Positions 1 through 64,000 of a stretch of 64,000 nt of DNA are shown piece by piece. The position numbers and the translations under genes are program-made. Each line of letters opens with the position of its first letter. Position 1 is the first letter of the stretch. The notes under the pieces were generated by a model. That model was given only the letters and a program-made list of their open reading frames with translations, had not been told where the DNA came from and did no database searches. The stretch is from Alphaproteobacteria bacterium (GTDB lineage Bacteria > Pseudomonadota > Alphaproteobacteria > Micropepsales > Micropepsaceae): positions 62,001 to 126,000 of the forward strand of contig WGNJ01000006.1 in assembly GCA_016124635.1 (NCBI GenBank), read 5' to 3'.

Positions 1-2
1 TG

Positions 3-248
3 ATGCCTGTCGTCGGAATCTTGTGCTTCGCCGTGGCCTACGTTTCCTACGAGCAGGCGCACAAGAACACGACGCTGAACTGGATCCTGTGGGCGACCGG
101 ATGCGCCGCGTTTCTAACTGCGGTCCTGAGTTTCGTGCCGTTGGTCGATCTCAAGATCGTCTTGCCGTTTTTGACCATAAACGGCCTGATGCTGATCCTC
201 GGCTTCGTCTGCCTGTTGATTGCCTATCTCAAGACTTGGCGGCGATAG
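3..248 (+). CDS. small hydrophobic membrane protein, unknown function
   Basis: An 81-residue, strongly hydrophobic protein with about three predicted membrane helices (near residues 3-15, 26-47 and 52-77) and a basic C-terminus (KTWRR). I recognise no family. The ATG overlaps a TGA at bases 1-3 in the TGATG arrangement typical of translational coupling, so an upstream gene may end at the window edge; equally, the true start could lie outside the window. It precedes the sugar transporter gene on the same strand by about 100 bases. Confidence 0.55.
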   Translation: MPVVGILCFAVAYVSYEQAHKNTTLNWILWATGCAAFLTAVLSFVPLVDLKIVLPFLTINGLMLILGFVCLLIAYLKTWRR

Positions 249-355
249 GCACGTGATCGCCACATGTTGAGACGTCAAGCCGCAATGACGGCTTGTGTTT
301 GAGCGCCGCGCCCCCTATCGCATGCATTCCCACCGGCGCCGGAGCCAATGATCCC

Positions 356-1843
356 GTGCAGCGTTTGACCGTCGAAGCACAGCCTGTGAGACGCCTCTCG
401 TGGGCGACCCTAGTCGGCTTCGGCCAGCTTGCCGTGCCCTTGGCCACGGCGGGCCTGCCCATTTCGGTCTTCGTGACGAAATTCTATGCCAGCGACCTTC
501 ACATCAACCTGGTCGATGTCGGCATTATTCTGTTTTTGGCGCGCATATCCGACTTCGTCGTCGATCCGTTGATCGGCTACGTGAGCGACAGGACGAGGTG
601 GGGCATCGGCCGCCGTCGCACTTGGGTTTTTCTCGGCGCCCCGATCTTCATGCTCGGCGTGTACATGCTGTTTCTGCCGCAATCGTTTCTTATGCAGCAG
701 AGCGAGTTCGCGCGCGAAGTCTATTTGCTGATCTGGATCTCCGTTTTCTATCTCGGCTGGACGATGATCACGATCCCCTACGGGGCGTGGGGTGCGGAAC
801 TTTCGGACGACTACAACGAACGCTCGCGCATCACCGGCGTGCGCGAGGTGTTCACGCTGCTTGGCCTTGCGCTTGCGGGATCCATTCCGGTCTTCATGGG
901 AAGCGGCGCGCCGGAACCGGAAGCGACGGCGGCCGCCGTCACCAATGCCCATGCGGCAGGCAGCCTCTGGGGCGTGATGGCAACGCTCGGTGTTGCGATC
1001 CTCGTGCTGACGCCGATCGGTGCCGGCATCCTCTACCTGACGACGCCGGAGCCGCCGGTCAAAGAGATGGAACACATTCCGATGTGGCGTGCGGTCAAGG
1101 CCGCCGCGACGAACTGGCCGTTCATTCGGCTGTTCAGCTCCATCATTGGCATTCGCCTCGGATCAAAGGCCGCGGAGAGCCTGCTGCTGTTCTATCTCGT
1201 CGACGCGGCCGGTCTTCTGCAAAAAGAGGCCAGTCAATCCCTGCTGGCGCTGCTTGTTGCGTCGATCTTCTTCGCGCCGGTGTGGATTTGGGCGGGCAAG
1301 CGATTCACAAAGCATCGCGCGCTGTCGATCGCGATGATGAGCGGCATGATTGTGTTCGCCGTGCTGCCGTCCCTGCGCGGAACTGGGTATTGGCCGAACA
1401 TCATTGCCTTTGCCGCGTTGGGCGCGGCATTTTCGGCGCCGTTTACGCTCGGCCAATCGATGGCGGCCGACGTCGTCGATCTCGATTCGTTGCGCACTCG
1501 CCAACCGCGCGCCGGTTTGCTGATTTCGTTTTTCGGCATTGCGATCAAGGGCGGCGACATGTTGGGCGTCGTTCTGGCGCTAACGCTCGCCGGATGGCTT
1601 GGCTACGATCCCAAGGCCGCCGTCAAGACGCACGAGGCGATCCAAGTCTTGTCGGCGGTCTATGTGCTGTTGCCGGTAATTTTCTGGATCCCGTCGATCG
1701 CGCTGATCTGGAACTTCCCGATTACGCCGAGGATTCAGCACCGCATTCGCGCGCTTATCGAGAAGCGCGTCAAGCTGGAGCATTCCGGAAAGCTTCGGCG
1801 ATCAGCTCATACGAGCGAACCCGAGCAGCAAAGTCATACGTGA
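356..1843 (+). CDS. MFS transporter, GPH (glycoside-pentoside-hexuronide:cation symporter) type
   Basis: About 495 residues with roughly twelve hydrophobic segments. The N-terminal half carries the GPH/MelB-like signatures: a membrane Asp in the ARISDFVVDPLIGYVSDRT segment followed by the basic cytoplasmic loop GIGRRRTW, and the later helix IPYGAWGAELSDDYNERSR. Proteins of this family import sugars or related solutes with Na+ or H+; the substrate cannot be told here. The frame is open from a TTG at 293, but GTG 356 has a GGAG 12 bases upstream and removes a non-hydrophobic Pro/Ala-rich extension, so I prefer it. The 3' end overlaps the convergent monooxygenase-like gene by 74 bases. Confidence 0.8.
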   Translation: MQRLTVEAQPVRRLSWATLVGFGQLAVPLATAGLPISVFVTKFYASDLHINLVDVGIILFLARISDFVVDPLIGYVSDRTRWGIGRRRTWVFLGAPIFMLGVYMLFLPQSFLMQQSEFAREVYLLIWISVFYLGWTMITIPYGAWGAELSDDYNERSRITGVREVFTLLGLALAGSIPVFMGSGAPEPEATAAAVTNAHAAGSLWGVMATLGVAILVLTPIGAGILYLTTPEPPVKEMEHIPMWRAVKAAATNWPFIRLFSSIIGIRLGSKAAESLLLFYLVDAAGLLQKEASQSLLALLVASIFFAPVWIWAGKRFTKHRALSIAMMSGMIVFAVLPSLRGTGYWPNIIAFAALGAAFSAPFTLGQSMAADVVDLDSLRTRQPRAGLLISFFGIAIKGGDMLGVVLALTLAGWLGYDPKAAVKTHEAIQVLSAVYVLLPVIFWIPSIALIWNFPITPRIQHRIRALIEKRVKLEHSGKLRRSAHTSEPEQQSHT

Positions 1844-2795
1844 TCGACAAGATGTTGAGATCCTCGGCGCCGTACGCGGCGGCGAGGCTTGCCAGCTTGT
1901 CGCGGACAACGGTCGGATTGCCGGAGATGCTGCGCGCGGAGATCGCCTTTATCTGCGCGCGGTCAGCATCGCTGTAGGGATAAGCGAGCGCTTCTTCGGG
2001 TGACGGAAACGCGCCGGCGCGCCCTTGCAAGAGCTGCATCACCCAGAGGTTTCGAGTCGCGCAGAGATGCTCAGCTTCGTCTTCACTGGGCGCGGCGATG
2101 GCAAAGATACCGACGGCGACGCGCGGGCGCGCGTCCGGCGTGCGCGGCTTGAAGCGGCTGCGATAGAGCGCGACGGCATCGAGGCCGCCTTCGGGTGAGA
2201 TGAAGTGCGCGAAGGAGAGCGGCAGACCGAGCTCGGCTGCGAAGACCGCGCCGCTCATGCTCGACGCCAGCATCCACATTTCAGGGACGCCGGGACCGCG
2301 CGGGCTTGCGTGGACCGTGCGATAGGGATGATCGGCGGGCCACTGTGCCAACCCCGCGCTCTCTTCGAGATAATGGCGCAGCAGCGCGACCTGCTGCGGG
2401 AAGGTTTCGATGTCCCATGGCTGAGGGCCTGCTTGCAACGCAACCGCAGTGCGTTGATCGCTGCCCGGTGCGCGGCCGACGGCCAGATCGATGCGTTCGG
2501 GATAGAGCGTCTCGAGCATGCGAAAGTTTTCGGCGACCTTCAGCGGGCTGTAATGCGGCAGCATGATGCCGCCCGAGCCGATGCGCATGCGCTTGGTCTC
2601 GGCGGCGACGCGCGCGATGAGTACTTCGGGGGTCGAGCCGGCGAAGGACGTCGTGTTGTGATGCTCGGCGAGCCAATAGCGATTGTAGCCGAATTCCTCG
2701 CACGCTTTGGCGAGCGCGATCGTCTCGTGCACGGCGTCCGCGGCGGTGCCGTCTTTGCGAATCGGCGATTGGTCGAGAACGCTGAGCTTTAGCAT
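1770..2795 (-). CDS. LLM-class flavin-dependent oxidoreductase (bacterial luciferase-like)
   Basis: A 341-residue luciferase-like TIM barrel. The start (SVLDQSPI), the YWLAEHHN motif near residue 40, the GSGGIMLPHYSPLKVAENF segment and ERIDLAVGRAPGSD around residue 105 are typical of the YhbW/LLM group that uses reduced FMN(H2) to oxidise small organic substrates. The substrate is unknown. It follows the CoA-transferase gene with a one-base overlap (both end/start at 2795), so the two are probably one operon. The 3' end overlaps the convergent transporter gene. Confidence 0.85.
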   Translation of the reverse strand: MLKLSVLDQSPIRKDGTAADAVHETIALAKACEEFGYNRYWLAEHHNTTSFAGSTPEVLIARVAAETKRMRIGSGGIMLPHYSPLKVAENFRMLETLYPERIDLAVGRAPGSDQRTAVALQAGPQPWDIETFPQQVALLRHYLEESAGLAQWPADHPYRTVHASPRGPGVPEMWMLASSMSGAVFAAELGLPLSFAHFISPEGGLDAVALYRSRFKPRTPDARPRVAVGIFAIAAPSEDEAEHLCATRNLWVMQLLQGRAGAFPSPEEALAYPYSDADRAQIKAISARSISGNPTVVRDKLASLAAAYGAEDLNILSITYDFAARVRSYELIAEAFRNAPA

Positions 2796-4006
2796 CAGGA
2801 GCGCATCGCCGTGAGAACCGCACCGCTCGCTTTCAGTTTCGCGATGTCGGTGTCGCTATATCCGGCTTCTTTCAGCACGGCGTCGTTGTCACTGCCGAAG
2901 TCGGGCGGCGTTGTTCGGAGCGATTGTTTCGTGCGGCCCATCTTGATCGGCGATGCGACGCCCTTGTAGCCGTCCTTTGCGACCACCATGCCGCGCGCCT
3001 TCGTCTGCGGATCGGTCATCACTTCGTTCACTTGGTTGAGCGGGCCGGCGGGAACGCCTGCCTCCAGAAATTTCGTCGCCATTTCGAGTCCGTCGAGCTT
3101 GGCGAAGATCGCGGCGAGGATTTTGGTCAGCTCGAGGCGATTGGCATTCCTGCCCGCGTTGTTCCTGAAGCGGGGATCATCGATCAACTCGGGGCAACCA
3201 AGCAGTGTCATGGCCTTGCGAAACTGGGCATCATTGCCGACGCCGAGGAAAATAGGTCGCGTCTTGGTCTGGAACAGGTCGTAGGGCGCGAGATTGGGAT
3301 GCGCGTTGCCGATGAGCTTCGGAATGCGCTCGCCCCAGAGCCAATTTCCCGAATGCGGATGGAGAATAGAGATGCCCGCGTCGTAGAGCGCGACCTCCAA
3401 GAACTGGCCGCGGCCGGAGCGGTGACGCTCCTGCAGCGCAAGGAGAATGCCGATCACCGAATTGAGGCCAGTCGTCATGTCGACCATCGGTACGCCGAGC
3501 TTCACAGGGCCCGATCCCGGTGAGCCGGTGGCGGAGGCGAGACCGGTCATCGCTTGCAGGACGGCATCGTAACCCGGCATGCCGCCGAGCGGGCCGTCGC
3601 TGCCGAACCCCGAGATGCGGCAATAGATGAGCTTCGGGAAGCGTTGAGACAGCGTCTCATACGACATGCCCCAGCGTTCCATCGTGCCGATCTTGAAATT
3701 CTCGATCAGGATGTCGGCATCTTGGAGCAAACGAAGCACAACCTCGCGCGCCTCGGGCTTGGTCAGATCGAGTGCGATGCCGCGCTTGTTGCGATTGATG
3801 TTGAGATAATAGGAACTCGGCCCGCGCGCGCCTTTATCATCACGGAAGGGCGGGCCCCATTCGCGTGTTTCGTCACCCATCGGCGGCTCGACCTTGATCA
3901 CGTCGGCGCCGTGGTCGCCCAGAATCTGCGTGGCATAGGGGCCGGCCAACACGCGGCTCAGGTCGACGACTTTGACCCCGGCCAAGGCGCCCGTATTCTG
4001 CGTCAT
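2795..4006 (-). CDS. CaiB/BaiF (class III) CoA-transferase
   Basis: A 403-residue family III CoA-transferase. The N-terminus has the family opening VVDLSRVLAGPYATQILGDHGADVIKVE, followed by LNINRNKRGIALDL, and the GYDAVLQAMTGL segment near residue 167, which carries the catalytic Asp that forms the mixed anhydride with the acyl group. Such enzymes move CoA between carboxylic acids without a ping-pong Glu intermediate. The acyl-CoA dehydrogenase and AtuA-like genes nearby on the other strand suggest an acid-degradation cluster, but the substrate is not evident. First gene of a minus-strand pair with the flavin oxidoreductase. Confidence 0.88.
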   Translation of the reverse strand: MTQNTGALAGVKVVDLSRVLAGPYATQILGDHGADVIKVEPPMGDETREWGPPFRDDKGARGPSSYYLNINRNKRGIALDLTKPEAREVVLRLLQDADILIENFKIGTMERWGMSYETLSQRFPKLIYCRISGFGSDGPLGGMPGYDAVLQAMTGLASATGSPGSGPVKLGVPMVDMTTGLNSVIGILLALQERHRSGRGQFLEVALYDAGISILHPHSGNWLWGERIPKLIGNAHPNLAPYDLFQTKTRPIFLGVGNDAQFRKAMTLLGCPELIDDPRFRNNAGRNANRLELTKILAAIFAKLDGLEMATKFLEAGVPAGPLNQVNEVMTDPQTKARGMVVAKDGYKGVASPIKMGRTKQSLRTTPPDFGSDNDAVLKEAGYSDTDIAKLKASGAVLTAMRS

Positions 4007-4066
4007 CGTTCGCTCCGTCTAATTGGTCTGAATAGCAAGTTCGAGGCGGCGCGAGAAGGAATTGGG

Positions 4067-4525
4067 ATGGCGGAGCCTTCACCGAAGAAGCAACTGGATG
4101 GTTTTATCGCCAAGTTCGAGCCGGCGATCGCCGCTCGGGCGAAGAAGGTGTTGGCGGCGATGCGTAAGCGTTTGCCTGGCGCGCTGGAGCTTGTTTACGA
4201 CAACTACAACGCGCTCGCGATTGGATTTGCGCCGACCGAACGGGCATCGGACGTGATCTTTTCGATTGCCGTCTATCCCAAGTGGGTGAGCTTGTTTCTG
4301 TTCGGCGGGCAAAAGCTCAAGGATCCAAAGAAGCTGCTCAAAGGTAGCGGCAACACCGTGCGGCACATCGTGCTCGAGGACGGCGCCGCGATGCTCGAGA
4401 ATGCCGACGTGAAGGCCTTGATGGATCAATGCCTGAAGCTCGCCGATCCGCCGCTCTATCCGAAGCAGAGGCACCGGCTGATCATCAAGTCGATTTCCGC
4501 CAAACAACGGCCGCGCCGACCGTAG
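4067..4525 (+). CDS. DUF1801 domain protein
   Basis: A 152-residue protein of the DUF1801/YdhG-like fold: an N-terminal LDGFIAKFEPAIAARAKKVLAAMRKRLPGALELVYDNYNALAIGF segment followed by SIAVYPKWVSLFLFGG and a region with Lys pairs. The biochemical role of the family is unknown. ATG 4067 was chosen because an AGAAGGA ribosome site lies about 8 bases before it; the open frame reaches back to 3554, but that part is antisense to the CoA-transferase gene. It stands between divergent catabolic genes and is likely transcribed separately. Confidence 0.75.
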   Translation: MAEPSPKKQLDGFIAKFEPAIAARAKKVLAAMRKRLPGALELVYDNYNALAIGFAPTERASDVIFSIAVYPKWVSLFLFGGQKLKDPKKLLKGSGNTVRHIVLEDGAAMLENADVKALMDQCLKLADPPLYPKQRHRLIIKSISAKQRPRRP

Positions 4526-4635
4526 TGTCCGAAGTCGTGGGCGGTTCGGCGGAGTTGCCCTTGGGCAATGCAAAGCGTTGTGACCCAGGGGCGGACCGTG
4601 ACATTCTAGGGCAAACCAGAAGGGTGACTTTCTTC

Positions 4636-5784
4636 ATGCCTCTCGATCAAGAAACCCGCGAGCAACTGATTTCGTCCGTACGGCGTTTTGTCAGCGAGCG
4701 ATTGGTTCCGCTTGAGGACAAGGTGGCACGCGACGATCTCGTGCCGGACAGCGTCGTTGCCGAGATGCGCGAGTTGGGGCTCTTCGGGCTCTCGATCCCG
4801 ACCGAGTATGGCGGGCTTGGGTTGACGATGGAGGAAGAAGTCCTCGTCTGCTTCGAGCTTGGCCAGACGTCGCCGGCGTTCCGCTCGGTGATCGGCACCA
4901 ATGTCGGCATCGGCAGCCAAGGCCTCGTGATGTTCGGGCGCGACGATCAGAAGAACGAATGGTTGCCGAAGCTCGCGAGCGGCGAAGCGGTCGCGAGCTT
5001 TTGTTTGACAGAGCCCGGCGCCGGCTCCGACGCCGCGGCCGTCCGCACGAGCGCAGTCCGCAAGGGCGACCACTACGTCGTGAATGGCACAAAGCGGTTC
5101 ATTACGAACGCGAATCGCGCCGCCGTCTTTACATTGATGGCGCGCACCGATCCACAGAACAAAGGGGCCGGCGGTATTTCGGCATTCTTCGTTCCCTCCA
5201 ATCTGAAGGGCATCACCATCGGTAAGCCCGAGCGCAAGATGGGCCAGCAGGGTGCGCACATCTGCGACGTCGTGTTCGAGGATTGCCATGTGCCGGCACA
5301 GTGTTTGCTGGGCCAGGAGGGCCAAGGCTTTCGCGTGGCGATGCAGGTATTGGACCGCGGGCGCTTGCACATTTCGGGCGTGTGCGTCGGCGTGTCGGAG
5401 CGTCTGATCCGGGACGCAGCCAAATACGCACTCGAGCGCGAGCAATTCGGGCAGAAGATCGCCGAGTTCCAATTGATCCAAGCGATGCTCGCGGATTCGA
5501 AGACCGAGTCCTACGCTGCACGCTGCATGGTGCTCGACGCCGCGAAGAAGCGCGATGCCGGTGAAAGCGTGACGATGGAAGCGGCTTGCGCCAAATACTA
5601 TGCGTCGGAGATGGTCGGGCGGGTTGCGGACCGCGCGGTGCAAATCTTCGGCGGGGCGGGCTACGTCACCGACTACGGCGTCGAGCGATTCTATCGCGAC
5701 GTGCGCATCTTCCGCATCTATGAAGGTACGAGCCAAGTGCAACAGCTCGTGATCGCACGGAACCTGCTGAAGTCGCTCGGATAG
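4636..5784 (+). CDS. acyl-CoA dehydrogenase
   Basis: A 382-residue FAD-dependent acyl-CoA dehydrogenase, the usual family length. Visible landmarks are the middle-domain CLTEPGAGSDAA motif near residue 133, the FITNANRA segment, and the C-terminal FGGAGYVTDYGVERFYRD followed by IYEGTSQVQQLVIARNLL, whose Glu is the usual catalytic base. It introduces a 2,3 double bond into an acyl-CoA and passes electrons to ETF. The AtuA-like gene starts 10 bases after its stop, so the two are an operon. ATG 4636 gives the standard N-terminus (LDQETREQLISSVRRFV). Confidence 0.92.
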   Translation: MPLDQETREQLISSVRRFVSERLVPLEDKVARDDLVPDSVVAEMRELGLFGLSIPTEYGGLGLTMEEEVLVCFELGQTSPAFRSVIGTNVGIGSQGLVMFGRDDQKNEWLPKLASGEAVASFCLTEPGAGSDAAAVRTSAVRKGDHYVVNGTKRFITNANRAAVFTLMARTDPQNKGAGGISAFFVPSNLKGITIGKPERKMGQQGAHICDVVFEDCHVPAQCLLGQEGQGFRVAMQVLDRGRLHISGVCVGVSERLIRDAAKYALEREQFGQKIAEFQLIQAMLADSKTESYAARCMVLDAAKKRDAGESVTMEAACAKYYASEMVGRVADRAVQIFGGAGYVTDYGVERFYRDVRIFRIYEGTSQVQQLVIARNLLKSLG

Positions 5785-5794
5785 GAGCAGACAC

Positions 5795-7588
5795 ATGACA
5801 AAAACGATCCGCATCGGCGGGGCGAGCGCCTTCTGGGGCGACAGCTTTATCGCCGTGCCGCAGCTTCTGACCGAGAAGCTCGACTATCTGGTCTTCGACT
5901 ATTTGGCGGAGATCACGATGTCGATCATGGCGCGGCAGCGGGCGAGAGATCCGAAGGCGGGCTACGCGACCGACTTCGTGACCGTAACGATGAAGCGCCA
6001 CCTGAAGGATATCGCGCGCAACAAGATCAAGGTCGTTGCGAACGCGGGCGGCGTCAATCCGAAGGCATGCGCGGAAGCCGTCGAAGCGTTGATCGCGGAG
6101 CAAGGGCTCAGTCTCAAAGTCGCCTACGTGACCGGCGACGACATTCTGCCGAAGAACGACGAACTGCGGCGTTGCGGGACGCAGGAGATGTTCACCGGCG
6201 ACCAGATGCCGGCTTCACTCATGAGCTTGAACGCCTATCTCGGCGCGCGGCCGATCGCGCGGGCACTGGAACTCGGCGCGGACATCGTCGTCACCGGGCG
6301 CTGTGTCGACAGTGCGGTGACGCTCGGCCCCTGTCTCTACGAGTTCGGTTGGAAGGACACGGATTACGATCTGCTGGCGGCGGGAAGTCTCGCCGGCCAC
6401 ATTCTGGAGTGCGGGGCGCAAGCTTGCGGCGGCACCTACACCGATTGGCGCGAGTCGAATCACTGGGAGAACATCGGTTATCCGATCGGCGAGATGTCGG
6501 CGGACGGTACCCTCGTCGTGACCAAACCCGCGAACACCGGCGGATGCGTGACCTTCGGGACTTGCGCCGAGCAGATGCTCTACGAGATCGGCGATCCGCA
6601 AGCGTATATGCTGCCAGATGTCGCGTGCGATTTCAGCCAAGTGAAGATCGAAGAGGTCGGACCGGACCGCGTGCGGGTCAGTGGCGCGAAGGGTCTGCCT
6701 CCGACCGACACCTATAAGGCCTCCGGCACGTACGAAGACGGCTTTCGCGTCGGCATGTATTTGACGATCGGCGGCATCGATGCGCGCGAGAAGGCCGAGA
6801 AGACGGCGGCGGCCGTGTTCGAGCGCATGCGCTCGGTGCTGAAGAATTCCAACATGCCGCCGTTCCGCGAAACGAGCACCGAGGTGTTGGGGGCGGAAGC
6901 GTCTTACGGTCCGCATGCGCGGCCCGGCGCGCGGGCGACGCGCGAGGTCGTGCTCAAGATTGCTGCCAAACACGAGAACGAACGGGCGCTTTCGTTGCTC
7001 GTGCGGGAGGCGACCTCATCCGGCACGTCGATGGCGCAGGGCACCGGTGGTATGGGCGGTAACCGGCCGACTGTCTCGCCGGTGGTTCGTCACTTTCCGA
7101 TCTTGGTGGCGAAATCATTCTGCGATGTGCGCGTTCACGTTGGTCGCGACGTCGAGCCCGTGGATGTGCGTGTCGCCGGCGGATTTTCGCCGAGCAAAGT
7201 GGTGCGGCCGCAGATACCGGAAAGTACGCCGCCGTCGAACGCCGTCGAGGTGCCGCTGGTCAAACTCGCCTACGGGCGGAGCGGCGACAAGGGCAACCAT
7301 GCGAATGTCGGCGTCATTGCGCGCAAAGGCGAATACTACCCGCTCATTCGCGCCGCGCTGACGGAAGCAGCCGTCGCCAAGTGGTTTGCGCATCTCTTCG
7401 AAGGGCCGGGCAAGGTTGCACGGTTCGACTTGCCGGGTGTCAACGCGGTGAACTTCCTGCTGTTCGACGCGCTTGGCGGCGGCGGCATCGCGAGCTTGCG
7501 CAACGATCCGCAGGGCAAGGCGCTGGCGCAGATGCTGCTCGACTTTCCGGTGCCGGTGCCGCCTGCGATCGCCAAAGACGTGGCGTGA
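5795..7588 (+). CDS. AtuA-like acyclic terpene utilization family protein (DUF1446)
   Basis: A 597-residue protein with the AtuA core (about residues 1-450; IRIGGASAFWGDS start, KVVANAGGVNPKACAEAVEAL, VVTGRCVDSAVTLGP, ECGAQACGGTYTDW) and a C-terminal ferredoxin-fold AtuA-like domain (about 485-590; KLAYGRSGDKGNHANVGVIARK). In Pseudomonas atuA belongs to citronellol/geraniol catabolism, but its exact reaction is unsettled, and here no geranyl-CoA carboxylase genes accompany it. It lies directly behind an acyl-CoA dehydrogenase. The stop overlaps the GTG start of the next gene (GTGA). Confidence 0.88.
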   Translation: MTKTIRIGGASAFWGDSFIAVPQLLTEKLDYLVFDYLAEITMSIMARQRARDPKAGYATDFVTVTMKRHLKDIARNKIKVVANAGGVNPKACAEAVEALIAEQGLSLKVAYVTGDDILPKNDELRRCGTQEMFTGDQMPASLMSLNAYLGARPIARALELGADIVVTGRCVDSAVTLGPCLYEFGWKDTDYDLLAAGSLAGHILECGAQACGGTYTDWRESNHWENIGYPIGEMSADGTLVVTKPANTGGCVTFGTCAEQMLYEIGDPQAYMLPDVACDFSQVKIEEVGPDRVRVSGAKGLPPTDTYKASGTYEDGFRVGMYLTIGGIDAREKAEKTAAAVFERMRSVLKNSNMPPFRETSTEVLGAEASYGPHARPGARATREVVLKIAAKHENERALSLLVREATSSGTSMAQGTGGMGGNRPTVSPVVRHFPILVAKSFCDVRVHVGRDVEPVDVRVAGGFSPSKVVRPQIPESTPPSNAVEVPLVKLAYGRSGDKGNHANVGVIARKGEYYPLIRAALTEAAVAKWFAHLFEGPGKVARFDLPGVNAVNFLLFDALGGGGIASLRNDPQGKALAQMLLDFPVPVPPAIAKDVA

Positions 7589-8178
7589 GCCGAACCAGTT
7601 TCGCAACGCTGCTCACGGAAATACGGGCCTGCCGCGTCTGCGCGGCTGAGTTGCCTCACGAGCCTCGGCCGGTATTGCAGGCGCGGCCGAGCGCCAGGCT
7701 TGTCATTGTCGGGCAGGCGCCAGGCACGCGCGTGCATGCGAGCGGTACGCCGTTCACCGATCCCTCAGGCGATCGACTGCGAAGCTGGCTCGGTATCGAC
7801 AGCGAAACCTTCTACGACGAGCGCCGTATCGCCATCATTCCGATGGGGTTCTGCTTTCCCGGTCTGGATGATAAGGGCGGGGATCTACCGCCGCGGCGGG
7901 AGTGCGCGCCGCTGTGGCGTGAAAAGCTCTTTTCTGCACTCAAGCATGTCGAGCTGACGCTCTTGGTTGGCCAATACGCGCAAGCATGGCATTTGAAGGA
8001 GCGGCGCAAATCGAGTTTGACGGAGACGGTGCAGGCGTGGCGCGAGTACGGGCCAGATTTCATACCGCTGCCGCATCCGTCATGGCGCAACAATGCGTGG
8101 GTGAAAAAGAACCCGTGGTTCGAGACGGAGCTTCTGCCGGTACTGCGCAAGCGAGTCGCCGCCGCGCTGGCGGGTTGA
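7585..8178 (+). CDS. uracil-DNA glycosylase superfamily protein
   Basis: A 197-residue member of the UDG fold. It begins with a C-x2-C pair (RACRVC) of the kind that ligates an iron-sulfur cluster in families 4 and 5, then the motif-1 segment VIVGQAPGTRVHASGTPFTDPSG, and a late HPSWRNN segment equivalent to the second active-site loop. It probably acts on damaged or deaminated DNA bases, though this subgroup is poorly characterised. GTG 7585 overlaps the upstream stop, and its own TGA overlaps the TTG of the hydrolase gene, so the three genes are translationally linked. Confidence 0.75.
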   Translation: MSRTSFATLLTEIRACRVCAAELPHEPRPVLQARPSARLVIVGQAPGTRVHASGTPFTDPSGDRLRSWLGIDSETFYDERRIAIIPMGFCFPGLDDKGGDLPPRRECAPLWREKLFSALKHVELTLLVGQYAQAWHLKERRKSSLTETVQAWREYGPDFIPLPHPSWRNNAWVKKNPWFETELLPVLRKRVAAALAG

Positions 8179-9131
8179 TACGTGCGCTGAGCGTCGTGGC
8201 CTGTGTCGCCCTGGCGGCGTGCTCGACGCCGCAAACGCTCCCGCCCGGACCCGCGCCGACGGAAGCGCATTTCAGAGATGCCGGGCATTGGATCGCAAGC
8301 GACGGCTACGCGCTCGCGTTTAGCACATGGGCTGCCGCAAAGCCGAAAGCCGTGATCGTCGCTCTGCACGGCATGAACGACTACGGCGAGGCCTTCGCGA
8401 TGCCGGCGAAGTTTTGGGCCGAGAACGGCGTTACCACATATGCCTATGATCAACGCGGGTTCGGGCGGACCGAGGGCGATGGACGCTGGGCCGGAACGGC
8501 AACCATGGTCTCCGATGCGCGCGAGTTCGTTGCGCTCGTGCGTGCGAAGCATCCGGGATTACCGCTCTTCTTGATGGGAGAGAGCATGGGTGGCGCGGTC
8601 GCGATCTTGAGCGGTGGCGAAGGAAAGGTGGTCGGCGCAGATGGGGTGATCTTGATCTCGCCGGCGTTTCTCGGGTGGTCGCATCTCGGATTCGCTGAAC
8701 GCACGCTGCTCCGGACGATGATGGAGATCTCACCCGGATCTCAGGTGACAGGGCAGGGGCTGAACCGGCAGCCGACCGACAACATCCCGGTGCTCAAGGC
8801 GCTGAGCCGCGACCCTTACGTCATCAAACGGACACGCGTGGATGCCGTCTACGGCCTCGTCAATCTGATGGAGGAAGCGTGGCAGCGCGCGCCCGAGGAG
8901 ACGCTGCCGACGTTGGTCGTCTATGCAGGCGACGATCAGATCGTGCCGTCCCAGCCGATCGAGGAACTGGTGCGCCGCATGAGCAAGGTGCGGTCGATCT
9001 GCTACATGGACGGCTTTCACATGCTGTTGCGCGACGTCAAAGGCGCGCGCGCTTGGCAAGAGATCCTCGATTACATCACGAAGCCTGAGGACCGGCGACC
9101 CGGCGAAGTGAGAGCCTGCGCGGCCCCTTAG
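8175..9131 (+). CDS. alpha/beta hydrolase (monoacylglycerol lipase-like) lipoprotein
   Basis: About 318 residues. With TTG 8175 as start the N-terminus is a lipoprotein signal (ALSVVACVALAAC) with lipobox LAAC, so the enzyme is probably anchored in an envelope membrane. The rest is a serine alpha/beta hydrolase of the lysophospholipase/monoglyceride lipase group: VALHGMNDYGEAF, YAYDQRGFGRTEG, nucleophile elbow GESMGG, then YAGDDQIVPSQ and a GFHMLLRD segment carrying the acid and His. The frame is open further upstream but that part overlaps the UDG gene. The last 4 bases overlap the convergent terC-like gene. Confidence 0.82.
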   Translation: MIRALSVVACVALAACSTPQTLPPGPAPTEAHFRDAGHWIASDGYALAFSTWAAAKPKAVIVALHGMNDYGEAFAMPAKFWAENGVTTYAYDQRGFGRTEGDGRWAGTATMVSDAREFVALVRAKHPGLPLFLMGESMGGAVAILSGGEGKVVGADGVILISPAFLGWSHLGFAERTLLRTMMEISPGSQVTGQGLNRQPTDNIPVLKALSRDPYVIKRTRVDAVYGLVNLMEEAWQRAPEETLPTLVVYAGDDQIVPSQPIEELVRRMSKVRSICYMDGFHMLLRDVKGARAWQEILDYITKPEDRRPGEVRACAAP

Positions 9132-9928
9132 GTCTCCTGGTGTTCGGTTTGTTTGGCGGCGGCTTCGCGCTTCTCAAGCTGGTTCATTTGCTTTTCGCTG
9201 GCCTGGGCCCAGAGGATGAGGACCTGAATGAGCGATGCGAAGCCGAGCGCGAAGTAGAGATAGCCGCGCGGCACCGGGCTGCCGAGCGCGTCGGCTATGA
9301 GCACGAAGCCGACGAGCAGCAGGAAGCTCAGCGCGACGATTTTGATCTCCTTGTGGCGATCGATGAATTCGGCGATCGGATTGATCGCCACCATCATGAC
9401 GAACACGGCGACGATGATGGCGGCAGCCATCACTTCGATCTGCTGCGCGATGCCGATGGCGGTGATTACGGAGTCGATCGAGAACACGATGTCGATAATG
9501 GCGATTTGAACGATGATCATCGCGAAGGCGGCACGTTGACGCGATTTGGATCGTTGGTCCTTGTCTTTGTGCTTCGGCCTGATCGCCTCGTTCATCTCGG
9601 CGACGGCCTTGTAGATCAGGAAGAGCCCGCCAAGGCCGAGTACGATATCGCGCCATGAGATCTCGCGGCCGAAGAGATTGAGGCCCGTTTTCGTTTCCAA
9701 GTGCGCCAGTGAGTAGAGCGTGCCCAGCAACAAGAGACGGGTGCCGAGCGCGACGGCGAGGCCGATTTGGCGCGCCGCGTCGCGTTGCTCCTTAGGGAGA
9801 CGGCCGGCGAGGATGGCGATGAAGACGATGTTGTCGACGCCGAGCACCACCTCCAGCGTGGTCAGCGTGACGAACGCCAGCCAAACCTCGGAACTCGACA
9901 GGAGGGTGAACAGGTCGCCGCCGTGCAT
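9128..9928 (-). CDS. TerC family integral membrane protein
   Basis: A 266-residue protein with about seven membrane helices and the TerC signatures LEVVLGVDNIVFIAILAGRLP near residue 24 and the mirrored IDIVFSIDSVITAIG near residue 150, whose membrane Asp residues are conserved. The family is linked to tellurite resistance and, in better-studied members, to Mn2+ export and metallation of secreted enzymes. The C-terminus is a charged tail rich in Lys, Glu and Gln. It is the only gene of its transcription unit, downstream of tRNA-Val on the same strand. Confidence 0.88.
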   Translation of the reverse strand: MHGGDLFTLLSSSEVWLAFVTLTTLEVVLGVDNIVFIAILAGRLPKEQRDAARQIGLAVALGTRLLLLGTLYSLAHLETKTGLNLFGREISWRDIVLGLGGLFLIYKAVAEMNEAIRPKHKDKDQRSKSRQRAAFAMIIVQIAIIDIVFSIDSVITAIGIAQQIEVMAAAIIVAVFVMMVAINPIAEFIDRHKEIKIVALSFLLLVGFVLIADALGSPVPRGYLYFALGFASLIQVLILWAQASEKQMNQLEKREAAAKQTEHQET

Positions 9929-9982
9929 GACATCCAGACGTAGAGACGTAGATGGGTGACGGCGCGTCCAAGCTCAAGGAGA

Positions 9983-10057
9983 TGGTGGGCACTGCTGGGA
10001 TTGAACCAGCGACCCCTACCGTGTGAAGGTAGTGCTCTCCCGCTGAGCTAAGTGCCC
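9983..10057 (-). tRNA. tRNA-Val (anticodon CAC)
   Basis: Read on the minus strand the sequence folds as a complete cloverleaf: acceptor GGGCACT/AGTGCCC, D-stem GCTC/GAGC, anticodon stem CTACC/GGTAG around loop TTCACAC (anticodon CAC), and T-arm GCTGG-TTCAATC-CCAGC. The discriminator A and CCA are encoded. A good promoter lies just upstream. No integrase or duplicated 3' end was seen that would suggest use as an attachment site. Confidence 0.97.
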
Positions 10058-10076
10058 GAAACACAAGGGGAAGGGT

Positions 10077-10106
10077 GCTATAGGGTCTCGCTCAGGCCCA
10101 AGTCAA
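10077..10106 (-). promoter_or_regulatory. sigma-70-type promoter of tRNA-Val
   Basis: On the minus strand TTGACT (10106-10101) and TATAGC (10082-10077) are separated by 18 bases, and the tRNA begins 19 bases after the -10 box. The -35 box overlaps the stop codon of the phosphatase gene upstream. Confidence 0.7.
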
Positions 10107-10777
10107 GCGAGCCCGGCGATGGCTGCGTCAAGCGCGTCGAAATGATCGATGATCACATCGCCGCCCAGTTGCTCTACGGGGATTTCGGTGTAGCCGAAGC
10201 TGACCAGGACGATCGGGATCGCCGCCGCGCGCGCGGTCTTCACGTCCGTCTCGCTGTCGCCGATCATCACCGCGTTCGCGGGATCGCCGCCAAGCTTGGC
10301 AACGGTGTCCAGAAGGTGGCGCGGGTCCGGTTTGCGATAGGGTCGGCTGTCGGCGCCAAGGATCACGGGGAAGAACCGGCGCAGGTTCAGAGCGTCCATT
10401 AATTTGAACGACAGCGCTTCCGGCTTGTTGGTGCAGATGCCGAGCTTGTGGTCGCCTGCGATGAGGCGGCGAACCGCCTTCTCGGCACCCGGAAAAGGCT
10501 GGCTGCCGGCGGCAATGTTGTCGCCGTAGTGCGCGATGAAGTCTTTCAGCAACTCGGGAACGCGTGCCTGATCGACCGCATCGCCCGTCACCTCCATTCC
10601 CCGCTCGATGAGGACGCGCGCACCGCGACCGACGAGGTGACGCACTTCCTCTTCCGGCAATGGCCGTCGCCCGGCGGCGACGAGCACCGAGTTGAGCGCG
10701 GCGGTGAGGTCCGGCGACGTATCGACGAGCGTTCCGTCGAGGTCGAAAATCACCGTCCTTGGTAAAGCATGAGCCAC
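10103..10777 (-). CDS. gph: phosphoglycolate phosphatase-like HAD hydrolase
   Basis: A 224-residue HAD-superfamily phosphatase. Motif I is FDLDGTLVDTSPDL, motif II lies in the ICTNKPEAL segment, the motif III Lys is in the YRKPDP segment and motif IV is MIGDSETDVKTA; the helical cap has the DLTAALNSVL start typical of Gph, which clears 2-phosphoglycolate. GTG 10777 was taken as the start because it places motif I about ten residues in, as in the family; the frame is open to 10954 but that extension overlaps the glmU leader. Substrate specificity within Gph-like enzymes is inferred. Confidence 0.8.
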   Translation of the reverse strand: MAHALPRTVIFDLDGTLVDTSPDLTAALNSVLVAAGRRPLPEEEVRHLVGRGARVLIERGMEVTGDAVDQARVPELLKDFIAHYGDNIAAGSQPFPGAEKAVRRLIAGDHKLGICTNKPEALSFKLMDALNLRRFFPVILGADSRPYRKPDPRHLLDTVAKLGGDPANAVMIGDSETDVKTARAAAIPIVLVSFGYTEIPVEQLGGDVIIDHFDALDAAIAGLA

Positions 10778-10947
10778 GAAGCCGCCCAGAATCTGGCTGA
10801 AAACTGGCGCTTTCCTTGCACCAGCGCGCAAGAAAGCGAAACATATTTTTATTTCGGAAGCGGTTAAACCTATGACAGCGTCCAGTAGCCAAGCGCTGGA
10901 AGCCCCTCTACCCCAAGGGCTAGTGAGCTTTGACGTCCCGGAATGAA

Positions 10948-12321
10948 ATGCCATTGAAGCGGCAGAAACCGCTCGCCGCTGTCCTACTCGCTGCCGGTAA
11001 AGGCACGCGGATGAAATCCACGTTGCCGAAGGTGCTGCACGCGGTTGCCGGGCAAAGCATTCTTGGGCACATGCTCGGCCTCTTGAACGCCATCGGCGTC
11101 AACAAGACCGTTGTCGTGGTGGCGCCCGATCAAAACGAGGTCGCCGAAGAAGCGCGCCGTCTTGGTGCTTCGAGCGCGGTGCAAGAGCAGCAGCTCGGCA
11201 CCGGGGACGCGGCGCGCGCGGCGCTGCCGGCCCTAGAAGGCTTCGCCGGCGACGTCATGGTGCTTTACGGCGACCATCCGCTGTTCACGCCGGCGACACT
11301 CGAGAAGCTTTTGAAGGCGCGGGAGAGCGGCGCCGAGATCGCGTTCATCGGGTTCAAGCCCGACGATCCGGCCGCCTACGGACGCTTGGTCTTGCTTGCG
11401 AACGGCGACGTGGATCGCATCGTCGAATACAAGGATGCCAGCGAGGAGCAGCGTCGCATCAAGTTTTGCAGCGCGGGCAGCTTCACGCTCGACGCGCAGC
11501 GATTGGGCACATATCTGGCGGGTCTCGACAACAACAATGCGCAGCGCGAATTCTATCTGACGGGAATCGTCGATGCGGCGCGGAAGCGCAACTTACGTTG
11601 CGTCGCAATCGAAGCGCCGGCCGAAGAAGTGCTCGGCGTCAACTCGCGTGCCGAGCTGGCGCTGGTCGAGAGCGTCATGCAGCGGCGCCTGCGCGAACGT
11701 GCGATGGAGAACGGCGCGACGTTGATCGACCCGTCGACGGTGTGGTTCTCGCACGATACGCAGCTTGGCCGGGATGTGACCGTGGGGCCAAACGTGTTCT
11801 TCGGTCCCAAAGTGCGGGTCGCCGATAATGTGCGCATCAACGCGTTTTGCCATTTCGAGGATTGCTCGATCGGCGAAGGTGCGATTGTCGGGCCATACGC
11901 CCGATTGCGGCCAGGGGCACAGATCGGACGCGACGTGCACATCGGCAATTTCGTCGAAGTGAAGAAAGCGGTGATCGAGGACGGCGCCAAGGCCAATCAC
12001 CTCACTTACATCGGCGACGCGCGCGTAGGCGCCGGCTCGAACGTTGGCGCGGGCACGATCACCTGCAACTACGACGGCTTCGACAAGCACTTCACCGACA
12101 TCGGGCGCAACGTGTTCATCGGCTCGAACAGCGCGCTGGTGGCGCCGGTCAAGATCAACGACGGCGCCTATATCGGCGCCGGGAGCGTGATCACGAAGGA
12201 AGTTGAGGGTGATGCGCTTGCCGTCGAGCGCAGCGAGCAGCGTACGGTCGGCCGGTGGGCGGCCAAGTTCCGCGAGCGCAAGCGCGCGGAAAAAGCCGCC
12301 AAGGCAAAGTCAAAGGAGTAG
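10948..12321 (+). CDS. glmU: bifunctional UDP-N-acetylglucosamine pyrophosphorylase / glucosamine-1-phosphate N-acetyltransferase
   Basis: A 457-residue GlmU of standard length. The N-terminal uridylyltransferase has the nucleotide loop LAAVLLAAGKGTRMKST, QLGTGDAA and YGDHPLFT. From about residue 250 a left-handed beta-helix of hexapeptide repeats follows, with the LRPGAQIG, NFVEVKKA, NHLTYIGDA and NYDGFDK segments of the acetyltransferase site. It makes UDP-GlcNAc for peptidoglycan and LPS. ATG 10948 is preferred over TTG 10930. glmS starts 6 bases after its stop, forming a glmUS operon that supplies the same pathway. Confidence 0.96.
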   Translation: MPLKRQKPLAAVLLAAGKGTRMKSTLPKVLHAVAGQSILGHMLGLLNAIGVNKTVVVVAPDQNEVAEEARRLGASSAVQEQQLGTGDAARAALPALEGFAGDVMVLYGDHPLFTPATLEKLLKARESGAEIAFIGFKPDDPAAYGRLVLLANGDVDRIVEYKDASEEQRRIKFCSAGSFTLDAQRLGTYLAGLDNNNAQREFYLTGIVDAARKRNLRCVAIEAPAEEVLGVNSRAELALVESVMQRRLRERAMENGATLIDPSTVWFSHDTQLGRDVTVGPNVFFGPKVRVADNVRINAFCHFEDCSIGEGAIVGPYARLRPGAQIGRDVHIGNFVEVKKAVIEDGAKANHLTYIGDARVGAGSNVGAGTITCNYDGFDKHFTDIGRNVFIGSNSALVAPVKINDGAYIGAGSVITKEVEGDALAVERSEQRTVGRWAAKFRERKRAEKAAKAKSKE

Positions 12322-12327
12322 CGAGCG

Positions 12328-14151
12328 ATGTGCGGCATTGTGGGGATTGTCGGGCATGAAAACGCGGCGCCCGTGATCTTGGAGTCGCTCAAGCGGCTCG
12401 AGTATCGCGGCTACGACTCGGCCGGCATCGCGACCTTGGTCGACGGCAAGATCGACCGGCGGCGCGCGCCGGGCAAGCTTTCCGCGCTCGATAAGGTGCT
12501 GCTCGAACGGCCGCTGAAGGGCGCGACGGGCATCGGTCACACGCGTTGGGCGACGCACGGCGTTCCGAACGAGACGAACGCTCATCCGCATGTCTCGGAT
12601 CGCGTCGCCGTCGTGCACAATGGCATCATCGAGAATTTCCGCGAATTGCGGGCCGAACTGGAGGCCAAGGGCCACAAGTTCCACACGGACACGGATACCG
12701 AAGTTTCGGTGCATCTCATCACTGAATACCTGAATCAGGGCTTGGCGCCGGAGAAGGCGGCGGCGGCGGCGATCAGGCGGCTCAAGGGTGCGTTCGCGCT
12801 CGGCATCATCTTTACCGGCGACGACAGTCTGATGGTCGGTGCGCGCAGCGGTCCGCCGCTCGCCGTCGGCTACGGCAAGAACGAAATGTATTTGGGGTCC
12901 GATGCATTCGCGCTCGCGCCGCTGACGAACAAGGTCGCGTATCTCGAGGACGGCGATCGGGTCGTTATCCGCCGCGACAGCGCAGAGATCTACGACGCGA
13001 ATGATCGGCCGGCCAATCGTGAAATCACCACGACAACGGTGTCGGCAAGCCTGGTCGACAAAGGTTCGCACCGGCACTTCATGGCGAAGGAAATCTTCGA
13101 GCAGCCGGAAGTGATCGGTCACACACTGAACAGCGTGATCAATCCGGTGACCCAGGCAGTGTCGCTGCCGAAACTGCCGTTCGACTTTGCCACCTTGCCG
13201 AAGATGACGATGGTCGCCTGCGGCACGGCGCATTACGCCACGATGGTCGGCAAATACTGGTTCGAGCGGATCGCGCGCATGCCGGTCGAGATCGATGTTG
13301 CGTCCGAGTTTCGCTATCGCGATCAACCCCTTCCGCACGGCGGCTTGGCGCTCTTCGTGTCGCAATCGGGCGAGACCGCCGACACGCTGGCGGCGCTACG
13401 CTATTGCAAAGAACAGGGGCAGCACATCGCCTCCGTCGTCAACGTGGCCTCGAGCACGATCGCGCGAGAGTCCGAGATCGTGTTTCCGACGCACGCCGGC
13501 CCTGAACTCGGCGTGGCGTCGACGAAGGCGTTCACCTGTCAGCTCTCGGTGCTGGCGTCGCTCGCGATCGCGGCCGGGCGTGCGCGCAATTCGCTTTCGC
13601 GCGACGCCGAGATCCGGTTGACGCGCACGTTGATGGAGGTGCCGCGCCACATCGTCGGGCTGTTGGCTCAGGACGGCGTCTATCAGGCGTTGGCGCAGGA
13701 GTTGGCCAAGGCGCGCGACGTGCTCTATCTCGGCCGCGGGCTCGCTTACCCGATGGCGCTCGAGGGCGCGTTGAAGCTGAAGGAGATTTCCTACATCCAC
13801 GCCGAAGGCTACGCGGCGGGCGAGATGAAGCACGGGCCGATCGCGCTCATTGACGAGACCGTGCCGGTGATCGTCATCGCACCGCACGACAGCCTGTTCG
13901 AGAAGACGATCTCGAACATGCAGGAAGTGATGGCGCGCAATGGCCGCGTAGTACTGATCTCCGACAAGCGCGGGCTCGAGCTCGCCGGAGACCAGGTGTG
14001 GGCACGCATTGAAGTCCCGGAAGTCGATCCCTTCGCCGCGCCGCTGCTCTACGCCGTTCCGGTGCAGCTCCTCGCCTATCACACGGCCGTGGTCAAAGGC
14101 ACGGACGTCGATCAGCCGCGCAATCTGGCGAAGTCGGTGACGGTCGAGTAA
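12328..14151 (+). CDS. glmS: glutamine--fructose-6-phosphate aminotransferase (isomerizing)
   Basis: A 607-residue GlmS. Residue 2 is the N-terminal nucleophile Cys (MCGIVGIVGHE) exposed after Met removal, followed by the glutaminase segments GHTRWATHG and NGIIENF. Two SIS domains follow (CGTAHYATMVGKYW; SQSGETADTLAALR; GPELGVASTKAFT; LGRGLAYPMALEGALKLKE), and the C-terminus ends KSVTVE as in the family. It makes glucosamine-6-phosphate from fructose-6-phosphate and glutamine, feeding GlmM and GlmU. A GGAG sequence precedes the ATG. No glmS ribozyme is visible upstream. Confidence 0.97.
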   Translation: MCGIVGIVGHENAAPVILESLKRLEYRGYDSAGIATLVDGKIDRRRAPGKLSALDKVLLERPLKGATGIGHTRWATHGVPNETNAHPHVSDRVAVVHNGIIENFRELRAELEAKGHKFHTDTDTEVSVHLITEYLNQGLAPEKAAAAAIRRLKGAFALGIIFTGDDSLMVGARSGPPLAVGYGKNEMYLGSDAFALAPLTNKVAYLEDGDRVVIRRDSAEIYDANDRPANREITTTTVSASLVDKGSHRHFMAKEIFEQPEVIGHTLNSVINPVTQAVSLPKLPFDFATLPKMTMVACGTAHYATMVGKYWFERIARMPVEIDVASEFRYRDQPLPHGGLALFVSQSGETADTLAALRYCKEQGQHIASVVNVASSTIARESEIVFPTHAGPELGVASTKAFTCQLSVLASLAIAAGRARNSLSRDAEIRLTRTLMEVPRHIVGLLAQDGVYQALAQELAKARDVLYLGRGLAYPMALEGALKLKEISYIHAEGYAAGEMKHGPIALIDETVPVIVIAPHDSLFEKTISNMQEVMARNGRVVLISDKRGLELAGDQVWARIEVPEVDPFAAPLLYAVPVQLLAYHTAVVKGTDVDQPRNLAKSVTVE

Positions 14152-14157
14152 AGGCGA

Positions 14158-14844
14158 TCAGTGGCCGGTGAGGGTGCCGGCGATCGCGACTTCGTTCATG
14201 ATCGCGATGTAATGGCAGCTCGCGGCGATGAGCACGAGCCAGTGCCAAATCGCGTTCTGATAGGGCAGACGTTCCCACAGGTGGAAGATCACGCCGATCG
14301 AATAGATCACGCCGCCGGCGCCGATCAGGATCAGGCTTTCGACCGAGACTGAGCGAAGCAGCGGGTTGATGGCGATCAGGATCGACCAACCGAGGCCGAC
14401 ATAGAGCGCGATCGTCAGCATCTCCCAGCGCCGCGGGAACATGATCTTCAAAAAGACGCCGCCGAAGGCGACGAGCCAGACGAAGCTCAAGAGACCGACG
14501 CCCCAGTCGCCGCCGACGCGATTCAAAAGCACCGGCGTGTAAGTGCCGGCGATCATGACGAAGATCGCCGCATGATCCAACTTGCGGAGCAGAGACTTCA
14601 AAGGCGAGGGTGGGCAGAGGTTGTAGGCGGCCGAGCAACTCAGCATGGCGATGAGGCCGAGGGCGTACATGCCGGCGCCGAAGATCAAAAGCGGCTGACC
14701 GTAGTTCGACGCTTCGATCATGAGAGCGATCGTAGCGACGACGCCGACGGCAAGCCCCATTACGTGCGCGGCCAAGTCCGCGAGATACTCGCCCCGCGAG
14801 TATGTCGGGAAAACATGATCGAGATCTTGCCGCAGCGTCGTCAT
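14158..14844 (-). CDS. hemolysin III / PAQR family membrane protein
   Basis: About 228 residues with seven predicted membrane helices. Family marks include the Glu/His around the first helix (RGEYLADLAAHVMG), SAAYNLCPPSPLKSLLRKLDHAAIFVMIAGTYTP in the middle with its Ser-Asp-His metal ligands, and the late FHLWERLPYQNAIWHWLVLIAASCHY segment. Related PAQR proteins are zinc-dependent hydrolases acting on lipids; the bacterial role remains unclear despite the hemolysin name. ATG 14844 was chosen over TTG 14865. Convergent with glmS, 6 bases apart, with no obvious terminator between. Confidence 0.88.
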   Translation of the reverse strand: MTTLRQDLDHVFPTYSRGEYLADLAAHVMGLAVGVVATIALMIEASNYGQPLLIFGAGMYALGLIAMLSCSAAYNLCPPSPLKSLLRKLDHAAIFVMIAGTYTPVLLNRVGGDWGVGLLSFVWLVAFGGVFLKIMFPRRWEMLTIALYVGLGWSILIAINPLLRSVSVESLILIGAGGVIYSIGVIFHLWERLPYQNAIWHWLVLIAASCHYIAIMNEVAIAGTLTGH

Positions 14845-15023
14845 GGACTGCACTTCAGCTCTCAACGAAGTCGAAATCGTGACAGAGCCGGTCGATGCAC
14901 CCGCCCCACACGAGTATGTGAGAGGATACGGTAAATTCGTTCAGGATCGGTCAACGCGCGTTTGACGCAACGCGCTAAGCGTAAATCCGGCTTAACCAGA
15001 AAAATCGCGCGCAACCGCGTGGT

Positions 15024-15614
15024 TCAGGCGAGTTGTTCGATCCGCGCGCTCAATCTTTCGCGAACGTTCGGCCATTCCTCGGCGACGATACTGAAATAGA
15101 CCGTGTCCCGGACAAAGCCGTCGCGCAGGATCATGTGTTTCCGAAGCGTGCCTTCTTCCTTGGCGCCGAGCTTCAAGATTGCGGCGCGGGAACGCGTGTT
15201 GCGGGCGTCACACTTTAGCTCGACGCGATTCCATTGCAGCACTTCGAAGCCATATTCGAAGAGTAGAAACTTACAGGACGGATTGATCGCGGTACTCCAA
15301 GTGTCGCGCGCATACCAGGTGTGACCGATCTCGAGGCGCTTGTCGGCGGCGTCGATGTTGAGATAGCGGGTGGACCCAACAATTCGGTTGTCCGATTTTT
15401 GGATGACCGTGAACGCCAACTCGTGACGGCCGTCGCTGACCTTCTTCGACCAATCGAACCAGCGATCGAAATCGCCGCCGCTCAAGTCCACGGGCATATA
15501 GTCGAACAAGGCTGCGTCGCCCCGCGCGGCGAGGCGCAAGCCTTCGCGGTGGGCCTCGTCCACAGGCTCTAGGCGGACGAAAGCGTTCTGCAAAACGACA
15601 GGCTCGACTCTCAT
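15024..15614 (-). CDS. GNAT family N-acetyltransferase (RimJ/RimL-like)
   Basis: About 196 residues. The layout VVLQNAFVRLEPVDEAHREGL, TVIQKSDNRIVGSTRYLNI, RLEIGHTWYARDTWSTAINP and VELKCDARNTRSRAAILKLGAKEEGTLRKHM matches RimJ/RimL-type acetyltransferases that use acetyl-CoA to modify protein N-termini or small amines. The target cannot be told. ATG 15614 avoids overlap with the divergent rpiA start; an ATG at 15641 would add nine residues and overlap it by two bases. Confidence 0.85.
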   Translation of the reverse strand: MRVEPVVLQNAFVRLEPVDEAHREGLRLAARGDAALFDYMPVDLSGGDFDRWFDWSKKVSDGRHELAFTVIQKSDNRIVGSTRYLNIDAADKRLEIGHTWYARDTWSTAINPSCKFLLFEYGFEVLQWNRVELKCDARNTRSRAAILKLGAKEEGTLRKHMILRDGFVRDTVYFSIVAEEWPNVRERLSARIEQLA

Positions 15615-15639
15615 CGGGGCTTGGTCTCTAAATCCCGGC

Positions 15640-16344
15640 ATGAGCTATCACATGACGACCGACGACCAAAAGCGCGCCGCAGCGGAAAAGGCCATCGAGA
15701 TGATCGAGCCCGGCATGGCGGTGGGTCTGGGGACCGGATCGACGGCCGAGCACTTCGTGCGCGAGCTGGCAGTGCGCGTGCGCGATGGCCTCAACATTCG
15801 AGCGACGTCGACGTCGCTCCGTACTGAGGCGCTTGCGCGCGAACTCGGTATTCAGGTCGTGCCGCTCGATGAATTGGGTCCGCCGGATTTGACCGTCGAC
15901 GGCGCCGACGAAGTCGATCGCGATCTGCGCTTGATCAAAGGTGGTGGTGGCGCGTTGCTGCGTGAGAAGGTGGTCGCAGCCGCGTCGAAGCACATGGTGG
16001 TCATCGCCGATTGGTCGAAGCGCGTCGATGCGCTCGGCCTGTTTCCGTTGCCGATCGAGATCGTCACCTTCGCGCCGCAAACGACGATTCAGCGCATCGC
16101 CAGCATCGTCGCCGGGTGCGGATGCCGCGGCAATCTCATCCGCTTGCGCGGCGGAGATCGTCCGTTTGTGACGGACCAAGGGAATTACATCGCCGATGTC
16201 GGCTGCGAGTTCATTCCGGATCCGGAGGAGTTGGCGCGCGCATTGTCCGGCGTGCCCGGAATCGTGGACCACGGTCTCTTTCTTGGAATGTGCCAGACCT
16301 TGATCCTCGGCCACACGCACGGTCTTGAGATCGTCACACGCTGA
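15640..16344 (+). CDS. rpiA: ribose-5-phosphate isomerase A
   Basis: A 234-residue RpiA. The phosphate-binding GLGTGSTAEHFV, the TVDGADEVDRDLRLIKGGGGALLREK stretch with catalytic Asp and Glu/Lys, and the C-terminal segment VPGIVDHGLFLGMC are all present. It interconverts ribose-5-phosphate and ribulose-5-phosphate in the pentose phosphate pathway. ATG 15640 lies back to back with the acetyltransferase gene; ATG 15652 (MTTDDQ) is the alternative start. It appears monocistronic, with about 70 bases before the next gene. Confidence 0.95.
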   Translation: MSYHMTTDDQKRAAAEKAIEMIEPGMAVGLGTGSTAEHFVRELAVRVRDGLNIRATSTSLRTEALARELGIQVVPLDELGPPDLTVDGADEVDRDLRLIKGGGGALLREKVVAAASKHMVVIADWSKRVDALGLFPLPIEIVTFAPQTTIQRIASIVAGCGCRGNLIRLRGGDRPFVTDQGNYIADVGCEFIPDPEELARALSGVPGIVDHGLFLGMCQTLILGHTHGLEIVTR

Positions 16345-16417
16345 CCGTCGCTTGTTGAATAGTTCTCAATAGTGCTTAAGTGAAGCCGACGCCGATTGGC
16401 GCCGTGGGGGGGCGGCT

Positions 16418-18271
16418 ATGCGTTTGCCGAGTTTGCTGGTGGCGATGAGCGTGCTCGCTGCTTTGAGTGGTCTTGCGTTCGCGGACGAAGCGAAGACGCC
16501 GGCCCCGCGATCAATTGCCGAACTTGATCAGCGCATCGGCAAGAGCTTCCAAGATTCGCATATTCCCGACGCGTCCGTCGTACTGATCGAGGACGGCAAG
16601 GTCGTGGTCAGCAAAGGCTACGGCCTCGCCGATGTTGCCGCCAAAGTCCCGGTGACGACGGACACCGTGTTTCGCGCAGGCTCCATCAGCAAGAGCATCG
16701 TCGGCATCGCCGTGATGATGCTGGTCGAGGAAGGAAAGATTGATCTCAACGCGAAGCTCGCCGACGTCGCGCCGGAGATAAAATTCGTCAATCCTTGGGA
16801 GGCGACCGATCCAGTGCGGGTCGTCAATTTGCTCGAACACACGACCGGCTTCGACGATATCGGGTTTCACCACTATCTGCTTGCGGGCGACGTGCCGCTG
16901 CTGCAAGCGGTGCAGCTCTACGGTCCCTATCGCAGCCGGTGGAAGCCCGGTACCTACGCGTCTTACAGCAATGCGCCGCCGGTCATGGCGGGCTATCTCG
17001 TCGAGAAAGCTTCCGGGATGTCGTGGGCGGAGTTTACGCGCACGCGCATCTTTGAGCCTCTCGGCATGACATCGGCGCATTGGACGCTTACGCCGGACAT
17101 CGCCGGCCGGATATCCAAGAGCTACAGCGGCACGGACGCGTCGTTTGAAGAACCTTATGTCGATATCGTCGGCAAGCCCGCCGGATCGCTCGACATTACT
17201 CCGATCGACCTCGCAAAGCTGGCGCTGTTCTTGATCAACCGCGGCAGCGTCAACGGACGGCAATTGTTGAAGCCGGAGTCCGTCGCACAAATCGAAACGA
17301 CCACAACAACGATCGCGGCGCGTAACGGCTTAACGGCGGGATACGGCCTGGGCAACTACGCGACCGCAACCAAAAAAGCGGTCTATCGCGGGCACAACGG
17401 CGGCATCGACGGCTTCGCGGCGTCTTACATCTACAATGCCGAACACAAAGCCGGCGCGGTCATGATGATCAACTCCGGGCAGAGCGGCGCGCAGAAGGCG
17501 ATGGACGAGATCACCGCTTATCTCGAACGCGACTGGCCCAAGCCGGCGGTGGTCGAAGTGAAGCCGGAACCGGGCGAACTTGAAGCGCTTGCCGGCTACT
17601 ACCAGTCGATTACGCCGCGACAAGCGATCCTTGCTCCACTCGAACATATCTTGAGTTGGACGCCGGTCGAGGTGAAGAACGGTGCACTTTGGATCAATGG
17701 GACGCAGCGTCACGAGGTGGGCCGCCGCTTGTTCGAAAAGCCCGATGTCGCGGGGCCGAATGTGGTGTTTGCCGACGGGCCGGAGGGGCCTCAATTGCTG
17801 ACGATGCTCGAGGCCGATCGACGAGTGCCGATGTACGAGATGGCAGTGAAGGGCGTCGGCGCTGCACTCTATGTAGCCCTCTTGGCATTCTCATTGCTCT
17901 ACGCGGTGGCGTGGATCGTCGGTCTGCTTCGGGGCAGGCTGGCCGAACGAGGTGGTGTGCTGGTGCGGCTGTTGCCGACGCTTGCGCTTGTTGCGCCGGC
18001 GGCCCTGCTGGGTCTCCTTGTGATGGTCTTGTCGGACAACACGTCCGGGTCGATCACGACGCTTGGAACGCCGTCGATCATGGCGCAATCACTGATGTAT
18101 CTGTCCTATTCGATTCCTGTGCTTGGCGGGTTGGCGCTGCTGTCCGCGCTGATCGCCACCAATGCACCGAGATGGGTGCGCGGTTTTGCAATACTGAGCG
18201 CCGTGCTCGCGTTCGGAGTCACGGCGTTTCTGTGGCCTTACGGGTGGATCGGCCTGCAAACCTGGGTTTAG
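16418..18271 (+). CDS. serine hydrolase of the beta-lactamase/penicillin-binding fold with C-terminal membrane domain
   Basis: A 617-residue protein. A signal peptide (LPSLLVAMSVLAALSGLAFA) is followed by a class C beta-lactamase-like domain: the SxxK motif SISK near residue 90, the YxN motif YSN near residue 187, and a HNGG motif near residue 327 in the place of KTG. After a linker domain, about four membrane helices occupy residues 480-610. Such periplasmic serine hydrolases act as esterases, D-amino-acid peptidases or penicillin-binding-like enzymes; the function here is unknown. The C-terminal membrane anchor is an uncommon extra. Confidence 0.82.
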   Translation: MRLPSLLVAMSVLAALSGLAFADEAKTPAPRSIAELDQRIGKSFQDSHIPDASVVLIEDGKVVVSKGYGLADVAAKVPVTTDTVFRAGSISKSIVGIAVMMLVEEGKIDLNAKLADVAPEIKFVNPWEATDPVRVVNLLEHTTGFDDIGFHHYLLAGDVPLLQAVQLYGPYRSRWKPGTYASYSNAPPVMAGYLVEKASGMSWAEFTRTRIFEPLGMTSAHWTLTPDIAGRISKSYSGTDASFEEPYVDIVGKPAGSLDITPIDLAKLALFLINRGSVNGRQLLKPESVAQIETTTTTIAARNGLTAGYGLGNYATATKKAVYRGHNGGIDGFAASYIYNAEHKAGAVMMINSGQSGAQKAMDEITAYLERDWPKPAVVEVKPEPGELEALAGYYQSITPRQAILAPLEHILSWTPVEVKNGALWINGTQRHEVGRRLFEKPDVAGPNVVFADGPEGPQLLTMLEADRRVPMYEMAVKGVGAALYVALLAFSLLYAVAWIVGLLRGRLAERGGVLVRLLPTLALVAPAALLGLLVMVLSDNTSGSITTLGTPSIMAQSLMYLSYSIPVLGGLALLSALIATNAPRWVRGFAILSAVLAFGVTAFLWPYGWIGLQTWV

Positions 18272-18359
18272 TTGACGCCTGAATCTTGGGCAGCGACCGA
18301 TTAACCGCGCAATCTTGCGGTTCTGGTCAACGGACCCTCAGTCCGCTATCTAAACCACT

Positions 18360-19733
18360 ATGAGTTGGAGTCCTTCGAGCTGGCGAACCAAGCCCGTCGC
18401 CCAGGTTCCGGTTTATCCGGACGGCGAGGCGCTGGCGCGCGTCGAAGCCAAGCTCAAAACCTATCCGCCGCTCGTGTTCGCGGGCGAGGCGCGCAATCTG
18501 AAGCGTGACTTGGCGCAAGTCGCCGAGGGGCGCGCTTTCCTGATGCAAGGTGGGGATTGCGCCGAATCGTTCGCCGAATTTCATCCGGACAACATTCGCG
18601 ACACCTTCCGCGTCATTTTGCAGATGGCGGTCGTGCTGACCTTTGCCGGCGCGATGCCCGTCGTCAAAGTCGGCCGCATCGCCGGTCAATTCGCAAAGCC
18701 GCGCTCAGCCGATACCGAGGTTCAGGACGGTGTCGAACTGCCGTCCTATCGCGGCGACATCATCAATGCTGCGCCGTTCGACGAAGCTTCGCGCCGGCCC
18801 GAGCCGGAGCGAATGATCCAGGCCTATGGCCAGGCGGCGTCGACGCTCAACCTGATCCGCGCCTTCGCGCAAGGCGGCTACGCCGATCTGCACAACGTGC
18901 ATCGTTGGAATTTGGGCTTCATCGCCGGCTCGCCGGCGGGCGACAGATACGCCACGCTCGCCAACCGGATCTCCGAGACGCTCGAGTTCATGGAAGCGTG
19001 CGGCATCACGCCGGACTCCGCGCCGCAGCTGCGCGCGACCGAATTCTTCACGAGCCACGAGGCGCTGTTGCTCGGTTACGAGCAGGCGATGACGCGTATC
19101 GATTCGACGACGGGCGATTGGTACGACACCTCGGCGCACATGCTCTGGATCGGCGACCGCACGCGCCAGCTTGAGGGCGCGCATGTCGAATTCGCGCGTG
19201 GCATCCGCAATCCAATTGCGGTCAAGTGCGGGCCGTCGCTATCGAACGATGATCTCATTCGTTTGTGCGACGCGCTCAATCCGTCGAACGAGGCTGGGCG
19301 GCTGACGTTGATCGCGCGCTTCGGCGCCGACAAGGTCGAGGAACACCTGCCGCGTCTCATTCGCGCGGTGAAGCGCGAGGGCCGCGTCGTCGTGTGGTCC
19401 TGTGATCCGATGCACGGCAACACGGTGAAAAGCGTGAGCGGTCTCAAGACCCGCCCGTTCGATCGCGTGCTGAAAGAAGTGCAGACGTTCTTCCAAGTGC
19501 ACCGGGCGGAAGGCACGCATGCTGGTGGCGTGCATCTCGAGCTCACGGGGCAAAACGTCACCGAATGCACCGGCGGCGCGGCGGCGATCACCGACGCCGA
19601 TCTGTCGAGCCGCTATCACACGCACTGCGACCCGCGGCTCAACGCCAATCAGGCGCTGGAACTCGCGTTCCTGGTTGCCGAAGGCATCCGCGCGGAGCGC
19701 GTCAAAGCGCAGCGTCCGGCGGCGGCGCAATAG
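18360..19733 (+). CDS. 3-deoxy-7-phosphoheptulonate synthase, class II (DAHP synthase)
   Basis: A 457-residue class II (plant/AroA-II type) DAHP synthase, first enzyme of the shikimate pathway, condensing phosphoenolpyruvate and erythrose-4-phosphate. Diagnostic parts are [24 protein letters not shown] near residue 61, [39 protein letters not shown] and [15 protein letters not shown]. No N-terminal regulatory extension is present. No clear Shine-Dalgarno sequence precedes ATG 18360; two small hairpins lie in the leader (18303-18322 and 18331-18345), the second ending 14 bases before the start. Confidence 0.95.
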
Positions 19734-19792
19734 CGCCACACTTGCATCCTCAGTCTTGGCGCCTTTAGCCTTTGTCGCAAGGGACCGGATTC

Positions 19793-20551
19793 ATGCGGCG
19801 GGCTGTTGCGATCGTATTGGCTGTGATGCTGGCGGCGGGTGCCGGCGCGCTCATCGGCGCCAAGCGGCTCGATGAGATCGCGGCCGCTCGACCAGCGCTG
19901 GCAGTGCGCTCGGGCGCCGAGACCTATTTCATTCCAAGCGCCTATGTTCGCAGCGGCGGATTGAACGTGCAGCTAATGCGGCTCGCCGGCTGCTGGGATG
20001 CGCGTGACGGGGCTTATTTCGCCGCGATGGCGTCGGCCGCTGATTGCGGGTCGCGCGGCATCGAGTTGGCGCTGCCGTCGTCGCTCTTTGGTGGCGAGGC
20101 GATGGACATGTTTCGCAAGCCGCAGCTCGAGGCGCGTTTCTGGCCCGCCTATTGGGTGCCGCCGCAGGATATCCGCGATCTCCTGGAAGCGATCGAGGGG
20201 CGCGGTGATTGGACCGGCCGACAGGTGGTGCTGCGCGCGGACTGGAATCTGTGGCGCGTCGAGAGCCCCGCAAGCCCTTGGGTCTTCCTATTGTCGCGTG
20301 AGCCGAATCCCGGCGATCCGCGCGAGCTTACATTTCTCTACGCCGGGCGCTGTTATCGGCCCGAGCGCATAGGCGATGCGGGTATGACGTGCCGCTTTGT
20401 CCTACGCGTGGGCGCAAGGGCCGCGATCGAATTCTCGCTTGGCGCCGATGAGGTGATGAGCTTTCCAAGCTTGCGCGATGCATTGCTGGCGCGTGTCGCC
20501 GAATGGCGCAAGGCGCCGGTCGTCAGTGGAAGTTTCGGCCCTTCGGCATGA
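19793..20551 (+). CDS. hypothetical exported or membrane-anchored protein
   Basis: About 252 residues. The N-terminus has two Arg followed by a hydrophobic stretch (AVAIVLAVMLAAGAGALIGA), a signal peptide or anchor. The rest, with Trp-rich segments such as MFRKPQLEARFWPAYW and VVLRADWNLWRVE, matches no family I recognise. ATG 19793 has AAGGGA 9 bases upstream, better than the TTG at 19772. The last 29 bases overlap the convergent dnaE2 gene, with no room for a separate terminator. Confidence 0.6.
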   Translation: MRRAVAIVLAVMLAAGAGALIGAKRLDEIAAARPALAVRSGAETYFIPSAYVRSGGLNVQLMRLAGCWDARDGAYFAAMASAADCGSRGIELALPSSLFGGEAMDMFRKPQLEARFWPAYWVPPQDIRDLLEAIEGRGDWTGRQVVLRADWNLWRVESPASPWVFLLSREPNPGDPRELTFLYAGRCYRPERIGDAGMTCRFVLRVGARAAIEFSLGADEVMSFPSLRDALLARVAEWRKAPVVSGSFGPSA

Positions 20552-23500
20552 CTTTTTGCGCGCGCGGGTGCTTGTAAAGCGCGATCTCGTCGGGCGGCGG
20601 CTCACGCGGGATGACGCGCGATTGCGGTCGCTTCATCGGCGCGCGTCCGTCGACGGCCGGCGGGCGTTTGACTTCGTCGGCACGCGAGAGCGTGTCGATC
20701 GAAACGATGTCGGCCGAGAGCATGCCGAGGAGCGGCGTCAGGTCCTCCATGTGTTCGGCGACGATGTGGATGACGCTGCTCTCGCTTTGCAGGCGGCCGC
20801 GCACGGCGATGAAGCGGCTTCCCAGAACGAGCGGGCGGAAGCGTTCGAACACTTTCGGCCAGACGATGACGTTGGCGATCGACGTTTCGTCTTCGAGCGT
20901 CATGAAGATGACGCCGCTTGCGGTGCCCGGACGCTGACGGACAAGCACGAGGCCTGAAACCGTGACGTGCTGGCCGTCCGGAATCTTAGTCAGGTCGCCG
21001 TTGCGGATAATGCGGCGGGCAGAGAGCTCATCGCGCACGAACGCCGTCGGATGAGCTTTGAGCGACAGCGAGAGATGACGGTAGTCCTCGACCACATGTT
21101 CGCCGAGCAGCATCGGCGGCAGCGCGAAATCGGGTTCGCGCTCGCGCGCATGATCGAAGGCGAGGAGGGGGAGGTCGTCCTTGTCGCCGGTGCGGCGCAG
21201 GCCGCGCACGACCCACAGAGCTTCACGGCGATCGAGGCCGAGTGAGCGAAAGGCATCGGCGTCGGCGAGGCGTTCGAGTGTCGAAGGATCGAGGCCCGTG
21301 CGCAGCCAGAGGTCGCGGATCGAATCGTAGCCTTGGCCGCGCTTCGCCATGAGCTGCGCCGCGTCTTCTTGCTTGAAACCAGAGATTTCACGAAAGCCGA
21401 GACGCATGGCGCAGGTGGTGCGAATCTCGTCCGCCATCGATGCGTGGCGCGGATGGAGGTGCTCGCTCATCCTCCACCGCTTTAGCGGGGGAGGTGGATC
21501 GCCGCCCCGGGTTACAGGCGCTGCGCTTGCCCGGGGTAAACTCCGCGGCGAGACGGAGGGGGCATGTTGAATTGTGGGAAGGTCGTCACCCGGCTTGTCC
21601 CCCTCCACCGCTTCGCGGTCCCCCTCCCCCGCTAAAGCGGTGGAGGATGAATAAGGCTCCAGCACGTTGTCCCAGTCGGAGGCGTTGATGTCGACGGCGC
21701 GCATTTCGACGCCGTGTTCTTGGGCGTCACGGACGATTTGCGCGGGTGCATAAAAGCCCATGGGCTGTGCGTTGAGGAGCGCGGCAGCGAAGACGTCGGG
21801 GTAGTGGCATTTGATCCACGATGAGACGTAGACGAGGTTGGCGAAGCTCGCGGCGTGGCTTTCGGGAAAGCCGTAGTCGCCGAAACCTTTGATCTGATTG
21901 AAGCAGGCGGCGGCGAATTCGGGCTCGTAGCCGCGCTCGATCATGCCGCCGATGAATTTCTTCTCGAAGTGATGGATCGTGCCGTTGCGGCGGAAGGTTG
22001 CCATAGCGCGGCGAAGCTTGTCGGCCTCGGCGGGCGTGAAGCCCGCGGCGACGATGGCGATGCGCATCGCTTGCTCTTGGAACAGCGGCACGCCGAGCGT
22101 CTTGTGCAGCACCTCCTTGAGCTCGTCCTTGGGGAAAGAGACCTTTTCGATGCCTTGGCGGCGCTTCAGATAAGGATGAACCATGCCGCCTTGGATAGGG
22201 CCGGGGCGCACGATCGCAACTTCGATGACGAGGTCGTAGAACTCGCGCGGTTTCAAGCGCGGCAGCATCGACATCTGTGCGCGGCTTTCGACCTGAAAGA
22301 CGCCGATCGAATCCGCGCGGCAGAGCATGTCGTAGATGGCGGGTTCGTCCCACGGTACGTTCGAAAGCGTGAGCTGCCGGCCGTAATGCGTCTCGATCAT
22401 CTGGAAAGCCTTGCGGATGCAAGAGAGCATGCCGAGCGCCAGCACATCGACCTTGAGGATGCCGAGGGTGTCGAGATCGTCTTTGTCCCATTCGACGAAC
22501 GTACGATCTTCCATCGCCGCGTTGCCGATCGGCACGACTTCATCGAGACGATCGCGCGTCATCACGAAACCGCCGACATGCTGGGAGAGATGGCGCGGGA
22601 AATCGATGAGCTCACCCGTGAGGGCAAGGACCTTCTTCAGGCGCGGATCGCTCGGATCGAGGCCGGCGCGGCGCACTTCTTTGTCTTCGGGCCCAGTGTC
22701 GGACCAGCCCCAGAGCGTGGAAGCGAGCGCGCCGATCGCATCTTGCGACAGGCCGAAGGCTTTGCCGACGTCGCGAACGGCGCTGCGTCCACGGTAGGAG
22801 ATCACCGTCGCGGCGATGCCGGCGCGATGGCGGCCGTAGCGTTCGTAGATGTATTGCATCACCTCCTCACGGCGCTCGTGCTCGAAGTCGACGTCGATGT
22901 CGGGCGGCTCGCGCCGCTCGGCCGAGACGAAGCGTTCGAAGAGAAGATCGACCTTGACCGGATCGACCTCGGTGATGCGCAGGCAGTAGCAGATCACCGA
23001 GTTGGCGGCCGAGCCGCGGCCTTGACACAAAATTCCGTGCGAGCGGGCGTAGCGCACGAGATCGTGGACGGTGAGGAAGTAGGGCGCGTAGTTCAGCTCG
23101 CCGATCAACTGAAGCTCATGGTCGAGCGCGTTGCGGACCTTTTCCGGGATGCCGTCGGGGTAGCGCCAGCGGGCGCCGGCCTCGCTGTAGGCGATGAGCG
23201 CCTCCTGCGGCGTCGCGTAACCTTCGCGCGTTTCCTCCGGATATTGGTAGCGCAGCTCGTCGAGCGAGAAGTCGATGCGCGCGAGGAAGCGAATCGTCTC
23301 GTCGATCGCGTCCGGGATTTTGACGAAGATGCGCGCCATTTCGGACGGCGGCTTCAAGTGACGCTCGGCGTTAGCTTCGAGGTGATAGCCGGCGGTGTCG
23401 ATGGTGACGCCCTCGCGGATGCAGGTGAGGACGTCCTGGAGCGCGCGCCGTGCGTGATCGTGATAGAGCACGTCGCCGATGGCGATCAGCGGCACGTTGT

Positions 23501-24116
23501 GGCGCGCGCTGGCATTGATCAGCCGTGTGAGATGACGCCTGTCGTCGCCGCGATAGAGGATCGAGGCGCCGAGCCAGACGCGGCCGGGCGCAATGGCGCT
23601 GAGCTTCCTCAGCGCGGGCTCGACGCGGTCGCTACGGGGGCGCGGGGGCACGACGATAAAGAGCAAGCCTTCGTGCAGCTCGGCGAGATCGTCAAAATTG
23701 ATGATGCAATCGCCTTTTTCGGCGCGGCGATTGCCGAGCGTGAGCAGGCGCGAGAGATGGCCATAGGCGGCGCGGTCGGTCGGGTAGGCGATGATGTCGG
23801 GCGTCCCGTCCGAAAAGACGAGGCGCGCGCCGACAACCAAACGGATGTCTAGATCCTTTGCCTGACTGTGGGCGCGCACGACGCCGGCGAGCGAATTGCG
23901 GTCGGCGATACCGATGGCGGCGAGCCCGTAGTCCGCCGCGCGCAACACCATCTCCTGCGGATGCGAGCCGCCGCGCAGAAAGGAGAAATTCGTGGTGACG
24001 GCGAACTCGGCATAGGGCGGTGGCGATGATTGTTGCTGCTGACGCGTCTCAGCTTTGCTCTGCCGCTCCCGGCGGAAGTCGTTGAGCGTGATGACGTTGG
24101 TGTCTGTCATGGCCAC
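20523..24116 (-). CDS. dnaE2: error-prone DNA polymerase DnaE2, carrying an in-frame repeat insertion
   Basis: A 1197-residue DnaE2 (ImuC). The PHP domain starts near residue 35 (AEFAVTTNFSFLRGGSHP); the catalytic PDIDVDF is at about 405-411; a helix-hairpin-helix region follows from about 910 (MRLGFREISGFKQEDA) and an OB-fold near 1060 (VTVSGLVLVRQRPGTASG). It is the translesion polymerase of the SOS mutasome with ImuA and ImuB. Residues 823-883 (bases 21650-21468) are translated from a palindromic repeat element and begin SSSTALAGEG and end PPPLKRWRM. The frame is intact, so the enzyme may be functional. It lies downstream of imuA and imuB, separated from imuB by a DUF559 gene. Confidence 0.93.
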   Translation of the reverse strand: MAMTDTNVITLNDFRRERQSKAETRQQQQSSPPPYAEFAVTTNFSFLRGGSHPQEMVLRAADYGLAAIGIADRNSLAGVVRAHSQAKDLDIRLVVGARLVFSDGTPDIIAYPTDRAAYGHLSRLLTLGNRRAEKGDCIINFDDLAELHEGLLFIVVPPRPRSDRVEPALRKLSAIAPGRVWLGASILYRGDDRRHLTRLINASARHNVPLIAIGDVLYHDHARRALQDVLTCIREGVTIDTAGYHLEANAERHLKPPSEMARIFVKIPDAIDETIRFLARIDFSLDELRYQYPEETREGYATPQEALIAYSEAGARWRYPDGIPEKVRNALDHELQLIGELNYAPYFLTVHDLVRYARSHGILCQGRGSAANSVICYCLRITEVDPVKVDLLFERFVSAERREPPDIDVDFEHERREEVMQYIYERYGRHRAGIAATVISYRGRSAVRDVGKAFGLSQDAIGALASTLWGWSDTGPEDKEVRRAGLDPSDPRLKKVLALTGELIDFPRHLSQHVGGFVMTRDRLDEVVPIGNAAMEDRTFVEWDKDDLDTLGILKVDVLALGMLSCIRKAFQMIETHYGRQLTLSNVPWDEPAIYDMLCRADSIGVFQVESRAQMSMLPRLKPREFYDLVIEVAIVRPGPIQGGMVHPYLKRRQGIEKVSFPKDELKEVLHKTLGVPLFQEQAMRIAIVAAGFTPAEADKLRRAMATFRRNGTIHHFEKKFIGGMIERGYEPEFAAACFNQIKGFGDYGFPESHAASFANLVYVSSWIKCHYPDVFAAALLNAQPMGFYAPAQIVRDAQEHGVEMRAVDINASDWDNVLEPYSSSTALAGEGDREAVEGDKPGDDLPTIQHAPSVSPRSLPRASAAPVTRGGDPPPPLKRWRMSEHLHPRHASMADEIRTTCAMRLGFREISGFKQEDAAQLMAKRGQGYDSIRDLWLRTGLDPSTLERLADADAFRSLGLDRREALWVVRGLRRTGDKDDLPLLAFDHAREREPDFALPPMLLGEHVVEDYRHLSLSLKAHPTAFVRDELSARRIIRNGDLTKIPDGQHVTVSGLVLVRQRPGTASGVIFMTLEDETSIANVIVWPKVFERFRPLVLGSRFIAVRGRLQSESSVIHIVAEHMEDLTPLLGMLSADIVSIDTLSRADEVKRPPAVDGRAPMKRPQSRVIPREPPPDEIALYKHPRAQKVMPKGRNFH
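21467..21650 (-). repeat. palindrome-ended repeat element, copy A (inside dnaE2)
   Basis: A 184-base element bounded by inverted repeats of about 28 bases; on the minus strand it opens TCATCCTCCACCGCTTTAGC and closes with the reverse complement. Inner shared blocks with copy B are CCCCCTCCGTCTCGCCGC and GGCGATCCACCT near the right end. The middle differs between copies and contains a smaller partial hairpin (21607-21620, ACCGCTTCGCGGT). It sits in the coding sequence of dnaE2 and is translated without a stop. Strand is given as the orientation matching copy B on the plus strand. Confidence 0.9.
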
Positions 24117-24125
24117 GCGCCCTAC

Positions 24126-24578
24126 TTAGCTTCCCCCCTTGAGGGGGAATTGAGCGGAACGGCGTAAGCGTGTACTGGCTTCGCGCCAAATGGCTTCGAG
24201 TACGCCGTCGATGTTCTTGTAGATATCGTTGTTGCTAGCGCGAATTTCCTTCCAACCGAACCGAGCCATAAAGGCGCGTCGGCGTGCATCATGAGCGCGC
24301 TCGGCTTCAGTCGAGTGGGTTTCTCCATCAACTTCGACAACGAGCTTTGCGCGTAAACAAACAAAATCGGCGACGTAAGTGCCAATCGGATGCTGTCGAC
24401 GGAATTTGATCCCGTCGATCGCCTTTTGCCGAAGATTTTGCCAGAGAATTACCTCAGCATGCGTCATCTTCCGGCGAAGCGTTTTCGCCAAAGCATGCGA
24501 TTCTGTTTCCTTCGTATGTGGATAGGTGCCTTTCCATTGCCACTTCTGTTTTTGCTTGTGAGGCGGTTGATCACTCAT
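24126..24578 (-). CDS. DUF559 endonuclease-like protein (VSR / PD-(D/E)XK fold)
   Basis: A 150-residue DUF559 protein. The core runs LRRKMTHAEVILWQNLRQKAIDGIKFRRQHPIG, then D71 in YVADFVC and E82-V-D84-G in VVEVDGETH, the acidic triad expected of a VSR-like nuclease. The substrate is unknown. The gene splits the usual imuB-dnaE2 pair; dnaE2 starts 9 bases after its stop. Its last codons (FPLKGGS) are written by a small palindrome at 24131-24149, and a palindrome-ended repeat ends 39 bases before its start on the opposite side. This placement looks like insertion into an older operon. Confidence 0.85.
   Translation of the reverse strand: MSDQPPHKQKQKWQWKGTYPHTKETESHALAKTLRRKMTHAEVILWQNLRQKAIDGIKFRRQHPIGTYVADFVCLRAKLVVEVDGETHSTEAERAHDARRRAFMARFGWKEIRASNNDIYKNIDGVLEAIWREASTRLRRSAQFPLKGGS
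24131..24149. repeat. short palindrome at the 3' end of the DUF559 gene
   Basis: TTCCCCC (24131-24137) and GGGGGAA (24143-24149) form 7-base arms around CTTGA. The palindrome encodes the last residues of the DUF559 protein and lies 15 bases before the dnaE2 start on the minus strand. It has no T-run, so it is not a typical terminator, but the hairpin could influence dnaE2 translation. Confidence 0.6.
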
Positions 24579-24617
24579 TGTGACCCCGCGTGTATCTTCA
24601 GGAAGCTTCGATTTCGC

Positions 24618-24784
24618 TCATCCTCCACCGCTTTAGCGGGGGAGGGGGACCATCCGGCGAAGCCTTGGCGAAGTCGGATGGTGGTGGGGGATTCATGTGC
24701 GTTCGCTTGAAGAGGTCCCGCAGGCCCCCTCCGTCTCGCCGCTGCGCGGCGATCCACCTCCCCCGCTAAAGCGGTGGAGGATGA
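24618..24784 (+). repeat. palindrome-ended repeat element, copy B (between imuB and DUF559 gene)
   Basis: A 167-base copy of the element in dnaE2, with the same terminal inverted repeats (TCATCCTCCACCGCTTTAGC at the left, reverse complement at the right) and the shared inner blocks CCCCCTCCGTCTCGCCGC and GGCGATCCACCTCC. An internal hairpin CATCCGGCGAAG...GTCGGATG (24651-24681) is specific to this copy. It ends 29 bases past the imuB stop side and begins 39 bases from the DUF559 start, so it fills most of the only real gap in the cassette. Confidence 0.9.
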
Positions 24785-24813
24785 ACGAGCGTGGTACGCG
24801 CTGTTCATGTTCA

Positions 24814-26373
24814 TCATGCGAAGAGGCCGTGCATGAACCAACGGGTGCGGTCGACTTCGGGACCCAAAAGGCCTTCGCGGTAGAGCCAGAATCTTCGGCC
24901 GGCATTGTCTTCGACGCGGAAATAATCGCGCGTGAGCGGGCGGCCTTCGCCGTCGCGCCACCATTCCATGGCAATGCGCTCAGGTCCGTCGGCACGCGTC
25001 ACTTGATGCTGCATGCGCCGCCAAGAAAAACGCGCGGGCGGACCATCGGGAACTTCGGCGACGGCTTCGATCGCCTCGGGGCGCTCAAACATGCGGAGAG
25101 GCCTGACCGGTGCGACGCTGTCTTGCGCCGGCGCTTCGGTCTTGAGCTTTGGCATGGTTTGCACTTCGCGTGCGGCGACGGCTTCGACGGCGTATTCGGG
25201 GATGTGCGTTTCTTGCGGCACGTAGCGGATGACCCGGCGAATGCCAAAGCGCGCGCCGAGACGATCGATCAAATCGGCGATGTCCTCGTTTTGTTCTCCG
25301 GGCGAGAGGAATTGAACCTGGTCGGCGACCATCGAATCCGCGTTCGTCACGGCGAGACGCACGACGTCGAAGCCGAAGCCTGGATCGAGCTCATCGCTGA
25401 GCACAGAGAAGCGTTCGGAGAACAAACGGCAGAGGACGCGCGGATCACGCAGCGGACGGCTCGTCGCGACGGATAGGCGGCGCACGGCGCCGTCGACACG
25501 AAAGAGCGTCACCTGCAATGCGCGAGCGCCGTCGCCGCGCTCTTCCATGCGGCGAGCAAGTTCACTTGCGAGATGCTCGATGGTCGCGAGGATGTCGCTC
25601 TCGAGCACGATCGGTTCGGGGAAGCGGCGCTCTGCCATATACGGTGCGACCGGCATGCGCGGGGTGATGGTTTCGCTCAAGCGGCCGAAGGCTTGATCGA
25701 GACGCTGCACGAGGAGCGTGCCGAAGCGGGCGGCGAGGGGCGCGCGCGGGCGATCGACGATGTCGGCGATGCGCTTCAGGCCGACACGCGCCAGAGCGTC
25801 GACGGTCTCGGTATCGATGCGCAGTGCCGCGAGCGGCAAGGGCAGAAGCGTTTCGCGAATCGCGCTCGGGACGATGACACCGGGCTTGCCGTAATGCGCG
25901 ACGGCCCACGCGGCGCCGGGCGTCGAGGCGATCGCGGCGCGGACGATGAAGCCTTGCGCGCGCAGGCGGCGGACGACGTCGCGCAGCATCGCGTCCTCGC
26001 CGCCGAACAAATGGGCGCAACCCGTGATGTCGAGCATCATGCCGTGCGGCGCATCGGCGCCGACGAGCGGCGTGTAGCGGTTGGTCCAATCGACGATGCC
26101 GCTCAAGAGTTGCCGGTCGGCGGCTTCGTCGGCGTGTTCGACCAGGATGTTCGGATACATCGCGCGCGCGTCGATCAGCGCGAGGCCGGGGGCTAAGTCC
26201 AGCTTGCTCGCCGGCTCATTGACCGCGACGAGACGCAGCGCGCTCTTGATGTCGCTGACGACGACACGCGGGCGCGTTTCGATTTCAGTTCGCGAGAACT
26301 GCCGCTCGATCCGGTCCGTCGGCAACCTCTCCAGCCACACCGACAGATAGCGGTTCGACAAAGCGCTGCTCAT
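24814..26373 (-). CDS. imuB: Y-family DNA polymerase-like protein ImuB
   Basis: A 519-residue Y-family homologue. The first strand reads YLSVWLERLPTDRIERQ in place of the acidic metal-binding segment of active polymerases, and the later acidic pair is also absent, as expected of ImuB, which acts as an adaptor between DnaE2, ImuA and the beta clamp. Palm/finger parts include LVAVNEPASKLDLAPGLALIDARAMYP and MMLDITGCAHLFGGE. The end FMHGLFA is the usual ImuB C-terminus, so the gene is complete. It overlaps the imuA 3' end by 89 bases. Confidence 0.93.
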   Translation of the reverse strand: MSSALSNRYLSVWLERLPTDRIERQFSRTEIETRPRVVVSDIKSALRLVAVNEPASKLDLAPGLALIDARAMYPNILVEHADEAADRQLLSGIVDWTNRYTPLVGADAPHGMMLDITGCAHLFGGEDAMLRDVVRRLRAQGFIVRAAIASTPGAAWAVAHYGKPGVIVPSAIRETLLPLPLAALRIDTETVDALARVGLKRIADIVDRPRAPLAARFGTLLVQRLDQAFGRLSETITPRMPVAPYMAERRFPEPIVLESDILATIEHLASELARRMEERGDGARALQVTLFRVDGAVRRLSVATSRPLRDPRVLCRLFSERFSVLSDELDPGFGFDVVRLAVTNADSMVADQVQFLSPGEQNEDIADLIDRLGARFGIRRVIRYVPQETHIPEYAVEAVAAREVQTMPKLKTEAPAQDSVAPVRPLRMFERPEAIEAVAEVPDGPPARFSWRRMQHQVTRADGPERIAMEWWRDGEGRPLTRDYFRVEDNAGRRFWLYREGLLGPEVDRTRWFMHGLFA

Positions 26374-27070
26374 GTTGATTCCACCCCAAAGTCCAATGAC
26401 CGCACGGGCCGAAGCGATTCTTCGTTAGTTCCAGATCGAAGACGGGTATGCCGAGACCGCCGAACTCATCGCTGACGCTCGGGCGAGCGGCGACTTGCCA
26501 GCGCGTGGTCGCGGCGTTGGTCGTCAACGTGCCCGCATGACGCAAAAGCAGGCCGAGACCGTCGCCTTGCTGTGCCGCGAGGATCAGGCGGCGCGTGACA
26601 GTGAGATCGAGCGCATTCGAGTTCGCCGGAAACTCGCCGATCACGGCAGCGAAGGCACGGCACTTGAGCGCCTCGGCCATCGCCCAAAGCGCATCGTCGG
26701 TGTGGCCGACACGCAGATGCGTGAAGTGCGCGAGACTCAGACCGAACTCGGCGAGGCCAGGGACGTAAGGATTGCCGCCTTCCCAAGCGGTGAAGTCGTG
26801 CTGGATCAGGAGGACGTGCTTGCGTTTGGTACGCGCAGCAACGGCGCAGGCGAAACCGGTGGCGGCTGAAAGATCGCCGCCGGCGGACGCAACGATCTCG
26901 TGCACGGTGGCCGAGGCGAGGCCGCCACCCAACATCTCGTCGAGCGCCTTGATTTCGAAGGTCACAGGCGGGCGAGGGGCTTTCTGGCGATCCCGCGGAC
27001 CGCCAGCCTCCAGCGCCGCTATGGTGCGCCGTAGAGACCCAAAATCCTCCGCCGCCAAGCCACTTGGCAC
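26285..27070 (-). CDS. imuA: ImuA, RecA-like SOS mutagenesis protein
   Basis: A 261-residue ImuA (SulA/RecA-like) with the segments FEIKALDEMLGGGLASATVHEIVA and FACAVAARTKRKHVLLIQHD. It lacks a full Walker A, as members of the group do, and works with ImuB and DnaE2 in damage-induced mutagenesis. GTG 27070 is the start; a LexA box lies 21 bases upstream. It is the first gene of imuA-imuB-(DUF559)-dnaE2, all transcribed on the minus strand. The long overlap with imuB suggests coupled translation. Confidence 0.9.
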   Translation of the reverse strand: MPSGLAAEDFGSLRRTIAALEAGGPRDRQKAPRPPVTFEIKALDEMLGGGLASATVHEIVASAGGDLSAATGFACAVAARTKRKHVLLIQHDFTAWEGGNPYVPGLAEFGLSLAHFTHLRVGHTDDALWAMAEALKCRAFAAVIGEFPANSNALDLTVTRRLILAAQQGDGLGLLLRHAGTLTTNAATTRWQVAARPSVSDEFGGLGIPVFDLELTKNRFGPCGHWTLGWNQHEQRFVEPLSVGVAGEVADGPDRAAVLAN

Positions 27071-27090
27071 GGGTCACCGCCTTGTCTATT

Positions 27091-27105
27091 GTTCACTTTA
27101 TGTTC
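27091..27105 (-). promoter_or_regulatory. LexA (SOS) box upstream of imuA
   Basis: GTTCACTTTATGTTC, read on the plus strand, matches the alphaproteobacterial LexA direct repeat GTTC-N7-GTTC exactly. It ends on the imuA side 20 bases before the GTG start, the usual position for a damage-inducible imuA promoter, and would control the whole cassette including the DUF559 gene. Confidence 0.88.
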
Positions 27106-27241
27106 TCATTCAGCGCCTGTTGGGACGGAGAGTCAAGCGGGAACTAAGCGGCTCTAGGTGTTAACGAATTCGAGCGGCGAGGCCGTACGTGAGCCTGAAG
27201 TCGGGACGCGCCCACCCACACCGCAAACTTGACGTGGTAAA

Positions 27242-27272
27242 GAAATAGTGACACTCGTTATGTCACTATTTC
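27242..27272. promoter_or_regulatory. perfect 12-bp inverted repeat, candidate operator
   Basis: GAAATAGTGACA (27242-27253) and TGTCACTATTTC (27261-27272) are exact inverted repeats around a 7-base spacer, ending 19 bases before the dehalogenase ATG. There is no T-run and the position is a leader or promoter, so an operator is more likely than a terminator. The TetR-type gene at the end of the same gene cluster is the obvious candidate binder. A possible -35 box TTGACG lies at 27229-27234 but no convincing -10 box was seen. Confidence 0.65.
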
Positions 27273-27291
27273 AACGCGAGGAAAAGACCCG

Positions 27292-28194
27292 ATGAAAGTC
27301 CTCCGCACACCAGACGCGCGTTTTGCAAACCTGCCCGACTATCCGTTCGCGCCGCACTATACGACGGTACGCGACGCCGATGGAACGGAGTTGCGCATCC
27401 ACTTCATCGACGAAGGGCCGCGCGATGCGGCGCCTATCTTGCTTTTGCACGGCGAGCCGTCCTGGTCGTTCCTTTATCGCAAGATGATCTCAGGGCTTGC
27501 CGCCAAAGGTCACCGCGTTGTCGCGCCCGATCTCATCGGCTTCGGTAAGTCGGACAAGCCGACGGAGCAGAGCGACTACACGTTCGAGCGGCACGTGAAG
27601 TGGATGAGCGATTGGCTCGTCGCCAACAAACTCACAAACATCACCCTGTTCTGTCAGGACTGGGGCGGTTTGATCGGTCTGCGGCTGGTCGCGGCGTTTC
27701 CGGATCGCTTCGCGCGCGTCGTCGTCGCGAACACGGGCCTACCGGTCGGCAGCGGAATGACCGACGGCTTCAAGCAGTGGCTTGAGTTCAGCCAAACCGT
27801 GCCGGAGCTGCCGATCGGCGAAATCTTGGCGATGGGAACAAAGAAGGGAATGAGCGCGGAGGTGAAGGCCGCCTATGTCGCCCCGTTCCCGGATGAAACC
27901 TACAAGGCCGGTGCTCGGCGCTTTCCGGCACTCGTGCCGGTGACGCCGCAACACGCGTCGGTCGCTGAGAACGTCGCCGCCTGGAAGGTCTTGAGCGAAT
28001 TCCGCAAGCCGTTCCTCACGGCGTTTTCGGATTCGGATCCGGTGACGAAAGGCGGCGAGCGTCCGTTCAAAGAGCGCGTCCCCGGCACGCAAGGCCAAGC
28101 GCATACGATCGTGAAAGACGCCGGCCACTTCCTCCAGGAAGACGCGCCGGACGAACTCGTCGCTATCATCCACGACTTCACCAAGCGCAATTGA
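27292..28194 (+). CDS. haloalkane dehalogenase, HLD-I type
   Basis: A 300-residue alpha/beta hydrolase matching subfamily I haloalkane dehalogenases (DhlA/DhmA-like). The oxyanion/halide motif HGEPSW is at 53-58; the nucleophile Asp123 lies in CQDWGG with the halide-binding Trp124 next to it; the acid is probably Asp249 in SDSDPV; the base is His279 in AGHFLQED. The enzyme hydrolyses a carbon-halogen bond to an alcohol and halide. It is first in a plus-strand group with a DUF1330 gene, a membrane protein and a TetR regulator, behind the 12-bp palindrome. Natural substrate unknown. Confidence 0.88.
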
Positions 28195-28201
28195 GGGCGA
28201 T

Positions 28202-28609
28202 ATGAACGTCGAAAACGCTGTCTATCCAAAGGGTGAACAGATACAAGCGCTGATCGGCAGAAACGACGGCAAGCCGATCGTGATGCTCAATCTGCTGAAG
28301 TTCAAAGACAAAGCCGTCTACAAAGATGGGCGCGCCACCGACCTGACGGGACGCGAGGCCTATCAAAAATACGCCGACCTCATGGTGCCCTTCGTGCTCA
28401 GCCACGGCGGGCGGATCGTTTTTTCGGGAGCCGCCAACGGGCAGGTGATCGGCGATGTCGGCGAGCTTTGGGACGTGGTGGCGCTGATGGAGTATCCCTC
28501 GGCCGAAGCGTTCGCGAAAATTGCCATGTCGCCGGACGTTGCGAAATTCGGCGAGCATCGTGAGGCGGGCCTCGCGGGCCAATTGCTGATCGAAGTGCGC
28601 GAGCAATGA
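28202..28609 (+). CDS. DUF1330 domain protein
   Basis: A 135-residue dimeric alpha/beta-barrel-like protein of the DUF1330 type: VMLNLLKFKDKAVY, GREAYQKYADLMVPFVLSHGGRIVFSGAANG, then WDVVALMEYPSAEAFAKIAMSPDV and HREAGLAGQLLIE. Relatives are small ferredoxin-fold proteins with poorly known function, often near hydrolases. It starts 7 bases after the dehalogenase and overlaps the next gene by 4 bases. Confidence 0.85.
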   Translation: MNVENAVYPKGEQIQALIGRNDGKPIVMLNLLKFKDKAVYKDGRATDLTGREAYQKYADLMVPFVLSHGGRIVFSGAANGQVIGDVGELWDVVALMEYPSAEAFAKIAMSPDVAKFGEHREAGLAGQLLIEVREQ

Positions 28610-29034
28610 GCGACGAGCGCCAGAGCTCCGGCCCCTCGATGATGGCGACCTGTGTCATCGCGATTTTGGGTCTCATCAATCTGGGGCGCGGGTCGCTGCA
28701 TCTGTTTCTGCCCGACAGCGGCGCGGGCGTCATCGCCGGTCTCGATCTGGGGGCAGGGCGTGCGGCGATCGTCTCGTTGCTCGCGGCTGTTGGCGTCGGG
28801 CAACTTGGGATGGCGCTCGTCGACTTTACCGCCGTGTTCTTTCAGCGCGCATTGGTGCGCCCGCTGTTATTTGTCCATACGCTTATGGAGGCCGGCGCAG
28901 TCTTCCTTCTCTTCTATTGGAAGCCGCTGCCGACGGCGGTACCTGGGCAGTGGGGAGCACTCGCCGGGTTCATCGTGCTCGGGCTCATCACCGCAATTGA
29001 GATTTCGCGCGCACCGGCTCATGCAAAAACCTGA
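28606..29034 (+). CDS. small four-helix membrane protein
   Basis: A 142-residue protein with about four hydrophobic helices (residues 12-33, 40-70, 84-103 and 117-133) and short charged ends. I recognise no specific family, although the layout resembles DUF4345-type membrane proteins. ATGA overlap with the preceding stop and a 14-base overlap with the following TetR gene place it firmly in the dehalogenase operon. Confidence 0.7.
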   Translation: MSDERQSSGPSMMATCVIAILGLINLGRGSLHLFLPDSGAGVIAGLDLGAGRAAIVSLLAAVGVGQLGMALVDFTAVFFQRALVRPLLFVHTLMEAGAVFLLFYWKPLPTAVPGQWGALAGFIVLGLITAIEISRAPAHAKT

Positions 29035-29614
29035 AACGGTTGAAGTCGACGGCCGGCGTATTCGCGGCCAAACCAACCGGCGCAAAATCGTCGATGCGAT
29101 GATTGCGCTCGTCTCGGAGGGCGTGTTGACGCCGAGCGCGCAAGAAGTTGCGGCGCGCGCGAACGTCGGATTGCGCACCGTGTTTCGCCACTTCGACGAC
29201 ATGGACTCGCTCTACAGTGAAATGTCCGCCCAGATTTCGAAACGCGTTCTCCCGGCGATAACAGCGGCGTTCGTCGCGACGGATTGGCGGGGACGGATCG
29301 AGGAGCTGATTGAGCGGCGGTCGGAAGCGTTCGAAATGATGTTGCCCTTCAAGAGCGCGGCGGACGTTATACGGCACAAGTCGAAATTCCTGACTGAGGG
29401 GCACGAGGAACTCGTCAAATTCAGCCGGGCGCGCGTAATCGAGGCGCTGCCGGGTGAGATGCGCAAACGGCGCGGTCTGGTCGAAGCGCTCGACTTGTTG
29501 TTGAGCTTCGAGGCTTGGCGGCGCTTGCGCCGCGATCAAAAGCTTAGTGCGGCCCAAGCCAAGCAAGCCGTTGCGACGGCGGTCGGCGCCGTACTCAAGA
29601 TCAACGTCAGCTAG
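29021..29614 (+). CDS. TetR/AcrR family transcriptional regulator
   Basis: A 197-residue regulator. The N-terminal helix-turn-helix is clear: RRKIVDAMIALVSEGVLTPSAQEVAARANVGLRTVFRHFDDMDSLYSEM (about residues 21-70). The C-terminal ligand domain is divergent, as usual. ATG 29021 was chosen because it gives the normal short lead-in before the HTH; the longer open frame overlaps the membrane-protein gene. It is the last gene of the dehalogenase operon, so it is likely autoregulatory through the palindrome at 27242-27272. The stop overlaps the convergent reductase by 4 bases. Confidence 0.88.
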   Translation: MQKPETVEVDGRRIRGQTNRRKIVDAMIALVSEGVLTPSAQEVAARANVGLRTVFRHFDDMDSLYSEMSAQISKRVLPAITAAFVATDWRGRIEELIERRSEAFEMMLPFKSAADVIRHKSKFLTEGHEELVKFSRARVIEALPGEMRKRRGLVEALDLLLSFEAWRRLRRDQKLSAAQAKQAVATAVGAVLKINVS

Positions 29615-30624
29615 TGCACCTGCGCTACGCGGACGAGGCGGCGGCCGAAGGTCTCGCCGGTGAAGAGGCCGCGGAATGCGGCCGGTGCGTTTTCGAGGCC
29701 GTCGACGATTTCCTCACGGAAGCTGAGCTTGCCGTGGCGGATCCAATGCGCGAGCTGCGCACGCGCTTCGTTGAACTTGGCGGCGTAGTCGTAGACGACG
29801 AGGCCTTCCATTCTCAGCCGCTGGGTGATGAACGGCGTCGTGTGCCGGATGCCGCGCGGTTCCTTCGCGTTGTACTCGGCGATTTGGCCTGAGACGACGA
29901 TGCGGCCTCCGCGGCGCATGTTGAGGATCGCCGCATCGAGCTGCTCGGCGCCGACGTTGTCGAAATAGATGTCGACACCCTTTGGCGCGGCGGCCTTGAT
30001 TGCGGCGCTGAGATCGCCGCAGGTCTTGTAGTTGATCGCGTGGTCGAAACCGATCTCGCGCAGATACGCGCACTTGGCGTCCGATCCCGCGATGCCGATC
30101 GCCGTGCAGTGCTCGATCTTGGCCATTTGCCCGGCGGTCGCGCCGACGGTGCCGGCGGCGGAGGAGACGAGCACCGTCTCGCCCTCCTTGGGCTTTCCAA
30201 GATCGCCAAGACCGAAATACGCGGTGAGCCCTGGAATGCCGAGCACGCCGATGGCACAGGTCTCGCGTGCCGGGCCGTAATAGATGGCGGGGTCGAGAGC
30301 CTGCATGCCGCGCTCGGCGATGTAGTGGCTTTGCCAGCCGAAGCCGCCCCAGACCTTGGCGCCCTCTTCGAACTTCGGATTGCGCGACGCGACGACGGTA
30401 CCGACGCCGGCGCTCTCGATCGTCGTGCCGATCTCCATCGCCGGGGCATAGCTGTCGCCGGAAAGCCGCGAGCGCATGCCGGGATCGACGGAGATGTAGT
30501 CGACGCGCACGAGCGCCTGGCCGTCCTTCGGTTCGGCCAGGGGCGATTGCTCGAGACGGAAGTCGTCGGCCGTCGGAAGGCCGTCGGGGCGGCGCGCGAG
30601 TGTCCAGCGTCGGTGCGTGGTCAT
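29611..30624 (-). CDS. NADP-dependent oxidoreductase, MDR superfamily (CurA-like)
   Basis: A 337-residue zinc-free medium-chain reductase of the leukotriene B4 dehydrogenase/curcumin reductase group: VRVDYISVDPGMRSRLSG near residue 45, YFGLGDLGKPKEGETVLVSSAAGTVGATAGQMAK as the dinucleotide site, DIYFDNVGAEQLDAAI and GGRIVVSGQIAEYN. It probably reduces an activated carbon-carbon double bond with NADPH. A second, related gene lies 16 bases upstream on the same strand, indicating an old tandem duplication. Confidence 0.88.
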   Translation of the reverse strand: MTTHRRWTLARRPDGLPTADDFRLEQSPLAEPKDGQALVRVDYISVDPGMRSRLSGDSYAPAMEIGTTIESAGVGTVVASRNPKFEEGAKVWGGFGWQSHYIAERGMQALDPAIYYGPARETCAIGVLGIPGLTAYFGLGDLGKPKEGETVLVSSAAGTVGATAGQMAKIEHCTAIGIAGSDAKCAYLREIGFDHAINYKTCGDLSAAIKAAAPKGVDIYFDNVGAEQLDAAILNMRRGGRIVVSGQIAEYNAKEPRGIRHTTPFITQRLRMEGLVVYDYAAKFNEARAQLAHWIRHGKLSFREEIVDGLENAPAAFRGLFTGETFGRRLVRVAQVH

Positions 30625-30640
30625 CTTGGCTCCAGGAAAA

Positions 30641-31672
30641 CTACACCGCCTTGTCGGGGCCGACTTTCACCAACGCCTTGCCGAAGTTGTCGCCCTTGAA
30701 GAGCCCGAGGAACGCTTGCGGTGCGTTTTCGATGCCATCGACGACGCTCTCGCGCCACTTCATTTTGCCGGCGGCGACGAGCTTTCCCATCTCGGCGTGG
30801 AACTTGGCCAGCTCGTTGAAGTGGTTGGAGACGATGAAGCCTTCGATGCGCAGGCTCTTGGGCACGACCATGATGAAGTTGGCGGGGCCCGGCGCCGGCG
30901 TCGTGTTGTTGTACTGCTCGATCATGCCGCACACAGCGATGCGGCCGTGGATGCGCATGTGGTTGATCGCGGCTTCAAGATGTGCGCCGCCGACGTTTTC
31001 GAAATAGACGTCGATGCCCTTCGGGAACGCGGCGCCGACGGCAGCGTTGAGATCCTTTTCTTTCTTGTAGTTGATCGCCTTGTCGATCTTGGCTTCCTTG
31101 ACGAGCCAGTCGCATTTCTCGTCGGATCCGGCAGAGCCCACGACATAGGCGCCGTGCGCTTTGGCAAGCTGACAGACGACGGCGCCCACCGCACCCGATG
31201 CAGCCGAGACGAAGACCGTCTCACCGTCTTTGAATGCGCCGATCTTGAAGAGCCCGACATAGGCCGTGAGCCCCGGCATGCCGAGGGCGCCGAGGAAGCT
31301 CTGCACGGGGGCAAGCTTCGGATCGACCTTCTGCGGCATCGCTGCCTGACCGACGACGGCGTACTCGCGCCAACCCAGCATGTGGTTCAGGTAGTCGCCG
31401 ACGCCGAATGTCGCACCTTTACCGGCTGCGACGACTTGACCGATCGCGCCCCCCTGCAGCGGCTGACCGATCTGGAAGGGCGGCACATAACTTTCGCGAT
31501 CCATCATGCGACCACGCATGTAGGGATCGACCGACATCCAGATGTTCCGGACCAAAACCTCGCCGTCTTTGGGCTCAGGCACTGCGACTTCCGCCAATTC
31601 GAAGTTGGCTGGCGTCGGCATGCCGACCGGGCGGCTCTTGAGGTGGATTTCGCGGCTCTTGAGGTTGCGCAT
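30641..31672 (-). CDS. NADP-dependent oxidoreductase, MDR superfamily (CurA-like), tandem paralogue
   Basis: About 343 residues, sharing the layout of the next gene: RNIWMSVDPYMRGRMMD, YVGLFKIGAFKDGETVFVSAASGAVGAVVCQLAK, DVYFENVGGAHLEAAI and GRIAVCGMIEQYN. It also belongs to the CurA/YncB-like double-bond reductases. ATG 31672 with an upstream GGAG is preferred to 31705. It faces the Gfo/Idh/MocA-type gene across a divergent promoter region of about 200 bases that shows no clear motif. Confidence 0.88.
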   Translation of the reverse strand: MRNLKSREIHLKSRPVGMPTPANFELAEVAVPEPKDGEVLVRNIWMSVDPYMRGRMMDRESYVPPFQIGQPLQGGAIGQVVAAGKGATFGVGDYLNHMLGWREYAVVGQAAMPQKVDPKLAPVQSFLGALGMPGLTAYVGLFKIGAFKDGETVFVSAASGAVGAVVCQLAKAHGAYVVGSAGSDEKCDWLVKEAKIDKAINYKKEKDLNAAVGAAFPKGIDVYFENVGGAHLEAAINHMRIHGRIAVCGMIEQYNNTTPAPGPANFIMVVPKSLRIEGFIVSNHFNELAKFHAEMGKLVAAGKMKWRESVVDGIENAPQAFLGLFKGDNFGKALVKVGPDKAV

Positions 31673-31878
31673 GCGGGAGAACTCCGATGTTGGAGATAGC
31701 GTCAACCATGAGTTTGGCCTGTCGCCAACGCGAGGCCAAGGGGCGGCTTACAAAGCTGCAACATTTCTTGTGTTGAAGCAGCTTAACGCGCGGTGCCACT
31801 ACCTCAAGTTGACAGGGATGGTCAGCATTGGGCGGCGCGCGCCTCACGCCGCTTGTATCTTGGCAAAGAGTTCGGCCC

Positions 31879-32838
31879 TTGAGAACACAAGCTAACTTGC
31901 GCGCTGGCGTTATCGGCGCAGGTGCCTTCGGGCGGTATCACGCCCAAAAATACGCGACCCTTCCGGGCGTTGAGCTGATCGGTGTGGCCGACGCAAATAT
32001 CGAGCGCGCGCGTGAGCTGGCGGGTTCGCTCGGCGCGACCGTGTTCGCGGACTACCGGCATATGCTCCCTCACGTCGACGTCGTCACTGTCGCGACGCCT
32101 GCGGCGTCCCATGGCGAGCTTGGCGCCGCCTGCCTCTCGGCCGGCAAACACGTGTTCATGGAAAAGCCCCTCACGGCGAAGTTGGACGAAGCGGACCGGC
32201 TGATCGCACTCGCGGCGGCGAGCGGCCTGGTGTTGCACACCGGCCATCAGGAGCGTTTCGTTATGCGGCACATGGGGCTCTTCGAAAGCCCGGTGATGCC
32301 GTTGTCGATCGAGAGCCATCGCGCCGGGCCCTTCAACCCGCGCAACACGGATGTGAGCGTCGTGCTCGACCTCATGATCCACGACCTCGACTTGATGCAT
32401 CAGCTGAACGGCGCGGCGGTGACGAAGCTCAGGGCTAAGGAACGCTCGTTGCCGCATTCGCGCTCGGACGAAGTCGCCGTCGATCTGGAGCTCGCCGACG
32501 GGATGAACGTACGCTTGTTCGCGAGCCGCATGGCGGAGACGCGCAAGCGGTTTACGCGCATCGTCTATCCGGACGGCGAAATCTACATCGACTTTCTCAC
32601 CCGTGAGATGACCAACACGACGCCGCGCGCGTTGAAGGCCTTTGGAAGCGCGAGCGGCGCTACCGACATGCCGTGTCCCTCGACCGATCCTCTCGGGCAT
32701 GGCGTTGCACAGTTCGTGCGCGCGGCGCGCACGCGCGCCGAGCCTGCGATCAAGCCCCAAGAGGCGCGTCGTGCGCTTGCGACTGCGCTCTCGATCTTGG
32801 ACGCCGCAAAGGAAAAGACCCCCGCTTATGTCGACTAA
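31879..32838 (+). CDS. Gfo/Idh/MocA family oxidoreductase (candidate UDP-GlcNAc 3-dehydrogenase)
   Basis: About 319 residues. The Rossmann start GVIGAGAFGRYHAQKY and the EKP motif in HVFMEKPLTAKLDEA near residue 100 are classical for the family, with the substrate-side segment VSVVLDLMIHDLDLMHQLNG. TTG 31879 has AAAGAG 9 bases upstream; the open frame reaches TTG 31828. Its 3' end overlaps a DegT-type aminotransferase by 11 bases. This pair arrangement resembles gnnA-gnnB, which make the 3-amino sugar for 2,3-diamino lipid A, so this could be GnnA; that assignment is an inference. Confidence 0.8.
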   Translation: MRTQANLRAGVIGAGAFGRYHAQKYATLPGVELIGVADANIERARELAGSLGATVFADYRHMLPHVDVVTVATPAASHGELGAACLSAGKHVFMEKPLTAKLDEADRLIALAAASGLVLHTGHQERFVMRHMGLFESPVMPLSIESHRAGPFNPRNTDVSVVLDLMIHDLDLMHQLNGAAVTKLRAKERSLPHSRSDEVAVDLELADGMNVRLFASRMAETRKRFTRIVYPDGEIYIDFLTREMTNTTPRALKAFGSASGATDMPCPSTDPLGHGVAQFVRAARTRAEPAIKPQEARRALATALSILDAAKEKTPAYVD

Positions 32839-33991
32839 CTCTGCGAAGGCTGCCGCAGTCGCGGTGGCAGACGACGCCCCGATTCTGTTCTTCGACCTCA
32901 AAAGCCAAGCGAAGCGTCTGCGCGCCGACATCGAGCAGCGTCTGATGCGCGTGCTCGACCATGGTGCCTATATCGGTGGTCCGGAGGTGGCTGAGGTCGA
33001 GGCGAAGCTTGCCTCATATTCCGGGGTCAAGCACGGGCTCGCGGTCGCGAGCGGCACGGACGCGCTCGTCATCGCGCTGATGGGCGAGGAGGTTGGCCCC
33101 GGCGACGCGGTGTTCATCCCTGGCTTCACTTATAATGCGACCTGCAACGCCGTGCTTCTGGCCGGCGCGACGCCTGTGTTCGTGGATGTCGATCCGCATA
33201 CCTGCAACATCGACGCCAAGCATCTCGAGGCCCAGATCGAAGCCACGCTCCGCGAAGGCAAGCTGAAACCTCGGATGGTGGTTGCCGTCGATCTCTATGG
33301 CTTGCCGGCCGACTACACCGCACTCAATAAGCTGGCGGCGAAACACGGGATGCTTGTTCTCGCTGATGCGGCGCAGAGTTTTGGCGGCGGCCAGGACGGT
33401 CGCGCGGTCGGCATTCTCACCGATATGACGGCGACCAGCTTCTACCCTTCGAAGACAGTCGGCGCCTACGGCGACGGCGGCGCGATGTTCACCGACGATA
33501 CGGCCCGGTTCGAGCGATGGGCGTCGATCCGGTGGCACGGCACCGACGCCGCGAAGAGGGAGTCCATTCGGGTCGGCATCAATGGTCGCCTGGATTCGAT
33601 GCAGTGTGCGGTCGTGTTGTCGAAACTCTCGATCTTCGACGACGAGATGAAGGTTCGTCGTCACGTCGCCAAGCGTTATCGCGAAGGCCTCGGGAACTCG
33701 GTCGAGGTGCAGCATGTTCCGCGCGGGACGGAAAGCGCTTGGGGCTTGTTCACCATCCAAGTCGACAACCGCGAGGCCGTTCAAAAACGTCTCGCCGACG
33801 CCGGCGTTCCGAGCTCGATCTACTATTTCAAAGGGTTGCACCAGCATCAGGCCTTCTCGCGGTTTGCGCCGAAGGGCGGATTGCCGGTTTGCGAGCGGCT
33901 CGCGCAACGCGTCTTAAGCTTGCCGATGCATCCCTATCTAACCGACCCACAGCTTGACCGCGTGATTGCCGCGGTCAAAGCTGCGGTATGA
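32828..33991 (+). CDS. DegT/DnrJ/EryC1/StrS family sugar aminotransferase
   Basis: A 387-residue PLP-dependent sugar aminotransferase: the opening FFDLKSQAKRLRADIEQRL, GPEVAEVEAKLASYSGVKHGLAVASGTDALVIAL, PGFTYNATCNAVLLAG, DAAQSFGG and the PLP Lys in FYPSKTVGAYGDGG. It transaminates a keto sugar nucleotide. Coupled to the Gfo/Idh/MocA oxidoreductase by an 11-base overlap, it would act on that enzyme's product; GnnB (lipid A diamino sugar) is one candidate, other 3-amino sugar pathways are possible. The next gene overlaps its stop by 4 bases. Confidence 0.88.
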   Translation: MSTNSAKAAAVAVADDAPILFFDLKSQAKRLRADIEQRLMRVLDHGAYIGGPEVAEVEAKLASYSGVKHGLAVASGTDALVIALMGEEVGPGDAVFIPGFTYNATCNAVLLAGATPVFVDVDPHTCNIDAKHLEAQIEATLREGKLKPRMVVAVDLYGLPADYTALNKLAAKHGMLVLADAAQSFGGGQDGRAVGILTDMTATSFYPSKTVGAYGDGGAMFTDDTARFERWASIRWHGTDAAKRESIRVGINGRLDSMQCAVVLSKLSIFDDEMKVRRHVAKRYREGLGNSVEVQHVPRGTESAWGLFTIQVDNREAVQKRLADAGVPSSIYYFKGLHQHQAFSRFAPKGGLPVCERLAQRVLSLPMHPYLTDPQLDRVIAAVKAAV

Positions 33992-34467
33992 CGTGGTTCG
34001 CTGCGATCCTTTTTTCTTTCCTTTGGGTTCCATCCACGTTTGTTGTGGCCGGCGGCGCGCAAACAGAAATCGATGTTGAAGTCCTGATCGGGCGAACAGA
34101 GGTCATGCACGATCAGACAGCGCGCGGCCTTGCCGTGCTTGGTATCGGCGGAGCGTCGCGCGGCGACGAACAGTATCTGCCGGCGGATTCGGATCGCGAT
34201 CAATACGCGCGCATTCTCGAGGCCGTCGTCCGCTACAACAATCTGCGTGACATGGCGTGCGGCAGTCGTGCCATCAATCATCCGCTCTGCGGCGGCGGCC
34301 GCTTCATGCCGCCTTGGTTTTCGATGGGGCCAAGGCATTACATGGTTCAAGGTGATCTGCTCCACATGGCGCAGGAAATCGAAGATCGGACAACACCGCT
34401 GTGGGCGGCGGTTTGTGAACGGGCCGAAGCGCGCACGGGCGACAGGGAATTCTGCGCGATCGAATAG
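33988..34467 (+). CDS. hypothetical exported protein
   Basis: A 159-residue protein with a signal peptide (WFAAILFSFLWVPSTFVVAGGA). The mature part has no family I recognise; it holds four Cys (MACGSRAINHPLCGGG and WAAVCERAEARTGDREFC), consistent with two disulfides in the periplasm. The ATGA overlap with the aminotransferase gene suggests coupled expression with the sugar-nucleotide pair. Confidence 0.6.
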   Translation: MTWFAAILFSFLWVPSTFVVAGGAQTEIDVEVLIGRTEVMHDQTARGLAVLGIGGASRGDEQYLPADSDRDQYARILEAVVRYNNLRDMACGSRAINHPLCGGGRFMPPWFSMGPRHYMVQGDLLHMAQEIEDRTTPLWAAVCERAEARTGDREFCAIE

Positions 34468-34489
34468 CGATGGTCTTTGAGGGGGAGTT

Positions 34490-34693
34490 GTGAGGCAGAA
34501 GAATTGGCGTTTGGTGATCGTGGGTGCCGTGATGATCGGACTCGCGATCGGTTTCTTCCTCGTCATGATGGGGATGGCGCCCCAGTCGACGGATCCGCGG
34601 GCGCTTATGGCAACGGTTGGGCAAGTATCAGGCGTCGTCGGAGCACTGGGGCTTGCCGCCATCATCTTCGGCTATGTCGGCAAGAAGGTTTGA
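34490..34693 (+). CDS. small two-helix membrane protein
   Basis: A 67-residue protein with two predicted helices (about residues 7-28 and 42-63), a short loop MAPQSTDPRA and a basic end GKKV. GTG 34490 is preceded by GGGGGAG, a strong ribosome site. No family recognised. It lies 22 bases after the exported-protein gene and about 100 bases before the hybrid kinase. Confidence 0.6.
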   Translation: MRQKNWRLVIVGAVMIGLAIGFFLVMMGMAPQSTDPRALMATVGQVSGVVGALGLAAIIFGYVGKKV

Positions 34694-34789
34694 ACCTGCC
34701 CAACAATCTTGGGGCTTATTGGAATCTTCGGGTCGCCGACATAAGCATTAGGCACTAGATTCTGCCTATCTGCATTCGGACGGTGGCGG

Positions 34790-37351
34790 ATGGATTCTGC
34801 GCGTTCTCTTGAAGAGCGATTGCGCGTGGCGGCTGGTGACAGCGCCCGTGGCGTTCTCATTGTCAATGAAGAAGGCAATGTCATCTTCGCCGACGCTGCG
34901 GCGGAGACGTTCTTTCAATGCAAGCGGGGCGGTTTGGTGGGACGCCCCTGGATCGGCGTGCTGGCGGCGGGGAGTGCAGTCGAAATCGGTTTGCACAGCG
35001 CCACGGGCGCGGGGGCCCTCATCCGTTTGAGCGAAATCCAGTGGGAGGGGAAGGCGGCCTATCTCGCAACGCTGCGCGACGCGCCGGCGGGTATGAACAG
35101 TTCGCCGGCTCCGGACGCCGAATTGCACTACCGCGATATCGTGCAGAATACGCCGGATCTCGTACTGATCAGCCGCGGCGGAAGGCTCGCTTACATCAAC
35201 GAGGCCGGCGTCAAGTTGCTCAAGGCGGCGAGCGCCGAGCAACTGCACGGGCGGGTCGTGCGCGAGTTCTTCCACCCCGCCTTCCACGACAAGATTCAGG
35301 AGAGAGTGTCGCGGCTGCTAAGAGCGCCCAGCGTGGCCCCGCTTTTGGAAGAACAACTCGTCGCCCTCGACGGCAGCGTCGTCGATGTCGAGGTGCGCGC
35401 GGCATCGTTCTACAGTCAGGGCGAATTGGTGTTGCAGGTTATTTGCCGCGACATCTCCGAGCGCAAGGCGGCGGAGCGCGCGTTGCGGGCAAGTGCGGAA
35501 CGGTTCCAGCAACTGGCTGAGGCGATGCCTCAGATCGTGTGGACGACACCGCCCGGCGGCGGCATCGATTACGTCAGCGATGCTTTCTACACCTACACCG
35601 GCGTGACGAAGGTGCCCGGCGAGGCACCGGGCTACGGTTGGCTGAACGCCGTACATCCGGACGATCTGGAACAAGCCATCGCCGTGAGGGACAAGGGGCA
35701 GACGGACGGTGTGCCCTTCACCATGGATTTCCGTTTGCGGCGTCATGACGGGCAGTATCGCTGGCACTTCGTGTCCGCCGTTCCGGTTAGGGACGACGAC
35801 GGCACGCTGGTCAAATGGTTCGGAACGGCGACCGACATCCACGATCAGCGTGTGACCGAGGAGAAGGCCAATCGACTCGCAGTTCGTCTGTTGGCGACGC
35901 TCGAGAGCATTACCGATGCCTTCGTGACGCTCGATCGAGATTGGCGCGTCACCTATATGAACAAGGAAGCCGAGCGCCTGCTGCGCGTGTCTCGCAAAGA
36001 TTTGCTCGGCCAGATCGTCTGGGATCACTTCGAAGGCGCCGAAGCTTTCAAGGCGCAATTCCAGAGGGCGGTTGAGGAAAACCGGATGATCGAATTCGAG
36101 GAGCCCTATGCGCCCCTCGAGCTTTGGGTCGAAGCACGCGCTCATCCCTCCGAGGAAGGGCTGGCGATCTATTTCCGCGACGTGACCGAACGGCGCGAGC
36201 TGCAATCGCGGTTGCGTCAGTCGCAGCGGTTGGAGGCTGTCGGCCAACTGACCGGCGGCATCGCACACGACTTCAACAACCTGCTCACCGTGATCATGGG
36301 CAACGCCGAAACGCTCATGGAGCGCTTGAGCGACCCACCAATCCGTAAGCTTGCCGAGATGACGATGTCGGCGGCCGAGCGCGGCTCAGAACTCACCAAT
36401 CGTCTCTTGGCGTTTGCGCGCCGGCAGACGCTCGATCCCAAGGCTGTCGACGTGAACGCCCTTGTCGAAAGCATGGACGGGCTACTGCGGCGCACTTTGG
36501 GCGAACATGTCGAGATCGTGACCGCGCCTCGCGCCGATCTCTGGCCCGCATTCGTCGACGCCGCGCAACTTGAGGCTGCGCTCCTGAACCTCTGCATTAA
36601 CGCGCGCGACGCGATGCCGGACGGCGGCAAGTTGACGATCGAGGCAGCCAATGTCGCGCTCGACGATACCTACGCGCGCGGTCACGAAGAGGTGGCGCCC
36701 GGCAACTACGTGATGATCGCCGTCTCGGATACCGGCTGCGGAATGAGTCCAGGCGTGGTTGCGCGCGCCTTCGAACCGTTCTTCACGACCAAGGAGGTCG
36801 GCAAGGGCACGGGCCTCGGCCTCTCCATGGTGCACGGTTTCGTCAAGCAATCGGGCGGGCACGTGAAGATCTATACCGAAGTGGGGCACGGCACGACGGT
36901 CAAACTCTACGTCCCGCGGGCAACTGGATCTTCGGCTGGGGCCGAGTCGGGCACGGGCCAAACGATCGAAGGCGGCTCAGAGCGCGTTCTGCTAGTGGAA
37001 GACGACGATCAAGTTCGCAATCATGTGACGGCTCAGGTTGCGGCACTCGGCTATCAGGTGGTCGCGGTGGCGACCGCTTCAGATGCGCTTGGCGTTCTCG
37101 ACAAGGAATCGTTCGATCTTCTCTTTACCGATGTCGTCATACCCGGCGGCATGAATGGGCCGCAGCTTGCGCGCGAGGCGCTACGGCGTGCGCCGGATAT
37201 GCGCGTTCTCTTCACGTCAGGATACACCGAGAATGCGATCATGCATCACGGTCGGCTCGACCCCGGCGTACTCCTGCTCAACAAACCCTATCGGCGGATC
37301 GATCTGGCGGTGAAGATCCGGCAGGCACTTGCGTCGCCGGCCAAGGTCTAG
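34790..37351 (+). CDS. cytosolic multi-PAS hybrid sensor histidine kinase/response regulator
   Basis: An 853-residue hybrid kinase without membrane helices. Four PAS-type domains occupy about residues 10-100, 113-230, 235-360 and 370-475 (for example DIVQNTPDLVLISRGGRLAY, and VHPDDLEQAI). The dimerisation box GGIAHDFNNLLTVIMG places the phospho-His near residue 493, followed by the HATPase N, G1 and G2 boxes (NLCINARDAMPDGG, SDTGCGMS, GKGTGLGLSMVHGF). A receiver domain at about 730-850 has VLLVEDDDQV and phospho-acceptor Asp near 781 in FTDVV. It likely senses an intracellular cue; no partner response regulator is adjacent. Confidence 0.93.
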   Translation: MDSARSLEERLRVAAGDSARGVLIVNEEGNVIFADAAAETFFQCKRGGLVGRPWIGVLAAGSAVEIGLHSATGAGALIRLSEIQWEGKAAYLATLRDAPAGMNSSPAPDAELHYRDIVQNTPDLVLISRGGRLAYINEAGVKLLKAASAEQLHGRVVREFFHPAFHDKIQERVSRLLRAPSVAPLLEEQLVALDGSVVDVEVRAASFYSQGELVLQVICRDISERKAAERALRASAERFQQLAEAMPQIVWTTPPGGGIDYVSDAFYTYTGVTKVPGEAPGYGWLNAVHPDDLEQAIAVRDKGQTDGVPFTMDFRLRRHDGQYRWHFVSAVPVRDDDGTLVKWFGTATDIHDQRVTEEKANRLAVRLLATLESITDAFVTLDRDWRVTYMNKEAERLLRVSRKDLLGQIVWDHFEGAEAFKAQFQRAVEENRMIEFEEPYAPLELWVEARAHPSEEGLAIYFRDVTERRELQSRLRQSQRLEAVGQLTGGIAHDFNNLLTVIMGNAETLMERLSDPPIRKLAEMTMSAAERGSELTNRLLAFARRQTLDPKAVDVNALVESMDGLLRRTLGEHVEIVTAPRADLWPAFVDAAQLEAALLNLCINARDAMPDGGKLTIEAANVALDDTYARGHEEVAPGNYVMIAVSDTGCGMSPGVVARAFEPFFTTKEVGKGTGLGLSMVHGFVKQSGGHVKIYTEVGHGTTVKLYVPRATGSSAGAESGTGQTIEGGSERVLLVEDDDQVRNHVTAQVAALGYQVVAVATASDALGVLDKESFDLLFTDVVIPGGMNGPQLAREALRRAPDMRVLFTSGYTENAIMHHGRLDPGVLLLNKPYRRIDLAVKIRQALASPAKV

Positions 37352-37902
37352 CCGCGCAGGCGTTTGATGGCTTTTGAGGTGAGCGGCTTGCCGGAAAGAT
37401 CGGTCAGAACCGAAATGGCGGCGCCGCCGAAGCGTTTGTCGCGCAGGATTCCGATCGGCCGCCCTCTGAAGAGCACACGCCGCCCTTGCGCGCCGCCCTT
37501 GTCGCCCGAGTCGAAATAAAGTGGGATCATTCCGTTCGGGTCGTCGACCAAGCCCCGCGCCAGAACGATTGCCGCAACGCCGGGCGTGTAGAACGCCTGG
37601 TTTAGAACAGTGGCCGGCATACAGTTGCCGAAACCGTATTGCATCTCGCAAACGCGCTGATCGTCGAAGCGCGGTCCCGTCGAGGCCTGGATTTCCATCG
37701 CGCGGGCAACGATTGCGCGGCACTTCGTTTCGTCGAAAGCGCGGAGGCAATCCTGAGGCGTCGCGAGCACAAGGGCGTAGTCCGTGTCGCGGCGCATGAT
37801 CAGCGCGACAACGATGGCGACGAACGCGGCAATGAGAAGTGCGATGACGACGATGAAAGCGTAACTGCGCTCTTCGTCTTGGCGCACGTCGTGGCTCTGC
37901 AT
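37348..37902 (-). CDS. DUF1190-like membrane-anchored protein
   Basis: A 184-residue protein with one N-terminal helix (YAFIVVIALLIAAFVAIVVALI, about 14-35). The mature part resembles the DUF1190/YgiB family: DCLRAFDETKCRAIVARAMEIQASTGPRFDDQRVCEMQYGFGNCMPA, with paired Cys, then a PLYFDSGD segment. The function of the family is unknown. Its stop overlaps the end of the convergent kinase gene by 4 bases. Family assignment rests on pattern memory and is moderate. Confidence 0.6.
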   Translation of the reverse strand: MQSHDVRQDEERSYAFIVVIALLIAAFVAIVVALIMRRDTDYALVLATPQDCLRAFDETKCRAIVARAMEIQASTGPRFDDQRVCEMQYGFGNCMPATVLNQAFYTPGVAAIVLARGLVDDPNGMIPLYFDSGDKGGAQGRRVLFRGRPIGILRDKRFGGAAISVLTDLSGKPLTSKAIKRLRG

Positions 37903-37937
37903 CTCGACAGTGTCGCACGGGTGGCGTTAACGCGCCG

Positions 37938-38519
37938 CTAACTCTCGGCTTTTGCCAAGACCACGATTGAAATACCGCGGGCTGCGGCCGTCTGGCTCGC
38001 GTTCTGATAGGCGTGCGGCAGGTTGCCTGGAAAGGCGAGCACGTCACCAGTGCTTAGCTCGTGGCGGTCACCCGAAACGTAAATGACAACGCTGCCTTCG
38101 AGGCAGGTGAAGTATTCGCGCGTGCCGGAGAGGTGCGGCGTGCCGCGCAAATTCGCTCCGGGCGCAAAGTCCATGATGTTGAGCAGCTCGTTGGGCGAAG
38201 GCTCCGGCACGAGCGGGCGCAGCGTGATGCCGCCGCCCGGATGTTGAGCCGCGATATCCGCCGCCGACCATTTTCGTACCCGGGCGCGCGGTGAAGCCAG
38301 AAGTTCGTCGATCGGAACGCCGAGCGCGCCGGCGACTTTCACGAGCACGGCGAGCGACGGATTGCCTTCGCCGGATTCGAGATTGGCGATGGTCGAGCGC
38401 GGTACGCCGGCGGTCTTGGCCAGCGCATCCTGCGTCTGGCCGCGTACATGACGAAGCGCCGCCAGGTTGCGCGCCAGATGCGACGCTATCTGATCGGGCT
38501 CATCCATCTGATCGATCAT
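37938..38519 (-). CDS. XRE-type regulator with C-terminal cupin domain
   Basis: A 193-residue regulator: an N-terminal lambda-repressor HTH (about 12-70; LAALRHVRGQTQDALAKTAGVPRSTIANLESGEGNPSLAVLVKVAGAL) followed by a cupin barrel (about 110-190; HLSGTREYFTCLEGSVVIYVSGDRHELSTGDVLAFPGNLPHAYQN). Such proteins control small-molecule metabolism genes by sensing a ligand in the cupin. The divergent SDR gene 76 bases away is a plausible target, though no operator is obvious in that gap. Confidence 0.9.
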   Translation of the reverse strand: MIDQMDEPDQIASHLARNLAALRHVRGQTQDALAKTAGVPRSTIANLESGEGNPSLAVLVKVAGALGVPIDELLASPRARVRKWSAADIAAQHPGGGITLRPLVPEPSPNELLNIMDFAPGANLRGTPHLSGTREYFTCLEGSVVIYVSGDRHELSTGDVLAFPGNLPHAYQNASQTAAARGISIVVLAKAES

Positions 38520-38595
38520 TCGTCAAGGAATTGGACATCGCGCTCGCTGCTTCGGCCCGGCGCCTCCATCTTGCCCCACAAGACTGGAGGAACCT

Positions 38596-39321
38596 ATGGC
38601 TACATCAAACGATCTTAGCGGACTTCGCGTTGCCGTCACGGGCGGGACGTCCGGACTTGGCCTTGCTCTGACTAGGGCTTTTCGCAAACGCGGCGCAGCA
38701 GTCGCCATTGTCGCGCGCACAGCGGAGGCCGTCGAGCGCGTGGCGCGCGAAACAGGGGCGGCCGGTATCGTCGGCGATGTCGGTGTCAAGGACGACATCT
38801 ATCCGATCGCGCTTCAAATCAACGGTCGTCTCGGTGGCCTCGACGTCCTGATCAACAACGCCTCGAGCCTGGGCCCCGTGCCGTTGCGTCTACTGGGCGA
38901 TACCGATTGCGAAGACCTGGAGGAAGCCATCGCCGTGAATCTGGTCGGGCCGTTTCGGTTGACCAAGGCGTTGCTCGGTGCGCTGGCGGCGTCTGCGCGC
39001 GAGGGACGTGGCGCCGTCGTGCTCAATATCTCGAGCGACGCCGCGGTGAACGCGTATGCAGGTTGGGGCGCGTATGGCGCGAGCAAGGCCGCGCTCAAAC
39101 ATCTGAGCGCGATTTGGAACGAGGAACAGGCGGCGCACGGTGTTCGCGTCCTGTCGCTCGATCCGGGCGACATGGACACGGCACTGCATGCGCTTGCCGT
39201 GCCGGACGCGGATCCCGCATCGCTGAAGCGGCCGGAGACATCGGCAGATGAGTTGATCGCTGCGATCGTCGCGGCGTTGCCGCCGCAGCGAGCGGCGCAG
39301 CCTGTCGGAGGGTACGCATGA
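38596..39321 (+). CDS. short-chain dehydrogenase/reductase
   Basis: A 241-residue classical SDR: cofactor loop VTGGTSGLGLALTRAF near residue 15, LINNASSLG, catalytic Ser in LNISSDAAVN and the YGASK active-site Tyr/Lys near residue 158. The substrate is unknown. It overlaps the following QueA-like gene by 4 bases, so the two are co-translated, and it is divergent from the XRE-cupin regulator that may control both. Confidence 0.9.
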   Translation: MATSNDLSGLRVAVTGGTSGLGLALTRAFRKRGAAVAIVARTAEAVERVARETGAAGIVGDVGVKDDIYPIALQINGRLGGLDVLINNASSLGPVPLRLLGDTDCEDLEEAIAVNLVGPFRLTKALLGALAASAREGRGAVVLNISSDAAVNAYAGWGAYGASKAALKHLSAIWNEEQAAHGVRVLSLDPGDMDTALHALAVPDADPASLKRPETSADELIAAIVAALPPQRAAQPVGGYA

Positions 39322-40418
39322 TCGCTGCCAACCGACCTCAGTCCGGCTCCAGGCTGCTCTCCTTGGATGCACAAGGCTTGCTACGCGAAGTGAGCGCGAC
39401 GCAGTTGCCGCGTTTGCTTCGGCGCGGCGATGTCGTTGTCGCAAACGACGCGGCGACCTTGCCAGCAAGCTTCCACGGCGTGCACCTGCCGACCGGCGAG
39501 GCGATCGAGGTGCGGCTTGCCGGAAAATTGGACGACGATGCCGCGCGCTTCGTTGCGATCGTGTTCGGCGCCGGCAACTATCGCACGCGGACCGAGCATC
39601 GCGCGCCGCCGCCGCTTTTGCGAGCAGGCGATCGTCTGCTACTCGGATCGTTGGTCGCGGAGGTCGAGCGCTCCATCGATCATGCGCGCGTGATCGCTCT
39701 ACGGTTTGTCGCGAGCGAAGCCGAATTGTGGTCTGGGTTCGCGGCGCACGGAAAGCCGATCCAATACGCGCATGTCGTCGAGCCGTTGAAGCTTTGGGAT
39801 GTTTGGACGCGAGCGGCGACGATGCCGATGGCATTCGAGCCGCCGTCGGCTGGCTTTGCTCTGACGTGGAAGATGCTCGATGACTTTGCCGCGCGCGGAA
39901 CCGAGTTTGCGACACTCACACACGCCGCCGGCATCTCGTCGACCGGCGATGCGGAGCTCGACAAGCGTTTGCCGTTCGACGAGGCGTATGTCATTCCGGA
40001 GAGCACTGTTCGAGCGATCAGAAGAGCGAAGGCGGAAGGCGGCCGGGTCGTTGCGATCGGTACGACGGTCGTTCGCGCGCTCGAGCATGCGAGTCGCAAC
40101 GGCACCCTGCGCGCCGGGCGTGGTGTTGCAACGAATCGACTCGGACCCGGGACGAAGCTGAAACTAGTCGATGCAATCGTGTCCGGCGTACACGCGGCGG
40201 GGGAAAGCCACTACGAGCTTTTGAAGGCGTTCGCGACCGGCGAGCAACTGCAAAAAATGACGGAAGTCCTGGAGCTTCGTGGGTTTTGCAATCATGAGTT
40301 CGGAGACTTCGTTCTGATCGAGCGCGAGCAAAGCAGAACTACCACCTGTGTGTTTGCAGACGGCAACGCGCGCATGCGATATTCGAACCGCGGCCAACAG
40401 GAGGGACTTCGTTCATGA
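39318..40418 (+). CDS. QueA-like protein (SAM:tRNA ribosyltransferase-isomerase family, divergent)
   Basis: A 366-residue homologue of QueA, which transfers the ribosyl part of SAM to preQ1 in tRNA. Recognisable parts are LPRLLRRGDVVVANDAATLPASF, PIQYAHVVEPLKLWDVW, EPPSAGFALTWKMLDDF, EFATLTHAAGI and GGRVVAIGTTVVRALE, where QueA has the HTAGLHFT, TLHVGLGTF and AVGTTSVRTLE segments. Several usually fixed positions differ (ATMPM and HAAGI stand where QueA has the ...AAPTAGLHF and HVGLGTF core). It may be a non-canonical paralogue. It overlaps the SDR gene upstream and the exported protein downstream. Confidence 0.75.
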   Translation: MIAANRPQSGSRLLSLDAQGLLREVSATQLPRLLRRGDVVVANDAATLPASFHGVHLPTGEAIEVRLAGKLDDDAARFVAIVFGAGNYRTRTEHRAPPPLLRAGDRLLLGSLVAEVERSIDHARVIALRFVASEAELWSGFAAHGKPIQYAHVVEPLKLWDVWTRAATMPMAFEPPSAGFALTWKMLDDFAARGTEFATLTHAAGISSTGDAELDKRLPFDEAYVIPESTVRAIRRAKAEGGRVVAIGTTVVRALEHASRNGTLRAGRGVATNRLGPGTKLKLVDAIVSGVHAAGESHYELLKAFATGEQLQKMTEVLELRGFCNHEFGDFVLIEREQSRTTTCVFADGNARMRYSNRGQQEGLRS

Positions 40419-40795
40419 AGCTGCTCGCGTCTCTGGCACTTGGTACTGCAACATTCGTCGCGGCGATGTTTGGATTGACCGCGCCGGCGGCGGCGGACGA
40501 CGACGTCACGGTCGGCGTTCGACTTGGCCCGTTGTGCGTGGGCCTTTGCATCGGCGGAAGCGATCACCGCTCTGGTCGCCATCACGACGAATACGGCGAG
40601 GACTATTACAACGACGGGTTCTACGCCCATCGTGAAAACTACTATCACCAGACCTACGACCGGCGGAATGGATACGATTATGGCGCCGCTCGGAACGACG
40701 GTTACGCCGGCTATCGCCGTCACGCAGCCGCCTACGGATCGTCAGCGCCGCAGGACGACGAAGACGACGATTCTTATGACGATGACGACGAGTGA
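40415..40795 (+). CDS. exported Tyr/His/Asp-rich low-complexity protein
   Basis: A 126-residue protein with a signal peptide (LLASLALGTATFVAAMFGLTAPAAA). The mature part is low-complexity, rich in His, Tyr, Asp, Asn and Gly (HHDEYGEDYYNDGFYAHREN and similar), and ends in an acidic tail of Asp and Glu. No family recognised. Composition suggests metal binding or a disordered surface protein, which is inference. ATGA overlap ties it to the QueA-like gene; a good terminator follows at 40823. Confidence 0.7.
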   Translation: MKLLASLALGTATFVAAMFGLTAPAAADDDVTVGVRLGPLCVGLCIGGSDHRSGRHHDEYGEDYYNDGFYAHRENYYHQTYDRRNGYDYGAARNDGYAGYRRHAAAYGSSAPQDDEDDDSYDDDDE

Positions 40796-40822
40796 TCCGA
40801 ACTAGAGTTCGGTAGATAAACG

Positions 40823-40854
40823 ACGCGCACCAACCGGTGCGCGTTTTTCTTTTT
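40823..40854 (+). terminator. rho-independent terminator (probably bidirectional)
   Basis: ACGCGCACC (40823-40831) and GGTGCGCGT (40836-40844) pair perfectly around AACC and are followed by TTTTTCTTTTT. It ends the SDR-queA-like-exported protein operon and stands in the convergent gap with sthA. Confidence 0.92.
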
Positions 40855-40877
40855 GGCCGATCGCTCTCTATCGAACG

Positions 40878-42350
40878 TTATTGCCTTCGGCCGCCACGCG
40901 CGGCGAAGACCTGTTCGGCAGCTTCCGATAGATCCGCGATGGCCCGCGTGCTCGGTTGCTCGCGCGGCATTCTGTTCCAAGCATCGAGCGCCGCGATCTT
41001 GTACGCCTCGGCCAATGTCGGATAGTTGAACGTGTTCTCGACGAAGTAGTCGAGCGTGCCGTTCAAATTCACGACGGCTTGGCCGATGTGGATCAGCTCC
41101 GTTGCGCCTTCGCCGACGATGTGAACGCCGAGAAGGCGGCGCGTTTCGAGCGCGAAGATCATTTTCATGAAGCCGGACGAGAGGCCCATGATGTGGCCGC
41201 GCGATGTCTCGCGAAAGCGTGCGATGCCGCATTCGTAGGGGATCTTGCGCTCGCGCACTTGCTCTTCGGTCATGCCGACGGTCGAGATTTCCGGCACCGA
41301 ATAGATTCCGTAGGGGAAGAATTCCGGCGGCGCTTGCGGCTCCATGCCAAAGGCATGGCAGGCGGCGATGCGGCCCTGCTCCATAGAGGTAGAGGCGAGG
41401 CTCGGGAAACCGATGATGTCGCCGACGGCGTAGATGTTCGGCGCGCTGGTCTGGAAGGTTTCCTTGTCGACCTTGAGGCGACCGCGCGCATCGGCGCTAA
41501 GACCGACGCTGGCCAGGTTCAAAGCGGCCGTCGCTCCTTGGCGGCCGGCGGCGAACAGAACCATTTCGGCCCAAACCTGGCGCCCATCCTCGAGGTCGAC
41601 GCGCACGGCATCCTGGGCAACGCGCGTAATCGCCTTCGTCTTGCAGCCCAGGCGGAGCAACATGCCGCGATCGCGCATATCGTGGACAAACTCGTCGATC
41701 AGCTCGTGATCGACGAACGGCAGGATCTGCGTCTGCGGCTCGATCACGGTGACCTTGACATCGAGCGCGCTGAAGATCGTCGCGTACTCAATGCCGATCA
41801 CGCCGGCGCCGATCACGCAGAGGCTACGGGGCAGGCGGCTCAGGTTGAGGATGTCGTCCGGATCGAGGATCGCCTCGCCGTCGAATGGAACGTCGGCGGG
41901 ACGATAGGGCTCGGTGCCGACGGCCAAGATGAACCGATCGGCCGTGTAGGTTTGCAGTTCGCCCGCGGCGCCGGTCACGGTTATCGCGTTCGTGTCGACG
42001 AAGCGCGCAGTGCCGGCGATCTTCACCACTTTGTTGCGCGCGAGCTGATGCTCGAGGATCTCGACCTCATGGTCGAGCGTGATCGACAAGCGGCGGTTCA
42101 GATCTTGGGCGGAGATATCCTGTTTGACGCGATAGGCGCGGCCGTAGAAGCCGCGCTCGCGCCAACCCGAAAGGTTGAGCACCGTCTCGCGGAGCGTCTT
42201 GGAGGGGATGGTGCCGGTGTGGACGCAGACGCCGCCGACGCGGTGACCTTTCTCAACGACGAGCACCGATTTCTTGAACTTAGCGGCTTGAATGGCGGCG
42301 CGCCGGCCGGCCGGGCCGCTGCCGACAACTATGAGGTCGTAGTGGGTCAT
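40878..42350 (-). CDS. sthA: soluble (Si-specific) NAD(P)+ transhydrogenase
   Basis: A 490-residue flavoprotein of the disulfide reductase fold. The FAD site is LIVVGSGPAGRRAA; the active-site region GGVCVHTGTIPSKTLRE has only one Cys of the usual pair, the mark of SthA. NAD(P) binding is at VIGAGVIGIEYA and the interface ends EGATELIHIGQAVVNL and ENTFNYPTLAEAYK. It reoxidises NADPH with NAD+ in the cytosol. It is monocistronic and convergent with the QueA-like operon across the terminator. Confidence 0.93.
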   Translation of the reverse strand: MTHYDLIVVGSGPAGRRAAIQAAKFKKSVLVVEKGHRVGGVCVHTGTIPSKTLRETVLNLSGWRERGFYGRAYRVKQDISAQDLNRRLSITLDHEVEILEHQLARNKVVKIAGTARFVDTNAITVTGAAGELQTYTADRFILAVGTEPYRPADVPFDGEAILDPDDILNLSRLPRSLCVIGAGVIGIEYATIFSALDVKVTVIEPQTQILPFVDHELIDEFVHDMRDRGMLLRLGCKTKAITRVAQDAVRVDLEDGRQVWAEMVLFAAGRQGATAALNLASVGLSADARGRLKVDKETFQTSAPNIYAVGDIIGFPSLASTSMEQGRIAACHAFGMEPQAPPEFFPYGIYSVPEISTVGMTEEQVRERKIPYECGIARFRETSRGHIMGLSSGFMKMIFALETRRLLGVHIVGEGATELIHIGQAVVNLNGTLDYFVENTFNYPTLAEAYKIAALDAWNRMPREQPSTRAIADLSEAAEQVFAARGGRRQ

Positions 42351-42596
42351 GCGTTCGCGCGCTCAGCAATGAGCGGACAAGATAAGGGGAAGCGGCTCAA
42401 GGTCTTATGAATGAGGGCAGAGTTTGCCGCGCCTACGGCGGCACGCGCGGGAACCCCTTCCTACCCCTGATGCAGGAAAAGCACGCTCGTTTCGAAACGG
42501 CAACGTGGGTGGGGGGCGGGAAGGGTTTTGTTTACTGCGCGCGGTGCAGCGTCGGCCGCGAGCGCGAGCTGCGCGCTTTCAGGAGAGCAAAAACAA

Positions 42597-43286
42597 ATGT
42601 TGAAGCTTGTTGGGGCCGTTGGCGGCTCGATTTTGCTGCTGGCTGGAATGGCCCAGGCTGCGCCGGGGTTCTATTTTGGTGCGGATGCCGGTTGGTTGCG
42701 AGTCAACGACGACTCGAGGATGAACATTGCGAACACTGACTATTGCTGGTGGGGCGGCTGCCCGGGATATTCGCTGACCGGCGATGGTTTCGTGGGCGGC
42801 CTTCATGCCGGCTACAACTGGCAGAACAGCGATTGGGTGTTCGGTGTTGAAGGCGACATTGGTTGGTCGGGCGCCGAGGATACCGCGCACGATTTCTGTG
42901 CCGGCGGCTACTGCGACCTGACCACGACAGTCGAACTGAGAGAGCTCATCACCTTGCGCGGGCGCTTGGGGTACGACCTCGGCGACTTCACGCCGTATAT
43001 CACGGGCGGTCTCGCTGTCGGACAGGTTCGCAACTACCTTGCGGACAATGATGACGAAGGTCTGTGGGACAACACGGATTATCGCACGGGCTATATCGTC
43101 GGTGGCGGCGTCGAGTATGCCTGGACCAACCGGATCACAGTGCGCGTCCAGGGCGAGTACTACGATCTCGGCAGCGAAACGTTGCTCAGCAAATCGATCT
43201 TGGCCGTCGATGGCGACAGCGTCCGCATCAAGTTCAAGGACGACGGTGCGGTCGTCACGGCAGGCGTCTCGTACGGTTTCGACTGA
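42597..43286 (+). CDS. outer membrane beta-barrel protein (Omp25/porin-like family)
   Basis: A 229-residue protein with a signal peptide (VGAVGGSILLLAGMAQAA) and an eight-stranded barrel pattern: FYFGADAGW, GFVGGLHAGYNWQNSDWVFGVEGDIGWSG, ITLRGRLGYDLGDFTPYITGGLAVG, GYIVGGGVEYAWTNRITVRVQGEYYD and a final VSYGFD ending in an aromatic-rich strand. It resembles the Omp25/Omp31 and OmpA-like barrels of alphaproteobacteria. Loop Cys pairs (YCWWGGC, FCAGGYC) are unusual. ATG 42597 with AGGAGAG 10 bases upstream is chosen over 42528. Confidence 0.88.
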   Translation: MLKLVGAVGGSILLLAGMAQAAPGFYFGADAGWLRVNDDSRMNIANTDYCWWGGCPGYSLTGDGFVGGLHAGYNWQNSDWVFGVEGDIGWSGAEDTAHDFCAGGYCDLTTTVELRELITLRGRLGYDLGDFTPYITGGLAVGQVRNYLADNDDEGLWDNTDYRTGYIVGGGVEYAWTNRITVRVQGEYYDLGSETLLSKSILAVDGDSVRIKFKDDGAVVTAGVSYGFD

Positions 43287-43356
43287 ACGATCCGATCACC
43301 TTGAAGACCTCAGGGCTCGGCTAAACGCCGGGCCCTGACTCTTTCAAGCAGCGGCG

Positions 43357-43971
43357 CTAGGCCGTTGCTTCCTCGGGGGGCGGGATGGCGAGCGGGCCAA
43401 GCTCTGCGATCAGCTGCGTCGCTATGTCGGCGCGCGCACCGAGATCGTCTCGCGAATGGAAATAAGTCGCGGTCAGGAAGACGTCCGGATTCTCGCCGTC
43501 GTCGGCAAGCGGCGCGTTGAACGTTTCCGCCACGTAGTAGCGGCGGTTCGGGAATTCGACGCGCGCGACGATACGTGCGGTCGTGCGGGCCGAAATCGAC
43601 GGGCGCCAAGTCGCCGCCCACTTTTCGGAGAAATCGCGCGGTACCACGTCGTCCAAGAAGCGGCCGGTGGCAGGTCCGCCCAAGAAGGCATCGAGCGCAC
43701 CGCCGCAAAGACGCACCTTGAAGCGCATGCGCCCGCCGGTGCTGCAAATGTCGAGCAGGGCGATGTTGGCGAGCGCGCATTTGAGATCGCGCAGCGTCAT
43801 TTCGGCGCGCGAAGGCATTGTGCGGCCCGCGCGCTTGTCGTCCCACACGGCCATGACCGTCTTGAGTTGCGGCGTGACGAAGCGCAGTTGCGGATCGTCG
43901 AACAGCGGCCAGCCCTTTTGTTCGGCCAGCGTGTTGATCTGTTTCGAAGCCCAGTGCGGATCGGTCGCCAT
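43357..43971 (-). CDS. PAS_5 domain protein
   Basis: About 204 residues with the single-domain PAS_5 arrangement common in alphaproteobacteria: VMAVWDDKRAGRTMPSRAEMTLRDLKCALANIALLDIC, FKVRLCGGALDAFLGGPATGRFLDDV and a later VEFPNRRYYVAETFNAPL strand region. The role is unknown; sensory modulation is expected. ATG 43971 is used; the open frame starts at TTG 43980. No effector domain is attached. Confidence 0.82.
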   Translation of the reverse strand: MATDPHWASKQINTLAEQKGWPLFDDPQLRFVTPQLKTVMAVWDDKRAGRTMPSRAEMTLRDLKCALANIALLDICSTGGRMRFKVRLCGGALDAFLGGPATGRFLDDVVPRDFSEKWAATWRPSISARTTARIVARVEFPNRRYYVAETFNAPLADDGENPDVFLTATYFHSRDDLGARADIATQLIAELGPLAIPPPEEATA

Positions 43972-44368
43972 GATCGACAATGATGCACTGAACCGCTAAA
44001 GCCGCGATTAATGCCGCAAATGCACGCTTAAGCTTCGCTTTAGGATGAGGTTGGCCGAGTTGCCGATGTCCTAGCCTTGACAGATCGTATCGCCGGTGCG
44101 AAAAGGCACATTGCGTATTTCGCAAGGCGTGAGCTGCGCGCGACAGGGCGCTATCGGAGCCGGCGAAGTCGCGTAGCTTGCGCTCGCGGCGGCTGTTCAA
44201 AGATGGGAAGGATGGACTTGGAGACCGCTTCGCTCGAACCTGTTGTGCATACACAGCGTAGCGGATTTGTAGCGGATAAAATGGCGGAATTCCGCCAATG
44301 TAGCGGATAGACGGGGGGTACGTGGAATTCCTGAAAGGCTGCTCGACTCCACTTATATTCCGGTGACC
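43972..44368. other. 397-base intergenic region upstream of nadE
   Basis: The divergent gap between the PAS_5 gene and nadE. An open frame at 44077-44310 is not supported (no ribosome site, basic low-complexity translation). A TTGACA occurs at 44077 without a good -10 box. The part next to nadE holds three GTAGCGGAT copies and a 16-base palindrome, listed separately. Nothing else was recognised. Confidence 0.6.
44258..44308. promoter_or_regulatory. three GTAGCGGAT repeats with an internal palindrome, candidate operator cluster
   Basis: GTAGCGGAT occurs at 44258-44266, 44269-44277 and 44300-44308, start spacing 11 and 31 bases, that is about one and three helical turns. Between the second and third copies lies the perfect palindrome TGGCGGAATTCCGCCA (44282-44297). 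The cluster ends about 60 bases before the nadE start. A regulator is not identified. Confidence 0.55.
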
Positions 44369-46027
44369 ATGACCTCCTCCCTCAAGATCGCCCTCGCGCA
44401 ACTCAATCCCGTCGTCGGCGACATCAGCGGCAATCTAGCGAAGGCGCGCAAAGCGCGGGCCGACGCCGCGGCACAAGGCGCGGACATCGTCCTGTTCTCC
44501 GAGCTTTTCATCTGCGGCTATCCGCCGGAGGACTTGGTGCTCAAGCCGGCGTTGCAGGAGGAGGCGCGCGCGGCGGTCGGCGCCTTGGCGCAGGAGACCC
44601 TGTCGGGCCCCGCCGTTCTCATCGGCACACCGTGGGTCGAGAGCGAGAAGCTCTACAACGCGTTCGCCTATCTCGACGGCGGCGCGGTGAAGTCGCTGCG
44701 CTACAAAGTCGACCTGCCGAACTACGGCGTATTCGACGAGAAGCGCGTGTTCACACCTGGGCCGATGCCGGGACCGATCACGGCGCGCGGTGTACGGATC
44801 GGCGTGCCGATCTGCGAGGACGTCTGGAAGAGTGACGTCGTCGAGTGCATCGCCGAGACGGGCGGTGAGTTCATCCTGGTGCCGAATGGCTCGCCCTATG
44901 AGGCAACGAAGGAAGAGACGCGGCTCAACATTGCGGTCAACCGCGTGGTCGAGAGCGGGCTCGCCTTTGCCTATCTCAACCAGATCGGCGGCCAAGATGA
45001 ACTTGTGTTCGACGGCGGCTCGTTCGTCTTGAATCCTGACCGCTCACTTGCGGTTCAGATGCCGGCCTGGGAGGAGGCGCTGCTCGTCACTGAGTGGCAA
45101 AAGCACGGTGACAAGTGGCGTTGCGAGGTCGGCTCGCAAGCGACGCTGACGACGGGTCTCGAGGCGACCTATCAAGCGATGATGCTGGGCTTGCGCGACT
45201 ATGTGCGCAAGAACCGGTTTCCCGGAGTCGTGCTCGGATTGTCTGGCGGTATCGATTCAGCATTGACGGCGGCTGTCGCAGCCGACGCGCTTGGGCCCGA
45301 CAAGGTACGCTGTGTGATGATGCCGTCGCGCTATACGAGCCAAGAGAGCTTGGACGACGCTGCGCAGGTGGCGAAGTTCGTCGGCACCGGTCTCGACAGT
45401 GTGCCGATCGAGGATGCGGTGAAGGCGTTCGGCACGATGATGGCGCCCATGTTCGCCGGGCGGGCACCCGACACGACGGAAGAGAACATCCAATCGCGCA
45501 TTCGCGGCGTGGTTTTGATGGCGATCTCGAACAAGTTCGGGCAGATGGTGCTGACGACGGGCAACAAGTCCGAGATGTCGGTCGGCTACGCTACGCTCTA
45601 CGGTGATATGTGCGGCGGCTACAATGTGCTCAAGGACATCTACAAGATGCAGGTGTTCGCGCTATCGAAGTGGCGCAACCAGCATACACCGAAGGGCGCG
45701 CTGGGGCCTTCCGGCCGGGTCATGCCGGAGCGCGTGATCGAAAAGCCGCCTTCGGCCGAGTTGCGCGCCGATCAAAAGGACGAAGACTCGCTGCCGCCCT
45801 ATCCGGTGCTCGACGATATCTTGGAGTGCCTGGTCGAGAACGAGATGCCGGTCGAGGATATTGTCAAGCGAGGCCATCCGCTTACGGTGGTGAAGCGTGT
45901 CGAGAACTTGCTCTCGATTGCCGAGTACAAGCGCAGGCAGGCGCCTCCGGGCGTGAAGATCACGCGCAAGAACTTCGGCCGCGACCGGCGCTACCCCATC
46001 ACCAACGCCTTCAGGGACGCGACGTGA
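44369..46027 (+). CDS. nadE: glutamine-dependent NAD+ synthetase
   Basis: About 552 residues. The N-terminal nitrilase-fold glutaminase shows the Glu/Lys/Cys triad in FSELFICGYPPEDL, RYKVDLPNYGVFDEKR and VPICEDVW. The C-terminal synthetase has the PP-loop GLSGGIDSALTAAV near residue 290, then TTGNKSEMSVGYATLYGDMCGG. It amidates deamido-NAD with ammonia channelled from glutamine. ATG 44369 is used; GTG 44363 in frame is the alternative. The stop overlaps the next ATG (TGATG). Confidence 0.95.
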   Translation: MTSSLKIALAQLNPVVGDISGNLAKARKARADAAAQGADIVLFSELFICGYPPEDLVLKPALQEEARAAVGALAQETLSGPAVLIGTPWVESEKLYNAFAYLDGGAVKSLRYKVDLPNYGVFDEKRVFTPGPMPGPITARGVRIGVPICEDVWKSDVVECIAETGGEFILVPNGSPYEATKEETRLNIAVNRVVESGLAFAYLNQIGGQDELVFDGGSFVLNPDRSLAVQMPAWEEALLVTEWQKHGDKWRCEVGSQATLTTGLEATYQAMMLGLRDYVRKNRFPGVVLGLSGGIDSALTAAVAADALGPDKVRCVMMPSRYTSQESLDDAAQVAKFVGTGLDSVPIEDAVKAFGTMMAPMFAGRAPDTTEENIQSRIRGVVLMAISNKFGQMVLTTGNKSEMSVGYATLYGDMCGGYNVLKDIYKMQVFALSKWRNQHTPKGALGPSGRVMPERVIEKPPSAELRADQKDEDSLPPYPVLDDILECLVENEMPVEDIVKRGHPLTVVKRVENLLSIAEYKRRQAPPGVKITRKNFGRDRRYPITNAFRDAT

Positions 46028-46479
46028 TGGAAGCGATGCTCGCAATCGTGTCAGTGATCGCTAGCGTTGATGTGTCGACAGCATTTTCTCATTCTGACGA
46101 TGAATGGCACAAGGCCTGCCCCGTGATCATCACTGAGACTGCCATCGACGGCCCCACGACGCCGCCCATAAAAGCCGTTGCGCCACGGTATCCGACGAAA
46201 CCTCATTTCATGGCGGAAGATGTTGTGGTGCTGGCTGCGCGAATTGATCAGGCGGGAAGTGTTTTCGATGTCCGCATTGAGCATACTTTCGTGCCGGAGT
46301 TTGTAGACGGCACGCTTGAAGCTGTTCGCGCGTGGCGTTATGCGCCGCCGATGCTTAAGGGTAAACCAGCGTGCCTTGAGCAAGACTTTGCGATTGAGTA
46401 TCGGCTAGACCCATGCGACCCCGAGAAGCCAACTGCTGGATGCGCACCATTTCATCCTTCATACCCAGGCGTTAGATGA
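46027..46479 (+). CDS. TonB C-terminal-like exported protein
   Basis: A 150-residue protein with a likely signal peptide ([17 protein letters not shown]). The mature part fits a TonB C-terminal fold: [81 protein letters not shown]. It lacks the membrane anchor and Pro-rich spacer of real TonB, so it is probably a free periplasmic relative. It is wedged between nadE (TGATG overlap) and gltX (ATGA overlap). Confidence 0.75.
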
Positions 46480-47813
46480 CCGTCGTTGTTCGCATTGCTC
46501 CGTCGCCTACTGGGAAGCTGCACGTCGGCAATGTCCGGACGTCGCTGGTGAATTGGCTGTTTGCGCGCAAGGCCGGCGGCAAATTCATCCTGCGCCTCGA
46601 CGACACGGATACCGAGCGCTCCACGGAAGAGTTCGCGCGCGGGATCGAGACCGATCTCGCTTGGCTCGGATTGACGCATGATTTCTTCGCCAAGCAGTCG
46701 GATCGTACGGCGGTCTACGATGCCGCGGCCGAGAAGCTGAAGCAGATGGGTCGGCTCTACGCTTGCTATGAGACGGCGGAGGAGCTCGATCGCAAGCGCA
46801 AGCGGCAGCAGGCAGCGCACAAGCCGCCGATCTATGATCGTGCTGCGCTCAATCTGACGCCCGCGGAGAAGGCGGACCTCGAGGCCAAAGGGCGCCGGCC
46901 GCATTGGCGCTTCAAGCTCGACGGGAAGCGCGTCGAGTGGAACGACCTGGTGCGCGGGCCACAGCAGATCGACACCGCCTCGCAGTCCGATCCGGTGCTG
47001 ATCCGCGAGGATGGGCGCTATCTCTACACGTTGCCGAGCGTGATCGACGACACTGACTTCGGTGTCACGCATATCATCCGCGGCGAAGATCACGTCACCA
47101 ACACGGGCACACAGATCGAGCTCTTCGAAGCGCTGGGCGCGAAGGCGCCGGCGTTTGCGCATTTGGCGCTGCTGGTCGGCGCGGGCGGCGAGGGGCTTTC
47201 CAAACGCACCGGGTCGCTTTCGATCGAAGAGCTGCGCAACGACGGCATCGAAGCGATGGCGCTCAACTCGTTGCTGGCGAAGATCGGCACCTCGGATCCG
47301 GTCGTGCCGCGCGCAACGCTGACGGATCTCGTCGCCGACTTCGACATGGGCCACATGAGCCGCGCGCCGGCACACTTCGATCCGGCTGAGCTGCGCGCGC
47401 TGAATCACAAGCTGTTGCACGGCACGCCTTTCGAGCAGGTCCAGAAACGCTTGATCGAATTGGGCGTGCCCGGCGGCGTCGCATTCTGGGAGGCGGTGCG
47501 CGACAACATTCAGGTGCTGAACGACGCCAAGGTTTGGTGGGATGTCGTCGCCGGATCGGTGGCGCCGGTGATTGAGGATCAGGACTTCGCCGCCCAGGCG
47601 CGCGCGTTGTTGCCGACCGGTCCCTACACCGAAGAGACCTGGCACGAATGGTCCGCCGCGGTTTCTCGTAAAGCCGGCGTTAAGGGAAAGGCGCTTTATA
47701 AGCCACTCAGACTTGCGCTGACCGGCCATGACCATGGACCGGAGATGCGGAAGCTGCTACCTCTGATCGGGCCTGAACGAGCCGCACGGCGGCTCTCCGG
47801 TCAGGCGGCATGA
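46476..47813 (+). CDS. gltX: glutamate--tRNA ligase
   Basis: A 445-residue class I synthetase. The HIGH-like motif is KLHVGN in [22 protein letters not shown], the KMSKS-like motif is LSKRTGS near residue 246, and [19 protein letters not shown] is the ribose/ATP-side segment. It charges tRNA-Glu (and in organisms with GatCAB also tRNA-Gln). The length and the [13 protein letters not shown] form fit the shorter GluRS type that many alphaproteobacteria carry in addition to a second copy; a second copy is not in this window. Confidence 0.93.
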
Positions 47814-48006
47814 CGGAAACGGCTGACAATGGTCCTGCAGGCGAACATCGCGGACATGACCGGCGCTTCGACGGCGCGGGCGGCCATTTCGATTTGTATT
47901 TGCGGCTAAAACACCGACTGGCCGCGCGCGCTGATTCTCTAAACACTGCCTTCGGAGATTTCGCAACGCCCGGCCAGCGGCCGAGGGGCTTTGACGAGGT
48001 TTCGAG

Positions 48007-49374
48007 ATGGCACTGACGATCTACAACACGCTGGCGCGCGAAAAGCAGGTTTTCGAACCGATCGACCGCACGAACGTACGCATGTATGTCTGCGGACCGA
48101 CGGTGTACGACTTTGCGCATATCGGCAACGCGCGGCCTGTGATCGTCTTCGACGTGCTGTTTCGCCTGCTTCGTCATCTCTACGGCGAAAAGCATGTGAC
48201 CTATGTGCGGAACATCACCGATGTCGAGGACAAGATCATCGCGCGCGCTGCGGAGCGGCACGTCTCCATCCGTGAGCTGACCGAGGGCACCGCCAAAATC
48301 TATCAGGAAGACGCCCTGGCGCTCGGTTGCTTGAAACCGACGATCGAGCCCCGCGTGACCGACACGATGGCTGAGATCGTCGCGATGATCGAACAGCTGG
48401 TCAGGAACAATCATGCCTATGCGGCCGAGGGGCATGTGCTCTTCCATGTGCCCTCCGATCCTGACTACGGGAAGCTGTCCCGCCGACCGCTCGACGAGAT
48501 GATCGCCGGCGCGCGCGTCGAGGTGGCGCCGTACAAGAAGAATCCGATGGACTTCGTGTTGTGGAAGCCCTCGACGGGCGAGCAGCCTGGATGGGACAGC
48601 CCTTGGGGCAAAGGACGGCCCGGCTGGCACATCGAATGCTCGGCCATGAGCGAGAAGCATCTCGGTGAGACCTTCGATATCCACGCGGGCGGCATCGACC
48701 TCATCTTTCCGCACCACGAGAACGAGATCGCGCAGAGCGAAGGCGCGCATCACGGCAAGCCGATTGCGAATTACTGGATGCACAACGGCTTTCTGCAGGT
48801 CGAGGGCGAGAAGATGTCGAAGAGCCTCGGCAACTTCATAACGATCCGTGAATTGTTGGCGGAGAAAAAATTCGGCGGCGAGCAATGGCACGGCTTGGTG
48901 TTGCGCCATGCAATGCTGAGCACGCACTATCGCCAGCCGATCGACTGGACGCTCGACCGGCTCACCCGGTCGCGTACGGAGCTGATGGACTGGGCGCGAT
49001 TGTTGCACGATGTGGCGCCGTCGGCCGATCTTCATGAGGACGTTCTGGCCCCACTGTCGGACGATCTGAACACACCGGCGGCGTATGCCGCGCTTCATCG
49101 GATGGCTGCGGCGGCGCGGACAAATCAAGAGGATCGGGCGCACTTCAAGCGGGCGCTTGTGTTCCTCGGGCTCTACGACAATCAAAAGGATGCCGATTTT
49201 CTTGTCGGGCAAAGTGTGGATGCAGCACGCGTTGAAGAGCTGATTGCCAAGCGCGGCGCTGCGCGCAAAGCGAAGGACTTCAAGGAGGCCGATCGTATCC
49301 GCGCCGAATTGTCGTCGATGGGTGTTGCGATCGAAGACGGGCCCGGCGGCACAACATGGAAGGTCATGTCATGA
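48007..49374 (+). CDS. cysS: cysteine--tRNA ligase
   Basis: A 455-residue CysRS. The first zinc ligand Cys and the HIGH motif are in [32 protein letters not shown] and [16 protein letters not shown] carry the other zinc ligands; KMSKSLGNF is the KMSKS loop. It charges tRNA-Cys. The 193 bases before it hold an open frame I do not accept as a gene. The stop overlaps the cimA ATG (ATGA). Confidence 0.97.
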
Positions 49375-50978
49375 CCCGGGACCGGCTCTTTCTTTTCGAC
49401 ACGACGTTGCGCGACGGGGCGCAGACGCAAGGCGTGGATTTCAGCGTCGAGGACAAGCGGCAGATCGCGCAGGCCCTGGACGAACTTGGCATCGACTACA
49501 TCGAAGGCGGCTGGCCGGGTGCGAACCCGACCGACACCACGTTCTTCAATGAGCCGCCGAAACTCAATCACGCGACGTTGGTCGCCTTCGGCATGACCAA
49601 GCGGCCGGGACGGAGCACGGGCAACGATCCCGGCCTTGCGAGCATACTCGACGCCAAGGCGTCGGCTTGCTGCTTGGTAGGCAAGACGTGGGACTTTCAC
49701 GTCGATGTGGCGCTTGAGGTGTCGCGCGAGGACAACATACGCGCCATCACGGAAAGCATGGCCGCGGTCGCTCAGCGGTCGCGCGAGCCGATGTTCGACG
49801 CGGAGCATTTCTTCGATGGCTACAAGGCCAACCCGGCCTATGCTTTGAGGTGTTTGCAGGCCGCACTCGACGGCGGCGCGCGGTGGCTCGTGCTGTGCGA
49901 CACGAACGGCGGTACGCTACCACATGAGGTGAGCCGCATTGTGGGCGAGGTCACCAAAGTCTTCGTCGGCGACATGCTCGGCGTTCACACGCACAACGAC
50001 ACGGACAATGCGGTTGCCAACACGCTGGCGGCGGTCGAGGCCGGTGTGCGGCAGATCCAAGGGACACTCAACGGTCTGGGCGAACGTTGCGGCAACGCGA
50101 ACCTGATTTCGCTGATCCCCACCTTGATGCTGAAGCCGGGGTTCAAGGAGCGCTTCGACTTGAGCATCGATCCGAGCAAGCTCAAACAGGTGACGCACGT
50201 GTCGCGCTTGCTCGACGAGATCTTGAACAGAACGCCGAACAGGCACGCGCCCTATGTCGGCGCGTCTGCTTTCGCGCACAAAGGCGGGTTGCACGCCTCA
50301 GCGGTGGCTAAGGATCCGCGCACATATGAGCACGTGCCGCCGGAGACGGTTGGGAATGCGCGCAAGATCTTGGTGTCGGATCAGGCGGGGCGCTCCAATT
50401 TACTTTCACGCTTGGTCGAGCTTGGGATCGACGTCGACTCTAAGGACGCGCGCGTCACCACCTTGCTGGAGCGCATCAAGGAACGTGAGTTTCTTGGCTA
50501 CTCCTATGACGGCGCGGAGGCGTCGCTCGAGTTGCTTGCGCGCCGGGCGCTCGGGCAAGTGCCGACCTTCTTCAATGTCGAGAGCTTTCGCGTCAGCGTG
50601 GAGCGGCGACACAACGCGATCGGCGAGGAGGTCACGACCTCAGAGGCCGTCGTGAAGGTCGTCGTCGACGGTGAGCGTTTGATGAGTGTGGGCGAGGGCA
50701 ACGGCCCGGTGAATGCGCTCGATCAGGCCTTGCGCAAGGATCTCGGCCGGTATTCGAAATGGCTCGAGGATCTGCGGCTCGTCGACTTCAAGGTCCGTAT
50801 CCTGACGGCGGGTACGGAGGCTGTCACACGCGTCATGGTCGAAAGCGCTGACGGCAGCGGCGCGCGCTGGTCGACTGTCGGCGTGTCACCGAATATTGTC
50901 GATGCTTCATTCGAGGCGCTGCTCGACTCCGTCACCTATAAGTTGCTGCGTGACGGGGCGTCGCCGACACGGAGTTAG
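49371..50978 (+). CDS. cimA: (R)-citramalate synthase
   Basis: A 535-residue enzyme of the isopropylmalate/citramalate synthase family, of the long CimA type: the HMGL-like barrel opens [22 protein letters not shown], followed by [11 protein letters not shown] and the metal-binding [13 protein letters not shown]. The C-terminal regulatory LeuA-type dimerisation domain spans about 400-530. It condenses pyruvate and acetyl-CoA to citramalate, a threonine-independent route to isoleucine. ATG 49371 overlaps the cysS stop and is preferred to 49356. Confidence 0.93.
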
Positions 50979-50984
50979 AGATCG

Positions 50985-52433
50985 ATGCAGATTCCTGAGA
51001 AGGGCAAATCACAGGCTGAAGTCAAAGCAGCGCTCGAAGGATTGGGCGGGCGCGATGCGCATTGGCGCGACGGCAAGACGCTCGGCTACATCTACGACGC
51101 AGGCCCTGAGGTCGAAGAAATCGGGAAGTGGGCGTACATGCGTTATCTCACGGAGAACGCGCTGGCGCCAAACGTCTTTCCGAGCTTGATGCAAATCGAA
51201 AACGAGCTCGTGGCGATGGCGGCGGGTCATCTGGGCGACGTGCCGGGTGTCGTCGGCAACTTCACGAGCGGCGGCACGGAATCGTGCTTGCTTGCGGTCA
51301 AGACGGCGCGCGACTATTCGCGCGCGACGAAGCCGCATATCAAGGAGCCTGAAGTCATCCTGCCAGTGACTGCGCACGCGGCGTTTCAAAAGGGCTGCCA
51401 CTACCTCGGTATCAAGAAGGTATTGGTGCCGGTCTCGCCCAAGACCTACAAGGCCGATCCGGCGGTGATTGAAAAGGCGATCACGCCGAACACGATCCAA
51501 ATCGTATCGTCTGCCGTTTCCTACGCTCACGGCGTGCTCGATCCGATCGAGGAGATCGCGCGCGTGGCGCAGAAACATAATCTCCTCTTCCACGTTGACG
51601 GCTGCATCGGCGGATTCTTGCTGCCCTATTTCAAGCGGCTCGGCGCGAAGCTCGGCGAATTCGACTTCCGTGTTCCGGGCGTCACATCGATGTCGATGGA
51701 CTTACACAAGTACGCTTATTGCCCGAAGGGCGCGTCGGTGGTCTTGCACCGCTCGAAGGATCTGCGGCGCTTTCAGATGTTCGTGACCGCCGATTGGACC
51801 GGATACACGATTGTCAATCCGACCATCCAGTCGGCGAAGTCCGGTGGGCCGATGGCGGCGGCGTGGGCCGTGATGAACTTCCTGGGCGATGAGGGCTATT
51901 TGCGCCTTGCGGAGCGGATTTGGTCGGCGACGAAAAAGATCGTGGCAGGCATTCGCGAAACGCATGGCTTGCGCCTTGTCGGCGAACCGGATTCCAACCA
52001 AGTTGCTTTCACGAGCGACAAGTTCTCTTGCTTTCACCTCATCGACGAGATGGCGGCGCGAGGTTGGGGGATACAGCCGCAATTCGGCTATCACGGATCA
52101 GAGGCGAACGTGCACATTTCGATCGGGCAGAAGACGTTCGATCAAGCCGACGACTTCCTTGCGGCGCTGCGCGAGTCTGTCAGTGCCTGCGCGGACAAAG
52201 GCTTCAGCCAGATTGCGGTGAAGGTCAAAGCGGAGCTCGCGAACATGAAGCCGGGCGCCTTCAATCCGACCATGATGGGGGATTTGATGCGAGCCGCCGG
52301 CGTCGAAGACGGGCAGCTGCCGCGCAAGGCGGCGGAGCTCAACCAAATCTTGAACGAATTGCCTCCTGCCGTGACTCAATTCGTGCTGACGGAATTTATG
52401 AACGATCGCTACATTTACCGGCCGCGACGCTGA
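50985..52433 (+). CDS. PLP-dependent lyase/decarboxylase of the sphingosine-1-phosphate lyase-like group
   Basis: A 482-residue group II PLP enzyme. TSGGTESCLLAVKTARDY contacts the cofactor phosphate, HAAFQKGCHYLGIKKVLVPV and HVDGCIGGFLLPYFKRLG carry the His/Asp ring contacts, and the PLP Lys is in DLHKYAYCPKGASVVLH near residue 245. The pattern is closer to sphingosine-1-phosphate lyases than to glutamate decarboxylases; automated labels often say aspartate aminotransferase family. No N-terminal membrane helix is present. It follows cimA by 6 bases and is followed by rarD, so it is part of a larger operon. Confidence 0.82.
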   Translation: MQIPEKGKSQAEVKAALEGLGGRDAHWRDGKTLGYIYDAGPEVEEIGKWAYMRYLTENALAPNVFPSLMQIENELVAMAAGHLGDVPGVVGNFTSGGTESCLLAVKTARDYSRATKPHIKEPEVILPVTAHAAFQKGCHYLGIKKVLVPVSPKTYKADPAVIEKAITPNTIQIVSSAVSYAHGVLDPIEEIARVAQKHNLLFHVDGCIGGFLLPYFKRLGAKLGEFDFRVPGVTSMSMDLHKYAYCPKGASVVLHRSKDLRRFQMFVTADWTGYTIVNPTIQSAKSGGPMAAAWAVMNFLGDEGYLRLAERIWSATKKIVAGIRETHGLRLVGEPDSNQVAFTSDKFSCFHLIDEMAARGWGIQPQFGYHGSEANVHISIGQKTFDQADDFLAALRESVSACADKGFSQIAVKVKAELANMKPGAFNPTMMGDLMRAAGVEDGQLPRKAAELNQILNELPPAVTQFVLTEFMNDRYIYRPRR

Positions 52434-52445
52434 CCTTCATCCGAG

Positions 52446-53339
52446 ATGTCCGAGAAAGACGCGCACAATAACGGCGTCATCTACGCCGCGACGGCCTTCG
52501 CCGTCTGGGGGATCATTCCGATCTTCTGGAAACAGATGGCGTATGTGCCGGCGATCGAGATCGTCATGCACCGCATACTGTGGTCGCTGCTCTTCGCCGG
52601 CGGCGTGATCTTCGCGCTCGGCAAATGGCCGCTGCTGCGCGAGGCTCTGACGACGCGCAAAACGCTACAGATGCTGACCGTGAGCGCGCTGCTCATCGGC
52701 ATGAACTGGGGCTTGTTCATCTGGGCGGTGAACGTCGGGCGGATCGAGGAGACGAGCCTCGGCTACTACATCAACCCGCTCGTCAACTTCGCGCTCGGCG
52801 TGGTGCTCTTGGGTGAGCGGCTGACACGGATCCAGCTTGTCGCCGTCGGCCTTGCGGCGGTCGGCGTGTTGAACCAAACGATCGCGGTCGGCGTGCTGCC
52901 GTGGATCTCGATCACGCTGGCGGTGAGCTTCGGCCTCTACGGTCTCATCCGCAAGCACGTGCCCGTCGAGTCGCTCGTCGGGCTGACCATCGAAGCGATC
53001 ATCCTGACGCCGATCGCGCTCAGCTATCTGATCTATCTCGATCTGCACGGCACGGGGCTCTTCTTGCATCATGACCGCGTGACAGACCTGTTGCTCGTGT
53101 TGGCTGGGCCGTTGACGGCGATACCGCTGCTTCTGTTCGCGGCAGGCGTGCGGCGGATCAAGCTGTCGACAATCGGTTTCCTGCAGTATCTGGCGCCGTC
53201 GATTTCGCTCGTTCTGGCTGTCGTCATGTACAACGAGCCGTTCACGGCGGCGCACGCCGTGACGTTCGGATTGATCTGGCTGGCGCTGGCGCTGATCTCG
53301 TGGGAGGCGTTGACCCGCGAACGCTATTCGGCGGCTTGA
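52446..53339 (+). CDS. rarD: EamA/RarD family transporter
   Basis: A 297-residue integral membrane protein with about ten helices and the RarD pattern: ATAFAVWGIIPIFWKQMAYVPAIEIVMHRILWSLLF, LIGMNWGLFIWAVNVGRIEETSLGYYINPLVNFALGVVLLGERLT and LQYLAPSISLVLAVVMYNEPF. The family exports metabolites, in some cases amino acids; the substrate here is unknown. It starts 12 bases after the PLP enzyme gene. Its end overlaps the convergent LOG gene by 16 bases. Confidence 0.88.
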   Translation: MSEKDAHNNGVIYAATAFAVWGIIPIFWKQMAYVPAIEIVMHRILWSLLFAGGVIFALGKWPLLREALTTRKTLQMLTVSALLIGMNWGLFIWAVNVGRIEETSLGYYINPLVNFALGVVLLGERLTRIQLVAVGLAAVGVLNQTIAVGVLPWISITLAVSFGLYGLIRKHVPVESLVGLTIEAIILTPIALSYLIYLDLHGTGLFLHHDRVTDLLLVLAGPLTAIPLLLFAAGVRRIKLSTIGFLQYLAPSISLVLAVVMYNEPFTAAHAVTFGLIWLALALISWEALTRERYSAA

Positions 53340-53890
53340 CGCTGGAAGTTCGTGATTGCGGGGACGACGTCCTCAGCGCGCGGCACGGAGGTGTAGAGCT
53401 CATAGAGTCCGTAGCGCGCGAAGTTGTGGGAGCCGACGCGTTTGAACGTTTCAAACAGCGGATCCCAGAAGCCTTTGATATTGACGAAGACGATCGGCTT
53501 CTTGTGCAAGCCAAGTTGCGCCCACGTCATCGCTTCGAGCACCTCCTCGAGCGTGCCGAGGCCGCCCGGCAAGATCACGAAGGCGTCCGCGAGATTGTGC
53601 ATGCGGTCCTTGCGCTCATGCATCGTCGGCGTGACGATCAATTCGGTGAGCGTCGCCAACTCGATCTCACGCGCGCGCAGGAACTGGGGGATGACGCCGA
53701 CAACTTCGCCGCCGGCGTCCAGCGCCGATCGTGCGACTTCGCCCATCAGGCCGATGGATGCGCCGCCATAGACGAGGCGTATGCCGGCTTGGGCAACGCT
53801 CCGGCCCAAGGTCCGAGCCGCTTCGAGGTATGCCGGATCCGACCCCTCGGAGGAGCCGCAAAAGACGCAAATTCCCATCAGCTTCTGCAT
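53324..53890 (-). CDS. LOG-family protein (TIGR00730; cytokinin-riboside 5'-monophosphate phosphoribohydrolase-like)
   Basis: A 188-residue Rossmann-like protein with the LOG family core: ICVFCGSSEGSDPAY, LVYGGASIGLMGEVA, MHERKDRM and the LPGGLGTLEEVLEAMTWAQLG motif that binds the nucleotide. LOG enzymes release the base from cytokinin or purine nucleoside 5'-monophosphates. ATG 53890 is preferred over the longer frame to 54040; ATG 53878 (MGICVF) is another option. Single-gene unit on the minus strand. Confidence 0.9.
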   Translation of the reverse strand: MQKLMGICVFCGSSEGSDPAYLEAARTLGRSVAQAGIRLVYGGASIGLMGEVARSALDAGGEVVGVIPQFLRAREIELATLTELIVTPTMHERKDRMHNLADAFVILPGGLGTLEEVLEAMTWAQLGLHKKPIVFVNIKGFWDPLFETFKRVGSHNFARYGLYELYTSVPRAEDVVPAITNFQRQAAE

Positions 53891-54087
53891 TGTTATTCCC
53901 GAGGCTGAACGCAGGTCGGCGGGTACTTGATCATACGAGGATACTGTAAACGCTTTGAAACCCTGTTCCAGTCTTGCGGCAAAACGATGACAGTGAGCAC
54001 ACGCACAAATCTGGGCCTCTTGGCGGACGGCCGTGGCCAAGCTAACGATTGCGTTAACGCGGCGACCTGACCTTGAGGGGGATGAGA

Positions 54088-54543
54088 ATGAGAGGGACTA
54101 TTTGCCTTGTCGTGCTTGGTTTTGCGCTCGCGGCAACGGCCGTGATTGCCGAGGACGCGCCTGGCGGTAAGCAACAGATCGTCGATCAGCGCGTCGCTGC
54201 GATGAAGCAGATGGGCGGTAAGGTCAAGGAAGCTTTTGAGTTGAGTGATGCCGACGCGGCGGGCGCTCGCGCCAAGCTCGCCGAGGCGATTGCGATCGCA
54301 CAGACCATCCCATCACGTTTTCCTGCGGGCACGGCCGACGGTGATCCGGGCGTGGTCACACGCGCGTTGCCGAAAATCTGGAGCGATCGTCCCGGCTTCG
54401 AGAAGCTGGCGGCGGCGCTCGTAACCGCTCTGCAAACAGCCGATGAAAAACTCGCTGCGAGCGAGGACGCGAAGGCGGCGTTCGACTCGCTACGCAAGGC
54501 CTGCGGCAGCTGCCACGACGAATATCGCGGTCCGAAGAAGTAA
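54088..54543 (+). CDS. class II (c'-type) cytochrome c
   Basis: A 151-residue exported cytochrome with signal peptide (ICLVVLGFALAATAVIA) and a C-terminal heme site, CGSCHDEYR, after a four-helix bundle pattern (VDQRVAAMKQMGGKVKEAF, and LPKIWSDRPGFEKLAAALVTALQTADEKL). This placement of CxxCH at the very end is typical of cytochrome c'. It acts in the periplasm in electron transfer or gas binding. ATG 54088 has GAGGGGG 6 bases before it, better placed than ATG 54082. The next gene overlaps its stop by one base. Confidence 0.9.
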   Translation: MRGTICLVVLGFALAATAVIAEDAPGGKQQIVDQRVAAMKQMGGKVKEAFELSDADAAGARAKLAEAIAIAQTIPSRFPAGTADGDPGVVTRALPKIWSDRPGFEKLAAALVTALQTADEKLAASEDAKAAFDSLRKACGSCHDEYRGPKK

Positions 54544-55457
54544 TGCTCGCCGCTTTGCGTTGGCTAGCGATTGCGACCGTTGTCGCGACAGCGGCTGGGT
54601 TTGTTTGGCTCGAGTGGCCGGCGCCGCTCGAGCGACTTCCCGCTGGTGTTTCGAGCGCTGCGCCGGGCATGGCCGATCGCGGTGCCTATCTCGTGCGTGC
54701 GGCGGCCTGCTTGCCGTGTCATTGGGACAAGAAGAATGGCGGCCAGCGTTTCGCCGGCGGGCGCCAAATCAAAACGCAGTTCGGAACTTTCTACACGCCG
54801 AACATTTCGCCGGACGACGAGACGGGCATCGGCAAGTGGAGCGATGCGGAGTTCGTGCGCGCTTTGAAGCACGGCGTCGGGCGAAGCGGCGAGCAGCTCT
54901 ATCCGACGTTCCCGTACACGTCCTATCGGTTCATGAAGGTCGAAGACGTGCTGGCAATCAAAGCGTATCTGATGACGCAAAACGCCGTGCACTCTCCCGA
55001 CAAGCGGCACGCGTTGCGTTTTCCGTATTCGTGGCGCGCACTGGTGAAGATCTGGAAGCTGCAGCACGGCGTGGAGCCGCAATCGCTTGCCGACGACCCG
55101 GCCCAGTCTGCCGCTTGGAATCGGGGCCGCTATTTGGTGACCGCGGTCGGTCATTGCGCGGAATGCCACAGCCCGCGTGACGCGCAGGGCGTGACCGTCG
55201 CAACCGCGTGGCTTCAGGGGAACCCGCACGGCCCGGACGGATGGAAAGTTCCGGCGCTCGCGGGCCCTAGAGCTAAGGACTTTGCCGGGTGGTCGCGCGA
55301 CCAGATTGCGGATTATTTGGAAAGCGGCAGCAAGCCCGACTTCGATCAGGCGCAGGGGCCGATGGCGGAAGTCATCACAGAAGGTACGAAGTACCTGACG
55401 GCCGAGGACAGGCTTGCGATCGCGGATTACCTGCGGTCGTTAAGCACACCGCATTAG
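54543..55457 (+). CDS. diheme cytochrome c
   Basis: A 304-residue exported cytochrome. After an N-terminal hydrophobic segment (LAIATVVATAAGFVWLEW), two heme sites are visible: AACLPCHWDKK near residue 55 and GHCAECHSPRD near residue 202. The halves with FAGGRQIKTQFGTFYTPNISPDDETGIG and the equivalent GNPHGPDGWKVPAL segment resemble cytochrome subunits of membrane-bound alcohol or gluconate dehydrogenases, but no dehydrogenase gene is next to it. The one-base overlap with the cytochrome c' gene suggests a common electron pathway. Confidence 0.9.
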   Translation: MLAALRWLAIATVVATAAGFVWLEWPAPLERLPAGVSSAAPGMADRGAYLVRAAACLPCHWDKKNGGQRFAGGRQIKTQFGTFYTPNISPDDETGIGKWSDAEFVRALKHGVGRSGEQLYPTFPYTSYRFMKVEDVLAIKAYLMTQNAVHSPDKRHALRFPYSWRALVKIWKLQHGVEPQSLADDPAQSAAWNRGRYLVTAVGHCAECHSPRDAQGVTVATAWLQGNPHGPDGWKVPALAGPRAKDFAGWSRDQIADYLESGSKPDFDQAQGPMAEVITEGTKYLTAEDRLAIADYLRSLSTPH

Positions 55458-55552
55458 TTGTCCACTCAAATCGGCCATTTTTGCGATTTGCGCGCACCCG
55501 GTGCGTCGCCTAAATTTGCGCCGGGTTTGCAGCGTATTCGGAAATCGGTTCC

Positions 55553-56413
55553 ATGGCCCGCCTCGTCGTCATTTTCGCCATTCTATCGTTGATCACCATT
55601 GCCATGTATTGGCTGGCGCATCATCCGGCCACGCATTCCGACGTCGTGGCGACTTTGCCCGTCCAGCCGGCCCAGCATACGAGTTCGACCGCTTCTACTG
55701 CGGCACCGGCGTCCGCTCCCGTCGGCACCGCCGACGCCCCGTCCACCAGCGACGAAGCGCAGGCTTCGTCTGAAGATGCGAAGTCGGCGCCTGACGCTGA
55801 AGCAACACCGAGCGTTCCGCCTCTGCCGACGGCGGGGACTGAAGCAACGGTGCTGCAGTCGACAACGACGGCAGCACCGGCTGCAAAAACAGGTCTGGTT
55901 GTCGAGGACGTTCAACCAAGCAAGGGCAACTCCATTGAGCTAAGGGGGCGTGCGGATCCCGGCGCGACCGTCAAGGTCAGTGTGAACGGACAGGCTGCAG
56001 GTGCCGCGATCGTCGGCGGCGACGGGGCGTGGTTCGCCACCGTCGACAAGGGCAAAGACGAAAGCGAGCCCAAGATCGTGCTGGAGCTCGTCGGCGCGGA
56101 TGGAACGGTGCTCGACAAAACCAACTTCGTGTTCAAGGCAGCACTGGCTGCGCCGCCACTGTCACCTCAGGATCAGTCGCTGATCGCGGCGCAGACCTCG
56201 GCGCGGAGCAAGCCGGCAAAGGTCCACAGGCCGGCGCGGCGGCATCGGCATACGACGCTTCGCGTGCGGCGGGGCCAGAGCCTGTGGCGCATCGCGCGTC
56301 GGCAGCTGGGCAGCGGGCGCAAGTGGCGCCAGATCTACGAGGCGAACAAGGATCGCATCGGCGACGATCCTGACTTTATTCGACCCGGAACGCGGCTTGT
56401 GCTGCCCGGATAG
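55553..56413 (+). CDS. LysM-domain envelope protein with N-terminal membrane anchor
   Basis: A 286-residue protein: an N-terminal helix (LVVIFAILSLITIAMYWLA), a low-complexity Ala/Thr/Ser/Pro linker to about residue 115, an Ig-like beta domain (ELRGRADPGATVKVSVNGQ, about 125-190) and a C-terminal LysM domain (about 238-285; LRVRRGQSLWRIARRQLGSGRKWRQIYEANKDRI). It probably binds peptidoglycan from the periplasmic face of the inner membrane. No operon partner is clear; the ABC exporter starts 55 bases later. Confidence 0.85.
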   Translation: MARLVVIFAILSLITIAMYWLAHHPATHSDVVATLPVQPAQHTSSTASTAAPASAPVGTADAPSTSDEAQASSEDAKSAPDAEATPSVPPLPTAGTEATVLQSTTTAAPAAKTGLVVEDVQPSKGNSIELRGRADPGATVKVSVNGQAAGAAIVGGDGAWFATVDKGKDESEPKIVLELVGADGTVLDKTNFVFKAALAAPPLSPQDQSLIAAQTSARSKPAKVHRPARRHRHTTLRVRRGQSLWRIARRQLGSGRKWRQIYEANKDRIGDDPDFIRPGTRLVLPG

Positions 56414-56468
56414 CGAATACTGCCAACAGTGCCTGGAAGTCAGACCGGTCATGGCTTAAGTCAGCCCC

Positions 56469-58358
56469 ATGTCTCAGGTGACCGAAAGCGGCGACGTCGC
56501 GAAGAAATCCTATTTGTCGACTTTGCGCGCGTTGTTGCCGTATCTGTGGCCGGACGGCCGGCCCGACTTGAAGGTGCGCATCCTCCTGGCGATGGGCGCG
56601 CTCGCGCTTGCCAAGGTCTTCACCATTTCCTTTCCGCTGCTCTATGGCGCGGCGATCGATGCCCTCGATCCGAAGAACCATGTCGCGCAAACCGTCGGCG
56701 TCGCGATCGCGCTGATCCTCGCCTACGGTCTTTCGCGCGTCTTGATGCAGGCGTTCGCGCAGCTGCGCGACGCGATCGCCGCAAAGGCCGTCTACAACGC
56801 CGTGCAGACGGTCGCCGGCAAAACCTTTCGCCATATCCATGCGCTGTCGCTGCGCTTCCATCTTGAGCGCAAGACAGGCGGATTAACGCGTATCATCGAG
56901 CGAGGTACGAAGGGTATCGATATCCTGTTGTTCTATGCCTTGTTCTCGATCGTGCCGACGATCCTCGAATTGTCGCTGGTCAGCGCCATCCTCTTCTACG
57001 GGTATCACTGGGGTTTTGCGGTCATCACGATCCTGACCGTCGTGCTCTACGGTTTGTTCACGATCAAACTAACCGAGTGGCGCACGGTCATTCGCCGCCA
57101 AATGAACGACAGCGATACCGAGGCGAACACGAAGGCCGTCGACAGCCTGCTCAACTATGAGACAGTAAAATATTTCAACAACGAGGAGCACGAAGCGCGC
57201 CGCTTCGACAAGGCGATGGCGCGCTTTGCCGGTGCCTCCGAGAAGGCGCAAATGTCGCTGTCGCTTCTCAATACCGGCCAGGCCGTGATCATCACGCTCG
57301 GCCTCGTGTCGGTCATGGTGCTTGCCGCTTACATGATCTCCGCCGGCAAGATGACGATCGGCGGTCTGGTCGTGGTCAACGGCTTTCTTGTTCAGCTCTA
57401 CGTGCCGCTGAATCTTCTCGGCACCGTCTATCGCGAGATCAACCAAGCGCTCGTCGACATGGAGAAGATGTTCGACGTGCTGAATGTCCGCGAGGAAGTA
57501 AAGGACAAACCGGGCGCGCTCGATTTGAAGGTTTCGGGCGGAGAAATACGATTTGAGAACGTCGTGTTCGCCTATGAACCTGAACGCACCATTCTCCATG
57601 GTATCAGCTTCACCGTGCCGGCCGGGAAGACAACGGCCGTCGTCGGTCCATCGGGGGCGGGCAAGTCGACGATCTCGCGCATTCTCTATCGCTTCTACGA
57701 TGTCGCTTCCGGTCGCGTAACGATCGATGGGCAGGACATTCGCGACGTAACCCAGAATTCCGTGCGCGCCGCGATCGGTATCGTTCCGCAGGACACGGTG
57801 CTCTTCAACGACACGATCCGCTACAACATTCGCTACGGCCGTATCGACGCGACAGACGCCGAGATCGAAGAGGCTGCACGACTGGCGCAGATCGAGCCCT
57901 TTATTCGCGAGTTGCCTGAGGGCTATTCCGCGATGGTCGGCGAACGCGGGCTGAAGCTTTCCGGCGGCGAGAAACAGCGCGTTGCGATCGCCAGAACGAT
58001 CTTGAAGAACCCGCCGATCTTGATGCTCGACGAGGCGACATCCGCTCTCGACACGCATACTGAGCGTGAAATTCAGGCGGCGTTGCAAGGCGTGTCGCGC
58101 GGGCGCACCACGCTGGTCATCGCTCACCGTCTGTCGACCGTAGTCGACGCCGACGAGATCTTGGTTCTGGACCATGGCCGGATCGTCGAGCGCGGCCGAC
58201 ATTCAGACCTTCTGCAGCGGGGTGGGGCATACGCGGCGATGTGGAACCGGCAGCGCGAGGCCGCAGCTGCGCGCGAAAAGCTGCTCGAGGTTGAGCAGGA
58301 TCCAGAAATCAATCCTGAGATTGTGCGGGTTCAGCCTGCCGTCGCGGCTGGCGACTGA
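56469..58358 (+). CDS. Atm1-type ABC exporter (permease-ATPase fusion)
   Basis: A 629-residue half transporter: six membrane helices in about 30-330 with the family motif NYETVKYFNNEEHEARRFD near residue 230, then an ATPase domain with Walker A GPSGAGKST near 395, signature LSGGEKQRVA, Walker B ILMLDEATSALD and H-loop AHRLST. The YFNNEEHE segment is typical of Atm1 proteins, which export glutathione-linked sulfur or metal conjugates and support cytosolic Fe-S or metal homeostasis. It works as a homodimer. A terminator follows at once. Confidence 0.9.
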   Translation: MSQVTESGDVAKKSYLSTLRALLPYLWPDGRPDLKVRILLAMGALALAKVFTISFPLLYGAAIDALDPKNHVAQTVGVAIALILAYGLSRVLMQAFAQLRDAIAAKAVYNAVQTVAGKTFRHIHALSLRFHLERKTGGLTRIIERGTKGIDILLFYALFSIVPTILELSLVSAILFYGYHWGFAVITILTVVLYGLFTIKLTEWRTVIRRQMNDSDTEANTKAVDSLLNYETVKYFNNEEHEARRFDKAMARFAGASEKAQMSLSLLNTGQAVIITLGLVSVMVLAAYMISAGKMTIGGLVVVNGFLVQLYVPLNLLGTVYREINQALVDMEKMFDVLNVREEVKDKPGALDLKVSGGEIRFENVVFAYEPERTILHGISFTVPAGKTTAVVGPSGAGKSTISRILYRFYDVASGRVTIDGQDIRDVTQNSVRAAIGIVPQDTVLFNDTIRYNIRYGRIDATDAEIEEAARLAQIEPFIRELPEGYSAMVGERGLKLSGGEKQRVAIARTILKNPPILMLDEATSALDTHTEREIQAALQGVSRGRTTLVIAHRLSTVVDADEILVLDHGRIVERGRHSDLLQRGGAYAAMWNRQREAAAAREKLLEVEQDPEINPEIVRVQPAVAAGD

Positions 58359-58378
58359 GCTGGGTTTCCCAGCGTTTT
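58359..58378 (+). terminator. rho-independent terminator after the Atm1-type gene
   Basis: GCTGGG (58359-58364) and CCCAGC (58368-58373) pair around TTT and lead into GTTTTC. It begins directly behind the TGA stop. The stem is short, so efficiency is uncertain. Confidence 0.65.
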
Positions 58379-58580
58379 CATGCGGATGAACAGGTGTTCG
58401 GTTTGGCGACACGTAGGTGTGACGTTTGTCGCGAACTGTCGCCAGATGCTGATTTTGTTAAGAAAAAGCGTCGAAATTACAGTGATGTGAGCGCACCGGC
58501 CGATGCACGAATATTGCAATGGAAACTGTTCCAGCGCATGAGCATTCGAAGACGGTGTGGAAGCCGATTGCGGAAACTCG

Positions 58581-59888
58581 ATGAGCCTCGACGTAGAGCC
58601 CCCAAAGGTCAATGCCGGCACGGTTAACGATGGGGCGTCCGCCAAGGGCCGCCTTCGGGATGCGGCAGATCGAGTTGCTGCCAGCCCTTATGCTGCGCGC
58701 GTGGCGAGCTTCGCGCGCAAACGGCCGCGCTGGCAGATTTATGCGGCACTCGTTGTGTTTCTGCTGCTCGTTGCTGCGTTGGCCTACTGGTGGACGAGCG
58801 GATCGAGCGATACGGCGAGCCAATTGGTTGTGACCGTCGAGCGTGGCGACGTTGAGGATTCCGTCACCGCTCTCGGTAATTTGCAGCCGCGTGACTATGT
58901 CGACGTCGGCGCACAAGTGTCCGGACAGCTCAAGAAGCTTTACGTCGATATTGGCGATACGGTGAAGTCCGGGCAGTTGCTCGCCGAGATCGACCCAGCC
59001 GTGCTGAACACAAAGGTCGAAGCGGGGCGAGCTCAGCTGAAGAACTTACAGGCGACGCTGCGTGACAAGGAGGCGCAGCTCGAGTTGGCGCGCGGTCAGT
59101 TTAACCGTCAGAAGATGCTCAAAGCGGCGAATGCGACGAGCACCGATGCCTATCAATCGGCGGAATCGGGTTTGCGCTCGGCGACGGCGCAAGTGGCGGC
59201 GGTGAAGGCGCAGATCGCGCAAACGACTGCGACCGTGCATGGCGACGAAGTTACGCTCGGATACACGAAGATCTACGCGCCTATGGCCGGTACCGTTGTT
59301 TCCGTGACTACAAAGCAAGGGCAAACGATCAACGCCAACCAACAGGCGCCTGTGATCCTGCGTGTTGCGGACCTGTCGACAATGACGGTGTGGACGCAGG
59401 TGTCGGAGGCGGACGTGCCGAAACTGCGCCTTGGGATGGATGCCTATTTCACCATCCTCGGTGCGCCGAGAAAGCGCTGGACCGGCAAGTTGAAGCAGGT
59501 GCTGCCGACGCCCGAAGTCGTCAACAACGTGGTATTGTACACGGCGCTGTTCGATGTCGCGAACCAACGCAACGAGTTGATGACGCAGATGACGGCGCAG
59601 GTGTTCTTCGTCATTGCTTCAAAGCAAGATGTGCTCACTGTGCCGGTCGCGGCGTTGCATCGCTATCGGCCCCGCCGGCACACCGCGCACGTTACTTTGG
59701 TTTCGGCAAGCGGAGCGGAGGAAGATCGCGAAGTGACGGTGGGCGTCACAAATCGCGTGTCCGCGGAAATCGTCTCCGGCTTGAAAGAGGGCGATAAGGT
59801 CGTTGCCGGAACAGCGGCGCAGTCGGGAAGCGGACAGACACAGCAGCGTGGGCAAGGTCGCAGCCGCAGGCCGCGCCTTGGCTTCTGA
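58581..59888 (+). CDS. macA: MacA-type periplasmic adaptor (membrane fusion protein)
   Basis: A 435-residue adaptor. A cytoplasmic N-terminal stretch (about 1-45) is followed by a membrane helix ([19 protein letters not shown]), then the lipoyl half-motifs ([42 protein letters not shown]), a long alpha-helical hairpin rich in Ala/Gln/Lys ([20 protein letters not shown]...), and beta-barrel parts ending in a basic tail. It links MacB in the inner membrane to a TolC-like channel. ATG 58581 is preferred over 58557. macB starts at its last base. Confidence 0.92.
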
Positions 59889-61870
59889 TGAACAAGCCCT
59901 CGACGCAAATAGAACCTGTCGTTGAAGCCGGACCGCTCATCGAGCTTACCGACATTCGAAAGACTTTCTTTTCGGGCACAGATGTCGCGGTCGAGGTTCT
60001 GCATGGAATCTCGCTGACGATCTATCCCGGCGAGTTCTTGGCAATCATGGGCGCATCCGGGTCGGGGAAGTCGACCTTGATGAACATCATCGGCTGCCTC
60101 GATCGATCGACCGGCGGGACTTACCGGTTCGCAGGGCGCGATATCTCCGAATTCGACTCGGACGAGCTTGCTGCGCTGCGCCGCGAGGCATTCGGCTTCA
60201 TCTTCCAAAGCTACAACCTGATCGGAACGGCAAGCGCCGTCGAGAACGTCGAAGTGCCCGCCATCTATGCTGGTGTGCGCCTCGAGGAACGTCGTGAGCG
60301 CGCGAAAGCGTTGTTGACTAAGCTGGGCCTTAGCGATCGCTTCACGCATCGCCCAAACCAATTATCGGGCGGCCAACAGCAGCGGGTGTCGATCGCGCGC
60401 GCGCTGATGAACGGCGGACAGATCATTCTGGCGGATGAGCCGACAGGCGCGCTCGATAGCCGGAGCGGTGCGGAAGTTATGGCGCTGCTGCGCGAATTGG
60501 CTGATCAAGGGCACACTATACTTTTGATCACGCACGATCGAGACGTAGCGGCGCAGGCGCGGCGGATCATAGAAATCAAGGACGGGGTCGTTCTCTCGGA
60601 CAGTGGCGTCGATCCGGGCGCTGCTTCGGACAAAGCACGAGAGCTTGCCGCTCAGTCGCCTGCCGGCGACGCGTTCTGGGGCGACATGGGCGAAGCGGCG
60701 AGCATGGCGCTGCGGGCGCTGCGTGCGAATCTGTTCCGCACGATCTTGACGCTGCTTGGCATCGTGATCGGTGTCGGCTCGGTCGTTGCGATGCTTGCCA
60801 TCGGCGAAGGCGCGAAGCAGGAAGTCGTAAAGCAGATCGGCTCGATGGGGACGAACCTTCTGCTCGTCAGGCCGGGTCAGCCGCATCGAAGAGGCGTCGG
60901 CGGTACCGTGACCACGATGGTGCCGGCGGACGCCGAAGCGATGTCGTCCGTGCCCAATGTCCTTGCGGCAGTCCCGGAGCTTCAGGGAACGATCACGGCG
61001 CGCTTCGGCGACAACGACTACCAGACGCAGGTCGATGCGACCTGGCCCGACTTGACCACGGTGCGGAGTTGGCCCGTGGCGCAGGGGACGTTTTTCAGTC
61101 AGGACGACGAGCGCAGCTATGCCTCCGTCGCCGTGCTTGGCAAGACGGCGTATCAGCAACTTTTCCCCGGCGGTGAAGATCCGATCGGGCAGTACGTGTT
61201 GCTGAAGAACGTGCCTTTCTTGGTGATCGGAATTATGTCCGAAAAAGGCGCGACGGCCTATGGGAGCGACGCCGACGATATCATTTTCGTTCCGCTTTCG
61301 ACCGGTAGCCTAAGATTATTCGGGCAACGCTATCTGCGCTCGATCACCGTAGCCGCGAAGGACGTTGCCGCGATCGACGCCACGCAGGAGGCGCTGACGG
61401 AGCTCTTGAAGTCGAGGCACGGGAGCGAGGACTTCTACATCCGCAATATGGCGTCGGTCGTTCAAACTGCTTCCGAAGCGCAAAACACATTGACGATCCT
61501 GCTCGGCTCCGTCGCCGCGATCTCTCTGCTTGTCGGCGGCATCGGCGTCATGAACATCATGTTGGTCAGTGTCACCGAGCGAACGCGCGAGATCGGTATT
61601 CGCATGGCGACCGGCGCGCGTATGCGAAACATCCTGCAGCAATTCCTGACCGAGGCCGTCGTCGTGTCGGCGCTTGGCGGGATCATCGGTGTGCTGGGCG
61701 GGATCGGCGTCGGCCTGCTGATCGGCGCCTTTGGAACGGCGGTGGAGTTCACGGCGCCGCCCATCATTCTCGCGTTCGGTTGCGCGGCGGCGACCGGCCT
61801 TGTGTTCGGGTTCGCGCCAGCTCTCAAGGCCGCACGGCTTGATCCTGTGGTGGCGCTGCAGAGCGAATGA
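59888..61870 (+). CDS. macB: MacB-type ABC transporter (ATPase plus permease)
   Basis: A 660-residue MacB. The ATPase comes first: Walker [10 protein letters not shown] near residue 57, [18 protein letters not shown], signature [12 protein letters not shown] and Walker [13 protein letters not shown] helix near residue 275 ([22 protein letters not shown]), a large periplasmic MacB_PCD domain (about 310-510) and three C-terminal helices follow, with [14 protein letters not shown] between. It drives substrate (macrolides, peptides, siderophores in known cases) from the periplasm through a TolC-like pore. It is flanked in an operon by its adaptor and outer membrane factor. Confidence 0.95.
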
Positions 61871-63282
61871 CGATGCGCGGCTACCGGGTCTTTCTTCTGA
61901 TTGCGACATTGGCGCTCGCGAGTTGCGCGACCGACGCGCCGACAGACCGATTGGCCGACACGGATGTGCCGTCGTCCTGGGAAGGGCCGATCCCACAGAA
62001 CGCAGACGAGTGGCCGTCGCCGAGCTGGTGGCGGGCGTTCAACAGCAATGAACTCGACGACCTCATCGCGAAAGCGCAATCGCAGAACTTGGATCTTGCC
62101 GCCGCTACAGCGCGTATAATGCAAGCGGAAGCGCAGGCGAAGGTCGCGGGGTCGGCGTTGCTGCCGAGCGTCAATCTCAGCGTCGGCGCTTCGCAATCCG
62201 GACCTTTGGGCGGCAAAAGCACTGTTTCGCAGCGCCGCTCCTTCAGTGCCGACGTCGGCGCTTCCTATGAACTAGACTTCTGGGGCCGCAATCGCGCGAA
62301 CCTCTCCGCGGCCGAAGCGTCATTGGCGGCGAGCCGATACGACCGAGAAACGGTGGCGCTGACCGTAACGGCGAGCGCGGCATCAACCTATTTCCAGATA
62401 CTGTCGCTGCGCGACAGGCTGCGGACGGCGAAACTGAACCTCGAGAATGCGCGCGGCGTGTTGAAGATCATCGAGGCGCGCGTCAAAGCGGGTGTCGTGA
62501 CGCCGCTCGATCTGGCGCAACAACGGGCCGCAGTCGCAAATCAGGAGGCGTCGATCCCCGCTCTTGAGCAATCCGAGCGAGAGGCGAGGGCGACCCTTGC
62601 GCTTCTCCTTGGGCTGCCGCCGCAAGGATTTGATGTGACCGCGAAAAGCATGGCTGGTCTCGCGGCCCCGACAGTCAAGCCGGGGCTACCATCAGGTCTT
62701 CTCGCCCGCAGGCCCGACATACGCCGATCGGAATCGGACCTCTTGGCCGCGGACGCGAATATTGCGGCGGCACGCGCCGCGTTCTTTCCAACGATCTCCC
62801 TCACCGGCTCGGCCGGGTTCGCCAGTGCCGCGCTTTCCTCTCTCTTCAATCCGGCAAATGCCGCCTACACGATCGGCGCGTCGTTGTTGCAGACGATCTT
62901 CGACAACGGACGGCTCCAGGGCGAATACGAGGCCACGATCGGGCGGCGGCAGGAGATCGTGGCCAATTATCGCTCCGCCGTGATCACGGCGTTCTCGGAC
63001 GTGCACGTGGCGCTCGGCGCTGTGGCAAGCTTGGCGGCGGAGGAACATCAACGGAGCCTCGCGGCGGCTCAGGCCGCCGAGGCGTTTCGCATCGCCGACG
63101 TCCGTTATCGCGCGGGCGTCGAGGACTTCATCTCCGTGCTCGACGCCCAGCGCACGCTCTACTCGGCTCAAGATCAGCTTTCACAAACGCAGCTGGCCCG
63201 GCTCCAGGCGTGCGTTGCGCTGTTCCGTGCACTGGGCGGCGGCTGGTCCGATCAGGCGGTCGCCAGTTTGGCGGGGCCTTAA
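61867..63282 (+). CDS. outer membrane factor lipoprotein (NodT/TolC-like)
   Basis: A 471-residue outer membrane channel protein. The signal peptide ends in the lipobox LASC ([13 protein letters not shown]); two repeats of the TolC fold follow, with [17 protein letters not shown], the equatorial [24 protein letters not shown] near residue 140, [18 protein letters not shown] and [39 protein letters not shown]. It completes the MacAB pump as the exit duct. ATG 61867 overlaps the macB stop by 4 bases; the end overlaps the convergent csoR by 4 bases. Confidence 0.93.
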
Positions 63283-63557
63283 CGCTCCCGCGCTCGCGCC
63301 AGCGTTTGCACGAGTTCCTGAACCTTTTCGCGCTGAGCCTTTTTGTCGCCGCTCTTGATTGCGCGTTCGACGCAGTGCGCGATGTGATCGCTGAGAATCT
63401 CGCCCTCGACCTTTCGCAGGGCCGCAATGACGGCCTGAACTTGCGTCACCACGTCGATGCAGTAGCGGTCGTCCTCGACCATTTTGCCGAGACCGCGCAC
63501 CTGACCCTCGATGCGGCTCAGGCGGGAAAGACAGGCTTTCTTCGTTTCGTTCTGCAT
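63279..63557 (-). CDS. csoR: CsoR-type metal-responsive repressor
   Basis: A 92-residue all-helical repressor of the CsoR/RcnR/FrmR family (LSRLSRIEGQVRGLGKMVEDDRYC). Numbered from ATG 63557 the ligands are Cys33, His58 and Cys62; the C-H-C set with spacing 25 and 4 is that of Cu(I)-sensing CsoR. It would release its operator when Cu(I) binds. ATG 63569 (adding MFQP) is an alternative that would overlap the operator. The divergent P-type ATPase gene is the expected target. Confidence 0.88.
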   Translation of the reverse strand: MQNETKKACLSRLSRIEGQVRGLGKMVEDDRYCIDVVTQVQAVIAALRKVEGEILSDHIAHCVERAIKSGDKKAQREKVQELVQTLARARER

Positions 63558-63567
63558 GGGTTGAAAC

Positions 63568-63584
63568 ATACCCCCCTGGGGTAT
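63568..63584. promoter_or_regulatory. CsoR-like operator between csoR and the P-type ATPase gene
   Basis: ATACCCC (63568-63574) and GGGGTAT (63578-63584) are inverted around CCT. A/T-flanked C-runs facing G-runs are the usual shape of CsoR operators. It is placed to regulate both divergent genes. Confidence 0.75.
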
Positions 63585-63634
63585 ATGTAGCACTCAACGG
63601 TTACGATTCAAACTATAGCCCACGGAGCCAATAA

Positions 63635-64000
63635 ATGGCGGAGCATTCCGGGCACGACCATCACCATCACGGTCACCATGGTCAAGGAGCGGCGACGGCC
63701 GTGAAAGTGCGAGATCCCGTGTGCGGGATGTCTGTCGATCCGGCCAAGACGGCTCACCATGCGACCTACAAGGGCGCCGAATACCACTTCTGCAATCCGC
63801 GCTGCCGGGAGAAGTTCGTTGCGAATCCTCAAGCGTATTTGGGGGGCGATGCGAACAAGGAGCCAGCCGAAAAGCCAGTCAAGCAAGGCGTGATCTATAC
63901 GTGTCCCATGCACCCCGAGATCCGTCAGGTGGGGCCGGGCAGCTGTCCGATCTGCGGCATGGCGCTTGAACCTGAAAGCGCGGTTGAGGAGTCCGGACCG
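63635..64000 (+). CDS. heavy-metal P-type ATPase, N-terminal part (cut by window end)
   Basis: Only the first 122 residues are visible. A His-rich opening (HDHHHHGHHGQG) is followed by a YHS-like metal domain (VRDPVCGMSVDPAK...ATYKGAEYHFCNPRCREKFVANPQAYL) and a heavy-metal-binding segment YTCPMHPEIRQVGPGSCPICGMALEP. This order is that of P1B-type copper ATPases. A GGAG lies 8 bases before ATG 63635. With csoR and the operator in front, copper export is the likely job; the ATPase core itself is outside the window. Confidence 0.85.
   Translation, partial: MAEHSGHDHHHHGHHGQGAATAVKVRDPVCGMSVDPAKTAHHATYKGAEYHFCNPRCREKFVANPQAYLGGDANKEPAEKPVKQGVIYTCPMHPEIRQVGPGSCPICGMALEPESAVEESGP

Follow-up and report, generated by a model that had tools for sequence, protein, structure and literature searches.

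A palindromic element read in frame within dnaE2, and its likeness to units that carry a DUF559 nuclease gene between palindromic arms

The element inside dnaE2 and its copies

We analysed a 64,000-nucleotide stretch of DNA (the window) from the 4.51-Mb genome of an alphaproteobacterium of the family Micropepsaceae (G000). In this window, the gene for the error-prone polymerase DnaE2 adjoins a gene encoding a DUF559 domain, and an imuB-like gene follows. A palindromic element lies inside dnaE2, and a second copy of it lies between the DUF559 gene and the imuB-like gene. The features that bear on our argument are the following.

20523–24116, minus strand: dnaE2 (error-prone DNA polymerase, 1197 aa), frame uninterrupted by the element (ORF, Pfam, NCBIfam)
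21467–21650, no strand assigned: two-arm palindromic element in dnaE2, encoding DnaE2 residues 823–883 (repeats, ORF, genome copies, fold)
21467–21502, plus strand: left outer arm, holding the hairpin CCTCCACCGCTTTAGCGGGGGAGG; inverted-repeat pair I2
21547–21562, plus strand: inner end of the L-type arm, GGCGAGACGGAGGGGG, a run also found beside DUF559 in genome G091
21599–21627, plus strand: R-type inner arm, CCCCCTCCACCGCTTCGCGGTCCCCCTCC
21615–21650, minus strand: right outer arm; inverted-repeat pair I2
24126–24578, minus strand: DUF559 gene (PF04480, PD-(D/E)XK-type nuclease), candidate mobiliser family, adjoining dnaE2 (ORF, domain search)
24130–24151, no strand assigned: single palindromic arm of another family, CTTCCCCCCTTGAGGGGGAATT, overlapping the 3' end of the DUF559 gene
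24614–24788, no strand assigned: second copy of the dnaE2-borne element, with the DUF559 gene on one side and the imuB-like gene on the other; inverted-repeat pair I3
24814–26373, minus strand: imuB-like gene, mutagenesis cassette (ORF, domain search)

A sequence-only reading of this DNA had proposed that a repeat is inserted in frame in dnaE2. The 1197-residue frame indeed runs through the element without a stop, and residues 823–883 come from it. That these residues are repeat rather than DnaE2 sequence is borne out by relatives whose DnaE2 is without them and by the many copies in the genome; among orthologues the 61 residues show no conservation. The reading had also given the 184-base element terminal inverted repeats of about 28 bases. 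The inverted repeats are real, and their length needs correcting: a repeat search found outer arms of 36 nt each (21467–21502 and 21615–21650) that are 94% complementary. Folded as RNA, the 196-nt segment 21461–21656 reaches −121 kcal/mol (z −8.65), and none of 200 shuffles was as stable. By inspection, the arm ends read TCATCCTCC..GGAGGATGA and bear neither a GTAG nor a CGTC end tag, and no target duplication was seen at the dnaE2 insertion.

The second copy, which had been placed about 3 kb away, was found at 24614–24788, where 34 nt are 100% complementary to the dnaE2 copy. The L-type arm is unbroken there and is broken by another small palindrome in dnaE2. A 17-nt arm core occurs at 44 places in G000 at up to two mismatches (reversed control 0), so these two copies are far from the only ones, as the sequence-only reading had expected of a search with the terminal repeat. 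The core is absent at up to one mismatch from ten congeners, several of which are incomplete drafts, and this absence suggests that the exact arm-core family expanded recently. Among 29 sites, hand-listed from the two-mismatch search with tandem copies counted, 15 pairs lie less than 3.5 kb apart, against a random expectation of 0.63; a neighbour copy 3 kb away fits the family because its sites cluster. An open frame within the element is not rare, since 18 of the 66 frames are open over the 11 two-arm copies examined.

The DnaE2 linker and the state of the polymerase

We compared 78 DnaE2 proteins from 80 fetched loci (the family plus genomes G060 and G047; some genomes have more than one DnaE2, and loci L060 and L073 gave none). 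The linker that follows the WDxxLE motif is 34–111 residues long in eight of these proteins, 25–28 in four and 4–13 in 64, and is unreadable at contig ends in the remaining two. The eight long linkers are encoded by differing DNA: a copy of the two-arm element in G000, and other inserts in G002, G011, G060, G018, G001, G008 and G005. The inserts of G001 and G008 are single arms, and that of G005 is a REP pair of the CGTC type, within which a second palindrome is nested. Ungapped palindrome scores exceeded all of 40 shuffles in G000, G002, G005, G011, G018 and G001, and did not in G060 (9 against 10) or G008 (8 against 8).

Five of the seven genomes of the genus with a readable linker, G000 included, bear palindromic inserts belonging to four repeat families; G003 and G004 have none. 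Different repeat families sit in the same dnaE2 linker in different species, and the linker accepts repeats of more than one system. Long palindromic linkers are rarer in named records than in the genus: 68 of 80 such loci could be parsed, and two have them (Jiella sp. LLJ827 and one MAG).

Inserts that resemble translated repeats were also seen by eye in other DnaE2 loops, in the PHP region and at the N-terminus (L199 in G036, L201 in G073, L228 in G105 and L070 in G047). ImuB of G011 has a palindromic insert within its open frame (L062:3407–3557), which matches the DUF559 flanks of another genus with a score of 26, against a maximum of 12 for the YbeY flanks introduced below.

Target specificity was considered as the cause of the linker hotspot and found unsupported, as other DnaE2 loops and ImuB are struck too. 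Tolerance, not site preference, is the simpler reading, and we prefer it because of those same repeat-like inserts. One could suppose instead that insertion is adaptive, with longer linkers tuning polymerase recruitment and lineages repeatedly fixing repeats, and palindromic inserts at one spot in five of seven genus genomes agree with this. The inserts elsewhere in DnaE2 and in ImuB do not, the insert is predicted to be disordered and varies in sequence between species, and tolerance is explanation enough; we consider an adaptive origin extremely improbable. Under tolerance, the dnaE2 copy would have survived because the linker that joins the polymerase core to the helix-hairpin-helix domain is flexible, and because the copy has an in-frame length and leaves the frame free of stops.

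Over its full length, DnaE2 of G000 exceeds the curated cut-off of NF004225, error-prone DNA polymerase (1435 bits against 939; Pfam/NCBIfam), and in the same searches its polymerase domains are intact. D406 and D408, the acidic residues of the PDIDVDF motif that we take to be catalytic, are present. An AlphaFold model has a mean pLDDT of 82.6, with residues 825–879 below 50, and the insert in this model is likely a disordered loop. With synonymous sites close to saturation, pN/pS of dnaE2 is 0.28 between G000 and G002, 0.38–0.40 between G000 and each of G001, G003, G004 and G005, and 0.24–0.30 among pairs of G001, G003 and G004. By these ratios dnaE2 is under constraint in G000, and constraint may be slightly relaxed in the G000 line. 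The earlier suggestion that the insert might abolish mutagenesis finds no support in the intact domains, the predicted disorder, the pN/pS of 0.28 against G002 or the same-linker inserts of five of the seven genus genomes. Judged from sequence and model, DnaE2 most likely remains active with the insert.

The junction between imuB and dnaE2 is a second landing place. In the window it holds the DUF559 gene and the element (24117–24813), in G002 a different two-arm element, and in G005 a Y1 transposase gene with inverted repeats of about 28 nt (loci examined at the junction: L055 and L058:3442–4205). Separately, DnaE2 proteins about 70% identical to the alphaproteobacterial query occur in Mucilaginibacter and Sphingobacterium records (Bacteroidota; L125, L131, L144, L170), where horizontal transfer is possible.

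DUF559 genes and their palindromic flanks

The DUF559 gene beside dnaE2 had gone unmentioned in the sequence-only reading. By eye, all three DUF559 genes of G000 adjoin palindromic arms, and two have related arms on either side. Locus L003 has full related elements on both sides with the L-type inner end in common, and locus L002 has the window-family element on one side only. At the window gene the window-family element lies only on the 5' side, a palindrome of another family stands at the 3' end, and the flank test described next failed, all of which counts against a role for DUF559. Arms similar to that 3' palindrome stand on both sides of a DUF559 gene in G004 (L081) and occur also in DnaE2 of G001.

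For each gene we compared the 350 nt on its left with the 350 nt on its right, took the score of the best ungapped repeat that they share, and counted 16 or more as a pass. This flank test was adopted after a plain hairpin score near DUF559 had failed to discriminate (7 of 31 loci against 6 of 111 ORFs at 16 or above, on either flank); the YbeY and phylum-wide samples were added later with the threshold unchanged. The family sample comprised 31 loci, the three of G000 and the 28 best-scoring others, one per genome, with L102 left out for its short flank. Twenty-three of the 31 passed, against 2 of 133 controls (other ORFs in the window and near DnaE2 genes), and against 1 of 30 YbeY genes, the best-scoring ones from the same 96 genomes (Fisher 5e-9 for 23/31 against 1/30). 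Passes were also obtained at 18 of the 30 best-scoring DUF559 loci phylum-wide and at 8 of 12 named plasmid loci (12 scored of 39 plasmid records with a DUF559 match), the latter including Deinococcus psychrotolerans (53, between paaD and paaZ), Sinorhizobium, Sphingomonas, Novosphingobium and a cyanobacterium. The failures, 8 of 31 in the family, 12 of 30 phylum-wide and 4 of 12 on plasmids, count against a DUF559 model; by eye, the four failing plasmid loci have arms on one side only.

Inspection by eye extended the pattern to further loci. G001 and G002 together have nine DUF559 matches, and each of the eight that we retrieved is bordered by arms left and right. The Neisseria gonorrhoeae gene has the same direct repeats on both sides, and Escherichia coli ycjD has palindromic arms on one side. 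DUF559 matches number two and six in phages and viral contigs. As a side observation, ycjD in L276 is followed by three palindromic arms, and the surroundings of this gene vary among E. coli genomes (L276, L285).

The DUF559 unit is also set between operon genes, between paaD and paaZ in D. psychrotolerans and between pnt genes in Sphingomonas parapaucimobilis. This placement bears on an alternative in which DUF559 serves in repair or defence, as a Vsr-like nuclease lying near palindromes or acting on them, and the repeats spread by another route. For VsrA, a DUF559 protein of Caulobacter, a role in very-short-patch repair has been hypothesised (PMC12907096), and PADLOC gave three matches, all marginal (best E 4e-4). 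That a gene should sit between repeated arms as the core of a unit, even between operon genes, is however not what a repair role predicts, and we regard this alternative as decidedly unlikely.

A gene-bearing unit of another genus allows the dnaE2 element to be compared part by part. At locus L094 of G091 an outer hairpin is followed by the L-type inner arm, the DUF559 gene, the R-type inner arm and a second outer hairpin. The dnaE2 element has its L-type and R-type ends in this same order, with a core in place of the gene. Arm sequence is common to the two: a 33-nt run on the R side (CCCCCTCCACCGCTTCGCGGTCCCCCTCC plus the next bases) recurs without a difference in the right arm of the gene-bearing unit, a 17-nt run is identical on the L side, and the outer hairpins differ in the loop.

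We then set the eight DnaE2 inserts against 39 DUF559 flanks. Six scored above all 30 YbeY flanks by at least 6 and the G008 insert by 2 (13 against 11), and the G005 insert showed no excess (14 against 15). The match holds within the same genome in G000, G002 and G018. In G001 (11 against 11 for YbeY) and G011 (10 against 12) the genome's own DUF559 flanks do not match its insert, which counts against the model. The DnaE2 repeat of G002 has 51 matches in its genome when its own two are counted, and a DUF559 match at C49:19602–19913 is tightly flanked by two of the 51; that of G005 occurs at 41 places in its genome. We think it rather probable that the 184-base element belongs, as a gene-less (non-autonomous) member, to a family in which a DUF559 nuclease gene lies between two asymmetric palindromic arms, and which DUF559 would mobilise.

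At the scale of whole genomes, we counted an arm pattern, CCTCCCCN{3,11}GGGGAGG, which occurs at up to 193 places per genome (reversed control at most 6). Median palindrome density is 6.8 per Mb in the 54 genomes whose best DUF559 match has E below 1e-25, 0.33 in the 23 with no match and 0 in the 19 with weaker matches only. The number of strong DUF559 matches correlates with palindromes per Mb (Spearman 0.68, n=96; 0.77 within one genus, n=69), both being raw values uncorrected for phylogeny and G+C. Seven genomes with no DUF559 match still have at least 3 palindromes per Mb, and they count against the DUF559 model. Of the 19 family genomes with weak matches only (best E 1.7e-7 to 7.6e-21), two reach 1 palindrome per Mb, which suggests that the weakly matching proteins are a separate, non-mobile subfamily.

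The repeats might instead be ordinary REP/REPIN sequences moved by a Y1 (RAYT-type) transposase, with DUF559 a passenger in palindrome-rich places. Two of the eight DnaE2 inserts, in G005 and G008, are of the CGTC REP type, and it is these whose match to DUF559 flanks is absent or marginal; in G005 the Y1 gene lies directly beside dnaE2; and REPs inside DnaE2 are already published (PMC3733652). Y1 matches were found in 7 of the 15 genomes searched, with two in G033 (145 arms), three in G068 (76 arms) and one in G000 (C24:37803, E 5e-9). Yet the G000 match, the only one there, lies about 26 kb from the nearest listed family copy, which ends at C24:11479, and no Y1 gene flanked by the window-family repeat was found in G000. 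Eight of the 15 genomes have no Y1 match, and six of these nonetheless have 84–193 arms each (G011, G078, the incomplete draft G079, G084, G104 and G105). The window arms, on inspection, carry neither REP end tag. We judge movement by Y1 unlikely for this family.

The reading in which DUF559 moves the units can be set beside their turnover within a species. Three Azospirillum brasilense replicons were compared over about 50 kb, in which aligned pieces are 93.7–97.5% identical. Besides a difference of about 980 nt, three larger ones were seen, each at a palindromic unit; two further indels, of 16 nt, are tandem duplications. MTCC4039 alone has one of the units, and at this presence/absence site a short flank differs too. 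At one place Sp7 and MTCC4039 have different units and the third strain apparently has a collapsed arm, and in Sp7 a 58-nt palindrome lies inside the loop of an arm. Palindromic units are gained or lost within a species, which does not in itself reveal the enzyme responsible.

Candidate empty sites elsewhere were set aside. For E. coli ycjD, the query is at least 80% covered in 3333 of 5426 genomes, and two of the others have RND efflux and TetR genes beside fabI and so offer no clean empty site; Deinococcus sp. QL22 has paaD–paaZ without DUF559, with a spacer too diverged to define a junction. Among the matches listed for Sinorhizobium meliloti there was no ready empty site.

Strain polymorphism and terminal inverted repeats would also suit MITEs with palindromic ends, moved by a conventional transposase that was not seen. 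However, no target duplication was seen, and DUF559, which was the gene looked for, lies repeatedly between such arms; we find this reading very improbable. That no target duplication was found weighs against the DUF559 model as well.

A candidate mobile unit among known systems

In the reading that we prefer, the DUF559 nuclease would cut DNA, possibly in hairpins or at palindromes already there, and repair would copy the unit into the break, somewhat as with homing endonucleases and with no need of a target duplication. In keeping with this, the Caulobacter protein VsrA is responsible for an SOS response when cells lack a methylase (PMC12907096). We also offer, tentatively, a wider proposal: DUF559 may be the engine of a separate class of mobile elements, in which a nuclease gene between palindromic arms and swarms of gene-less relatives make up many of the GC-rich palindromic repeats from Alphaproteobacteria to Deinococcus, Neisseria and cyanobacteria. 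Such elements would spread by cut and repair, often into older palindromes or in their place, and some would become in-frame protein segments.

We know of no mobiliser named so far for repeats of the kind seen here. If true, the link between DUF559 and these repeats would give a function and a test both to the repeats and to a domain of unknown function. The DnaE2 linker, for its part, is a spot where repeats of differing origin turn into protein sequence in a DNA-damage polymerase that tolerates them. REP insertions in DnaE2 genes are already known (PMC3733652); what is proposed here, from sequence comparison, is that there are palindromic units bearing DUF559. The portions of the open-licence literature available to us gave no link between DUF559 and palindromic repeats, which may be in print elsewhere. 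They do group YcjD with the PD-(D/E)XK nucleases (PMC1189080) and name repeated transposase/DUF559 segments as recombination hotspots (PMC12308824).

The sequence-only reading had likened the insert to the palindromic elements of Rickettsia, and as a matter of description the likeness is apt, in that palindromic repeats are read in frame inside protein genes in both. Here, by contrast, arms of the same kind bracket DUF559 genes. RPE-4 and RPE-6 are counted as CGTC REPs in PMC3733652. REP and REPIN sequences with their RAYT, as described there, are alike in the inverted pair of hairpins, the high copy number, the gene-bearing and gene-less forms and the in-frame cases, DnaE2 among them. REPs are defined there by a GTAG or CGTC end tag, and CGTC repeats apparently have no dedicated transposase (PMC3733652). 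In the units described here, by contrast, inspection finds no such tag, and a PD-(D/E)XK-type DUF559 nuclease replaces the Y1 transposase between the arms.

MITEs are comparable as short, gene-less sequences with terminal inverted repeats and a presumed reliance on a gene-bearing relative, whereas here target duplication is unseen and the gene-bearing relative carries DUF559. Homing endonucleases of the EDxHD, or Vsr-like, kind typically ride in introns or inteins and have fixed target sites. A DUF559 gene is assigned to that group in PMC9403480, and spread by cut and repair would be alike in the two, whereas here the gene is carried between two palindromic arms and the sites are many.
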